Shown here one piece after another: positions 1 to 44,714 of a DNA stretch of 44,714 bases. Both the position numbers and the translations under genes were made by a program. This stretch comes from Desulfoluna sp. (lineage in GTDB: Bacteria; Desulfobacterota; Desulfobacteria; Desulfobacterales; Desulfolunaceae): positions 1 to 44,714 of the forward strand of contig NZ_JAQYWB010000047.1 of the NCBI RefSeq assembly GCF_030145185.1, written 5' to 3'. Position 1 is the stretch's first letter, and the number at the start of each line of letters is the position of its first letter. The notes beneath the pieces are model-generated. The model was not told the DNA's origin. It saw nothing but the letters and a program-made list of their open reading frames with translations, and ran no database searches.

Positions 1-373
1 CATACGATAAAATTGGTTCCATACCTGCCTCCATGATTTTGGCTCTGTGCGTTATTTTCTTAATATAATGCATAATCCACGCTTTTCATGGAGCGCAGGT
101 TCTACTTGGCAATCATTATGTCTACAGGTTGCCAACAATACCCAATGTACAGAGTTTATACTGCACAAAAACCTGCTTTCAAGGTGTTTTTGCCTAACCC
201 GGCTCGCCCGAAGGGTGAGAAAATCAAACAGAATACCGTGGATTACATTTTGCATTTTTGAAACGACTTAAAATATTACTACAAAGAGCTGTAATTACGA
301 ATTATTCCTAAGTCCTGATTGTTTTCTCATGAAATATCCGGGTTAGGGCTGAATCGTTACTTCTCACCACGCT
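1..373. other. Non-coding left edge with repeat fragments
   Basis: No convincing gene is seen; the short open frames here have no recognisable motif and overlap each other on opposite strands. Two repeat fragments are visible. Positions 175-198 match 19541-19564 with one mismatch over 24 bases. Positions 328-346 match 3231-3249 exactly over 19 bases. Positions 348-360 (gctgaatcgttac) are the reverse complement of a 13-base stretch near 18487-18499, beside the MITE-like element. The stretch is more AT-rich than the neighbouring genes. Confidence 0.6.
328..346 (+). repeat. Dispersed 19-bp repeat, copy 1
   Basis: The sequence catgaaatatccgggttag occurs here and again at 3231-3249, both times in non-coding DNA and in the same orientation. 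The two copies bracket the gspB-gspA pair at a distance of about 2.9 kb. A related stretch (gctgaatcgttac here, attcgttatc there) follows both copies, so the homology may extend a little further. It could be the end of a decayed insertion sequence, which is inference. Confidence 0.6.
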
Positions 374-1141
374 TTATCTATGCCCAAAGGGCAAAAACTG
401 CCGAACCCCCGCCACGTCCAGCACCACCCCATCTGCCGTAATCATCACCACCTTTGCGCCGTCCACGCCGGCACCTTCCCGCATAATCTGGCTGTTGATG
501 ACCGCGATACGCCGGGAGGGCGTGGCAGACCACCGAACGCCTTGAAGGTGGTAGGTGGAGGCATCGGCCGCCGGGAGGTTCCGGACCTCTTCAGAGGAAG
601 GATCGGGCGCAGCCCCCCCTGGCATCGAATCGGGTTCTGAAAGGGGAGGGACCCCAGCCGTGGCCACGGTCTCTTTCGGAGGGTCGGTCTGAATTATTTT
701 TTGCAAGGGAGGTTGGGGGCTCATCGGCGCTGATGCTCCAACGTCCGGACTGATTTTTTCAGCGGTCGGTGTGTGGACAGGGCCTGTCTCCGGGGGCACC
801 CCGGGGGCCACCACCCGAAAAACCGAGGTCTTCTCAGATATTTTTTCGGGGGCTTTTGTGAAAGCCGCCCGATGATCCGACCGATGATCCACAGGAGCCG
901 CCACGGCTTTTACAGCCACCGATGCCGGAACCACAACAGCGGCGGAAGGAGACGGCACAAGCCCTTGGACCAGATAAACCCCCGCCACAGCCACCCCCAC
1001 TCCGGCCACGAACACCGAGAAAAGAGATAAAAATCGTCGTTTGCCCCGGGGCTTCGGGTCTGCTACCTCTGAAAAGGACGTCACGCCACCGCGCCGTTGG
1101 TCCTCTTCCATACGTTTCAATGCCTCAAGAACTGAGCTCAT
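374..1141 (-). CDS. gspB: T2SS accessory protein GspB
   Basis: This is a 255-residue bitopic inner-membrane protein. It has a short cytoplasmic head (MSSVLEALKRMEEDQRR), one membrane segment at about residues 38-60, a long Pro/Ala/Ser-rich periplasmic linker, and a C-terminal globular domain of about 60 residues starting near YHLQGVRWSATPSRRIAVIN. That tail is the typical GspB domain, with its 'R-A-I-I/V-N' and 'V...G.....L' pattern. In the family GspB works with the ATPase GspA to help the secretin through or around the peptidoglycan. The gene overlaps the end of gspA by four bases (ATGA), which fits a co-translated gspAB pair. The main T2SS operon lies 18 kb away on the same strand. The assignment rests on the tail, the topology and the partner gene. 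Confidence 0.88.
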   Translation of the reverse strand: MSSVLEALKRMEEDQRRGGVTSFSEVADPKPRGKRRFLSLFSVFVAGVGVAVAGVYLVQGLVPSPSAAVVVPASVAVKAVAAPVDHRSDHRAAFTKAPEKISEKTSVFRVVAPGVPPETGPVHTPTAEKISPDVGASAPMSPQPPLQKIIQTDPPKETVATAGVPPLSEPDSMPGGAAPDPSSEEVRNLPAADASTYHLQGVRWSATPSRRIAVINSQIMREGAGVDGAKVVMITADGVVLDVAGVRQFLPFGHR

Positions 1142-2880
1142 GGTGTCTCTCCTCCCTGCCGCGCCTGGGGCGTCCTCGGCGAACCGGGATCGGGCAACCC
1201 ATTTTTTAACGCACTGGCCAGGGCCACGCGGGTGAGCGCCCCCACCTTGCCGTCCCTGAGAATGCCATAGGTATCCTGAAGGGTGTAAACCGCCGCCAGC
1301 GTTCCCCCGTCAAACAGACCATCCACAGAGACCTGGATGAATCCCGCCCTGGATAAAGCCGACTCCAGGGCGATCACCTCCTGGGGCCCGGACTGTGCCG
1401 TCACCACCTCGGAAAAGCCCAGGGGGTTGGCGCAGGCGATGATGGCCCGCCCCGCCCAGAGCCGCGCCGCATCGGATCGGGAAAGTTCCACGATCCCCTT
1501 GGACGAATGAAACCGCAGCAAATCCCGCTCTCCCTCCCCCTCATAAACCAGGGCCAGTGGCCTCCGGTTTCCGGCGTCAAAAAGCACCAGGGTCGGCAAC
1601 TGAAACGCCAGGGCCAGATCAAAATCTTCATCCACGGGCATGACCTCCATGCCCATCGGGGCGGCCGCTGCAGAAAAAAGAAGGTAAGAATCACCAATGG
1701 GAGGGAGTTCAGACACCGTGACCTCATGCCCCCACTGTTTCATGATCCGTTGAATTCCCCAGGGAGTCGAATTCGAAATACCCGCGTCATCAAACAGATC
1801 GAACAGGCTGTAGGTAACGGGCTCTTCCATAACAGGCAGAAGACCGGCTCCGGGTTCCGCCGGAGAAGCGGAAACCGGTTCCAGAGTCGGGGCCTCTTCC
1901 GCCACAGGCACCGAAATTTCAGCCTGGGCTGACGCCAGCGACGGCGGGGGAACAGGGGCCTGAAAAGACCGCCCGAAAACAAACATCCCTGCCGCAAGGA
2001 TCAACGCCACCCCAAGGAGAGCGCCCCTCCACACCCAGGGAGACCGCCCCAGAAAGGGCACCTGCATATAGGGCCGATCCGACAGCTCCGCGAGGGCCTC
2101 CTTCACGGAGGTCACATCCACCCGTTCTCTTCCAGCCACATAGGCGCAGAGAAGCGCCCGGTCACAACAGATGTTGATGACGCGTGGGGTCCCCCGAGAA
2201 TAACGAAACACCCGTTCCCTCGCCCGCCGGGTAAAAAGAGAGGCGTTTCCGTCAAAAGAAGCCCTGACCAGACGGTGGACGATATAGCGATGGGTCTCCA
2301 CCGCGGAGAGAGGCCGCAGACGGCAAGCCAGAGAGATCCGCTGGGCCAGCTGCCGGAGTTCATAGCGCTCCAGCATCACCCCAAGCTCCGGCTGTCCGCA
2401 CAGAACGATCTGAAGCAATTTGGCGCGGGTGGTCTCCAGGTTGGAGAGGAGGCGAAGCTCCTCCAGGACCTCAATGGAGAGGTTCTGGGCCTCGTCGATC
2501 ACAAGGAGCGCCTTGTTCCCGGCTTCCCTGTTTTCAATGAGAAATCCCTGAAGTGCTGCCGTGAGGTCGGACCGGCTGGTGGAGTCGGTGGAGACCCCGA
2601 AATCCCGGTTGATGGACTGAAGCAGCTCCACGGCGTTCAAGGTGGGATTGAAGATGCAGGCCACGGCCACCGTCTCATCCAGCCCGTCAAGAAAGGTCCG
2701 CAACAAGGTGGTCTTGCCGGTCCCCACCTCTCCGGTGAGCTCCACAAAGCCCTCGCCACTCTCCAGCGCATAGGTCAGGTGCCCCAGGGCCTCCTGATGA
2801 CAACGGGAAGGAAACAGGTAGGAAGGCGTCGGCACCAACTGAAAGGGCCTCTCCCTCAAATGGAAATGTTGTCGGTACAT
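1138..2880 (-). CDS. gspA: T2SS accessory ATPase GspA/ExeA with C39-like and peptidoglycan-binding regions
   Basis: The 580-residue product begins MYRQHFHLRERPFQL, the standard ExeA/GspA opening. The start is taken at 2880; an in-frame extension to 2919 lacks family similarity. Walker A is GEVGTGKTT (residues 50-58) and Walker B is LLVIDEAQNL (about 125-134). A membrane segment lies near residues 284-305. The periplasmic part has a region resembling the C39-like domain of GspA proteins (about 358-480) and a C-terminal peptidoglycan-binding repeat (about 500-565, containing VDGLFDGGTLAAVYTLQ). In Aeromonas-type systems ExeA-ExeB binds peptidoglycan and helps place the secretin. gspB follows with a 4-base overlap. 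An AAGG sequence precedes the start on the coding strand. Confidence 0.92.
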   Translation of the reverse strand: MYRQHFHLRERPFQLVPTPSYLFPSRCHQEALGHLTYALESGEGFVELTGEVGTGKTTLLRTFLDGLDETVAVACIFNPTLNAVELLQSINRDFGVSTDSTSRSDLTAALQGFLIENREAGNKALLVIDEAQNLSIEVLEELRLLSNLETTRAKLLQIVLCGQPELGVMLERYELRQLAQRISLACRLRPLSAVETHRYIVHRLVRASFDGNASLFTRRARERVFRYSRGTPRVINICCDRALLCAYVAGRERVDVTSVKEALAELSDRPYMQVPFLGRSPWVWRGALLGVALILAAGMFVFGRSFQAPVPPPSLASAQAEISVPVAEEAPTLEPVSASPAEPGAGLLPVMEEPVTYSLFDLFDDAGISNSTPWGIQRIMKQWGHEVTVSELPPIGDSYLLFSAAAAPMGMEVMPVDEDFDLALAFQLPTLVLFDAGNRRPLALVYEGEGERDLLRFHSSKGIVELSRSDAARLWAGRAIIACANPLGFSEVVTAQSGPQEVIALESALSRAGFIQVSVDGLFDGGTLAAVYTLQDTYGILRDGKVGALTRVALASALKNGLPDPGSPRTPQARQGGETP

Positions 2881-3102
2881 GTTTGTTGCCTTCGCTTGTG
2901 AGTGAAAACATGGGACCACAGAGAAACACTTGGGCCTTGCTCATCGTTCGGGCCACGGTCATAGAAAAACGGGTGTTGGAAAACAGAACGGAGAGGGGCC
3001 ATCGGCTATGGGCGATCGGAAGAAGAGCCGCTGCGCTTTGGCTTTTAGATTCGGGCCTTAGTCATCGTTTCGGCCACATTTTTTGATAGATCTCGAGCGT
3101 GG

Positions 3103-3218
3103 TTCTCTCTCGTTCCCAGATAGAGCCCGGCACTTACCCATGAAGTGTTGCGATAGCAAAACGTGTACAGCATTATCACAAGGGTAAGTGCCGGACAGAG
3201 CCTGGGAGCGAGAAAAAC
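3103..3218. repeat. MITE/REP-like inverted repeat element
   Basis: Two arms of about 36 bases face each other across a 42-base centre. The inner 13 bases are perfect (ccggcacttaccc at 3127-3139 and gggtaagtgccgg at 3182-3194). The outer parts, around ctcgttcccag and ctgggagcgag, match with a few mismatches and indels. Transcribed from either strand this would fold into a long hairpin. No poly-T tract follows, so it is not a simple terminator. It may be a small non-autonomous mobile element. Confidence 0.65.
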
Positions 3219-3230
3219 AAGCAATTTCCC

Positions 3231-3249
3231 CATGAAATATCCGGGTTAG
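3231..3249 (+). repeat. Dispersed 19-bp repeat, copy 2
   Basis: This is the exact second copy of catgaaatatccgggttag from 328-346. It lies 12 bases beyond the right arm of the 3103-3218 inverted repeat and 37 bases from the stop codon of the acyl-CoA ligase gene. Confidence 0.6.
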
Positions 3250-3286
3250 ATTCGTTATCGCCCAAGGGGGAACCCTGGGCTGACGT

Positions 3287-4870
3287 TTATTCGTACAGCT
3301 TTCGAAAATCTCGGTTGGTGCGGATGTATTTACGCCTGAGCTTTGGTTTTTCAATTTTACCGGTGGGGTTTCTCGGCACCTCACCAAAAAAGATTTTTCT
3401 CGGGCGTTTGTAGCGGGGAAGATTCTCGCAAAAGGACTCCAGGGCATCCCGCGTCATCGAGCGCCCCTCCTTGATCATAACCACCGCAGCCACGACCTCC
3501 CCCAGACGATGATCGGGGTAGCCGATAATGCCCACATCCTGGACATCGGGGTGGGTAATGATGTGATTTTCGATCTCCACAGGGTAAATGTTCTCCCCGC
3601 CGGAGATGATGAGATCTTTTTTGCGGTCCACAAGCCAGATAAAGCCGTCTTTGTCTTTTCGGGCCATATCTCCCGTGCGGAGCCACCCATCCACGATGCA
3701 CCGGGAGGTCTCTTCGGAATTTTTGTAGTACTCGGTCATGACACCGGGGCCTTTCACAATCAGCTCTCCGGTTTCGCCCCCGGGCAGAGGCGTCATGTTC
3801 AAGGAGACCACTTCTGCCTCCCAGCCGTGACCGGGCAAGCCGATGGCACCCACCTTGTGTTCGTTTTTAATGCCGAGATGAATGCAGCCGGGCCCCGAGG
3901 ATTCGGTCAGGCCGTAGTTGGTATCGTACGCATGGCGGGGAAAAAGTTTTTTCCACTCGTCGATCAGGGAGGGCGGCACAGGCTGAGCGCCGATGTGCAT
4001 GAGCCGCCAGGCATCGAGATTGTAATCGGTGAGCACCACATCCCCGTTTTCAATGGCAATCAGGATATCATGGGCCCAGGGAACCAGCAACCAGATGATG
4101 GTGGCCTGCTCTTCGGAGGCGACTCGCAGAATATACTCAGGTTTCACCCCCTTGAGGATCACCGTCCTGGCGCCCACCTTGAAGTTCCCGAACCAATGCA
4201 TCTTGGCGCCGGTATGGTAGAGAGGCGGAATACAGAGAAAGTTGTCGAGATGGGTCTGGCCATGGTGGGCATTTTCCACCTCGCAGGCGAAGGCAAGGTT
4301 CCCATGGGTAAGCCGCACCGCCTTGGGGGTGCCCGTGGTGCCGGAGGTAAAATAGAGGGCTGCGGTGTCTGCCCGGGTCAAAGAGACCGGTTCCATCGAG
4401 GCCATGTTGCCGTCCAGAAGGCTCCCCAGGTGAATGGCCCACTGGGGGCAACGCCGGACCGGGCCATCGAAAATCCAGTGGCGTACGGTGGAAGAGAGCC
4501 CCTCCCTCACCTCTTCGAGGCGACCGATGAACTCCTCTCCGAAGATAAACACCTCCGCTTCGGAGACGTCGGTGCAGAGGGCAATCTTTTCAGCATCAAA
4601 TCGAAAGTTCAGGGGCACCACCCAGGCGCCGGTGCGAAGGATGCCGAAATAGATAGGGAGCCACTCCAGGGAATTGCTCATCAGCTGAACCACCCGCCCC
4701 CCTTTTCTCACCCCCATCCCCTGAAGGGCGACGGCAAGTTCTGTGGCATACGCATCAAATCGGGACCAGGTGATTTCACGCCGGAGATTTTTTGCGGGCT
4801 CGCGTTCAATGAGAGAGGTCTCGCAACCATAAAGGGAGGCGTTTTCGGCCAGTATATCCGTAATCAGCAT
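3287..4870 (-). CDS. Fatty-acid-type acyl-CoA ligase (AMP-forming)
   Basis: The 527-residue protein has the full adenylate-forming core. The P-loop is YFTSGTTGTPK (about residues 173-183), followed by YGLTESSG, GWLRTGD, DRKKDLIISGGENIYPVEIE and, near the C-terminus, NPTGKIEK with the catalytic lysine. Enzymes of this kind activate a carboxylic acid with ATP and then form the CoA thioester. Length and motif spacing fit medium/long-chain acyl-CoA synthetases of the FadD/AlkK group, but the substrate cannot be read from the sequence. The gene appears monocistronic. The dienoyl-CoA reductase and isomerase 4-7 kb away make a fatty acid the natural guess. No truncation is seen. Confidence 0.88.
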   Translation of the reverse strand: MLITDILAENASLYGCETSLIEREPAKNLRREITWSRFDAYATELAVALQGMGVRKGGRVVQLMSNSLEWLPIYFGILRTGAWVVPLNFRFDAEKIALCTDVSEAEVFIFGEEFIGRLEEVREGLSSTVRHWIFDGPVRRCPQWAIHLGSLLDGNMASMEPVSLTRADTAALYFTSGTTGTPKAVRLTHGNLAFACEVENAHHGQTHLDNFLCIPPLYHTGAKMHWFGNFKVGARTVILKGVKPEYILRVASEEQATIIWLLVPWAHDILIAIENGDVVLTDYNLDAWRLMHIGAQPVPPSLIDEWKKLFPRHAYDTNYGLTESSGPGCIHLGIKNEHKVGAIGLPGHGWEAEVVSLNMTPLPGGETGELIVKGPGVMTEYYKNSEETSRCIVDGWLRTGDMARKDKDGFIWLVDRKKDLIISGGENIYPVEIENHIITHPDVQDVGIIGYPDHRLGEVVAAVVMIKEGRSMTRDALESFCENLPRYKRPRKIFFGEVPRNPTGKIEKPKLRRKYIRTNRDFRKLYE

Positions 4871-5293
4871 AAGGAAACCCTGTAAAAAATGGCACCGTCA
4901 AAAGCCGCATTGAGAACGAATCGCGGTGACAGTCGACCGCAATGCCTGCCAGCACCCCGGATCGAACCTTCTGCGAGGCCATTAAATAATGATCAAAGCC
5001 ACAGAGCCTTATCGTTGAAGACCCTGTACGAGGAATCGTTCTAAGAAAACTTATTTCATAACACAGGCCCTGAAGAACCTCTACCCCTGATCACACCCGG
5101 CGCCATGAGCGTATGACGGCAGACCCTGCAACGAAAACCGCCCCCACCGGAAACGCACCAACACATACCGGACCGAGGGCCTTGCCCAAGCCCTGTTTAT
5201 TCTCTATAATAGATAAGTTAACCACATCACCTTTCGAAGTGAGGTGGCGCCCCTCTCCTCCCCCATACCCCACCGACAGCACGGGAGACCGTC
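4871..5293. other. Divergent intergenic region upstream of the ligase and cyclase genes
   Basis: These 423 bases lie between the divergent acyl-CoA ligase and diguanylate cyclase genes. A good sigma-70-type promoter for the cyclase is at 5182-5210. No conserved riboswitch core was recognised; the cyclic-di-GMP (GEMM) core was looked for specifically. No gene is supported. Confidence 0.6.
5182..5210 (+). promoter_or_regulatory. Sigma-70-type promoter of the diguanylate cyclase gene
   Basis: TTGCCC at 5182-5187 is followed after exactly 17 bases by a perfect TATAAT at 5205-5210. Transcription would begin near 5217, giving a leader of about 75 bases before the ATG at 5294. Confidence 0.6.
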
Positions 5294-6829
5294 ATGGCCC
5301 ACATCTCAACCCCCCCTAAACCACAGGGGCTTTATCTCTCCATCGGGGTCCTTCTGATGCCCACACTATCCCAGGCTGCCTCCGAGGCCATGGACACACA
5401 CCTCACCACCACCCCCTGGGGCCTTGGCGTCCTGGCCCTGATGGCGCTAATGCTCCTCCTCTACTGGAACCGCACCTTAAAAAAGCGGATGATCCTTCTA
5501 ACAACAAAGAATATCGCCATCACCCAAGCGATGAAAGAGAGCACACTGAAAGCCACCTATGCCATGGAACAGAGTGCCGCCGTGCTCAACACCGTGCCCA
5601 GCCCCGTTTTTTACAAAGACCGCCACGGAACCTACCTCGGCTGCAACCAGGCCTTTGCCACGATGATTCTGGGCATTGCCCCCGACGATATTATCGGTAA
5701 ATCCCTCACCGACATGCCCGACAAAATTCCTCCGGAGCTGGCAAAAAAATACCATGCCAAGGACCAGGAGCTCATTGATTCCCCGGGGACTCAATTCTAC
5801 GAAGCCCGTGTCAGATGCGCAGATGGAGAGACCCGTGAGTTCTTTTTCAGCAAGGCCACCATGGTGACCCCAAAAGGAGAGGTGGCTGGCATTGCCGGGG
5901 TGATGCTGGACATCACCCAGCGAAAAAAAGCGGAACAGGATCTCAAAGAGAGCCGGGAACGGTTTCGATGCCTTCAGGAGGCCTCCTTCGGCGGAGTGAT
6001 CATCCATGAGCGGGGACGCATCATCGACTGCAATAAAACCCTGGCCGACATCACCGGGTACAGCCAGGAAGAGCTGGTGGGCATGGACGGCCAAACACTC
6101 ATCAGCCCCGAATACCAGCTCCAGGCCAAAAGCAACATCCTCGCCGGCCAGGAAAAGCCCTTCGATGCCATGGGGATTCGCAAAGATGGGACCCCCTTCC
6201 CCATTGAGGTCAAGGGCCGCATCCTGTCCCTCCACGGACGCATGGTCCGCATGGCAGAGATCCGCGACATCACCGAACGTAAAAAATCCGAAGAAGAGCG
6301 GGAAGCCCTGATTGCAACCCTTGACAGAGCCAACAAAAAACTGAGCGAGCTGTCCACCATCGACGCCCTGACCGGGCTTTACAGCAAGGGGCACATCATC
6401 CCCCTGCTTGATCACGAGTTCAAAAAGAGCAAGCGGACCCATCGACCCGCCACCCTGATCCTGGCCGATATCGATGGCTTCACACATATCAACCAGATCT
6501 ACGGGCACCCCTTTGGAGATCGTGTCCTCCAGCGCATCAGCCGACTGCTCTTAGCATGCGTTCGAGAGGTGGACCTGGTGGGACGCTTCGGCGGGGATGA
6601 GTTCCTGATACTCCTCCCCGACACCGACCTGGGAGCCTCGGAAAAAGTCACCGGACGCATTCACTCTTCGCTGCGCGAGCTCTCGTGGCGCACCCCGGAT
6701 TTTTCGGCCACCCTCAGCATGGGCGTGGCCGAATACGACCCCGATCGGAACAACGACCCCCTCAAAGAAGCCGACCGCCGTCTCTCCAAAACCCGAAAAA
6801 AAGAGAGCCACCCCTTCCGGCGGGAGTAA
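5294..6829 (+). CDS. Membrane PAS-PAS-GGDEF diguanylate cyclase
   Basis: The 511-residue protein has hydrophobic segments at about residues 13-30 and 42-58. Two PAS domains follow, at about 92-220 and 225-345, each ending in a PAC-type 'DITQRKKAE' or 'DITERKKSE' stretch. A C-terminal GGDEF domain runs from about 355. The active-site motif GGDEF is intact (residues 433-437), and an RxxD inhibitory site (REVD, 424-427) sits at the canonical five-residue distance, so the enzyme should make cyclic-di-GMP and be product-inhibited. The first PAS domain resembles PAS_4 (PSPVFYKDRHGTYLGCNQAF). The input signal is unknown. GGGAG precedes the ATG. The gene is convergent with the SDR gene, 15 bases from its stop. 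A nearby flagellar operon makes motility control plausible, but nothing here shows it. Confidence 0.92.
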   Translation: MAHISTPPKPQGLYLSIGVLLMPTLSQAASEAMDTHLTTTPWGLGVLALMALMLLLYWNRTLKKRMILLTTKNIAITQAMKESTLKATYAMEQSAAVLNTVPSPVFYKDRHGTYLGCNQAFATMILGIAPDDIIGKSLTDMPDKIPPELAKKYHAKDQELIDSPGTQFYEARVRCADGETREFFFSKATMVTPKGEVAGIAGVMLDITQRKKAEQDLKESRERFRCLQEASFGGVIIHERGRIIDCNKTLADITGYSQEELVGMDGQTLISPEYQLQAKSNILAGQEKPFDAMGIRKDGTPFPIEVKGRILSLHGRMVRMAEIRDITERKKSEEEREALIATLDRANKKLSELSTIDALTGLYSKGHIIPLLDHEFKKSKRTHRPATLILADIDGFTHINQIYGHPFGDRVLQRISRLLLACVREVDLVGRFGGDEFLILLPDTDLGASEKVTGRIHSSLRELSWRTPDFSATLSMGVAEYDPDRNNDPLKEADRRLSKTRKKESHPFRRE

Positions 6830-6844
6830 CAGGGGCCTCATCTA

Positions 6845-8332
6845 TCAAAATAAGCGCCCGCGGCGACGCTCCTTTGTAAAGGGAGAATCCGTCTTCTCCT
6901 CCGCCCATCGCACCATGTTTCGGATCATTCCCTGAAACACAAGGGCATGGAACGGAAGCACCGCAAACCAGTAAAGGCGCCCCACCAACCCGGACGGATA
7001 AAAAATGGCGGTCTGATGAATCACCACCCCTCCTTTGTCCTGTTTCACTTCAAACTCCAGCCACGCCTTGCCCGGCAATTTCATCTCAGAGATCAACCGT
7101 AAAAGCTGCCCCTCTTCGAACCGCTCCACACGCCAGAAGTCAAGGTGATCCCCGCTTCGAAGCTCACGCCGGTAGGGCCGCCCGCGCCGCACCCCCACCC
7201 CGCCCATCCAGAGGTCCACCGCCCCACGAATCTGCCAGAGGAAATTAAAGGCATACCAGCCATTGCGACCGCCAATCCGGGCAAAAGCGGAGAAAGCCCG
7301 CCCTGCAGAGGTACGGACCCGTCGTTTTCTCTGATCTATGTACCGAGCCCCCATCCAGGAGGTTTCAGGCCCCGGGGGTTTGCCTCCGGCCGAGGAGACC
7401 GCATCGGTCCACCGGCTTTCTGCAAAGGCGCGCTCCTCATTCATCAGGGCCCTTCGAATCGCCTCCCGGGCGCTCATGGGCTTCACGGTAAAAAGCTTCC
7501 GGGCCACCGGATCACTCACCACCGTCTGATTTCGCACCCCCTCGATGAGCTTGCGGCCAACCCGTGCGTACACCGGCGTCACCAACCCCAGCCAGAGGCT
7601 GCTGACCGCCGGGGTTAAAACCGGCACCGGGATCATCAGACGAGAAAAGCCCCGCTCCTTTGCATAGGCCTCCATCAGGTCCTGATAAGAAAGCGGCTCC
7701 GCCCCCCCGACCTCCACAATCAAACTCTCGGTGAAGGGCAGCCCCACGGCCTCGGTCAGATAGCGAATCAAATCTTCGATGGCAATGGGCTGGGCCATCA
7801 CCTTAACCCACCGAGGCAGAAGCATCACAGGAAGCCGCTCGGTCAACGCCCGAACCAGCTCAAAAGAGAGGCTGCCCGACCCAATGACAATGGACGCTCG
7901 GAACTCCAGTGTAGGAACCGGCGAGGCCCTCAAAATCCGTCCCACCTCCTGGCGACTTCGAAGATGCACCGAAAGGGCCTCACCAGAGCCCAGCCCCCCG
8001 AGATAAATAATCTTCCGCACGCCGGCCCGCGCTGCCGCTGAAGCAAAATTTTCCGCAGCCTTCCGGTCCATCCCCTCAAACCCACCGGACGCGCCCATGG
8101 AGTGGATCAGATAAAAGGCCGTATGAACCCCTTCCAGGGACCGATCCAGAGACGCCACATCAAAAACGTCCCCCTTGATCACCTCCGTTCCCTCCGCGGC
8201 CCGAGGCCTGAGAAAAGCCGCTCGCCTGGCCATGCACCTCACCCGGAGGCCTTCCCCTTCGAGGACCCGCAACAAACGCCCTCCCACATACCCCGTGGCT
8301 CCGGTCAGCAAAATCAATGGACGGTCATCCAT
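6845..8332 (-). CDS. SDR-family NAD(P)-binding oxidoreductase with C-terminal DUF2867-like domain
   Basis: The 495-residue protein starts with an atypical short-chain dehydrogenase Rossmann fold of the NmrA/YbjT type (ILLTGATGYVGGRLLR, glycine-rich loop at about residues 11-18). The C-terminal region, from about residue 345, contains WQIRGAVDLWMGGVGVRRGR and a hydrophobic stretch near the end (LVGRLYWFAVLPFHALVFQGMI). This is the pattern of SDR-DUF2867 proteins, whose substrate is not established. AAGGAG stands eight bases before the ATG and supports this start. The gene is alone on its strand between two plus-strand genes. A role in lipid or quinone metabolism would be guesswork. Confidence 0.82.
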   Translation of the reverse strand: MDDRPLILLTGATGYVGGRLLRVLEGEGLRVRCMARRAAFLRPRAAEGTEVIKGDVFDVASLDRSLEGVHTAFYLIHSMGASGGFEGMDRKAAENFASAAARAGVRKIIYLGGLGSGEALSVHLRSRQEVGRILRASPVPTLEFRASIVIGSGSLSFELVRALTERLPVMLLPRWVKVMAQPIAIEDLIRYLTEAVGLPFTESLIVEVGGAEPLSYQDLMEAYAKERGFSRLMIPVPVLTPAVSSLWLGLVTPVYARVGRKLIEGVRNQTVVSDPVARKLFTVKPMSAREAIRRALMNEERAFAESRWTDAVSSAGGKPPGPETSWMGARYIDQRKRRVRTSAGRAFSAFARIGGRNGWYAFNFLWQIRGAVDLWMGGVGVRRGRPYRRELRSGDHLDFWRVERFEEGQLLRLISEMKLPGKAWLEFEVKQDKGGVVIHQTAIFYPSGLVGRLYWFAVLPFHALVFQGMIRNMVRWAEEKTDSPFTKERRRGRLF

Positions 8333-8840
8333 GGTTCACTCCTTAATTTATTGGGAAAAGCATAACTCCGGCGGCAAGGTGACGCCACCTTGAGAGCGTG
8401 TTTGCGATTGTGCTTCGGCCGTCGTCATTCCTGGTTAAAAGGCGTCCGCATTCGCGTGAAGGGTGAGGGTCTGCATTGGACGTGGACAGCGCATGACCTG
8501 GCGGCACATCCTGAACCGCGGGTTTGGCTGTTATTCAGGGGCTTCTCCGCCCTGTCGCCCTATTATACACCACCTCATCCCACGAGAAAGACGTTTTGTC
8601 TCAAAGGGTTGACACAGCATGGACAAAAAAGAAAAAGGCGTGTTAAGTTAAAATTATTTTTAAAAGATCCCCACAGGCACACTGCTTTATTCATCGGGTT
8701 TTTCATGATGACTCCCTAACGAGCTGGCCCCGATCCTCACTGCCGGCATAAGCCTCACCCCTTTCCACCACACAACAGGCTCCGGCCAGGCAAAGCCCAT
8801 TCGACATCTATAACCGACCCGTCTAATCCAAGGAGGCACG
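8333..8840. other. Intergenic region before fadH with a repeat copy
   Basis: These 508 bases contain one copy of a dispersed hairpin repeat (8368-8460) and an AT-rich tract around 8623-8665. A TTGACA is present at 8609-8614 but has no matching -10 box at normal distance. The ribosome-binding site AAGGAGG at 8830-8836 decides the fadH start. The open frame across 8390-8719 shows no protein-like features. Confidence 0.55.
8368..8460 (+). repeat. Dispersed hairpin repeat, copy A
   Basis: A 7-bp perfect stem (caaggtg at 8375-8381, caccttg at 8386-8392) leads into about 65 bases (8396-8460) that align with the reverse complement of about 19479-19545. The shared stretch includes gcgtccgcattcgcgtg exactly. 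A third, shorter relative is at 43262-43340. All three are intergenic. Confidence 0.6.
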
Positions 8841-10883
8841 ATGTTTGAGACCCTTTTCTCTCCTATCACCATCCACCACCTCACCCTTAAAAATCGCATC
8901 GCCTACCCATCCCTGGGCCTGCTTTACAGCTGGGACCGAAAGTTAAACGACCGCTACCTGCACTACTTCACCGAGATCGCCCGGGGCGGCGCCGGCATCG
9001 TCACCGTCGGCCCCGTCGGTGTCGACTTCCTCGGCTCCGGCCTGGCCGTCCTCGGCCTGGACCACGACAAGCCCATTGCCGACTTTAAACGTGTCACCGA
9101 TGCCATACGGGCCGAAGGGGCCTCCCCCTGGATTCAACTTTTCCACGCAGGGGCTTACTCCCACCCCATCCTCATCAATGGAGAGACCCCCTTAGGACCC
9201 TCGGCCGTCTACTCGAAATACACCAAGGCCACCCCGAAGGAGATGACCTCAGAGGAGATCCGAACCGTTCAGAGCGCCTTCGCCGATGCCGCCGGGAGAG
9301 CGGTAGAGGCCGGATTCGACGGCGTGGAGATCATTGGGTCGGCGGGATATCTCCTCACCCAGTTCCTCTCCCCCAAAACCAACAAACGCACCGATGAGTA
9401 TGGCGGCAGCTTTGAAAACCGCCTGCGCTTCCCCACCGAGGTCATTGCGGCCTGTAGAAAAACCGTGGGGAAGGCCTTTCCCCTGTCCATCCGCATGGCT
9501 GGAAACGACTTCGTCCCCGAAGGCAACACCGATGAAATCACCCCCCTTATCGCCCGGGCCTATGAAAAAAGCGGGGTCAACCTGATCAACGTCACCGGTG
9601 GCTGGCATGAATCAAAGGTCCCCCAGCTCCCCATGGACCTGCCCCGCGCCGGGTACGCTTACCTGGCCGCCGCCATCCGAAAAGCGGTGACGGTTCCTGT
9701 CATGGCCTCCAACCGCATCTCCACCCCCATGGACGCGGAGCGCCTCTTAAACGACGGCTACTGCGACATGGTCAACCTGGGCCGCGTCCTCATCGCCGAC
9801 CCCTTCTGGCCCGCCAAGGCCAAAGCGGGAAGGGTCGATGAAATCCGCCCCTGCGTGGCCTGCTCCCAAGGCTGCACCGACGAAATTTTCAGCGGCAACC
9901 CCGTCTCCTGTATCGGCAACCCCAGGGCCGGATACGAGGCGGAGCGGATCATCAAGCCCACCGCCTCACCTCAAAAAATCATGGTGGCAGGGGCAGGGCC
10001 TGCTGGCCTCGAAGCCGCCGTCACAGCGGCTCAAATGGGCCATGCCGTCCACCTCTTCGAAACCCGGGACGCCATCGGCGGGCAAATCGAACTCGCGGCC
10101 GCCCCGCCCCACAAGGAGGAGCTCCTGGAATACATCCGTTACTACCGGGCCATGCTGACCCGCCACGGCGTCACCGTCTCCCTCTCCACCCCGGTCACAC
10201 TTGATCTCATCCGGGCAGAACAGCCCGACCATATTTTTGTGGCCGAAGGGGCCGCACCGGCGGTCCCCCCCATTGACGGCGCAGATATCGAAGGCATTCT
10301 CTCCTCCTGGGACGTCCTGAAAAAAGACCGTCCCCTAGGGCATCGGGTGGCCCTCATCGGCGGTGGTGCCGTGGGACTTGAAACCGCCCTTCATATTGCC
10401 GTCAAAGGCACACTCTCCCCGGAGATGTTCCACTTTCTTTCTATTCACGACACCGAACCCCCTGAAAAGTTGAGGGAACGGCTCTTCAGCGGCAACCATG
10501 AGGTGACCGTTTTTGAAATGGCCCCTCGCGCCGGAGGGGATCTCGGCCGCTCCACCCGATGGGTCATGATGAACCATATCAAACGATACGGGGTGCACCT
10601 TGTTACCGGCGCCCGGGTGACCGGGCTTTCGGCGAAAAAGGTCACGGGGCTTTCGTCGAAAAAGGTCACCTGGCATGATGGAAACGAAAAATGGAGCCAA
10701 GAATTTGACACGATCATCCTGGCCACCGGGTCCCAATCGGTGACGGCTCTTTCCGACCGGCTGCCCGAGCTCGGCATCCCTTTTACCCGCATCGGTGACG
10801 GGCTGACCCCCGGAAAATTCAACCACGCCATCCACGGAGGATTCCTGGCCGCGCTTCAGCTGGACGCCCCAGGCGCACCCTGA
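8841..10883 (+). CDS. fadH: FadH-type 2,4-dienoyl-CoA reductase (FMN, 4Fe-4S, FAD)
   Basis: The 680-residue protein has the three-part layout of FadH. An old-yellow-enzyme TIM barrel covers about residues 1-330. A 4Fe-4S cysteine cluster follows (CVACSQGC then C, about 337-356). An FAD/NADPH module carries AGAGPAGLEA (about 383-392) and IGGGAVGLE (about 507-515). The barrel carries EIIGSAGYLLTQFLSP, matching the FadH segment with the catalytic Tyr, and GGWHESKVP with the catalytic His, rather than the His-Gly-x-His-Gly-Tyr motif of other family members. Such enzymes use NADPH to reduce 2,4-dienoyl-CoA from unsaturated fatty acids. A strong AAGGAGG site precedes the ATG. A short in-frame duplication (TGLSAKKVTGLSSKKVT, DNA about 10620-10670) is seen in the C-terminal part. 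The following gene is an ECH1-like isomerase of the same pathway. Confidence 0.85.
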   Translation: MFETLFSPITIHHLTLKNRIAYPSLGLLYSWDRKLNDRYLHYFTEIARGGAGIVTVGPVGVDFLGSGLAVLGLDHDKPIADFKRVTDAIRAEGASPWIQLFHAGAYSHPILINGETPLGPSAVYSKYTKATPKEMTSEEIRTVQSAFADAAGRAVEAGFDGVEIIGSAGYLLTQFLSPKTNKRTDEYGGSFENRLRFPTEVIAACRKTVGKAFPLSIRMAGNDFVPEGNTDEITPLIARAYEKSGVNLINVTGGWHESKVPQLPMDLPRAGYAYLAAAIRKAVTVPVMASNRISTPMDAERLLNDGYCDMVNLGRVLIADPFWPAKAKAGRVDEIRPCVACSQGCTDEIFSGNPVSCIGNPRAGYEAERIIKPTASPQKIMVAGAGPAGLEAAVTAAQMGHAVHLFETRDAIGGQIELAAAPPHKEELLEYIRYYRAMLTRHGVTVSLSTPVTLDLIRAEQPDHIFVAEGAAPAVPPIDGADIEGILSSWDVLKKDRPLGHRVALIGGGAVGLETALHIAVKGTLSPEMFHFLSIHDTEPPEKLRERLFSGNHEVTVFEMAPRAGGDLGRSTRWVMMNHIKRYGVHLVTGARVTGLSAKKVTGLSSKKVTWHDGNEKWSQEFDTIILATGSQSVTALSDRLPELGIPFTRIGDGLTPGKFNHAIHGGFLAALQLDAPGAP

Positions 10884-10906
10884 AAACATCGAAGACCCCC
10901 ATCTCT

Positions 10907-10932
10907 GCCGCAAGGGGCCGATACCTTGCGGC
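10907..10932. other. Stem-loop downstream of fadH
   Basis: gccgcaagg pairs perfectly with ccttgcggc across an 8-base loop. It lies 24 bases after the fadH stop. No T-tract follows, so it may stabilise the transcript end rather than act as a classical terminator. Confidence 0.5.
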
Positions 10933-11034
10933 CGGGTCGCCATAACAAAGAGCCATACACCCCCAATAAACTACGTCTACAACATATTTTAGAATCAATT
11001 AATCACCCGTCGAAGCATTCCCTAAAATTAAGGT

Positions 11035-11044
11035 ATCAATTGAT
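11035..11044. promoter_or_regulatory. Palindrome overlapping the -35 box, possible operator
   Basis: ATCAATTGAT is a perfect 10-base palindrome that overlaps the TTGATT -35 box. A related half, gaatcaattaatc, lies about 45 bases upstream. A repressor binding here would block the promoter; which protein would bind is unknown. Confidence 0.35.
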
Positions 11045-11068
11045 TTTAAAGCCCTGCTAAGATAGAAT
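11040..11068 (+). promoter_or_regulatory. Sigma-70-type promoter of the dienoyl-CoA isomerase gene
   Basis: TTGATT at 11040-11045 and TAGAAT at 11063-11068 are separated by 17 bases. Transcription would start near 11075, giving a leader of about 140 bases that contains the stem-loop at 11120-11154. Confidence 0.6.
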
Positions 11069-11119
11069 ACCTCTTTCGACAAGGCAGATTGGCTTGGGTT
11101 GATTGTGAATCGCATACAA

Positions 11120-11154
11120 CATACCGGCAGGGCCTTTCCCTGCCAGCCTGTATG
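11120..11154 (+). other. Leader stem-loop before the isomerase gene
   Basis: ggcaggg (11126-11132) pairs with ccctgcc (11138-11144), and an outer catac/gtatg pair extends the stem. It sits between the predicted transcription start and the ribosome-binding site. No T-tract follows, so attenuation is only a possibility. Confidence 0.45.
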
Positions 11155-11214
11155 GCATAATCAAAGGTTTCCGTGTTCAACCCGAAAGATGAATGCATAA
11201 GGAGAGAGTAAAAA

Positions 11215-12033
11215 ATGCAGAGCGACTACTATCTGGTGGAGAAAGATGGCCCCATAGCCACGGTGTGGCTCAACCGGCCCGAAAAGAAAAACGCCATGAA
11301 CCCAGCAGCCTGGGTCGACAGCGTGGGCGTCTTCAAAGAGCTGGATGAAGACCCGGAAGTCCGCGTCATCATTGTGGCCGGCAAAGGAAAAGACTTCTGC
11401 GCGGGCATCGACCTCTTTGAAATCATCGGCCTGCTCCCCGAGCTCCTCGATCCGGAACAGAAAGGGGGTGTCAAGTGGCCCCTTCTGGGCAAACTCATGA
11501 TGATGCAAGACGGCCTGACCATCATTGAGCGCATCCGCAAACCGGTCATTGCCGCCGTTCAGGGCAAATGCATCGGCGGCGGGCTGGACCTCATCTGCGC
11601 CTGCGACATCCGCCTGGCCACGGAAGACGCTACCTTCTCCCTGAAAGAAGCCGCCGTGGGCATGGTCGCCGATATGGGTGTCCTTCAGCGCCTGCCCCTG
11701 ATCGTGGGCCAGGGCATTGCCCGTGAGATGGCCTACACCGCCAAATTCATTGATGCCCCAAGGGCCCTGAAGGTCAACCTCGTCAACGAGGTGTTCCCGG
11801 ATGTCGACGCCCTCCTCGAAGGTGCCCGCGCCCTGGCCACTGAGATCACCGAAGCGGCCCCGATTGCCGTCCAGGCCTCCAAAGATGTACTCAACGCTGC
11901 CATCACCTCCAAGATTGACGAGGGGCTCAAATACGTGGCCGCGATCAGTGGCAACATCGTCCCCTCCAACGACCTCATGGAGGCGGTGACCGCCATGGGC
12001 GAAAAACGCGCACCGAAATTCACCGGGACCTGA
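11215..12033 (+). CDS. Delta3,5-delta2,4-dienoyl-CoA isomerase (ECH1-type crotonase)
   Basis: The 272-residue crotonase-fold protein aligns along its length, from memory, with mammalian ECH1. It shares LNRPEKKNAMN, GKCIGGGLDLICACDIR and the LKEAAVG..ADMGVLQRLP segment. The three acidic residues of ECH1 are present at the right spacing: Asp125, Glu145 and Asp153 here, against Asp176, Glu196 and Asp204 in the rat enzyme (intervals of 20 and 8 in both). Such isomerases turn 3,5-dienoyl-CoA into 2,4-dienoyl-CoA, the substrate of FadH, whose gene is immediately upstream. AAGGAGAGAG precedes the ATG. A strong terminator follows. A general enoyl-CoA hydratase is the alternative, but the Asp at position 153 argues against it. 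Confidence 0.85.
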   Translation: MQSDYYLVEKDGPIATVWLNRPEKKNAMNPAAWVDSVGVFKELDEDPEVRVIIVAGKGKDFCAGIDLFEIIGLLPELLDPEQKGGVKWPLLGKLMMMQDGLTIIERIRKPVIAAVQGKCIGGGLDLICACDIRLATEDATFSLKEAAVGMVADMGVLQRLPLIVGQGIAREMAYTAKFIDAPRALKVNLVNEVFPDVDALLEGARALATEITEAAPIAVQASKDVLNAAITSKIDEGLKYVAAISGNIVPSNDLMEAVTAMGEKRAPKFTGT

Positions 12034-12058
12034 TCCACCCAGACCCCCGATAAAATTC

Positions 12059-12107
12059 AAAGCCCCCCCTTCTGCCTGGCACTTTCCAGAGCGGAAGGGG
12101 GGCTTTT
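12059..12107 (+). terminator. Rho-independent terminator after the isomerase gene
   Basis: A GC-rich stem pairs aaagccccccc ttc on the left with gaaggggggc ttt on the right. The loop contains a further small hairpin (ctgg/ccag), and TTTTT follows. It begins 25 bases after the stop codon. The left arm begins with A residues, so it could also work in the other direction. Confidence 0.88.
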
Positions 12108-12218
12108 TACGATCACCTTGAAGCCCTATCCCGCAATAAAAATCGGCCCCTTTTAAATTGTGAAAAACCATGACATAGTCGAAACAACCAGACACCCTTC
12201 CACCCTCGCAAACGGCCG

Positions 12219-13643
12219 ATGATGAACGGATACGTAAAAGCCATCTCAAAATGCGCGGCAGCCTTGTCCCTGTTCCACATCGCCGCTACCCTCTTTGTGC
12301 GAAAGAGCAACCTCCTCCTCCTGGCCAAGACCCAAACCGTGACGGAGGCAGGATTTCTGGCCCTCCCCAATCCGGCAACCCGACCGCCCCTGGACAGTTG
12401 GGAAGCGGCCCTCTGCGGCGCCCTCTTCTTTACCCTGACCTCAGGAGCCCTTGCCCTGTGCACCGGAATTTTTGCCCCGTCTCTCCACCGGCTGGGCCTG
12501 CTTTCCCGCAAGAGGGCCATGGGCCTTCATGTCGTCTTATGCCTCCTCTTTTTTCTTCTCATCGGGGTCACCACGAAGACCACGCCCCTTCTCATCGGCG
12601 CTGCCGGGGTTTACCTTATCCTGCTGCCATCCGGTGAACGGGTCACACGGGTTCGTCTCACCTCTCTTCTTATCCATGCCCTGATCCCGGTGCTCTTGGC
12701 CCTATGCATCGCAGGCACCCATGTGCTGCTCCCACAAGGGCTCTTCAGCGGATTCCGGGATGCCTTCCTCTTTGACAACCCGGCAGGAAACGCCGTCCGA
12801 AATTTTTACTATACCTATACTCTGTATCCTGCGGAGGCCTTCAAAAGCCCGAATCAAAAGAGTCAATTAACGGTTCATGTCCCTGGTGCGCCCGATCCCG
12901 CCATCACATCCGCACTCCGGAAAATGGGCCATCTGCCGGTTTCAACCGGACCCTGGGATTACACACTGACCCGGAACGAGGGCACCCTTTCCCTTTGCAC
13001 CGCCAAGGTGGAGCACACCGTCAATACGCAACAGTTTCTCACAGACCCCACCCCGGTGTTCCGAGAGTTTGCACAAAAAGCCGATGCCTTCGCCCCCTTG
13101 CGAACGCTCACCTGGTATGCCCTGTTTACGGGGTTCCCTCTCCTCTTTTATCTTCTTTTTCACACCGTCATCACCCTCATGGCCGGGCTCTTTTGCCCCC
13201 TCGCGCTGGCGGCCCGAATATCCACCGTCGGCGTGGCCGCGTTCGCGGCCTTTTGCATGCTCCTTCTCGCCGTGGGGCTCTCCCTTCCAGAGGGTACCCA
13301 AACGGCCCTTGACGACCTCTCCACTCTGTCGAAAGAAAGCACCGACGCCACCGGAGTCATCACCCGGGCCATCGATCATGAAAGCGCCCTGGTACGATAC
13401 CGCGCCGCCCTGGCCATCCCCAGTATCCGAGCCCCCCGCCTGAAGCATGCACTTCTTCTCCAGATGTCCAAAGACAGAGACATCAATGTGGTGTGTCAGG
13501 CCCTGGGCGCCATGGGAAAAACCCGGGAGCCCCGCTACCTCCGAGAGCTGGAAGAGGCCGTGCGCACCCGACCGGAATGGTACGTGCAATGGTATGGATA
13601 TCGCGCCATGAGGAGGCTGGGATGGCGACCAAACCCCAGATAA
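12219..13643 (+). CDS. Multi-pass membrane protein with C-terminal HEAT-like repeats, function unknown
   Basis: I do not recognise this 474-residue protein. The N-terminal half has about five hydrophobic segments (roughly residues 7-25, 66-88, 103-122, 126-140 and 150-170). A soluble stretch of about 120 residues follows, then a hydrophobic block at about 295-360, and finally a HEAT-like helical repeat region of about 90 residues (HESALVRYRAALAIPSI, DINVVCQALGAMGKTREPRY, WYVQWYGYRAMRRLGW). HEAT-like repeats usually bind proteins. The gene overlaps the CPBP protease gene by 22 bases, so the two are probably made together and may act together. The ATG at 12219 has only a weak ribosome-binding site. 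An ATG at 12222 is equally possible. Confidence 0.75.
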   Translation: MMNGYVKAISKCAAALSLFHIAATLFVRKSNLLLLAKTQTVTEAGFLALPNPATRPPLDSWEAALCGALFFTLTSGALALCTGIFAPSLHRLGLLSRKRAMGLHVVLCLLFFLLIGVTTKTTPLLIGAAGVYLILLPSGERVTRVRLTSLLIHALIPVLLALCIAGTHVLLPQGLFSGFRDAFLFDNPAGNAVRNFYYTYTLYPAEAFKSPNQKSQLTVHVPGAPDPAITSALRKMGHLPVSTGPWDYTLTRNEGTLSLCTAKVEHTVNTQQFLTDPTPVFREFAQKADAFAPLRTLTWYALFTGFPLLFYLLFHTVITLMAGLFCPLALAARISTVGVAAFAAFCMLLLAVGLSLPEGTQTALDDLSTLSKESTDATGVITRAIDHESALVRYRAALAIPSIRAPRLKHALLLQMSKDRDINVVCQALGAMGKTREPRYLRELEEAVRTRPEWYVQWYGYRAMRRLGWRPNPR

Positions 13644-14254
13644 AACAAAGCGCCACAGCCCTTCTTGGGGTCCTGTTGATGGAAACAGCCATGCGGCTTC
13701 TGCCCCCCATGGCACCCCCCCTGGCCTCCCTCCTCATCCTTCGCACCCTTCAGCTTGGAGTCATGGCCCTGTGTCTTAAAAAACAGTTCATCGAAGGTGG
13801 GTTAGGATGTCTTTCACCTGAAGCCCTCAAACGAGCCTTTGTAAAAGGCGTGGCCTGGTCCCTGGGGTTTGGCGCCTTCGCGGCCACTTGCGCCGTGGTG
13901 CTGGCCCTTTCAGGCATAAATCCCCTGGGCCTCATCAGGATGCGACTGCCACAAGACCCCACCACCCTGGCCCTCTTCTTCCTCACCGGCGGCCTGGTGG
14001 CCCCCATCGCCGAAGAGTTCTTCTTCCGCGGTATCCTCTACCGCCTGCTCCGCCCCTTTGGCATGATTCAGGCGATCCTTATCACCACCCTTCTTTTTGC
14101 CGCAGCCCACGCCATACAAGGCGGCTTGCCCGCGACACAGCTCGTGGGGGGACTTCTTTTTGCCGCCGCCTTTGAAAAAGAGGGCCACCTTCTCGTCCCC
14201 ATCATCATCCATGCCGCGGGAAACACTGCACTCTTTACTCTTTCCCTGATATAA
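13622..14254 (+). CDS. CPBP-family intramembrane metalloprotease (CAAX-like)
   Basis: The 210-residue multi-pass membrane protein carries the CPBP/ABI motifs: APIAEEFFFRGILYRLL (the EExxxR motif) and, further on, FAAAHAIQGG with the conserved His. A third conserved stretch, HAAGNT, lies near the C-terminus. Family members include Rce1-like prenyl-protein proteases and bacteriocin-immunity proteins; the substrate here is unknown. AGGAGG at 13611-13616 stands five bases before the ATG and decides this start over an open-frame extension back to 13493. The overlap with the preceding HEAT-tailed gene suggests a pair. gspF follows after 71 bases. Confidence 0.87.
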   Translation: MATKPQIKQSATALLGVLLMETAMRLLPPMAPPLASLLILRTLQLGVMALCLKKQFIEGGLGCLSPEALKRAFVKGVAWSLGFGAFAATCAVVLALSGINPLGLIRMRLPQDPTTLALFFLTGGLVAPIAEEFFFRGILYRLLRPFGMIQAILITTLLFAAAHAIQGGLPATQLVGGLLFAAAFEKEGHLLVPIIIHAAGNTALFTLSLI

Positions 14255-14325
14255 GGCATTATTGATAGGATTCACTCGCCTGATTGCAAGGCCATCATCA
14301 ACCACACCTTAGCCACACTGAGCCC

Positions 14326-15555
14326 ATGCCTCTTTTTGAATACAATGCCCTGACAAACAACGGGAAAACCGCCACCGGCATCATCGACTGCGACAGCGCC
14401 CAGTCGGCCCGTCAGAAACTCCGATCCAAACGGCTTTATCCCGTCGAAGTCCATGAGGTGTCGGATAAAAACCTCTCCACCGGACGGTTTAGCCTGAATC
14501 GAGTCAGCGCCCTTTTTAACCGCGTGCGCCCCAGGGATCTGACCCTGGCCACCCGCCAGATGGCCACGTTGATCAACGCGGGATTTACCCTCGTCGCCTC
14601 CATCGACACCCTGATCCAGCTGGTGGAAACACCCCGGCTCAAGCAGGTCTTCTCACGGGTGAAAGACAGCATTGAAGAAGGAAGCAGCTTTGCCGAGGCC
14701 CTCTCCTCCTACCCCGGCGTTTTCAGCCCTGTCTATATCAACATGGTCATGGCCGGAGAAGCCTCGGGCACTCTGGACATCGTGCTGGAGCGCCTCGCTG
14801 AGATCGGTGAACGCCAGCTCTCCCTGAGCAACCGCATCCGAGCCGCCCTCACCTACCCCTTCCTGATGACGGGTATCGGGGTGTTGATCCTCTACTTTCT
14901 CATGACCATCATCGTCCCGAAAATGGCGGGAATTTTTGATGACTTGGGTCAGGCCCTGCCCCTGCCCACACGCATCCTCCTTCGCAGCGGCGAGATATTA
15001 GGCACCTTCTGGTGGGTCTTTCCCCTGCTGTTGATCCTTCTCATCACCGCCTTTAAACGGTTCCAGGGGACCCCCAAAGGCGCACTCATGATCGACAAGA
15101 TGCTGCTCCGCCTCCCCATTATAGGGACTCTCATTCAAAAGGTCGCCGTCACCCGTTTTTCACGGACCCTGGGCTCTCTTCTTACCAACGGCGTCTCCAT
15201 GCTCACCGCCATGGACGTGGCTCGAAACGTGGCGGGCAACCTCGTCCTCTCCGATGCCGCATCCAGTGCGGCCAGTGACGTGGAAAAAGGAGGAGAGCTG
15301 GGAGAAGCCATGAGCCAATCCCGAGTCTTTCCCCTCCTCGCCGTGCAAATGGTGCGGGTGGGAGAAAAAAGCGGTAAATTGGAAGAGATGCTCGGCCGAG
15401 TCGCCGACGTGTATGAAGGGGAAGTGGAGTCCTCTCTGGAAAGCCTCACCTCCATCATTGAGCCCGTCATCATCCTTGTGATGGGCGTGACGGTAGGCTT
15501 TATCGTGCTGGCAATCTGCCTCCCCATCTTTACCATGAACCAGTTCATCGGATAG
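14326..15555 (+). CDS. gspF: T2SS inner-membrane platform protein GspF
   Basis: The 409-residue protein opens with MPLFEYNALTNNGKTATG, the typical GspF start. It has two homologous cytoplasmic helical bundles (LTLATRQMATLINAGFTLV at about residues 71-90 and VTRFSRTLGSLLTNGVSML in the second half) and three membrane segments near residues 170-195, 220-240 and 375-400. GspF is the polytopic platform through which the ATPase GspE drives pseudopilus growth. The start at 14326 is preferred to a TTG at 14284 because it matches the family N-terminus. It is the only core gsp gene outside the main operon and is on the opposite strand, about 5 kb from the operon's distal end. A PilC homologue of a type IV pilus is the alternative, but no pil genes are nearby. 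Confidence 0.88.
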   Translation: MPLFEYNALTNNGKTATGIIDCDSAQSARQKLRSKRLYPVEVHEVSDKNLSTGRFSLNRVSALFNRVRPRDLTLATRQMATLINAGFTLVASIDTLIQLVETPRLKQVFSRVKDSIEEGSSFAEALSSYPGVFSPVYINMVMAGEASGTLDIVLERLAEIGERQLSLSNRIRAALTYPFLMTGIGVLILYFLMTIIVPKMAGIFDDLGQALPLPTRILLRSGEILGTFWWVFPLLLILLITAFKRFQGTPKGALMIDKMLLRLPIIGTLIQKVAVTRFSRTLGSLLTNGVSMLTAMDVARNVAGNLVLSDAASSAASDVEKGGELGEAMSQSRVFPLLAVQMVRVGEKSGKLEEMLGRVADVYEGEVESSLESLTSIIEPVIILVMGVTVGFIVLAICLPIFTMNQFIG

Positions 15556-15618
15556 ATTCCATCGCCGTCAGGATCACCTGCGGCATCTCAATCCATCATT
15601 TTACTCGGCGATAGAACT

Positions 15619-18159
15619 GTGAAAATAAACCACGCTTTAAAATCATTTCTGGTTTCCCGTGTCGGCATCCTCCTCACCATGCTGACATTCACCCTTCTGG
15701 TTGTCTTGACGGCCCTTCCCTTTGCAGGAAAGCATGTGGCTCTCTCCTGGCTGATGAAAAACGGCATAACGGAGGCTCACATCGACAATGTGGACCTCAA
15801 CCTCTTTACCGGATCCCTGGCCGTTGAGGGGGTTCATCTGCGATCGCAAAGCGGTGAGACAACCTCCCTGACCCGATGTTCCGTCAACCTGGCCATGACA
15901 GAACTTGTGAAAAACCGTATACGCATTGAATCCCTTCATCTGGAAGGGTTAGACCTTGCGATCACCCAAGGGAAACAAATCACCATCGGCGGGATCAAAC
16001 TTCCTTCAGAGGCCCCTCCCCCGGAACCCGCCTCCCCGATAAAGGCAGAAAATCCCTGGAAGATCGGGATCGATGCTCTCAGCATCCAAAAAAGCACGAT
16101 GGCCGTCACCATCCCGGACCTGACCCTTCACCTTGAGCTTACCGATGCATCCCTGACCCATCTTCATGCATGGACACCCGAAGAAGAAGCCCGACTTGAG
16201 ATCAAAGGGAGCCTCAACACAAGCCCCCTTCTCATCTCCCTGGATCTCACCCCCTTTGCCAAAACCCTGGCCGTCCGAGGCGGTATTCAGCTCAAGCCCT
16301 TCTCCCTTGCGCCCTTTCACCGCATGGCGACGCCTCATCTCTCCGACTTGACAGGCGACCTCTCCATCGATACCCGCCTCGCCTTCACCCACACCCCTGG
16401 AACCGGGACCACCCTCAGTCAGACCGGCACCCTGGCCCTGCACAATGCAGGGGGAAAGGTAAAAAGCCAGGGGGTGACCCTCAACGATCTGGATCTGACC
16501 TGGCTCGGCGATCTATGGGCAACCCTTGACGCCGAAAACGCCCTGACAGACCTCCGCAGCCTGGGGCGCCTTGCCAACAGTGAACTCAATGCCATGATGA
16601 CAAAGCCAGGGCTTCACCTTCGCCATCAAGGGGTGATCTGGAATGGTGAGATGCGCGTTCAACCCAAACGGGAAGATGGCCTGACCGCACGGGGCAACCT
16701 GAGTGTCAATCAAGCCCTGGCCACCGACACCGACAGCCGTGACGAGTTAGCGGCTCTTTCCCGGCTTTTCATCTACGATCTCAAGGCAAACGGCCTGAAG
16801 AATATCCGGACGCCGCACATCTTCCTCAAAGGAGTCAAAGCGCTTCCCCCCTTAGCCGAAATAGGCTCCCTCGACCTCACGGGCATCGCCCTGAACAATC
16901 TCCGTGACCTGAGCGCCGACACCCTCATCATCGGAAACGTAGCCACCGCCCTGGAACGAGACCCGGAAGGCCACCTTACCTTTCTCAAGAGCCTGACCGC
17001 CCTGATGCCTCCCCAGCCCAAAGAAACTGAAGCACCCTTCTCACAAGTGGACAGCCCAGCCGAGCCTCCCCCACCACCTGATGAGCCCCCGGCCTTCACA
17101 CTGAAAATCAACACCCTTCGGATTTTCGGAAACAAATTTTTCCATTTTACGGATCGAAGCGTCACCCCATCCTTTAATAAGGGCGTCACCCTCAAACGGT
17201 TCGAGCTCTTAAATATCGATTCTTCAAAACCGGAGCAAGACCTTCCCCTGTCCCTCCAGGCAACGCTGAGCACCCATGAGGCCCTCTCGATTACCGGCAC
17301 GGTCCGACCCTTTTCCGCCGATGTCACAGCACACCTGAACGCCGCGATCACCCATATCAACCTGGCCCCCCTCTCGCCCTACAGCTCCCAGGCCCTGGGG
17401 TACCTCATCGACACCGGCAACGTCAGCGCCGTGTCAAAAATCGACATCAACGCCGGAGTCCTCGACGTCACCAACCAGCTCACCCTGCGTAACCTTAAGC
17501 TGGTCGCCGACGATGAGGAGACCATCGACCAGGTGATGAAGAATCTCACCCTGCCCCTGGACTACGCCCTCTCCATTCTGGAGGACGACCACGGCACCAT
17601 CCACCTTGCCCTCCCCGTCACCGGCGATATTCGCAACCCCGATATCAGCCTGAACAGCATCATCCAGAAAGCCATGACCAAAGCCATCACCAAGGCCTCC
17701 GTCTCATACCTCTCCTTCCTGCTGCAACCCTACGGAGCCCTGCTCATGGTGGCCGACAAAGCAGGCGAACTCATGACAGAAATCCACCTGGACCCCGTCA
17801 GCTTTAAGCTGGGAAGCCCCACCCCCAGCTCGGCGGGCCTCGCCTACCTCAAGGTCGTGGCAGACCTCATGAAGAAAAAAGAGGTCCTGAATCTCACCGT
17901 CTGCGCCAACGCGGTGATCGAGGACCTGACCCTGGAAGAAGAGACAACGGAAGGGAACACCCACCCCCTCCTGAAAAACGAAAAAACACCCCTTCCCCAA
18001 GTCGATAAAACCCTCTACCTGGAGCTGGCCAGACAACGCGCCGACTCCATCCACGATATCCTGGTCCAACACGGAATCAACCCGGCCCGCATCCACCTCT
18101 GTACCCCCCGCTTCACCGTCTCGAAACAGGAAAAACCAGAAGCAACGCTGACGCTTTAA
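15619..18159 (+). CDS. DUF748/AsmA-like periplasmic protein
   Basis: The 846-residue protein has one N-terminal membrane segment (about residues 13-33). Long beta-rich AsmA-like stretches follow (for example AHIDNVDLNLFTGSLAVEGV and LRIESLHLEGLDLAI-type repeats), then a Pro-rich hinge near residue 480 (PAEPPPPPDEPPAF). The second half contains the DUF748 signature around ITHINLAPLSPY and the tail has an OmpA-like turn (LARQRADSIHDILVQHGI). AsmA-like proteins are thought to bridge inner and outer membranes and carry lipids, but DUF748 members are poorly characterised. The start is a GTG 63 bases after the gspF stop, so the two genes are probably co-transcribed. The downstream flank is the repeat island. 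Confidence 0.82.
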   Translation: MKINHALKSFLVSRVGILLTMLTFTLLVVLTALPFAGKHVALSWLMKNGITEAHIDNVDLNLFTGSLAVEGVHLRSQSGETTSLTRCSVNLAMTELVKNRIRIESLHLEGLDLAITQGKQITIGGIKLPSEAPPPEPASPIKAENPWKIGIDALSIQKSTMAVTIPDLTLHLELTDASLTHLHAWTPEEEARLEIKGSLNTSPLLISLDLTPFAKTLAVRGGIQLKPFSLAPFHRMATPHLSDLTGDLSIDTRLAFTHTPGTGTTLSQTGTLALHNAGGKVKSQGVTLNDLDLTWLGDLWATLDAENALTDLRSLGRLANSELNAMMTKPGLHLRHQGVIWNGEMRVQPKREDGLTARGNLSVNQALATDTDSRDELAALSRLFIYDLKANGLKNIRTPHIFLKGVKALPPLAEIGSLDLTGIALNNLRDLSADTLIIGNVATALERDPEGHLTFLKSLTALMPPQPKETEAPFSQVDSPAEPPPPPDEPPAFTLKINTLRIFGNKFFHFTDRSVTPSFNKGVTLKRFELLNIDSSKPEQDLPLSLQATLSTHEALSITGTVRPFSADVTAHLNAAITHINLAPLSPYSSQALGYLIDTGNVSAVSKIDINAGVLDVTNQLTLRNLKLVADDEETIDQVMKNLTLPLDYALSILEDDHGTIHLALPVTGDIRNPDISLNSIIQKAMTKAITKASVSYLSFLLQPYGALLMVADKAGELMTEIHLDPVSFKLGSPTPSSAGLAYLKVVADLMKKKEVLNLTVCANAVIEDLTLEEETTEGNTHPLLKNEKTPLPQVDKTLYLELARQRADSIHDILVQHGINPARIHLCTPRFTVSKQEKPEATLTL

Positions 18160-18171
18160 CAAAGATTAAAG

Positions 18172-18475
18172 GTAACTATTCAGCTCATGTCACCCAATCG
18201 CCACGCACCGATACGGCAGGGTCGATGAAGAAGGAAACCGTATAAAGGGTCTGGCCTTAGGTAACCTTGTCGATGTGAAAGGTAGGGTGCGCCGTGCGCA
18301 CCGATTAACGTCCGATAAACCTGCAACGCCGCATTTTGTGATAAATATTGAGACGGGGCTGGAGGTTTGCGTGACGTTGAACGGTGCGGGAGCCGCACCC
18401 TACGGGCTGAAACGTTTTTACGAAACTTTTTTCAAAAAGAGACCAGCCAGAGACAGGATGAAGCTGAATAGTTAC
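18172..18475. mobile_element. MITE-like element with 14-bp terminal inverted repeats
   Basis: gtaactattcagct at 18172-18185 is the exact reverse complement of agctgaatagttac at 18462-18475. The interior has no open frame of note but contains a REP pair of the family found near the RAYT gene (18281-18403). The sequence gattaaaggtaac flanks the left end and recurs right after the right end. Its size of about 304 bp, the inverted ends and the lack of coding sequence fit a non-autonomous transposable element. The family is not identified. Confidence 0.55.
18281..18403 (-). repeat. REP pair (BIME) of the RAYT-linked family, reverse orientation
   Basis: Palindrome ggtagggtgcgccgtgcgcacc (18281-18302) faces ggtgcgggagccgcaccctac (18383-18403). 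The stretch between contains ggaggtttgcgtgacgtt, the near-exact reverse complement of aacgtaacgcaaacctcc in the repeats at 43.3 and 44.2 kb. It is therefore one unit of that family, inverted and located 24 kb away. Confidence 0.8.
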
Positions 18476-18534
18476 GATTAAAGGTAACGATTCAGCTCTT
18501 GTGAAATCAAGAGAGATTCCGGTGGCGAGGTGTA

Positions 18535-19295
18535 TAGAAATGGGACCACCGAACGGGGACACTGCCAGGGTTTTGACAACGGAGTGGAGGCACCACCGCA
18601 CCCTGCTGGGCGCGCCGTGCTCCGCCGCGGCTTTTTTTTGCCGGGGGCTTGGCCCCAGCCCGAACAACCTTCACAGCCAAAACTTGCCTCGCATCCGTTA
18701 TCACATCCCGACGAGCGGCTTCCTCCCATCGGTATCGCGTAAATGCCGCGACGGAGCACGGCGCGCCCGAAAGACAACACCGATGATAAATTGAAGAGAG
18801 AGGGTCCACCGAACCGGAACACCGATAGGGTTTTCACATTGGAATGGATTCTCTACGGCCCCCGACTGGGCGCGCCGTGCTCCGTCGCGGCTTTTTTGGA
18901 CGGGGGCTTGGCCCCAGCCCGAACAACCTTCACAGCCAAAACTTACCCCGCATCCGTTATCACTTCCCAACGAGCGGCTCTCTCCCACCGGTATCGCGTA
19001 AATGCCGCGACGGAGCACGGCGCGCCCGAAAAACAGCACCGTTAAGAAGTTGAAGAGAAATGGGGCCACCGAACAGGAACAATGCCAGGATTTTGAGAAT
19101 GGAGTGGATTCACCACGGCTCCCGACTGGGCGCGCCGTGCTCCGCCGCGGCTTTTTTGGGCGGAGGCTTGGCCCCAGCCCGAACAACCTTCACAGCCAAA
19201 ACTTGCCTCCCATCCGTTATCACATCCCGACGAGCGGCTCTCTATCCCACCGGTATCGCATAAATGCCGCACCGGAGTGCGGCGCTCCAGGGGAC
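18535..19295. repeat. Three tandem 260-bp repeats with 24-bp inverted arms
   Basis: The landmark gggcgcgccgtgctccg recurs at 18608, 18868 and 19128, exactly 260 bases apart each time. In the middle copy the arm at 18868-18891 is perfectly complementary to 19004-19027, with 112 bases between. In the first copy the arms (18608-18631 and 18745-18768) have one mismatch. In the third copy the right arm is degenerate. Each unit also carries gcttggccccagcccgaaca and cttcacagccaaaact. Open frames through the array shift between copies and read as low-complexity peptides, so it is not coding. Confidence 0.88.
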
Positions 19296-19599
19296 AAGGG
19301 TGATCAGGTGGTGATGTAGACACGCTGATGGCCGAAACGATGATCGAGGCCTCAAGACTCTTTTAGCGGCGTAGCCGGAGACGAAGACACTTCATGAGCT
19401 TGAGCTTCATGGTGACAATGCGTTTGCTTTGAGCCCCATCAGGGCTGATACTGCGCCGCACTGAGCGTTTCCTTGCACTCCACGCGAATGCGGACGCATT
19501 TCAGCCCGGAGTGACGCCCCCCGATGCGCATTCGCAAACCCGCTTTCGAGGTGTTTTTGCCTAAGTGGCTTCGCCACCCTCGCCGCCGGAGGCCTATTT
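19296..19599. other. Right part of the repeat island
   Basis: This non-coding stretch lies between the 260-bp array and the end of the TPR-like gene. It contains copy B of the dispersed hairpin repeat (about 19479-19596). No promoter, terminator or gene is clear in 19296-19478. Confidence 0.55.
19479..19596 (-). repeat. Dispersed hairpin repeat, copy B
   Basis: Read on the minus strand it begins with a ggtggcgaagccac hairpin, followed by aaaacacctcgaaagc and gtttgcg. This order is also seen at 43262-43340. It ends in gcgtccgcattcgcgtg as at 8396-8460. On the plus strand, 19541-19564 also matches 175-198. Confidence 0.6.
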
Positions 19600-20526
19600 T
19601 TAATAAGGAATCGTCAGGGTCAGACCGAGGCAGGATTTACTTTGGTTTTTTTCGAGTTCATCGCCCCAGTGGAGCATCTCTTTCCAGAGGCTTTCGCGGG
19701 ATTGGCGGTTTGCTTTCAGGGCACCGGTGTAGGAGCCGTGGATGCTTCCAGAATAGAATCCGAAGCCGACAAAGGAGATCAGGGCACCCAGGGCGTTATT
19801 GCCGTCATCGAAACTCTCGGCAGCGGCGAGTCCCAGGGCCACGTTCAGCAAAAAGGCCACGGTGGCATCCTGATAACGGCCGAGATAAAGATACCCACCC
19901 CCGGGAATCAGGGCGAAGCCCCCGGCCAGGGTGGGGGATTTTTCAGGCAGGGCTTTGAATTGGTCCAGGCTGTTCAGGATGCCCTGAACCCCGCAAGAGC
20001 GGACCACATCCCCTGCAGAGGCCTTAAAAGCGGCCTCGGCGCGCGGCAGGTCACCCATGGCCAGGCGGGTCCAGGCCAGGCGGGTGAGGAGCAGATGCTG
20101 GGCCTCGGCATCCCCTTTAAACTCCACCTGAAGATTGGAGAGAAGCACCACGCCCCCTGCCGGATCGCCAAGGCGGTTGTGACACATGGCCTCCATCATG
20201 CCAGCGGCCAGGGCAAGCGCGGAGGAGTCGAAACGATGTCGAAATCGGCCAAAGGATTTTCCCGCTTTTTCATACTGTTCATCCATATAGAAAGCCAGTG
20301 CCCGGGCGTAATGGGCCGCAGCCTGCTGAGGCGCCTCCGGGAAAAAATGGATAAACCGTGAAAACTCGGCAGCCGCACCGGGGAACTCCCCCTGCTCATA
20401 AAGGGTCCGGGCATAGCCGAACTGATCCTCTGCATCTAAAATGATCGTTTCTGAAACAGCGGACGTAACGGTCAGACAAAAAAGAAACAGGCCCAGAAGG
20501 CCTGCTGAAAAGGCGTGACGATTCAT
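19600..20526 (-). CDS. Exported TPR-like protein at the end of the T2SS operon
   Basis: The 308-residue protein has a signal peptide (MNRHAFSAGLLGLFLFCLTV, probable cleavage after AVS). Helical repeats resembling TPRs follow (YARTLYEQGEFPGAAAEFSR, HYARALAFYMDEQYEKAGKS). The C-terminal part has two hydrophobic, glycine-rich stretches (FALIPGGGYLYLGRYQDATV and ALGALISFVGFGFYSGSIHG) that could insert in a membrane. It follows the YidD-like gene after 29 bases on the same strand. The ATG at 20526 is chosen because it starts the signal peptide; the frame is open to 20565. Function is not known. A structural or assembly role beside the YidD-like protein is inference. Confidence 0.72.
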   Translation of the reverse strand: MNRHAFSAGLLGLFLFCLTVTSAVSETIILDAEDQFGYARTLYEQGEFPGAAAEFSRFIHFFPEAPQQAAAHYARALAFYMDEQYEKAGKSFGRFRHRFDSSALALAAGMMEAMCHNRLGDPAGGVVLLSNLQVEFKGDAEAQHLLLTRLAWTRLAMGDLPRAEAAFKASAGDVVRSCGVQGILNSLDQFKALPEKSPTLAGGFALIPGGGYLYLGRYQDATVAFLLNVALGLAAAESFDDGNNALGALISFVGFGFYSGSIHGSYTGALKANRQSRESLWKEMLHWGDELEKNQSKSCLGLTLTIPY

Positions 20527-20555
20527 CAAATGAAAAAACTCCTCTGTCCGTGGGT

Positions 20556-20990
20556 TCAATCCCACCCTTTAAAATGCAGGGGTAAAACGGGGGGCGTCCC
20601 TTTTTTTTTAAGCGTTTCATTACTCCCCCACCAGAAATCATTGGATGACACCGGATCCCAGGCATACCGCTCACCCCCCACCACCACCTGGGGAAGGCGC
20701 TCTGTATCGTTGCCGCCACACCGGATCAACCGATCGCAGCTGAGCACAAGCCCTTTAACGGGGCCGTGTTTCGTCACGGCATCTTTGGCATACCGGGCAC
20801 AAGAGGGCACATGGCTGCACCGTTTGCTGTCGGTGGTTGAAATCAATGATTTAAAAAGCGAAAAAAGAAGGGGATTATCAGAGGTTTCGGCGCCAACACC
20901 TCCCGGTAAAAGCAGCCCCGAAAAAAGAAAAAGGCCCATCAGCAGGTGCCCTACCCTTCCTGCCCGGGGCTTGTCAGTGCCCTTAGTCAT
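20556..20990 (-). CDS. Exported YidD-like protein
   Basis: The 144-residue protein contains the YidD core: RCSHVPSCARYAKDAVTKHG, then KGLVLSCDRLIRCGG and a downstream YAWDPV, with the three conserved Cys. Ordinary YidD is about 70-85 residues, cytoplasmic, and assists membrane-protein insertion. This one has an extra N-terminus with a signal-peptide-like segment (about residues 14-35, LLMGLFLFSGLLLPGGVGAE) and so should be exported or membrane-anchored. Its ATG lies inside the end of gspE (8-base overlap), so it is probably translated together with the secretion ATPase. A role in secretion is suggested by position only. It is not the rpmH-rnpA-yidC-linked copy. Confidence 0.75.
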   Translation of the reverse strand: MTKGTDKPRAGRVGHLLMGLFLFSGLLLPGGVGAETSDNPLLFSLFKSLISTTDSKRCSHVPSCARYAKDAVTKHGPVKGLVLSCDRLIRCGGNDTERLPQVVVGGERYAWDPVSSNDFWWGSNETLKKKGTPPVLPLHFKGWD

Positions 20991-22707
20991 GACTCACCCG
21001 CAGCACCTCTTCAATGGTCGTTAGCCCGTGCAACGCCTTGTCAATTCCATCATCCCGCAGCGTGGCCATCCCCTGATGCACCGCCTCCCCTTTAATCAGG
21101 TTGGCATCGGAGGTTTTCACCATCACCCCTTTGAGATGTTCATCCACTTCCATGATTTCAAAAATGGCCATCCGGCCTTTGTAACCGGTCTGAAAACAAG
21201 CCTCGCACCCCACGGCCCGGTAAAAATTCCCTCCATGGGAGCGCTCGGCATTAATCCCTGCGCGACGCAGCAGATCCGGGTCGGGATGATAGGGCTCCTT
21301 GCATTGGGGACAGAGCTTACGCACCAGGCGTTGGGCGATGACCGCCTTGATGGCGGATGAAAGGAGAAAGGGTTCGATGCCAATATCCACCAGACGGGTC
21401 ACGGCGCTGGCCGAGTCGTTGGTGTGAAGAGTCGAAAAAACCAGGTGACCGGTAAGGGCCGATTGAACGGCAATCTCCGCGGTTTCTCTGTCCCTGATCT
21501 CTCCGACCAGGATCACATCCGGGTCCTGCCTGACAATGGAGCGAAGCCCCAGGGCAAAGGTCAGGTCAATCTTTCGATTCACCTGAATCTGGCCGATGCC
21601 CTTAAGCTGATACTCCACGGGATCTTCAATGGTGATGATGTTCTTGTCCGGTGAATTGATGGCAGAGATAATGGCGTAAAGGCTGGTGGTCTTTCCGCTG
21701 CCCGTGGGGCCGGTGACCAGAATAATGCCGTTGGGATTCTGGATCAAACGGCCGATGGTGGCGTAGGTGGAGTCACTCATGCCGAACTCGGACAGGGTGA
21801 GGAGCGAACCCGATTTATTTAAAAGTCGCATGACCACGCGCTCACCATGGGTGGTGGGCACGGTGGAGACTCGGATATCCACATCGTGCTCTCCAATCCG
21901 GACATCAATGCGCCCGTCCTGGGGAAGCCTTTTTTCTGCAATATTGAGTTTGGCCATCACCTTGATACGGGAAACCAGGGCCGTCTGAATCCAGCGGGGC
22001 GGGGTTAACAGGTCGTAGAGGATCCCGTCCACACGGTACCTGATTTTAAAGCTGTCCTGATAGGGTTCAATGTGGATATCACTGGCCCGCGCTTTGATGG
22101 ACTGGGAGATGATATGGTTCACCAACCGGATAAGTTGCGAATCACTGGTATCATCCAGGAGATCGGCGGTCTCCTCCATATCGGCCAGAATATCGCTGCC
22201 GCTCTCCTCCATGTCCTGAACCAGATCCTGGGCCGATCCCCGGCTCATGTCATAAAAGGTGTTGATGGCCGAAAGGATCCGGCTGCGCGGAGCGATCACC
22301 TTGGCCAGGGGGCCACAGGAGAGGCGACGGGCCAGATCATCCGCGGCCTGAAGGGCACAGGGATCGTTCACGGCCAGTCGCACCGGGCCATTCCCATCTT
22401 CAGGAATCAAGGGCACCATGTAATGTTTTTTCAAAAACTGAATGGGAATAAACTCTGTAAACTCACCCTTCATCCCAGTGATATCCACGGTGTCCACGAG
22501 TTCCATGGCATAGACTTCGGCAAGGACGGTCAAAAACTTGGACTCGCTCAACACCCGCCGTTTCAGAAGCGCCTCACCATAATGAATCCCCTGGGATTCA
22601 GCGTAGACAAGGACCTCTTCCAGCAAGGCCTCATCGAGGCCAAACTTTTCATGAATCAGGGTCGCCAGAAGGTTCCGGAACGGGGTCTCCGGTGCGATGG
22701 GCATCAT
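20983..22707 (-). CDS. gspE: T2SS secretion ATPase GspE
   Basis: The 574-residue protein has an N-terminal GspE_N domain (about residues 1-150). A core ATPase follows with Walker A GPTGSGKTTSLYA (near 330), an Asp box (ITIEDPVEYQ), Walker B (DPDVILVGEIRDRETAE) and a His box (LTGHLVFSTLHTNDS). The zinc-binding tetracysteine motif is CPQC...CEAC near residues 470-510. It is the cytoplasmic hexameric motor that powers pseudopilus assembly through GspF and GspL. The start overlaps the gspD stop as TGATG; an in-frame GTG one codon upstream and an ATG one codon downstream are alternatives. Its 3' end overlaps the YidD-like gene. Confidence 0.96.
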   Translation of the reverse strand: MMPIAPETPFRNLLATLIHEKFGLDEALLEEVLVYAESQGIHYGEALLKRRVLSESKFLTVLAEVYAMELVDTVDITGMKGEFTEFIPIQFLKKHYMVPLIPEDGNGPVRLAVNDPCALQAADDLARRLSCGPLAKVIAPRSRILSAINTFYDMSRGSAQDLVQDMEESGSDILADMEETADLLDDTSDSQLIRLVNHIISQSIKARASDIHIEPYQDSFKIRYRVDGILYDLLTPPRWIQTALVSRIKVMAKLNIAEKRLPQDGRIDVRIGEHDVDIRVSTVPTTHGERVVMRLLNKSGSLLTLSEFGMSDSTYATIGRLIQNPNGIILVTGPTGSGKTTSLYAIISAINSPDKNIITIEDPVEYQLKGIGQIQVNRKIDLTFALGLRSIVRQDPDVILVGEIRDRETAEIAVQSALTGHLVFSTLHTNDSASAVTRLVDIGIEPFLLSSAIKAVIAQRLVRKLCPQCKEPYHPDPDLLRRAGINAERSHGGNFYRAVGCEACFQTGYKGRMAIFEIMEVDEHLKGVMVKTSDANLIKGEAVHQGMATLRDDGIDKALHGLTTIEEVLRVSHD

Positions 22708-24878
22708 CACTCGTCCCCCTCGGTACCCGCAGAGTCCATCGATGCCGGGATATCGGCGGGAACCTCTGCGCCCTCCACCTCAACCTCCGGCCCCTCGCCG
22801 CCATGATCTGCATCCAGGGTAATGACGGTATCCACAGACGAAACGGGTACCGGCACATCTTTCGCCGCGGGCTCCTCAGCTTCGACCTCAAAGGCCTCTG
22901 CCTCGTCCTCGGAGGCCTCGTCCTCTGAGGCCTCGTCCTCTGAAATTACGGACCGGTGCGCTTTCTCTTGGAGCGCCTTTTCTTCCTCCTCGTTGTAGAG
23001 CTTGATATGTCCCTCACGCAGGTGGTCGATGCGTTCCCGTTTGTCCACCATGACATTCTCGGCGTCCGCCCGGCTGCTCACCACCCGGGGGGTGAGAAAG
23101 ATGTAGAGATTGGTTCGGTCTTCCGTATTGGATAAAGAGGAAAAAAGATACCGAATCACCGGAATGTCCCCGAGACAAGGCACTTTGTATTCCGTGGTGT
23201 TCAGGCTCTTGTCTATAAGCCCGCCGATGACAATGGTGCTCTTGTCCTCCACCACCACGGTGGTGTCCACCTTGCGCTGCAGGGTGGTGGGTTCCGAGGT
23301 GAGGTCCCCAAACACCCGGCTGGTCTCCTGAAAAATCTTCAGGCGCACCCGCCTGTCTTCACTCACCTGGGGGGTAATCTTCAGGGTAATACCCACGTCC
23401 TTGTATTCATACTGGTTGTAGGTGCTGTCCCCACTGCTGGACTTGGTGAGATAGGGAATTTTCGAGCCCACCACGATACTCGCCTCTTCGTTGTCCAGGG
23501 TCAACACCTGGGGGGTGGAGAGGATCTGAACGTTGGAGTCCTTGTTGTAAGCGTTGATCAGGGCTCCCAGCGAGGGAAATTTCACCCCACCGATATCGAT
23601 GGCCTCGGAAAAGACCCCGAGGGAAAAACCACTGGGAAGAGCTCCTGAAGCGGCACTGCCCAAGGCAGCAAAGGGTTTATCGCTGCCTGAAAATCCCCCG
23701 CCGAAGGCCGAATCCCGCCCCCCGATGGTCGTATCATCCCCGACGGTCCATTCCACGCCCATGGCGAAGCCAGCCTCAACCTTCACTTCCATGATGAGGC
23801 ACTCGATATAAACCATCTTACGGGGAATATCGAGTTTTTTAATGATCTCTTCAAGGATGATATAATCGCTCTTTTCCGCCATAATGATCAGGCTGTTGGT
23901 GGCCTTATCGGCGATAATGTTCACCCTCTCAGAAGCAATGGCTGCCTTTTTCCCCTTATCCGCCGCCTGTTTTTTACTGGAGAGGTTCTGGAGCACCTTG
24001 GCCATGTCTTCGGCTATGGCATTTTCCAGGTACACCACATGAATACGCTCCTTGCCCCGAGGGACTTCACGGTCCAGCATCTTCACGAGTTTGATAATCT
24101 TTTCGGTGGTTCCCTTTCCCGCCAGGATGATAATGGTGTTGGTCCGTTCATCCGCCACAAAGGTCGCCTTGTCGGCGCTCTTGGTCTTCTTGGAGGTGCC
24201 CTTGAACACACTGGTCAGCAGGCTGGTGAGTTTCCCGGCGTCGGCATACTCCAGGGGAAGAATCGAAATTTCCTGCCCCACCCCGGTCACATCCACGCTG
24301 TCCACGATCTTCATGAGTCGATTGATGTTGGAGGCCAGATCCGTAATGATCAGGGTGTTGGTCGGCTTATACGCCAGGATCGAGCTGTTGCGGGAGATCA
24401 AGGGAGCAAAGAGCTTTTTCAACTCCGAGGGGTCGGCGTACCGTAACGGAACCAGCTGAGTGACGATGTTATCGGAATAATCCACGGCCTCCGACTTCAA
24501 CCGCGTGGCCACGCTCTTCTTCTGGGCCTCACGCGCCGGGACAATCTTTACCAGGGTTCCGGACGGGACGGCGGAGAAGCCATAAACATCCAGCACCGAT
24601 TCAAACACATGGTATGCCTCTTCCACGCTGATCTGCCCCGGAGAGATGATGGTCACCTTGCCCGAGACCTTGCGATCAATAATGAAGTTCTTCCCTGTCA
24701 TCTCACTGACATATTTGATCAGGACCCGAATATCCACATCGTTAAAATCAATGGAAACGGTCTCCCCTGCCGGGACCAGGGGCTCCTGTGCGTCCACGTG
24801 CACCACCGGAAGCCACGCGAAAAGAACTCCTGCCACTGCACACGCCGCAAATCGTCTCATTGCCGTTTTCATACTCAT
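22707..24878 (-). CDS. gspD: T2SS outer-membrane secretin GspD
   Basis: The 723-residue protein has a signal peptide (about residues 1-31, ending VDAQ). An N0 domain follows (VSIDFNDVDIRVLIKYVSEM), then three ring-building N domains (VPLRYADPSELKKLF, LPLEYADAGKLTSLL, VVYLENAIAEDMAKVL). The secretin barrel contains VGSKIPYLTKSSSGDST and KDVGITLKITPQVSED. It forms the outer-membrane gate for folded proteins. The last 80 or so residues form an unusually acidic tail with three SEDEA repeats. No pilotin gene is recognised nearby, so secretin targeting may depend on GspAB or an unlinked factor. gspE follows with a TGATG overlap. Confidence 0.96.
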   Translation of the reverse strand: MSMKTAMRRFAACAVAGVLFAWLPVVHVDAQEPLVPAGETVSIDFNDVDIRVLIKYVSEMTGKNFIIDRKVSGKVTIISPGQISVEEAYHVFESVLDVYGFSAVPSGTLVKIVPAREAQKKSVATRLKSEAVDYSDNIVTQLVPLRYADPSELKKLFAPLISRNSSILAYKPTNTLIITDLASNINRLMKIVDSVDVTGVGQEISILPLEYADAGKLTSLLTSVFKGTSKKTKSADKATFVADERTNTIIILAGKGTTEKIIKLVKMLDREVPRGKERIHVVYLENAIAEDMAKVLQNLSSKKQAADKGKKAAIASERVNIIADKATNSLIIMAEKSDYIILEEIIKKLDIPRKMVYIECLIMEVKVEAGFAMGVEWTVGDDTTIGGRDSAFGGGFSGSDKPFAALGSAASGALPSGFSLGVFSEAIDIGGVKFPSLGALINAYNKDSNVQILSTPQVLTLDNEEASIVVGSKIPYLTKSSSGDSTYNQYEYKDVGITLKITPQVSEDRRVRLKIFQETSRVFGDLTSEPTTLQRKVDTTVVVEDKSTIVIGGLIDKSLNTTEYKVPCLGDIPVIRYLFSSLSNTEDRTNLYIFLTPRVVSSRADAENVMVDKRERIDHLREGHIKLYNEEEEKALQEKAHRSVISEDEASEDEASEDEAEAFEVEAEEPAAKDVPVPVSSVDTVITLDADHGGEGPEVEVEGAEVPADIPASMDSAGTEGDE
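22900..22944. repeat. Three 15-bp in-frame repeats in the gspD tail
   Basis: Units at 22900-22914, 22915-22929 and 22930-22944 follow gcctcgtcctc(g/t)ga(g/a) and encode SEDEA three times. Because they are in frame, changes in copy number would lengthen or shorten the acidic tail without breaking the gene. Confidence 0.85.
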
Positions 24879-24902
24879 CTTTATTCGGTCCTTTAGATTC
24901 CG

Positions 24903-25784
24903 CTATTCAATGGTGTATTCAATGGTCTGAATCTGACCCATCCGCTTGATATCCAGCTGAATCTCACTGGACGATTTCAGAGTGCCGTAAAGAGACATGG
25001 CATCATCCACCGATTCTATTTTCTGTCCGTCCACGCCGATAATGATGTCCCCGTTCCGGATCCCCATCTTGCGAAAAATGGAGTCGCTCTTGATCCCGCT
25101 GACCGCCATCCCTTCCGGCTGCCCATTGCGAAAGTGGGGTTTTATTCTGACGTCCTTCATCAGGGTGTTGATGTTCATCATCGCATCGTTGACGGTGTCT
25201 CGTTTCAAATTCACCTTTTTCTTGATGGAGTTCGTCGAGGGACTCCGGCTTCTCGATCTTGATGACGTCCTGCGGGAGCCCGACGCGGTGGCTTTCTCTT
25301 TTTCCATCATCAACACCTCGTCCTGGCCTTTATAACGCATCACCACGCGGTCCCTCAACACAAGCTTAATCACAGCCTCCTGAACCGTGTCCCCCACCTT
25401 GTAAAGATCCTGTTTCCGGGTCACCTCATCCTCGATAATGGCCCGGGTCACCGTCTCCCCGCCCCCGGACACCGTGCCCCAGAGCTTTAAACGCAACCGT
25501 GTCTCGGCGAGGCTCTCCACGTCAATGGTCTCTTCGACCTTTGCCACCTCTTTGCCGGGCACGGCCAGGTCGAAGAGATTCCGGGTCATCAGGACATCGT
25601 ATTGGGACAGGGTCGTCTGTGCCAGAGGCCTCCCGTTCCCCGTAACGGCCACAGCTCCTGAGCCACTTCGCTTTTCGGGCAAACCAATCTTCAAGGTCAC
25701 CCCCTGATAAAAAAGGCTCACGGCAAGGGCCGAGATCACCGTCAAGAGGAAAAGATGCAGTGCTGTAAAAACTCTGTCCGTCAT
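24903..25784 (-). CDS. gspC: T2SS inner-membrane coupling protein GspC with PDZ domain
   Basis: The 293-residue protein has a membrane segment at about residues 8-27. A periplasmic homology region follows (LMTRNLFDLAVPGK, then LRLKLWGTVSGGGETVTRAI). The linker is Ser/Arg-rich (SGSRRTSSRSRSRSPS, about 170-185). The C-terminal PDZ domain carries MAVSGIKSDSIFRKMGIRNG and DIIIGVDGQKIESVDD. GspC links the inner-membrane platform to the N0 domain of GspD and helps choose substrates. An AGG site lies upstream, in the 10-base gap after gspN. gspD follows after 24 bases. Confidence 0.93.
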   Translation of the reverse strand: MTDRVFTALHLFLLTVISALAVSLFYQGVTLKIGLPEKRSGSGAVAVTGNGRPLAQTTLSQYDVLMTRNLFDLAVPGKEVAKVEETIDVESLAETRLRLKLWGTVSGGGETVTRAIIEDEVTRKQDLYKVGDTVQEAVIKLVLRDRVVMRYKGQDEVLMMEKEKATASGSRRTSSRSRSRSPSTNSIKKKVNLKRDTVNDAMMNINTLMKDVRIKPHFRNGQPEGMAVSGIKSDSIFRKMGIRNGDIIIGVDGQKIESVDDAMSLYGTLKSSSEIQLDIKRMGQIQTIEYTIE

Positions 25785-25794
25785 AAGATCAACC

Positions 25795-26661
25795 TTATTT
25801 AAAAGAGACCTTGGGATGTTCCAGGGTCCCGCTGATACGAAGGGGAATACGCCCCCGCTTTAGCAGTTTTGGATCCGCAAGCATCGCCAGGGGAATCCGA
25901 TCCGTGAGGTCTTTGACAAAACCGGGATCCGGATTCACGGTACCACGGATATCAATGCGGCTCGATTCAATCCGGTTCAAAAGGGTGAGGGTCCCACTCA
26001 ACTCTGCGTCCACCTCCGTGCCCTCCACATGGACCCGGCTGAAGGCCAGGCGACGCCCCACCACTTCGACATCGACAGCAATGGACGCGAACTCCAGTTT
26101 TTTAACGGGAATAATGGGATCTTTAAACCCCACCGTCACATCAAAGAGACTGAGACGCCCCGTCCCTTCCACCTTCTTCTTTTCACGAGACAAATCCAGG
26201 GAACCGTCTCCACGCCCGGAGAGCGATATCTCAAGCGGCATACTCCCTTTAATAAAAGGCATCAGGGTGGAGAGATCTACATCCGCCACCCTTCCTTTGA
26301 GATGCTGCCACTGGCGCCCCTCATACTGGAACCGCCCATCCACCTCGGCCTCTCCACCCAAAAGGGAGGCCTGCATTTCCGCTCCGGGCGTTGCGGAAAA
26401 CAAGGTCAGCCAGGATGGCGTCAGTCGAATATCCCGGAGCGTCAGCGGCGGAAGCTCCGCCACCTTAAAAGCCAGCCCCTTGACCGTCAACCCCAGAGGC
26501 AGGGCCGGCGTCACCTCCTCCACATTCAGAGAACCCGCCCCGAATTCACGGTCGACATGGGACTCAATCCATACCTCGGCGAACTCACCCGGGAAAAGGA
26601 CCCTGAGAAAAAAAAAGAGGGATATCACGATCCAAAAGGTATAAAGAAGACGTTTTTTCAT
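25795..26661 (-). CDS. gspN: T2SS protein GspN
   Basis: The 288-residue protein has one N-terminal membrane segment (about residues 5-22). A beta-rich periplasmic domain with GspN/AsmA-like character follows (PLGLTVKGLAFKVAELPPLT, VDLSTLMPFIKGSMPLEISL, PLRISGTLEHPKVSF at the end). GspN is an optional T2SS component whose role is poorly known. The C-terminal 'G(T)L..P.v.f' ending is typical of the longer deltaproteobacterial type. The ATG at 26661 is preferred to a TTG one codon upstream. It lies between gspM (14 bases) and gspC (10 bases), consistent with one operon. Confidence 0.87.
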   Translation of the reverse strand: MKKRLLYTFWIVISLFFFLRVLFPGEFAEVWIESHVDREFGAGSLNVEEVTPALPLGLTVKGLAFKVAELPPLTLRDIRLTPSWLTLFSATPGAEMQASLLGGEAEVDGRFQYEGRQWQHLKGRVADVDLSTLMPFIKGSMPLEISLSGRGDGSLDLSREKKKVEGTGRLSLFDVTVGFKDPIIPVKKLEFASIAVDVEVVGRRLAFSRVHVEGTEVDAELSGTLTLLNRIESSRIDIRGTVNPDPGFVKDLTDRIPLAMLADPKLLKRGRIPLRISGTLEHPKVSFK

Positions 26662-26675
26662 CAAAATTCCACTTG

Positions 26676-27197
26676 TTATAGGGTCACGGTTTCTATCGAA
26701 ATCACCGCTGTCAGCAGTTGGTTCTTCTCAATACGCATCAGGGAAATGCCCCGGACACGAACCAGATCTCCTGTGGTCTCGACGCGATAAAGAAACGCCG
26801 TTAATTCCGCCATGGCAAGGTCCACCACTTTCATCTCCACAACGGAAAGGCTCACCTTCCCGTCTCTGCTCTTGACCGATGAGGGCTTCATGTAACTCAC
26901 CTGGGAACGAATCCCCGAAACACCGGCCATTTCATCAAGAAAGGCATAAAGCGTCTCTCCGGGTTTCAAGGCCGTTGACGACGTCACAGCGGTCCCTTTG
27001 AGCCTGCGATACTCCTGGGACAGGCTCTCCATCTTCTGAAGTTCGACTTTCCTGACCGCAAGGAGACGACGTTCCATGGACGCATCGCCAAAAGCCGACT
27101 GGACAAGCGCCCGCCCGCCTATGAGAAGGGCAAGAATCAAGGCCAGGGCCACGGCCCCCTTTTCCCGGCTGCTCAATCGTTCAAACCAATCCATCAT
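26676..27197 (-). CDS. gspM: T2SS inner-membrane protein GspM
   Basis: The 173-residue protein has a short cytoplasmic start (MMDWFERLSSREKG), one membrane segment at about residues 13-34, and a coiled-coil stretch (AVRKVELQKMESLSQEYRRL). A ferredoxin-like periplasmic domain follows (LVRVRGISLMRIEKNQLLTA near the end). GspM pairs with GspL to anchor the platform. The start overlaps the gspL stop as ATGA, which supports both the start and translational coupling. Confidence 0.88.
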   Translation of the reverse strand: MMDWFERLSSREKGAVALALILALLIGGRALVQSAFGDASMERRLLAVRKVELQKMESLSQEYRRLKGTAVTSSTALKPGETLYAFLDEMAGVSGIRSQVSYMKPSSVKSRDGKVSLSVVEMKVVDLAMAELTAFLYRVETTGDLVRVRGISLMRIEKNQLLTAVISIETVTL

Positions 27198-28648
27198 GAG
27201 GCCTCCTCACCCGAAAGGGCTATGACCACCTTAAACTGAAACAGGTCCCCCCCGCTCTCCTTACTGGAGGAGGCGATGGTCACCCCAGTAAACAAAACAC
27301 TCTTTTCCAGGGCACCCTTCAGGGTATCGATGGCTCCAAAATCTTCGGCAAGCCCGGAGACCGTCAGCTTCCCCTTGGCGAGGGTCATCCGGGTCAGGCT
27401 CACTTTAAGGTCACTGGGCACATGGGTAGAGATCGCCTTCAAAATATCAATCACCCGCACCCGGACGGCCCCCTGCCCGGCATAAATCGCCTCCTCTTTT
27501 GCCACACGCACGCGCCCCTCTATGGATCGCAAAAGCAGGCCCGCGCCCGGAGCACGTTTTTCATCGGACAAGGTAGCAAGATACACACCGGCCATCTTTT
27601 TTTCCACGGCCACGAGCTGCTGGTGTGTCGCCTCAACGCCTATCACAGCCCGAGCCACCAAAAGCAAGAGCAAGACCAAAACAAGCCCCCCCGTGGAGAA
27701 AACCCGTTTTTTGTGCTTGCCGATGAACTCTATCGGTGCAAAGCCCTGCCGCCAGAAAACAGGATATTTCCAGCCGCAAAGAGCCGAACAGGCCACGGCA
27801 AGCGCTTCATTGTAAGGCCCGTCCTCCCATTGAGGCTTGACCTCCTCTTCCAGCACCGCGCCGGTGGCGGAAAGAAGACGCGCCCCTTCAACGGGCACTG
27901 TGCCCAGGGGCGTTTTCAAAGTTTCTGGAAAATCATCCCAGCCCGAAACCAGAATTTTTTCCGGCCTCGTCCAACGCCCTTCTCCTTCGGCAAGGGCCAC
28001 CAGGGTCTGCCACACCTCACGGGTCATGGTTTCAACCCCATCGCCCGCCGGTAGCTCCAGGACTCTTAAAAACACCAATTTCCGGTCACAAACCACGGCA
28101 AGGGTGCAGGTCCGGTTCACACGCCTTAAGGTCAAAAAAAAGGCATCTTCATTGCGGGCAAGAGTCAAAGCGGAAGCAACCGCAGACGGAGCCAGGACCA
28201 TCGGCTCCATGCCGACCGCCTTAAGCTGAAGTCGTCGTTTCTCAAGCCCCTTTTCTTCACCGATGAGTGCTATAATTTCTGAATCCCCATCCCCGGCCGC
28301 TCGGCTCTCCCAGATAATGCGAAGCCCCTCAAGGGGCACCGGTAACGTGGGCTCCAGCTCAAAGGGCAGCGCCTTATCAATGGTTTTCGAGTCCCGAAAG
28401 GGAAGGTGGGCACGTCGGGCCCACATCTCCGCGGCAGGAAGAACAACGGCGACTTTCTCCCCCGGGTCGGTCAGGGCACGGCCCAGGGCAGCCAAAAGTT
28501 CCGAGTCATCGGCTGAGGCACCCGTATCGGAGGAGAGCGCCCCACGGGACACCCGTCGGCAAGCCGTCACCCGCAATGCGCCGGACTGCCGTTCCACCGT
28601 CACGGCGGCAGCCCCTTCCTCAGTGATCTCTATTCCCGTCAGTTTCAC
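27194..28648 (-). CDS. gspL: T2SS inner-membrane protein GspL
   Basis: The 484-residue protein has an N-terminal actin-like cytoplasmic half (MKLTGIEITEEGAAAVTVER), a membrane segment at about residues 314-338 (STGGLVLVLLLLLVARAVIG) and a C-terminal PilN/GspL-like periplasmic domain (VIDILKAISTHVPSDLKVSL). GspL recruits the ATPase GspE to the membrane. The start is a GTG with AAGGA ten bases upstream. The 88-base gap to gspK is the largest inside the main operon and holds a stem-loop. Confidence 0.88.
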   Translation of the reverse strand: MKLTGIEITEEGAAAVTVERQSGALRVTACRRVSRGALSSDTGASADDSELLAALGRALTDPGEKVAVVLPAAEMWARRAHLPFRDSKTIDKALPFELEPTLPVPLEGLRIIWESRAAGDGDSEIIALIGEEKGLEKRRLQLKAVGMEPMVLAPSAVASALTLARNEDAFFLTLRRVNRTCTLAVVCDRKLVFLRVLELPAGDGVETMTREVWQTLVALAEGEGRWTRPEKILVSGWDDFPETLKTPLGTVPVEGARLLSATGAVLEEEVKPQWEDGPYNEALAVACSALCGWKYPVFWRQGFAPIEFIGKHKKRVFSTGGLVLVLLLLLVARAVIGVEATHQQLVAVEKKMAGVYLATLSDEKRAPGAGLLLRSIEGRVRVAKEEAIYAGQGAVRVRVIDILKAISTHVPSDLKVSLTRMTLAKGKLTVSGLAEDFGAIDTLKGALEKSVLFTGVTIASSSKESGGDLFQFKVVIALSGEEAS

Positions 28649-28708
28649 GCGTAGCCAATCCTTTTATGATTCACGTCAACCTCGCAAAAAGGCGACCGAC
28701 CCTCATTG

Positions 28709-28724
28709 CCAGGCGACAGCCTGG
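28709..28724. other. Stem-loop between gspK and gspL
   Basis: CCAGGC-GACA-GCCTGG is a perfect 6-bp hairpin 12 bases after the gspK stop on the coding strand. A T-rich stretch (gcctttttg) comes about 20 bases later, too far away for a standard terminator. It may set the relative amounts of pseudopilin and platform mRNA, which is inference. Confidence 0.5.
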
Positions 28725-28736
28725 TTGAAAGGCCAT

Positions 28737-29837
28737 TTATGTTCCCGTCTCCTGCCAGGAGAGAACAGTCAGCTTTTCTCCATCCCGCCTCACTACGGCA
28801 TGGATCTCCACGTACCTGCCGTCATCGACGGCCCTCGACATAATAGCAAACACCGTGGAATCGGTCCGAAGCATCTTTTTATTGATCCCATGGTTCTCGC
28901 AGCCTGGGCAGGTGTTGTACCACTCCCCGTCCAGGGGATGTAAAAAGCCTTCTTCCCCTTTATCGAAACGGTATTCTACCATCGATGTGGCGGCCATCTC
29001 CTTGTCCATATCTGACAAGGTATCGGGCATCAATGCAAAAAGGACCGGCAGCTCTGCGGTGTTGATATTGACCTTGCCCGGGTAGGTAAACCGCCGGACC
29101 GTCTCACCATCATCTTTGGCCTGGGCCGACTCCGCCCCGTAGACAGTCAGGAGATCGCACAGGCGATATCCCGCCTCTTCCCGGGTTAAAAGCTCTTCAT
29201 CAATGCCTTTTATCCGCGCCATCTCGTAGAGATGCCGCAACGGCCCGTTGCCACAAGGATAAGGCGTCTCCAGGTTGAGGTAATAATCATCCTCGGCACC
29301 GGACAACCCTGTGGATGCGTCGCCATCCCCGTAATCGAGCCAGTCCTTCATGGCATTAATGATCCCGACGTTCTCACCCAGGCTCTCTATATCATCGTTG
29401 CTCTTGTTGACGAGGTCGAAAAAATTATCCCACAACGCTTTCTGATCAGGATTAAACTGCTTGCCGTCCGGATACTGCACCAGGGCATTCACCTGCACCT
29501 TGCCCAGCTCATCGGTAAGGGTCAGATCAAGCTTCCCCCTCTCAAAGGTGAGAGAGGAGATAAATGTGCCTAAGGCCTCTTCATCGGCCCATGTCTCCTG
29601 CACGGTGTCGGTGCCCCCCTCCTTACCGTCCGCAGCAAGAAAAGCCATGCCCACGTGAACACCGGAAACCGCCGTGGCCCGAAGCTCGGAAACGATGAAG
29701 GCTGAACTCGCCGTTGCCAGCTCCCGCCTCGCGTGCCGACTGGCTTCGAAAACCAGGACAAAAAGAGCCAGCATCATGGACAAGGTGGCCAGGAGAACCA
29801 CCCCGCGTTCATTGGAAAAGCCCCCGTCCCTATCCAT
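28737..29837 (-). CDS. gspK: T2SS minor pseudopilin GspK
   Basis: The 366-residue protein has the GspK-type N-terminus (FSNERGVVLLATLSMMLALF), which lacks the Glu5 of other pseudopilins, as is usual for GspK. A large globular domain follows, with helix-hairpin-like segments (NINTAELPVLFALMPDTLSD). GspK caps the pseudopilus tip with GspI and GspJ. The start at 29837 (MDRDGGFSNERG) is chosen because it gives a short prepilin leader; the frame is open to 29888. It overlaps the end of gspJ by eight bases. Confidence 0.92.
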   Translation of the reverse strand: MDRDGGFSNERGVVLLATLSMMLALFVLVFEASRHARRELATASSAFIVSELRATAVSGVHVGMAFLAADGKEGGTDTVQETWADEEALGTFISSLTFERGKLDLTLTDELGKVQVNALVQYPDGKQFNPDQKALWDNFFDLVNKSNDDIESLGENVGIINAMKDWLDYGDGDASTGLSGAEDDYYLNLETPYPCGNGPLRHLYEMARIKGIDEELLTREEAGYRLCDLLTVYGAESAQAKDDGETVRRFTYPGKVNINTAELPVLFALMPDTLSDMDKEMAATSMVEYRFDKGEEGFLHPLDGEWYNTCPGCENHGINKKMLRTDSTVFAIMSRAVDDGRYVEIHAVVRRDGEKLTVLSWQETGT

Positions 29838-30507
29838 CAAGGGCCCCCTTTCGTCGGCTGCGAAGGAGGAAAAAGGTCTCCAGAACATGACCGCCCTCCC
29901 CTCGAGAGAGCCTCACCTTGAGACCCATGGGGGTCGACCGGTCAAAGGTATCGCTTTCAGAATCCCAGGTCTCCTGCTCCTGCCCCTCGGCATCAATACA
30001 GACCACCGAAAACGCCTTCACCTTTGTCATCATCACCGGATGCCCGTCAGCCCGCTCAAAGGAATCATGAAAAAAAAGGCGGTCCGACCGATGAAGCTGA
30101 AGCGCCCCATCGTCTTCCGTCACAAAATAGATAATTTCTGCAATGCCGCTTAGCGAACTTCCGCCAAAGGGGAGGTGATTCAAGGAGGTAAAACGTAGAA
30201 GACTCATCTCCTCCCCCCCCACCATCTCCCGGTCCAGGGTAAAGCGATAAGGGGACGCCTCATCCATGGAATCCGCCTCACTGTAGAGAGGGGATTGATC
30301 CACATAAAGGGCTTCAAGATCAAGGCCAATCCATCGGGCGGCCTCCCCCACGGCGAGATTGTCATCGCCACTCTCTTCAAGCATTTTTGCCCCCGTGGAG
30401 AGTTGCCTGAAGGCCGTCCCCAGGGTAGCCATCACAAGTCCCATGATGGTAACGGCCACGAGCACCTCCATGAGAGTAAAGCCCTGGTCTCGCTTGACAG
30501 GGGTCAT
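29830..30507 (-). CDS. gspJ: T2SS minor pseudopilin GspJ
   Basis: The 225-residue protein has a prepilin leader and cleavage site (RDQG before FTLMEVLVAVTIMGLV) with the conserved Glu5. A globular domain with YRFTLDREMVGGEEMSLLRF follows. GspJ joins GspI and GspK in the pseudopilus tip. The ATG overlaps the gspI stop as ATGA. Confidence 0.93.
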   Translation of the reverse strand: MTPVKRDQGFTLMEVLVAVTIMGLVMATLGTAFRQLSTGAKMLEESGDDNLAVGEAARWIGLDLEALYVDQSPLYSEADSMDEASPYRFTLDREMVGGEEMSLLRFTSLNHLPFGGSSLSGIAEIIYFVTEDDGALQLHRSDRLFFHDSFERADGHPVMMTKVKAFSVVCIDAEGQEQETWDSESDTFDRSTPMGLKVRLSRGEGGHVLETFFLLRSRRKGALDG

Positions 30508-30917
30508 GGGGCCTCCGTCACAAAGAGATAATGGGTCACCCCGTACCGGCGTTTTCCGCCATCGCGAAAGACCTCCAATCGCACTCTTGTCAACCGTTTG
30601 ACCACCGTTTCGAACTCTTCATTCTCGAGTTTTGACGGCACCAGACTCCATCGCCAACCAGGGTACTCCGACCCAAAGTCTCCTTCATCCTGGGAGAGTT
30701 CCGAAGGGTCCTGGCCCCACGCGCTCTCCTTGAGCGTTGCGAGAAAAGAGGCCTTTTGCATGAACCGCGCCTCTTCTGAGGCAGAAAGGGATTGAAGAAA
30801 GAGGCTGTAGATGGCAAAAAAACCGATGGTAAGAATGGAAACGGAGATCATCACCTCAAGAAGGGTAAAGCCCCGGTTACGTTTCATTGCCTGATGCTTG
30901 TCAGAAACCGCCGTCAT
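30504..30917 (-). CDS. gspI: T2SS minor pseudopilin GspI
   Basis: The product of about 137 residues has a prepilin signal (KRNRG before FTLLEVMISVSILTIGFF) and a small C-terminal domain ending YGVTHYLFVTEAP. The start at 30917 (MTAVSDKHQ) has a GGAGG three bases upstream and overlaps the gspH stop by 17 bases. An internal ATG at 30887 would give a shorter leader but has no clear ribosome-binding site. GspI nucleates the tip complex with GspJ and GspK. Confidence 0.9.
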   Translation of the reverse strand: MTAVSDKHQAMKRNRGFTLLEVMISVSILTIGFFAIYSLFLQSLSASEEARFMQKASFLATLKESAWGQDPSELSQDEGDFGSEYPGWRWSLVPSKLENEEFETVVKRLTRVRLEVFRDGGKRRYGVTHYLFVTEAP

Positions 30918-31500
30918 GGTCCTCCAGAATCTCCACCCGGGAAAGAAAGGGCTCAATCATAAGCCGCATCGTCTGGTCATCTCGTACCAGAAGAATTTCA
31001 GCACCGTCGGAGTACCCCCTGGGATAGAACCGCAGCATGGCCTCCGAAGAGGCATCTTTTTCCGCCGATAAATAACCGGGCAAGGCCACCGCCATATCCT
31101 GGGGCAACGAGAACCCACTTTTCCGTGCCTCTGCCAACGCTTTTTTATCCATGGAGGCGTCGGCCACCCAAAGCTCTCCGGCATCCGTGGCGATATAGAG
31201 ACGATACTCTTTTTGATCTGTCAACGCGCGCTGCTTCAAATCCTGAACGGTTGCGGCAATCAGACGTGCCACCTTCTTGGAGGGGTCGGTGAAAATATAC
31301 GATTCGAGACTGGGAAGGGAGAAAAAAAAGAGAAGAGACAAGATGGTCATCACCACCACCAACTCCAGGAAGGTAAACCCGGACTCTCCCCGGTGCCGGG
31401 TGGCACACGGCACCGCGCCTTCCCTTCCATTGGGTCTTAACTTTTGGCATCTGGAATAAAAATTGACGTGAAACACCCTTTTCCATCCCCATCGACGCAT
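30901..31500 (-). CDS. gspH: T2SS minor pseudopilin GspH
   Basis: The 199-residue form has the prepilin motif GESG before FTFLELVVVMTILSLL, then a GspH-like domain (DLKQRALTDQKEYRLYIATD). With the ATG at 31500, 20 bases after the gspG stop, the leader is about 41 residues, unusually long. A GTG at 31413 with a purine-rich GGAAGGGAAGG tract upstream would give an ordinary leader of about 13 residues and may be the true start. The gene lies between gspG and gspI as usual. Confidence 0.87.
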   Translation of the reverse strand: MRRWGWKRVFHVNFYSRCQKLRPNGREGAVPCATRHRGESGFTFLELVVVMTILSLLFFFSLPSLESYIFTDPSKKVARLIAATVQDLKQRALTDQKEYRLYIATDAGELWVADASMDKKALAEARKSGFSLPQDMAVALPGYLSAEKDASSEAMLRFYPRGYSDGAEILLVRDDQTMRLMIEPFLSRVEILEDHDGGF

Positions 31501-31519
31501 GGCGCGCCCCTATGGTTGG

Positions 31520-31975
31520 TTATTCGATGTCCCAGTTGTTGATATCTTTGGCGGTTCCTTCACCGCCGGGAATGCCATCGGATCCGTTAGAGGAAAGATC
31601 GACATCTCCATTGGAACCGGGGGAAACATAAATATAATCATTGCCCCAGGGATCTTTGGAAATTTTTCGTTTGGTGAGATAACCGCCCTCATTCCATTTG
31701 GTCGTATTTCCGGATTCAGGTTTCTCCACCAGCGCCGTCAGCCCCTGTTCCGTGGTAGGGTAAGAGCCAATATCCAGCTTATACATATCCAGAGCCGTTT
31801 CTATACTGCGAATATCGGCCTGGGCCTTAACAATTTTAGCGTCATCGGTTTTGCCAATGATCCTGGGCGCCACGTAGGTGGCAAGAAGCCCGAGAATAAA
31901 AATCACCACGATCATTTCAATCAAGGTAAATCCGTCTTCGGAAGAAGTCGTAGAAACAAGGGGTTGCATCATCAT
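31520..31975 (-). CDS. gspG: T2SS major pseudopilin GspG
   Basis: The product of about 151 residues has SSEDG before FTLIEMIVVIFILGLLATYV, the cleavage site and Glu5 of the major pseudopilin. The conserved GspG body follows (SIETALDMYKLDIGSYPTTE, then GLTALVEKP and DPWGNDYIYVSPG) with the C-terminal Ca-binding-type loop (GSNGDVDLSSNGSDG). Three ATGs in a row (31975, 31972, 31969) lie after a GAGAGG site, and the last has the best spacing. It is the first gene of the main T2SS operon. Confidence 0.96.
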   Translation of the reverse strand: MMMQPLVSTTSSEDGFTLIEMIVVIFILGLLATYVAPRIIGKTDDAKIVKAQADIRSIETALDMYKLDIGSYPTTEQGLTALVEKPESGNTTKWNEGGYLTKRKISKDPWGNDYIYVSPGSNGDVDLSSNGSDGIPGGEGTAKDINNWDIE

Positions 31976-32585
31976 GCCTCTCATCCGGTCAGCGCCAAAC
32001 CGCGCATCGTATTTTTTAAACAGGAATCAATATAAAAACAGGGTAAGCCCGCGAAAATCCTAATGCTTGACCCGTTTATTTCGTTCGTCCCCTGGATGGG
32101 GACAATCAGCAAAGCAATGTATCTCGGGTGCGTCATAAAGCGACCATTGGGCGGTTTACAAAATCATTCATGAAAACAAAGGTGTCTGTGCATTGAGGCC
32201 GCAGAAGACCAGACATGCAAAACATCTTTCTATAAGTATAAGAATTCTCCCCAAACTTCAAGAAGAATGCCAACGCCAGCCCTTTCCAGACGCCACCCCA
32301 CATCAAACAGAAAATAATGACCGATGAAAAGAGATAGACCCTCCACGCCTTACCACCGCCACAGCGTCAAACCCACAAGACCCGGCGTCGGTATCCTGAC
32401 GTCACCGGTATTATTTGCCCACACACAAACCAAACGGACGATGAAAGAGCTCGCTTATTTCTAAAGACATCCCTTTGTTATCTCATCGCTTTCTTCCCAA
32501 TCATCCACAGCATCGATTCAAAGTGCCCACGTTGGCATCCCATTTGCATTCTTACTGTCCCAAGCACAAACCAAGGAGACACCCA
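31976..32585. other. Divergent intergenic region between T2SS and flagellar operons
   Basis: About 600 bases separate gspG (minus) from flgF (plus). A sigma-54 promoter for flgF is at 32533-32548. A small hairpin, GTCCCC-TGGAT-GGGGAC, is near 32087-32103. The part next to gspG is AT-rich (tttttatattgattcc on the minus strand), but no -35/-10 pair there is convincing. Any activator sites for the sigma-54 promoter should lie around 32250-32450. No gene is supported. Confidence 0.6.
32533..32548 (+). promoter_or_regulatory. Sigma-54 (RpoN) promoter of the flgF operon
   Basis: TGGCATCCCATTTGCA fits the RpoN consensus TGGCAC-N5-TTGCW with the GG (-24) and GC (-12) elements at exact spacing. Only one conserved base of the -24 box differs. 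Transcription would start near 32560, about 26 bases before the flgF ATG, with the AAGGAG ribosome site in between. Sigma-54 control of mid-class flagellar operons is common in polar-flagellated proteobacteria. Confidence 0.75.
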
Positions 32586-33263
32586 ATGCTGTTTGAGATG
32601 ACACGTTCCGCACAGGCGGGCTTAAGAAAAGAGAGACAACACGAACTGATTTCGAACCACCTGGCCAACGCCAACACCACGGGGTTCAAAAAAGACATCC
32701 TCTCTTTTGACCGGGCCTTAAACCCCATCCTGACCACCGATTACAGCCAGGGCAACCTTATTGAAACAGGCAACCCTCTGGATCTGTCCATCGAAGGGGA
32801 AGGCTTTTTCAAGGTCAACACCCCTTCTGGGACACGATACACCCGGGACGGAAACTTTACCGTGGACGCCATCGGACGCATGGTCACCCAGGACGGATTC
32901 CCTGTCATGGGAAAAAACGGCCCCGTGACCCTCACCGGAGACGATATTTTCTTCGGTGAAAAAGGAGAGGTGATTATGGACTCTCTCGTCTTCGACAGCC
33001 TGGACATGGTCACCATGACCGATCTGCGCGCCCTGAATAAAGAGGGAAGCAACCTGTTCTCCCTGAACGCCGACCAAGGCCGTGAAATACCTGCCACAGA
33101 GGCGAAACTCCGGCAGGGAAGCCTGGAAGGGGCCAACATTACCGCTGTGACCGAGATGACCCACCTCATCGACGCCCAGCGAATGTACGAATCATCCGGA
33201 AAGGTCATGCGAACCAGCGATGAGACCGATGCACGGGCCAACCAGATGGGGCGTCCGGCGTAA
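32586..33263 (+). CDS. flgF: Flagellar proximal rod protein FlgF
   Basis: The 225-residue protein of the FlgF/FlgG family has the N-terminal rod motif NHLANANTTGFKKD (about residues 23-36), the central region DLSIEGEGFFKV and a C-terminal MTHLIDAQRMYESSGKVM motif. It is shorter than FlgG and precedes it, as FlgF does in most operons. AAGGAG stands before the ATG at 32586; the frame is open upstream to 32475 but the N-terminus fits the family only from here. FlgF is part of the periplasmic rod. Confidence 0.92.
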   Translation: MLFEMTRSAQAGLRKERQHELISNHLANANTTGFKKDILSFDRALNPILTTDYSQGNLIETGNPLDLSIEGEGFFKVNTPSGTRYTRDGNFTVDAIGRMVTQDGFPVMGKNGPVTLTGDDIFFGEKGEVIMDSLVFDSLDMVTMTDLRALNKEGSNLFSLNADQGREIPATEAKLRQGSLEGANITAVTEMTHLIDAQRMYESSGKVMRTSDETDARANQMGRPA

Positions 33264-33330
33264 AGAAATGAATACGGGCATTAAGGGCATTAACCAAAGA
33301 CCACGCACACTTTAACAGGGAGCAGACATC

Positions 33331-34113
33331 ATGATGAGAGGACTCTGGACAGCAGCATCAGGCATGGGCGCCCAGCAGATGAACATCGACACCGTCTCCA
33401 ACAACCTGGCCAACGCCAACACCACGGGCTTTAAAAAAAGCCGGGCCAACTTTCAGGACCTCATGTACCAGACCCAGCTTATCGCAGGGGCTCCCACCCC
33501 ATCAGGCGGGCAGGTCCCCACGGGCATTCAGGTCGGCATGGGGGTCAAACCCTCCAGCGTCCAGAAAGTGTTTACCCAAGGGGACTACGTCCATACCGGC
33601 AATGATCTGGACATGGCCATTGAAGGCGACGGTTTCTTTAAAGTCCTTCACGGCGAGCAGGAAGTCTTTACCCGTGCCGGCAACTTCACCCTGGACAGTG
33701 AAGGCTTCATCACCAGCCCCGCAGGGGACCGTCTTCAGCCTGAGATCTCCATTCCGTCCGACACGGTTCTGGTCACCGCCACCTCAGACGGCACCCTCAC
33801 CGCCCACGGCCAGGGCGACACCGTCCTCCTGACCGCCCAGGTCCCCCTCTACAATTTTGCCAACCCCGCCGGCCTCTTCGCCATGGGTGGCAACCTGCTG
33901 CGCCCCACCGAAGGCTCCGGTGAAGCCATTGAAGGGATCGCAGGAGCCGACGGCTTCGGCTCCCTCACCAACCAGTCTCTGGAGATGTCCAACGTGAACA
34001 TCGTGGACGAAATGGTGGCGATGATCGTGGGCCAGCGCGCCTACGAAGCGAACTCCAAGGCTCTGCAGACCGGTGACCGCATGATGGAAACCGCCAACAA
34101 CCTCAAGCGGTAA
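33331..34113 (+). CDS. flgG: Flagellar distal rod protein FlgG
   Basis: The 260-residue protein is the usual length. It begins MMRGLWTAASGMGAQQMNID with NNLANANTTGFKKSRANFQD, carries LDMAIEGDGFFKV, and ends SNVNIVDEMVAMIVGQRAYE followed by ANSKALQTGDRMM. FlgG forms the distal rod through the P and L rings. A GGGAG site precedes the start. A 67-base gap separates it from flgF. Confidence 0.97.
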   Translation: MMRGLWTAASGMGAQQMNIDTVSNNLANANTTGFKKSRANFQDLMYQTQLIAGAPTPSGGQVPTGIQVGMGVKPSSVQKVFTQGDYVHTGNDLDMAIEGDGFFKVLHGEQEVFTRAGNFTLDSEGFITSPAGDRLQPEISIPSDTVLVTATSDGTLTAHGQGDTVLLTAQVPLYNFANPAGLFAMGGNLLRPTEGSGEAIEGIAGADGFGSLTNQSLEMSNVNIVDEMVAMIVGQRAYEANSKALQTGDRMMETANNLKR

Positions 34114-34122
34114 GGACCGGGT

Positions 34123-35112
34123 GTGATCTTGAACAACGCTCCCTATAAATTCTCCATCACCGGAAGCCGCCCCATGCCCGGGTGCCTCTGGATGGTGATC
34201 CTCCTCTGGCTTCTGCCCGGGATCCTGCATGCGGAAAATGCCCCCGCCATGCGCCCCCGGGTAGAGGTAACGCGTGCCACCGTCCGAGTCGCCGATCTCT
34301 TCTCATGCCCGCTTCCCGTCGCCCTCAGACCCCACGCCGACACCCCCGTGATGAATGCCCCCCTGCCCGGCAAAGAGCGTTTCGTCCCCGGTGCCTTTCT
34401 TGTCCGCAAGCTCTCCCTGCTTGCAGGCGTAAACGCCCTGACGATCAACACACCCCATCGAATCTGTGTGTTCCGCAAAGGACAGACCCTGACCGACAAA
34501 CACCTGGTCCCTTTTCTCGAATCCCTGGCCAGGGCCACATGGAAAGAGCCCGTATCCATTACCGGGTTTCGCGTCACAGGACGACGCACCCTTCCCTTAG
34601 GGACCCTGTCCTTTACCCCCGATAAAAAAAGAGCCCGTATCCGCAAAAACCGCGTAGAACTCCCGGTTGCCGTCTTCGTAAACGGCAAGACCATGGGGCG
34701 GATCACCCTCAGCGGAAAAGCCAGCGTCCTTAAAAACGTGGTGATCACCCACACCGCCCTCCGCCAGGGAGAAAAGCTCACATCAGCCCACATCACCCTG
34801 GCCTTACGCCCGGTGCCCCCCTCTGACCATGACATCCTCACCGACCCGATCCAGGCCATCGGACGCATGGCGACCCGCCCCATCGGCTCCGGCACCCTGC
34901 TCACCACGACGTTGGTCAAAGCCTCGCCTCTGGTGCAACGGGGAGATGGCGTCCGCATCCGGTACACCTTAGGAGGGCTCCTCATCACCGCCACCGGCAT
35001 CGCCCGAGAAACCGGCGGCAGAGGGGATTTTATCAAGGTAAAAAACAGCCGCTCAGGAAAAATTATCCCTTGCCGCATCACCGGCGCATGCCGCGTGGAA
35101 CCTTTTTTATGA
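34123..35112 (+). CDS. flgA: Flagellar P-ring assembly chaperone FlgA
   Basis: The 329-residue protein starts at a GTG with AAGGA six bases upstream, nine bases after flgG. A signal-peptide segment is at about residues 20-38 (LWMVILLWLLPGILHA). The C-terminal SAF/ChapFlgA region carries VVITHTALRQGEKLTSAHIT and the family ending LVQRGDGVRIRYTLGGLLIT, then GDFIKVKNSRSGKIIPC. FlgA helps FlgI form the P ring. It is longer than enterobacterial FlgA (about 219), through an extra N-terminal half. The stop overlaps a possible flgI start as ATGA. Confidence 0.9.
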   Translation: MILNNAPYKFSITGSRPMPGCLWMVILLWLLPGILHAENAPAMRPRVEVTRATVRVADLFSCPLPVALRPHADTPVMNAPLPGKERFVPGAFLVRKLSLLAGVNALTINTPHRICVFRKGQTLTDKHLVPFLESLARATWKEPVSITGFRVTGRRTLPLGTLSFTPDKKRARIRKNRVELPVAVFVNGKTMGRITLSGKASVLKNVVITHTALRQGEKLTSAHITLALRPVPPSDHDILTDPIQAIGRMATRPIGSGTLLTTTLVKASPLVQRGDGVRIRYTLGGLLITATGIARETGGRGDFIKVKNSRSGKIIPCRITGACRVEPFL

Positions 35113-35153
35113 TGGCATCATCTTTTGACCCAAAAAAAAGACCAAAGAGAGTC

Positions 35154-36251
35154 ATGAAGAGACACCTGATTACACAGTCCATCGCCCTGATCGTTCTCCT
35201 GCTCCTGGGCCTGCCCCTTTCGTCAACCGCGGAGCGCCTGAAGGATATTACCTCCATTCAGGGAGCCACGCCCCTGCAGCTGACCGGCTACGGCATCGTG
35301 GTGGGACTTGCCGGTACCGGAGACAAAAAAGGCGCCGATTTTACCCAGGACTCCCTGGCCAACATGATGACCCGCATGGGGGTCAAGGTGGACAAAGGCT
35401 CCCTGAAACTGAGCAACGCCGCCGCTGTCATAGTCACCGCCTCTCTTCCCCCCTTTGCCAGAAAGGGAGCACGACTCGACATCACCATCTCCTCCATCGG
35501 TAACGCCAAGAGTCTGGCAGGCGGAACCCTGCTCCTCACCCCCTTGCGCAGCATCGACGGTGAGCCCAGGGCCCTGGCCCAGGGCGCCCTGGCCATCGGG
35601 GGTGCCGGAGACGCAAAAGCCAAGAAAAACCACCTTCTGGTCGGTCGCATCGCCAATGGCGCCAATGTGGAACGAGAGCTCAACACCGGTTTTTCCCATA
35701 AGCACCGCATGATCTTAAACCTCAACAATCCGGACTTCACCACCTCCAGCCGGATCGCCCTGAAGATCAACGACACCTTCGGGAAAAAAACCGCCCGCAC
35801 CCTGGACTCAGGAGCCGTGCAGCTCTCCATGCCGGCCTACATGCAAGGCCGGGTCACCGAGTTCATCGCCAAGATAGAAAATCTCACCGTCACCCCGGAC
35901 ACCCCGGCCCGCATCGTGGTCAACGAAAAGACCGGCACCGTCATCATCGGTGAAAACGTCCGCATCGGCACCGTGGCGGTGGCCCATGGCAACCTCACCC
36001 TCACCGTGACGGAGACAAAAAATGTCTCCCAGCCCAATGCCCTTGCCCCAGGTCAAACCGTCGTCACCAAAGAAAAAAGCACCGACCTCACCGAAGAAGA
36101 GGCCAAGGTGATGCTCATGCCCCAGGGGACCACCATCCAGGAGTTGGTCAATGCCTTGAACGCCATCGGCGTCAGCCCCCGAGACATGATCAGTATCTTT
36201 CAAAGCATCAAGGCCGCCGGAGCTCTCCAGGCAGAACTCGTGGTCATATAA
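35154..36251 (+). CDS. flgI: Flagellar P-ring protein FlgI
   Basis: The product of about 365 residues has a signal peptide (MKRHLITQSIALIVLLLLGL, then PLSSTA). The FlgI body has RLKDITSIQGATPLQLTGYG, GIVVGLAGTGDKK, ARIVVNEKTGTVIIGENVRI and the C-terminal TTIQELVNALNAIGVSPRDM. It builds the P ring in the peptidoglycan layer. The start at 35154 gives a normal signal peptide; an ATG at 35109 overlapping the flgA stop would add 15 residues and cannot be excluded. The L-ring gene flgH, usually next to flgI, is absent. Confidence 0.96.
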   Translation: MKRHLITQSIALIVLLLLGLPLSSTAERLKDITSIQGATPLQLTGYGIVVGLAGTGDKKGADFTQDSLANMMTRMGVKVDKGSLKLSNAAAVIVTASLPPFARKGARLDITISSIGNAKSLAGGTLLLTPLRSIDGEPRALAQGALAIGGAGDAKAKKNHLLVGRIANGANVERELNTGFSHKHRMILNLNNPDFTTSSRIALKINDTFGKKTARTLDSGAVQLSMPAYMQGRVTEFIAKIENLTVTPDTPARIVVNEKTGTVIIGENVRIGTVAVAHGNLTLTVTETKNVSQPNALAPGQTVVTKEKSTDLTEEEAKVMLMPQGTTIQELVNALNAIGVSPRDMISIFQSIKAAGALQAELVVI

Positions 36252-36261
36252 AGGAAAGCAC

Positions 36262-36606
36262 ATGCTGATAAAACCCGCTGCGGCAGCCGCCGTCCACAAA
36301 CCGGACACCCCCTCCACCGACCCGGAAAAGAAAAAGCTCAAAGAAGCATGCCGGAACTTTGAGGCGATCTTCGTCACCCAGATGCTTAAAGAGATGCGAC
36401 CTGAAGGCGATGACCCCATCTTCGGGGGAAGCCATGCACGCAAAATCTACGAGTCCATGATGGACGAACAGATGGCCGAGCACCTCACCCAGCAACGAAG
36501 CCCCCTGGGCGTCGGGGACCTCCTCTACCGGCGACTGGCGGAGAGGCTGGATGCCACGACCGCGAAAGACGCAAAAACTGGCACAGAAGATGCAAAGATA
36601 AAGTGA
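36262..36606 (+). CDS. flgJ: Flagellar rod-cap protein FlgJ (rod-binding domain only)
   Basis: The 114-residue protein has the FlgJ N-terminal rod-binding domain (KLKEACRNFEAIFVTQMLKE, MMDEQMAEHLTQQRSPLGVG). The muramidase domain of enterobacterial FlgJ is lacking, as in most single-domain FlgJ proteins of this group, so a separate enzyme must open the peptidoglycan. AAAGGAAAG precedes the ATG, ten bases after flgI. Confidence 0.9.
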   Translation: MLIKPAAAAAVHKPDTPSTDPEKKKLKEACRNFEAIFVTQMLKEMRPEGDDPIFGGSHARKIYESMMDEQMAEHLTQQRSPLGVGDLLYRRLAERLDATTAKDAKTGTEDAKIK

Positions 36607-36627
36607 GAAGACAATAATAAGGCAACC

Positions 36628-36648
36628 GCTGGGAAAGAATTTCCCAGC
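36628..36648. other. Stem-loop between flgJ and flgN
   Basis: gctgggaaa pairs perfectly with tttcccagc across a GAA loop: a 9-bp stem with a three-base loop. No T-tract follows. It lies in the 109-base gap that in related operons often carries flgM; no flgM frame is present here. It may act in mRNA processing. Confidence 0.55.
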
Positions 36649-36715
36649 CGACAGTTCGACAGGACGGTAACCAACGTTCAATGACCCCTTAGCGTCCGGT
36701 CATCATCATTGAGTC

Positions 36716-37213
36716 ATGGGAACGCTTATGGCATCGCAATCCATCATTGACCTGCTTGAAAAAAAAGAGGCCCTCTACACCGAGCTTCTCACCCTTGTGG
36801 AAGAGGAGAGCCGCAGTCTCTCCTCCATCGTCCTGGAGCGCCTCTGGGCCTTCACGGAAGAGAAAAGCCGCCTCTCCATGGAGATCGAATCCCTTCGAGA
36901 CGAGATCCTTCAGATCGCTTCGGCCCGCCTCAACCTGAAAGCGGGGATCGCCCCCCTGCACCTTCGCGAGCTGCCCCGAATTTTCCCCGAAGACGAGGCC
37001 CGGATCGCCCGGTCCGTGGAGACCCTTATCTTCATGAAAGGAAAAATCAGAAAAATTGCCGAGTCCAGCGTCTCCTTTGTGCAAAACTATCTGGAGACCG
37101 TTGAAGAGATCATCCAGATGTTCACCGCCTCCTCGTCTTCCACCAAAATTTACGGCATGGATCGCCACCTGATGGAGCCCGGCGGCTCTGTCTTCATTCG
37201 TGGGGAGGCGTAA
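36716..37213 (+). CDS. flgN: Flagellar export chaperone FlgN
   Basis: The 165-residue, largely helical protein has the FlgN pattern (SIIDLLEKKEALYTELLTLV, RKIAESSVSFVQNYLETVEE). FlgN escorts the hook-filament junction proteins FlgK and FlgL, whose genes follow directly. The ATG at 36728 (MASQSII) has a GGGAA upstream and may be the true start, since 36716 has no clear ribosome site. The GGGGAGG of flgK overlaps the end of this gene. Confidence 0.85.
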   Translation: MGTLMASQSIIDLLEKKEALYTELLTLVEEESRSLSSIVLERLWAFTEEKSRLSMEIESLRDEILQIASARLNLKAGIAPLHLRELPRIFPEDEARIARSVETLIFMKGKIRKIAESSVSFVQNYLETVEEIIQMFTASSSSTKIYGMDRHLMEPGGSVFIRGEA

Positions 37214-37215
37214 CC

Positions 37216-39948
37216 ATGGGTTTTCGCCTCACCATGGACATCGCCAAGGGAGCCCTGGCCACGGCTGGCCGAGGCATGTCCGTCAACGGCCACAACATCG
37301 CCAACGTGGACACCCCCGGATTCAGCCGTCAAAGCGAGACCATCACCTCCAACCGGCCCCACACCATCGGCAGCCTCCAGCTCGGGTCCGGAGCCTCCAT
37401 GGATTCCGTCAACCGGCATGTAGACCAGCGCCTGGAAGAACGTCTCATTGACCAGAAATCCAAATTTGCCACCTATGATGAATCCATTGTCTACATCGAC
37501 AACCTGGAGTCCCTCTTCAACGTCGACTCCGAGCATCACCTGGGGACCCTCATGAGCGAGTTCTGGCAGGGATGGCACCAGGTGGCCAACCATCCGGACG
37601 ACCCGTCGGCACGCGCGGTACTCCTGGAATCCGCCCGCAACATGTCCGGCCAGTTCAATTCATTATCAAACGACCTGACGCGCCTGAAAACCAACGTCAG
37701 TCAAGACATTGGCGCCGGCGTGAAACGGGTCAACACCCTCATGGACAAAATCGCCAAGCTCAACGTCGCAATCAGTATCACCGAAGCCACCCGGCCCGCC
37801 AACGATCAGCGGGACATGCGGGGCCATATCGTCACCGAACTGTCCGAGTTCCTGAACATCAACACAGTGGAGCAACCCAACGGCTACCTCTCCGTCATGA
37901 CCGGAAACGGCTACCCCCTTGTGGTGGGAGACCGCTCCTACGACCTGACGAGCACTCGCGGCACCGTCGGCTGGCAAACCTCCTCCGGCGGGACCGTGAA
38001 CATCTCCCGCGCCATCGATCAAGGCAAACTGGGGGGCTGGCTCACCGTCAAAGACGACATCCTCTCGGAAGTCGAGCAGAATCTGGATGCCCTGGCCAAA
38101 GAGGTGATGTGGCGCGTCAACCTCGTCCACAGCCAGGGCGTGGGCACCCGCTACCACCAGAGCGCCATCACCTCCGCCGAAACACCCCAGGATGGAAAAC
38201 TTTACAACCTCCCCTTCGGCAACCGCATCGACTATGAGGGGGGCATGAAAATCTGGACAAAAAAACTCAACAGCTCCGACCCCGCCACCGCCGTGGAGCT
38301 GGACACCGGGATATCCACCACCTCCCCCCAAAACTTCAGCGGCAGCGCCATGCCCATGAGCAGCTATCGACTCACCGTGGAGCAGGGCGGCACCGTGGGT
38401 CCAGGAACCGACAACCCCATCATGCGCTGGGAACGCCTCAGCGAAGACGGCACCCCCGTGGCCATGGGCCGCTTTGCCGTGACGGGTGAAAACAGCTTTA
38501 CCACCACCCCGCCCGTGGAAGGCATCGGCTTTAACCTGGGAAAAGGGCGCCTCGTGGCCGGCAACGTCTTTGAGTTCAACACCTCGGAGACCGGTGCCGC
38601 CAACCCCATCAAACTAAGGGGCATCCCCGAAGGACGCGCCCGATGCGCCGGGGACAGTTACACCCTCACCGTCATTGAAGGGGCGGGTTCCATCGAAAAC
38701 GTCACAGAAAAAAATCCCATCATCCTGGAATGGGCCAACAGCACTGGCAGGGGCACCGTACGCATCGAAGACCCCAACCAGACCCAGTTTGACGTGGACG
38801 GCATGAGCCTCGCCATCGATCAGGGGACCCTCCTCACCGGAGACAGCTTTGTGGTAAAAACCGGCGACACCGGACAACCCCTGGATCTTGACGGCAAAAC
38901 AACCGTCGACCAGAAATCCTCCTGGCACTGGACCACCTTCTCCCTGGCCGACCAGTTCAACCGACAGGCCAGCGACGTCGACGTGGCCCTCAAAGCCTTC
39001 ATCAACCACAACGGCGCCTTTGAACTCCGCCCCGACTTCGGGATGGCCTACGCCTTCTCCGACAGCAGCGCACGCGATGGTGGCGTGGCCGCAGCCCTCG
39101 GCCTGAACACTTTTTTCAAAGGCGAGGATGCCGGCACCATGGACATCACCGACCTGGTGGAGGACCCCTCCAACATCGCCGCAGCCCGTGTGCGTGGCGC
39201 CGATGCGGACGCCATCAGCAGCAATCTCCAGGTCACCAACCCGGAAATTCGCCCTGTGACCCTCGGCGCGGCAGGGCCTCCTATCCTCTACTTCGAGGAA
39301 GATGATGTCCCCAAAGCCATCGCCCTTACCCCGAGAGTGCTCACCTCCCGAGGGGATTTTCACACCCTGGCCAATGATATGGAACAGGCCATGAACGCCA
39401 CCTCCGGTCACACCAACCCCTACAAGGTGCGCTATGTGGAAAACGAAAACCGCTTCGAGTTTTCTGAAAACGACGGATCCCCCCTGCAGCAGCTCACCCT
39501 CCGGTGGGATCGTTCCCCTGGACTGGCCGAACTCACGGGCTTTCGTCCCGAGCCGGAAACCTTTGTGCCCGCCGCCGGTGACTACGGCAAGATCAACAAC
39601 GACAACGCCCTGATCATGGCGGACATGCAGCACATGGAAAAAGAGATGTCCCACTACGCCTACACTCGCGAACGGGGCGCCATGGCAGAGTCCCTCACCA
39701 CCACGCCCGACGGTTTCTACCGGGACATGCTGGGATCCATCGGTGTTCGGGCCTCCAGTTTCAGAAAAGAAAAAGAGATGGGACAGGTCATGGTGGAAAA
39801 ACTCTCCGACCTGAGGGAAACCATCTCTGGCGTCTCCGTGGACGAAGAGCTGGTCCGCATGCTGGCCCACCAGCAGGCCTACCAGGCCGCCTCCAAACTC
39901 ATCACCACCTCCGATGAGATGCTTCAGACGCTGTTAAATATGAGGTAA
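37216..39948 (+). CDS. flgK: Flagellar hook-filament junction protein FlgK (HAP1)
   Basis: The 910-residue protein has the conserved N-terminal D0/D1 region (GRGMSVNGHNIANVDTPGFS) and C-terminal D0 region (LVRMLAHQQAYQAASKLITT, ending DEMLQTLLNMR). Between them lies a long variable middle, so the protein is much longer than the 547 residues of Escherichia coli FlgK. The middle has repeated Ig-like pieces (for example SYRLTVEQGGTVGPGTDNPI and SYTLTVIEGAGSIENVTEKN), which suggests an internal duplication exposed on the surface. GGGGAGG stands directly before the ATG. FlgK joins hook and filament. Confidence 0.93.
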   Translation: MGFRLTMDIAKGALATAGRGMSVNGHNIANVDTPGFSRQSETITSNRPHTIGSLQLGSGASMDSVNRHVDQRLEERLIDQKSKFATYDESIVYIDNLESLFNVDSEHHLGTLMSEFWQGWHQVANHPDDPSARAVLLESARNMSGQFNSLSNDLTRLKTNVSQDIGAGVKRVNTLMDKIAKLNVAISITEATRPANDQRDMRGHIVTELSEFLNINTVEQPNGYLSVMTGNGYPLVVGDRSYDLTSTRGTVGWQTSSGGTVNISRAIDQGKLGGWLTVKDDILSEVEQNLDALAKEVMWRVNLVHSQGVGTRYHQSAITSAETPQDGKLYNLPFGNRIDYEGGMKIWTKKLNSSDPATAVELDTGISTTSPQNFSGSAMPMSSYRLTVEQGGTVGPGTDNPIMRWERLSEDGTPVAMGRFAVTGENSFTTTPPVEGIGFNLGKGRLVAGNVFEFNTSETGAANPIKLRGIPEGRARCAGDSYTLTVIEGAGSIENVTEKNPIILEWANSTGRGTVRIEDPNQTQFDVDGMSLAIDQGTLLTGDSFVVKTGDTGQPLDLDGKTTVDQKSSWHWTTFSLADQFNRQASDVDVALKAFINHNGAFELRPDFGMAYAFSDSSARDGGVAAALGLNTFFKGEDAGTMDITDLVEDPSNIAAARVRGADADAISSNLQVTNPEIRPVTLGAAGPPILYFEEDDVPKAIALTPRVLTSRGDFHTLANDMEQAMNATSGHTNPYKVRYVENENRFEFSENDGSPLQQLTLRWDRSPGLAELTGFRPEPETFVPAAGDYGKINNDNALIMADMQHMEKEMSHYAYTRERGAMAESLTTTPDGFYRDMLGSIGVRASSFRKEKEMGQVMVEKLSDLRETISGVSVDEELVRMLAHQQAYQAASKLITTSDEMLQTLLNMR

Positions 39949-39958
39949 GAAAGGGGAT

Positions 39959-40014
39959 AGGCTGAAGGCTAAAGGCTAAAGGCGATAGGCTAAGGGCGAT
40001 AGGCTAAGGGCTAA
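39959..40014 (+). repeat. Eight phased 7-bp repeats after flgK
   Basis: From 39959 the sequence reads as consecutive heptads without slippage: aggctga, aggctaa, aggctaa, aggcgat, aggctaa, gggcgat, aggctaa, gggctaa, then degenerate gggaagg and gaagtaa. The consensus is RGGCTAA. A short relative (aggctaaaggcggctaa) covers the fliW stop at about 42207-42225. Confidence 0.85.
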
Positions 40015-40052
40015 GGGAAGGGAAGTAAGCGTAAACGGGGTGCCCCATTGGC

Positions 40053-40080
40053 TCAGGTTTCAGGCACCATTTGCCGATAA
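40053..40080 (+). promoter_or_regulatory. Sigma-28 (FliA)-like promoter before flgL
   Basis: GCCGATAA at 40073-40080 is the exact sigma-28 -10 consensus. TCAGGTTT at 40053-40060 matches six of eight bases of the -35 consensus TAAAGTTT, with a 12-base spacer where 11 is usual. A start near 40087 would give flgL-csrA-fliW a late-class promoter of their own. Confidence 0.5.
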
Positions 40081-40186
40081 CAGATGTAATTGATATGTAA
40101 CCATCAGAGTTCCTGCGCGTGCGCCGGTGCATATGGAAGACGTGCTTCCATCCATCGACCGGGCCATTTTTTGACGAGTGTGATTC

Positions 40187-41476
40187 ATGCGGGTAGCGAC
40201 CACCAGCCTATACAATCAGTCCAAGGAGAACATCAGCCGGAAAAACCGGAATGTCCTCGACCAGAACTCCCTGATCTCCTCGGGCAAGCGTATCAGAAAG
40301 CTCTCGGACGATCCGGTGGACGCGAGTCGCGTGGCGGCTCTGAAGACCAACATGAGCGATCTCTTTCAGCTTCAGCGCAACGTGGCCACAGGCAGCTTGT
40401 GGCTGGAAGGAAGTGAGGAGTCCATGGAACGTGTCAAAGACATGGTGGCCAGGGCCAAAGAGCTCTCCATCGCCATGGCCAACGGCATCGCAAACTCCGA
40501 TGACTTCCAAACCGCAGCCCTTGAGGTGGGCGGCCTCATCAAGGGGGTGCTCGACCAGGCCAACACACGCATGGACGGCCAATACATCTTCTCCGGAAGC
40601 CGAAGCGATATCCGGCCCTTTCAGGCCGACAACGAGGACCTCCCCTCCTCCATCGCCTACGAAGGAAACAGCACCCCCTTCCGGGTCAAGATCGGCCCCC
40701 AGTCCGACATGATCGTAGGCTTTGCCGGAAAAGAGATCTTCTCATCGAACACAGCCCTCATCGATGAGACCAACAACTACCTCGATTTTACGGAAAAAAG
40801 GGCCGGTGCCCTTCCCGGCGAAGAGACCGTCCTGACCGCCAGGGTAGACGGCGGCACCTATTCCCGGCAAGAGCTTGCCCACGCCGTGGAGATGTCCATG
40901 GAAAGGGCCTCCGCCGACAAAGGGGAAGGGACCGATTACCGCGTCTCCTGGAATGAAGCCCAGGAAACCTTTACCATCGCCGAAGAAGACGGCCTCGCGC
41001 CAGCCAAACTCGACCGTATCTCTGTTCTCTTCCGCACCGGTGAAAACCGTCATAAATCCGTGGGTGCCTTCATGGGGTTTTCCACCGATGACGCCACCAC
41101 CGAGGCCTCCCGGGAACCCCTGGTGAGTCGCAGAGGGGTTCAATGGGGCATTTTTACCTCGCTGTTCGAATTAAAAGCAGCCCTTGAGAGCAACGACAAA
41201 GAAGGGCTCCACCAGTCCATCTCCCGCCTCGGGGTCGATCACAACAAGCTGCTGAGCTCCATCTCCGAAGCCGGGGTACGGGCCAACCGCCTGGACACGC
41301 GAGACGACCTGCTGAAGGACCTGGCCCTCAGCCATGACGCCAACCGGTCCAAACTGGAAGACACCGACGTGGTGCGCGCCATCTCCGACCTGCGCCTGAA
41401 ACAATTCGGCTATGAGTCGGCCCTGGCTTCCACATCACGGCTCCTGAACACGAGTCTTCTCAACTACCTCAAGTAG
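40187..41476 (+). CDS. flgL: Flagellar hook-filament junction protein FlgL (HAP3)
   Basis: The 429-residue protein of the flagellin/FlgL family begins MRVATTSLYNQSKENISRKN with the D0/D1 motif SGKRIRKLSDDPVDASRVAA. It ends in the C-terminal coiled-coil LEDTDVVRAISDLRLKQFGY, then LASTSRLLNTSLLNYLK. The segment NTRMDGQYIFSGSRSDIRPF is typical of FlgL rather than flagellin. It is longer than E. coli FlgL (317) because of the variable middle. No flagellin gene is in the window. csrA follows after 21 bases. Confidence 0.93.
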   Translation: MRVATTSLYNQSKENISRKNRNVLDQNSLISSGKRIRKLSDDPVDASRVAALKTNMSDLFQLQRNVATGSLWLEGSEESMERVKDMVARAKELSIAMANGIANSDDFQTAALEVGGLIKGVLDQANTRMDGQYIFSGSRSDIRPFQADNEDLPSSIAYEGNSTPFRVKIGPQSDMIVGFAGKEIFSSNTALIDETNNYLDFTEKRAGALPGEETVLTARVDGGTYSRQELAHAVEMSMERASADKGEGTDYRVSWNEAQETFTIAEEDGLAPAKLDRISVLFRTGENRHKSVGAFMGFSTDDATTEASREPLVSRRGVQWGIFTSLFELKAALESNDKEGLHQSISRLGVDHNKLLSSISEAGVRANRLDTRDDLLKDLALSHDANRSKLEDTDVVRAISDLRLKQFGYESALASTSRLLNTSLLNYLK

Positions 41477-41497
41477 CACGTAGACAGGAAAAAACTG

Positions 41498-41758
41498 ATG
41501 CTCATACTGACAAGAAAAGCGGGCGAAAAAATCCGTATTGGCGACGACATCACCATCCATGTGGTGGATATCGGCAAGGGAAACGTCCGAATCGGGGTCG
41601 AAGCCCCCAAAGAGGTGACCATCATGCGCGACGAAGTGGTGGAACGCATCGAAAAAGAGAACCTCATCGCCGCCAACAGGAACCGAAACACCCTGGTTCA
41701 TGCGGCGTCCATGCTGAAAAATAAAAAAATGCTACCGGGCAAAAAAAACAAGGAGTAA
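41498..41758 (+). CDS. csrA: Carbon storage regulator CsrA
   Basis: The 86-residue protein has the complete CsrA core (MLILTRKAGEKIRIGDDITI, GNVRIGVEAPKEVTIMRDEV) and a basic C-terminal extension of about 25 residues (ending KKMLPGKKNKE). CsrA binds GGA motifs in mRNA leaders, and in many bacteria represses flagellin translation until FliW displaces it. AGGA stands before the ATG. The end of the gene contains the AAGGAG ribosome site of fliW, so the two are translationally linked. Confidence 0.97.
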   Translation: MLILTRKAGEKIRIGDDITIHVVDIGKGNVRIGVEAPKEVTIMRDEVVERIEKENLIAANRNRNTLVHAASMLKNKKMLPGKKNKE

Positions 41759-41762
41759 CACG

Positions 41763-42215
41763 TTGATCATCCCTACGCGACAATTTGGCCCCGTTGACAT
41801 CGATGAAGAGAAAATCGTCTCCATGCCCAAAGGCATGCCCGGATTTCCAGGCAAAGAGCGGTACATCCTCCTCTCCCACGAAGAGATCGACCCCATCCTC
41901 ACCTTTCAGAGTGTGGAGGACCCCGACCTGGCTTTTGCCCTCATGGACCCCTTTCTCTTCCTGACCGAATACGCCATCGATCTGGACGCCGCCGTGAAAG
42001 AGATGAACTGGGCCGTAGAAAAACCCGAGGAGCTCTTCCTCTATACCATCATCAACGCCAGCGGTGACTGCCCCGAAGAGATCACCGCCAACCTCGCCGG
42101 TCCCCTGCTCGTCCACACCGGCCTGAATGAAGCCCTGCAGCTGCTTATCCCCGATGAGCGGTACTCCCCCAAACACTCGATTTTTGCGGCGGAAGAAGAA
42201 AGGGCGGAAGGCTAA
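41763..42215 (+). CDS. fliW: Flagellar assembly factor FliW
   Basis: The 150-residue protein has the FliW pattern (MPKGMPGFPGKERYILLSHE, SVEDPDLAFALMDPFLF, LNEALQLLIPDERYSPKHSI). FliW binds either flagellin or CsrA; when flagellin is exported, free FliW sequesters CsrA and allows flagellin synthesis. The start is a TTG, fixed by AAGGAG seven bases upstream across the csrA stop. The last codons and stop (gcg gaa ggc taa) lie inside a heptad-type repeat like that after flgK, so the C-terminus may have been reshaped by the repeat. Confidence 0.95.
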   Translation: MIIPTRQFGPVDIDEEKIVSMPKGMPGFPGKERYILLSHEEIDPILTFQSVEDPDLAFALMDPFLFLTEYAIDLDAAVKEMNWAVEKPEELFLYTIINASGDCPEEITANLAGPLLVHTGLNEALQLLIPDERYSPKHSIFAAEEERAEG

Positions 42216-42241
42216 AGGCGGCTAAAAGAAGCCCCAGGTAT

Positions 42242-42433
42242 GCGGTGCGCAAGCGCACCCTACCATCTCCCAAAACCATCCCGTATCACCACCGAATCTG
42301 CGAGGGCCGTAGGGTGCGGCTCCCGCACCTTCTACCGCAACGCGAACCGCCAGCCCCTGACCTCAAACATTCATAGTCCCTTGGCGGTTGGCCAACGCCC
42401 CGGTTTATCGGCGGTGCGCAAGCGCACCCTACC
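42242..42433. repeat. Three REP palindromes between fliW and yaaA
   Basis: Palindromic units lie at about 42244-42264 (ggtgcgcaagcgcacccta), 42309-42331 (gtagggtgcggctcccgcacc) and 42412-42433 (ggtgcgcaagcgcaccctacc). All belong to the family of the repeats around the RAYT gene. They occupy the space between the convergent fliW and yaaA ends, a typical REP position. Confidence 0.85.
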
Positions 42434-42475
42434 CTTTTCCATCGGCCGCGAACGAGGCCCTGGGCATTGGTTTGG

Positions 42476-43240
42476 TTATGTCGCTTCCCTCACAAAAAAC
42501 AGACTGTTCTCCGTTGAAAGAGCCTCCTCAAACCGATAGCCATTCACATCGAACCCCGTCACATCATCCACACACTCAACCCGGTTCTCGATGACCCACC
42601 GCGCCATGGCCCCCCTGGCCCGCTTGGCATGAATGGCCACAGTCTTCAGGGCATCGCCCTTCTTCTCCTTGAACGCCACGTCCACGAAACGCCCCCGTGA
42701 GCTCAGCCTCTTTTTATCCACGGCCTTGGCGTACTCCCCCGAGGCGAGGTTCAAAAGCACCCCGTCAGACGCCATGAGCCCCATCAGGTGATCCGTCACC
42801 GCCTCCTTCCACCACCTGGAGAGCACCCCGAAGCCGGGCAACAAAAGTCCCATCTCCAGACGATACGGCTCAACGCCCGTCAAAGGCGAAAGCGCCCCGT
42901 AAAGCCCGGAGAGAATCCGCAGTCGCCCTACGGCCCAGGCCACGGCCTCCGGAGAAAGGCTCTCCGCATCCAGCCCCTGGTAGGCATCTCCCCGGTAGGC
43001 AAAAAGTGCCGGTGTGGTCCCCATGGCCCCAAATGAGAAGCTTCGAAACCTCTCCACCGTCCCTGCGGCAAGGCCATCACTGACCTTCATGAGCGCCCCC
43101 ATCTCGTCCGTGGAACCCCCCCGCAACACCGCCACCAGCTCCCGGGTCCTCTCCTCGAAGAAAGGACGTTCCATATTTGCTGCCCACACCGGGGCCCCTG
43201 CCTCCATCCGCTTGGCCGGGGCGAGGATTGTGATCATCAT
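42476..43240 (-). CDS. yaaA: YaaA-family peroxide stress protein (DUF328)
   Basis: The 254-residue protein has the YaaA/UPF0246 motifs (MITILAPAKRM at the start, RILSGLYGALSPLTGVEPYR followed by LEMG, VLLNLASGEYAKAVDKKRL and a later FKEKKGD stretch). In E. coli YaaA limits free iron and DNA damage under peroxide. AAGGAG seven bases before 43240 supports this start; the frame extends to 43306 through a repeat and is not used. An ATG at 43237 is also possible. It is flanked by REP-type repeats on both sides. Confidence 0.93.
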   Translation of the reverse strand: MMITILAPAKRMEAGAPVWAANMERPFFEERTRELVAVLRGGSTDEMGALMKVSDGLAAGTVERFRSFSFGAMGTTPALFAYRGDAYQGLDAESLSPEAVAWAVGRLRILSGLYGALSPLTGVEPYRLEMGLLLPGFGVLSRWWKEAVTDHLMGLMASDGVLLNLASGEYAKAVDKKRLSSRGRFVDVAFKEKKGDALKTVAIHAKRARGAMARWVIENRVECVDDVTGFDVNGYRFEEALSTENSLFFVREAT

Positions 43241-43261
43241 AAAAATTCTCCTTGAAAAACC

Positions 43262-43340
43262 TTGCCTCAGGCGGCGAGGGTGGCGAAGCCACGGTAACGA
43301 AAACACCTCGAAAGCTGGTTTGCGTCATCATCGGACATGC
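43262..43340 (+). repeat. Dispersed hairpin repeat, copy C
   Basis: The stretch with ggtggcgaagccac, aaaacacctcgaaagc and ggtttgcg matches the minus strand of 19530-19596 closely. It lies directly upstream of yaaA and directly before a REP pair. Confidence 0.65.
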
Positions 43341-43344
43341 GACC

Positions 43345-43485
43345 GTAGGGTGCGGCTCCCGCACCTTCTAACGTAACGCAAACCTCCGGCCTGTTCCCCT
43401 GAACCATTTCACCATAACAGGCCACTGCAAGAAAAAGCGATGTTGGATTTTTGTGTGATCAATGGTGCGCACGGCGCACCCTACC
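43345..43485 (+). repeat. REP pair (BIME) downstream of the RAYT gene
   Basis: gtagggtgcggctcccgcacc (43345-43365) is followed by ttctaacgtaacgcaaacctccggcc. About 98 bases further on comes the partner palindrome ggtgcgcacggcgcaccctacc (43464-43485). The order equals one unit of the tandem array at 44167 and beyond. Confidence 0.87.
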
Positions 43486-43523
43486 CTTTTCCGGTACATC
43501 ACCGGCACACGACCGTTTTCCCG

Positions 43524-44069
43524 TCACGATTCGCCAAAATTACCGGTCATATCACCACCCCCGCCCCAATGGGGTGCATAGACCTCACTATTCACATACC
43601 GATGAAATGTGGACCAAGGCCAATCCGCAACCCGTTCAACGACACCATGCTTCACCGGGTTAAAATGAATATAATCCATGTGCGTTTCAAAATCCCGTTC
43701 ATCCCGGATCCGGTGTTCCCAAAACCGTCGCTGCCACAAGGTACCTTCCTGTCGAGCCTTACGGGATTTTGTCGTGAAGCCCTGGCGTGGGAACAAATCG
43801 CCACAGCAGATGGTCACATGCCGTTTGATGCGGGACCACCGGCTGCTGAAATCAGCGTCACCCTCGGGCAGGGTCCAGATACAATGAAGATGGTCCGGCA
43901 AAAGCACCCATGCTTCGATAGAAAAAGGAGCTACTTCCCGAACACGCTGAATGCTGGTTCGCAATGCAGCCCGTACAGGCTCTTCGCACAGAACGGGCTG
44001 TCTGCGGTGAGTTATCACCGTAAAGAAAAACGATGCGCCAGGTGTTGATGCACGACTGTAATTGGACAT
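43524..44069 (-). CDS. REP-associated tyrosine transposase (RAYT, Y1/HUH family)
   Basis: The 181-residue protein is a Y1 transposase relative of IS200/IS605 TnpA. The HUH metal site is LLPDHLHCIW (His60 and His62). The likely catalytic tyrosine is Tyr133 in HMDYIHFNPVKHG, followed by WPWSTFHRYV, all typical of RAYTs. RAYTs cut and join single strands at REP hairpins and are thought to have spread REP sequences; they are single-copy, domesticated-looking genes. The start at 44069 (MSNYSRASTPGASFFFTVIT) is chosen because the upstream extension reads through a REP unit. REP palindromes of one family lie on both sides. The active-site residues appear intact. Confidence 0.9.
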   Translation of the reverse strand: MSNYSRASTPGASFFFTVITHRRQPVLCEEPVRAALRTSIQRVREVAPFSIEAWVLLPDHLHCIWTLPEGDADFSSRWSRIKRHVTICCGDLFPRQGFTTKSRKARQEGTLWQRRFWEHRIRDERDFETHMDYIHFNPVKHGVVERVADWPWSTFHRYVNSEVYAPHWGGGGDMTGNFGES

Positions 44070-44166
44070 GCGCGACCTCTTATTTTTATAAAAAAACAAG
44101 ATATTGATGACGACACAAACAACTTTCCATTGATCCCCTTCTGTGACCCCACCAGGTTCTCGAGAC

Positions 44167-44714
44167 GTAGGGTGCGGCCCCCGCACCTTCTAACGTAACG
44201 CAAGCCTCCGGCCTGTTCTCCTGATCCATTTCACCATCACGGGCCACCGTAAGAAAAAGCGGTGTTGGATTTTTGGGAGGTAAACGGTGCGCACGGCGCA
44301 CCCTACCATTACCCCTACACCTCCGGGTTTCCGAGTGTAGGGTGCGGCTCCCGCACCTTCTAACGTAACGCAAGCCTCTGGCCTTTTCTCCTGAAACATT
44401 TCCCCATCACGGGCAACCCCATGAAAAAGCGGTGTTGGGGTTTTGGGAGGTAATCGGTGCGGGAGCCGCACCCTACCATTACCCCGACACCTCCGGTTCC
44501 CGAGCGTAGGGTGCGGCCCCCGCACCTTCTAACGTAACGCAAGCCTCCGGCCTTTTCTCCTGATCCATTTCCCCACCACGGGCAACCCCAAGAAAAAGCG
44601 GTGTTGGATTTTTGGGCGGTAATCGGTGCGGGAGCCGCACCCTACCATTACCCCGACACCTCCGGTTCCCGCGCGTAGGGTGCGGCTCCCGCACCTTCTA
44701 ACGTAACGCAAGCC
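44167..44714 (+). repeat. Tandem array of about 169-170-bp BIME units upstream of the RAYT gene
   Basis: Units begin with gtagggtgcgg at 44167, 44337, 44506 and 44675 (periods 170, 169 and 169); the fourth is cut by the window end. Each full unit has a left palindrome (gtagggtgcgg(c/t)(t/c)cccgcacc), then ttctaacgtaacgcaagcctc, a T-rich stretch (gtgttggatttttggg), and a right palindrome at 44286-44307, 44456-44477 and 44625-44646. The right palindrome is ggtgcgcacggcgcaccctacc in the first unit and ggtgcgggagccgcaccctacc in the next two. The array lies just 5' of the RAYT gene. Confidence 0.92.

Follow-up and report, generated by a model that had tools for sequence, protein, structure and literature searches.

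The window analyzed here most probably contains a REPtron, and the dispersed REP pairs of the same genome were probably copied for the most part as cargo of miniature elements (MITEs) by a second, putative transposase; we assign this reading a probability of roughly 0.77. The window is the whole stretch of 44,714 nucleotides of contig C115 of a Desulfoluna sp. genome (G000), and comparisons were made with the five other genomes of the genus (G001 to G005) and with genomes of other genera, including G006. The reading draws on the protein homology, hairpins, tandem array, terminal inverted repeats (TIRs), target duplications, copy numbers, and synteny that we observed.

The RAYT gene and the hairpins beside it

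The features of the window that are relevant to the analysis are the following.

18164..18171, no strand: left copy of the 8-bp target-site duplication GATTAAAG (right copy, 18476-18483)
18172..18475, no strand: 304-bp MITE with a REP pair; TIR GTAACTATTCAGCT at 18172-18185, complement at 18462-18475
18282..18302, forward: REP of type CGT within the MITE
18383..18403, reverse: REP of type A within the MITE
42244..42432, no strand: three REPs (TT, type A, TT) between fliW and the yaaA-like gene
42476..43237, reverse: yaaA-like gene next to the RAYT gene (ORF)
43345..43365, forward: REP of type A (GTAG GGTGCGG CTC CCGCACC), on the 3' side of the RAYT gene
43464..43484, reverse: REP of type CGT (GTAG GGTGCGC CGT GCGCACC), inverted partner of 43345 in a joint 140-nt unit
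43524..44069, reverse: RAYT/TnpA_REP gene, 181 amino acids, Y1 HUH protein (ORF including stop)
44155..44714, no strand: BIME-like tandem array with a period of 169 bp and seven REPs, truncated by the contig end (Tandem Repeats Finder)

Homology identifies the gene at 43524-44069 as RAYT/TnpA_REP. Its product matches the Pfam family Y1_Tnp and scores 197.3 bits against the NCBIfam model NF047646 (REP-associated tyrosine transposase; cut-off, 80 bits). The catalytic residue of Escherichia coli TnpA_REP is presumably Y115. H60-L-H62 and Y133 of the window's protein are invariant in an alignment of 11 members, all from the same order. In the E. coli protein (PDB 4er8; E=1.7e-44), the sole solved relative found by sequence, the stretches aligned to them are HMH and HVDYIY. 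These residues agree with the initial annotation of a Y1/HUH protein with intact HLH and tyrosine motifs. The stretch NPVKHG corresponds to the motif NP(L/V)(R/K)xG adjoining the tyrosine, which is given as a RAYT motif in PMC2817692. There is one copy of this RAYT type in G000, besides a 51%-identical RAYT elsewhere, and comparison with the G005 copy yielded a dN of 0.108 and a dS of 0.927 (dN/dS, about 0.12, similar to flgL). The gene thus combines the HUH motif and single tyrosine, the match to a curated model, and single-copy occurrence with vertical inheritance and purifying selection.

Exactly 14 perfect GTAG hairpins of one family were found in the window, starting at 18282, 18383, 42244, 42309, 42413, 43345, 43464, and, within the array, 44167, 44286, 44337, 44456, 44506, 44625, and 44675; 60 dinucleotide shuffles gave a mean of 0.03 and a maximum of 1. 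Seven are in the tandem array, which is located upstream of the RAYT gene and resembles an array at the start of contig C25; three are at 42.2-42.4 kb, the gap separating the yaaA-like and RAYT genes contains two, and the last two are at 18.3 kb. Inverted GTAG palindromes are hence present on both sides of the RAYT gene, and the earlier statement that palindromes flank it and number at least 14 in the window proved accurate. They fall into three stem/loop types, namely, GGTGCGG-CTC (type A), GGTGCGC-CGT, and GGTGCGC-TT. The type-A hairpin has a GTAG head, a 7-bp stem (GGTGCGG/CCGCACC), and the loop CTC, with a predicted energy of about -8.3 kcal/mol; the head is accordingly a tetranucleotide and not the heptanucleotide GTAGGGT proposed initially, of which GGT is the start of the stem. 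Rfam gave no match on 41500-44714. Tandem heptamers (AGGCTAA-like) were also seen in the flgK-flgL gap (39950-40017).

RAYT and REP abundance in the genus and history of the locus

A genome-wide palindrome count had been suggested in the initial annotation. The pattern GTAGGGTGCGN{2,6}CGCACC occurs 125 times in G000, 21 in G001, 23 in G002, 0 in G003, 8 in G004, and 130 in G005; it was absent from 34 genomes of other genera, and the reversed pattern, used as a control, was absent from G000. With 52 of its 62 clusters in G000 located outside predicted ORFs, the family has the high copy number and extragenic location of REPs. The RAYT type of the window was found in G000 and G005, whereas G002 contains two relatives, at 68% and 61%, and G001 and G003 yielded weak RAYT matches only (best E values, 7e-5 and 4e-4). 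A second RAYT type, B (48-51%), is present in G000, G005, and G004.

A number of observations can be made on REP abundance. (i) Type-A REPs (up to 3 mismatches) number 89 in G000, a count inflated by MITE copies, and 87 in G005, the genomes with the window's RAYT type, vs 12 in G001, 18 in G002, 1 in G003, and 0 in G004, those without it (reversed control, 0 or 1); the repeat is therefore not equally common where the RAYT is missing, and it is equal abundance that, according to the initial annotation, would have refuted the proposed REP system. (ii) REPs of the GTGCAC type (up to 2 mismatches), which flank a G002 RAYT, number 108 in G002, 24 in G004, 19 in G005, 2 in G001, 1 in G000, and 0 in G003. 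(iii) Type-B REPs number 86 in G005, 37 in G000, 22 in G001, 10 in G002, 9 in G004, and 0 in G003, with 3 in G006. (iv) G005 and G002 are sisters in the genus tree (support of 97, with 65 and 57 on the other branches) and consequently differ reciprocally, both in the RAYT that is present and in the number of its cognate REPs. (v) Counter to a rule that ties REPs to their RAYT, G004 (87% complete) has 24 GTGCAC REPs and no matching RAYT was found in it, G001 has 22 type-B REPs without a type-B RAYT, and G004 has only 9 with one.

Additional RAYT loci were noted in the same comparison. The second G000 RAYT (51% identical; L061, G000:C126:17125-17553) is flanked by its own family-B REPs, GTAGGATGGGCAAAG...CGTGCCCATC, in pairs of ~152 nt. 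The RAYT site on G002:C29 (L064 8882-9433) is orthologous to G005 L080 7469-7952, where a six-REP array of G005's own type stands without a RAYT. In G006, a RAYT-like gene that belongs to another group (L072 9313-10762) has flanking repeats based on TTCCCAGGCTGGAGCCTGGGAACGAG and lacking a GTAG head.

The gene next to the RAYT, to which we give the presumptive name yaaA-like on the basis of its protein, has relatives with 49-79% identity in all five other genomes of the genus. Its interval with fliW contains REPs in G001 and G005; none are listed for G002. In both G001 and G002 the yaaA-like gene adjoins another gene (gene X) without a RAYT in between; the G001 interval retains a relic that corresponds to the REP at 43345, with a GTTG head and similar flanks, and the G002 interval contains a degenerate REP. 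The junction of the RAYT with gene X in G000 was deduced from contig C25, which holds gene X and opens with the same kind of array. In G005, the RAYT and gene X are on one contig and the yaaA-like gene is on another, and overlaps of contig ends (C3 end/C19 start, 117 bp at 100%; C8 end/C9 end, 117 bp at 99%) leave the linkage there ambiguous. Over 775 bp, the arrays on G005 C9 and C19 share 92% identity, a pattern compatible with REP arrays having rearranged or with a knot in the assembly. Five G000 sites appear to have a REP cluster at the orthologous place in G005 (C11:10558, C87:59052, C80:5921, the 42.2-kb site of the window, and the RAYT locus). The flanks of REP insertions in G005 or G001 are mostly only ~74-86% identical to those in G000, and single-base boundaries of empty sites are not definable.

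On the simplest reading of these intervals, the RAYT would be ancestral and would have been lost in G002 and perhaps also in G001. That it instead entered the same interval independently in G000 and G005 appears improbable. Its absence from this site in G001 and G002 would suit such entry, as would its third-position GC of 0.52 (43527-44069) vs 0.75-0.76 in the neighboring yaaA-like and flgL genes. The G000 and G005 RAYT proteins, however, share 81% identity, like the host proteins flgK (81.0%) and flgL (83.2%), G005 groups with G002, and REP relics remain in the intervals without a RAYT, all of which argue for ancestry followed by loss.

REP pairs within miniature elements

Inverted pairs with GTAG outside have spans of 122 (12 pairs), 136 (13 pairs), 140 (6 pairs), 139 (2 pairs), 124 (1 pair), and 132 (1 pair) nt in the G000 DNA examined; the 140-nt pairs are those of the RAYT locus, and the 122- and 136-nt pairs are dispersed. 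Conservation of the latter two units continues past GTAG to 14-bp TIRs, GTAACTATTCAGCT...AGCTGAATAGTTAC. TIR-to-TIR lengths form clusters at 304 bp and at 356-365 bp; 192, 456, and about 630 bp were also observed. There are two families of miniature elements (304-bp and 365-bp types), each with 14-bp TIRs. A possible third type at C80:4036-4345 has a degenerate TT-type pair between TIRs, without a matching duplication. In the window, a tandem repeat with a period of 260 bp (2.9 copies, 18536-19285) is located directly beside the REP-carrying MITE.

Of 70 exact type-A REPs in G000, 13 belong to the RAYT locus (8 on C115 from 42309 and 5 on C25). Among the 57 dispersed ones, 52 continue beyond the REP pair into element sequence for 20 nt or more, in both directions in 39 cases and in one direction in 13; the remaining 5, which show none, are C11:10558, C31:71919, C68:3381, C80:5921, and C127:20963. 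With up to 3 mismatches and a distance of up to 600 bp allowed, TIRs were detected on both sides of 28 of these 57 REPs, on one side of 20, and on neither side of 9, some sites being cut by contig ends, and a stricter scan (up to 2 mismatches) placed 36 of the 104 REPs of all types in the G000 DNA examined between two TIRs; the other sites were assigned by their similarity to element sequence. There are at least 37 and at least 30 copies of the two REP-pair units in G000 (40 of 91 and 40 of 93 candidates scored, respectively), leaving out matches below 126 bits for the 136-type and below 79 bits for the 122-type. TIRs were present at both ends of 24, at one end of 20, and at neither end of 5 of the 49 unit copies (out of 67) included in this count, compared to both in 72 and one in 200 of 2,000 random positions. 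Several contigs of G000, such as C115, C25, C27, C80, C82, and C87, break off inside REP arrays or MITE copies or close to them, and assembled copy numbers may therefore be low.

Target duplications were assessed at the 29 full-length copies (15 + 14; another 59 matches were partial), with ends free to shift one base and overlapping weaker matches removed before counting. The flanking octamers were identical at all 8 positions in 12 copies and at 7 of 8 in 7 more, i.e., 19 of 29 vs 3.1% with shuffled partners, and 10 copies lacked a clear duplication. The elements thus possess both TIRs and a target-site duplication of fixed length, as MITEs do. Base conservation of the REPs was 0.960 in the 365-bp type (rest of the element, 0.964-0.973) and 0.927 in the 304-bp type (rest, 0.901-0.929, with the outer parts at 0.901 slightly below the REPs), values that are biased upward for the REPs since most copies were found via an exact REP. 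REP bases are conserved about like the rest of the element, for which reason the REPs look like cargo.

The TIR occurs across the genus, with exact ends numbering 129 in G000, 114 in G002, 106 in G001, 93 in G005, 22 in G004, and 0 in G003 and in four other genomes, and none of the 116 REPs in the G005 DNA examined and of the 11 in the G001 DNA examined is between such TIRs. Copies of the REP-carrying elements without REPs were not seen in the DNA examined, nor was an autonomous partner or transposase gene with these TIRs found in the genus DNA examined. IS66 elements generate 8-bp duplications; the two IS66-type genes of G000 have no TIR (up to 2 mismatches) within 1.5 kb, and IS66 was discarded as a parent on the basis of these two copies. 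In G001, two exact TIR ends separated by 1.7 kb (L234, G001:C1:2739486-2741171) were likewise rejected as those of an autonomous parent: no listed open frame of 150 codons is inside, and a third TIR-like end is located between them.

We propose the following course of events. (i) The RAYT product would most likely bind the single-stranded GTAG hairpin and cleave next to it, by analogy with the enzymes of E. coli and Stenotrophomonas; purified enzymes provide the model for hairpin binding and cutting (PMC8266576). (ii) The RAYT would have been inherited vertically as a single-copy gene. (iii) Inverted REP pairs (140-nt units) would have multiplied locally around the gene, giving rise to the 169-bp tandem array. 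(iv) REP pairs would have become cargo of the miniature elements with their 14-bp TIRs and 8-bp target duplications, through a supposed capture in which either an element took up a REP pair or a REP pair acquired element ends on its two sides. (v) A putative second transposase would then have copied the REP-carrying elements to dozens of sites. Of the self-propagating REP system proposed initially, the RAYT with its cognate REPs is thus upheld by homology, flanking REPs, and synteny; self-propagation is not supported for most G000 copies, as 52 of the 57 dispersed exact type-A REPs are located in sequence of elements with TIRs and target duplications.

Other explanations have to be weighed against this course of events. 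The RAYT itself could have dispersed the REP pairs as REPINs, the TIR-bounded stretches being chance or secondary sequence. The family-B pairs of G000 would fit this, as 0 of 11 loci have TIRs on both sides (3 have one nearby) and they look like ordinary REPINs of ~152 nt, as would the five dispersed type-A REPs without element sequence. A dispersed REPIN should end at its GTAG heads, however, and family A in G000 continues outward at 52 of 57 sites to TIRs with target duplications, which makes RAYT-driven dispersal unlikely for this family. It also seems rather improbable that the REP pairs are a working part of the elements, with a RAYT-recognized hairpin pair and the TIR transposase acting together in a composite element. 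This idea arises because two, possibly three, TIR element types each hold an inverted REP pair; the similar conservation of REP and neighboring bases is what cargo would show.

We regard it as very improbable that the REPs are terminators or mRNA-stability hairpins under selection, with the RAYT as a bystander. The extragenic location of the clusters is in its favor: after removal of loci wholly inside another locus, cluster midpoints outside predicted ORFs (crude ORF call) amount to the above 52 of 62 in G000, 26 of 38 in G005, and 8 of 9 in G001, where 23.4%, 20.0%, and 21.9% of the bases, respectively, are non-coding. Such selection is contradicted by the lower REP counts where the RAYT is absent and by a conservation of REP bases not clearly above that of neighboring element bases. 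Nor is there a clear preference for gaps between convergent genes (11 of 42 vs 61 of 274 background gaps), an enrichment that the initial annotation had proposed to look for.

Relation to known REP systems

To place the window's RAYT and REPs among known kinds, we surveyed 90 RAYT loci, comprising 11 from the order and the 79 best of 570 relatives in named genomes. A GTAG hairpin was present within 700 bp at 88 of the 90 loci, vs 10-49 for eleven other tetranucleotides; its stem was directly at the tag at 66 loci, and the same 11-mer occurred at least twice at 76. The stem sequence tracks RAYT similarity (Mantel r, 0.276; 0 of 2,000 permutations as high), and the nearest RAYT had an identical stem 7-mer in 52 of 88 cases, vs a shuffled mean of 11.2 (near-identical loci all included). 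The stems GGTGCGC, GGTGCGT, and GGTGCGG together account for 25 of the 88 loci with a hairpin. In a quick tree with many weak branches, GGTGCG-stem loci are spread over several phyla (Pseudomonadota, Chloroflexota, and Cyanobacteriota among them), and hairpins beginning GTAGGGTGCG flank RAYTs of several phyla. Because GTAG hairpins occur at 88 of 90 loci and these stems are shared across phyla, the window's family is an ordinary member of the GTAG super-family described in PMC3733652, and the RAYT and its 169-bp REP array together form a classical REPtron/BIME. The initial view that the repeat could not be matched to a described group was therefore too strong. The exact stem strings gtgcggctcccgcac, gtgcgggagccgcac, gtaggatgggcaaag, and gtaactattcagc do not occur in the literature text searched, and the string gtagggtgcg returned no REP paper by title among the matches listed.

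That REP abundance follows the cognate RAYT and declines after its loss is already published (Nunvar 2010, PMC2817692; Nunvar 2013, PMC3686654). Our data repeat this correlation in another genus, where the G000 count is confounded by MITE copies. REP copy number has served as a read-out of RAYT activity; since most dispersed G000 copies were apparently multiplied by unrelated transposition, REP counts can mislead unless the flanks are checked, and those of G000 are a poor measure of RAYT activity. The genus offers a compact test of RAYT-REP dependence, with sister genomes of reciprocal RAYT presence and RAYT-less orthologous sites that keep REP relics, and it sets a MITE-borne REP family beside family B, which is not MITE-borne in the loci examined. 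The RAYTs studied here evolve no faster than flgK, flgL, and the yaaA-like gene, whereas the 2010 report describes rapid evolution (PMC2817692).

The system shares with the E. coli REPtron (yafM/TnpA_REP, Y-Z REPs) a homologous RAYT, inverted GTAG hairpin pairs, and a tandem array at the gene, the E. coli rayt being flanked by BIME-2 (PMC2817692). It differs in that its REPs have a perfect 7-bp stem and a 3-nt loop without a bulge, whereas those of E. coli have a required bulge (PMC8266576). The Haemophilus GTAGGGTGGG REPs (PMC2817692, Table 1) are likewise short, GTAG-headed, near-perfect palindromes beside a RAYT but differ in stem sequence. The miniature elements resemble bacterial MITEs in their TIRs, target duplication, length of 300-365 bp, lack of a transposase gene, and tens of copies, but they carry RAYT-type REP pairs. 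No TIR element that has target duplications and contains a REP pair was found in the literature, in a search made largely without subscription papers. The GTAG-15 dimers of Anabaena variabilis, which are in long palindromes (PMC3733652, section 7), are similar in that a larger repeated palindrome encloses REP dimers; target duplications and a transposon reading are absent from that section, whereas the elements described here have 14-bp TIRs and 8-bp duplications and are of more than one type. We thus describe an ordinary REPtron together with a vehicle that is less ordinary, for which the A. variabilis dimers (PMC3733652) are a looser precedent.
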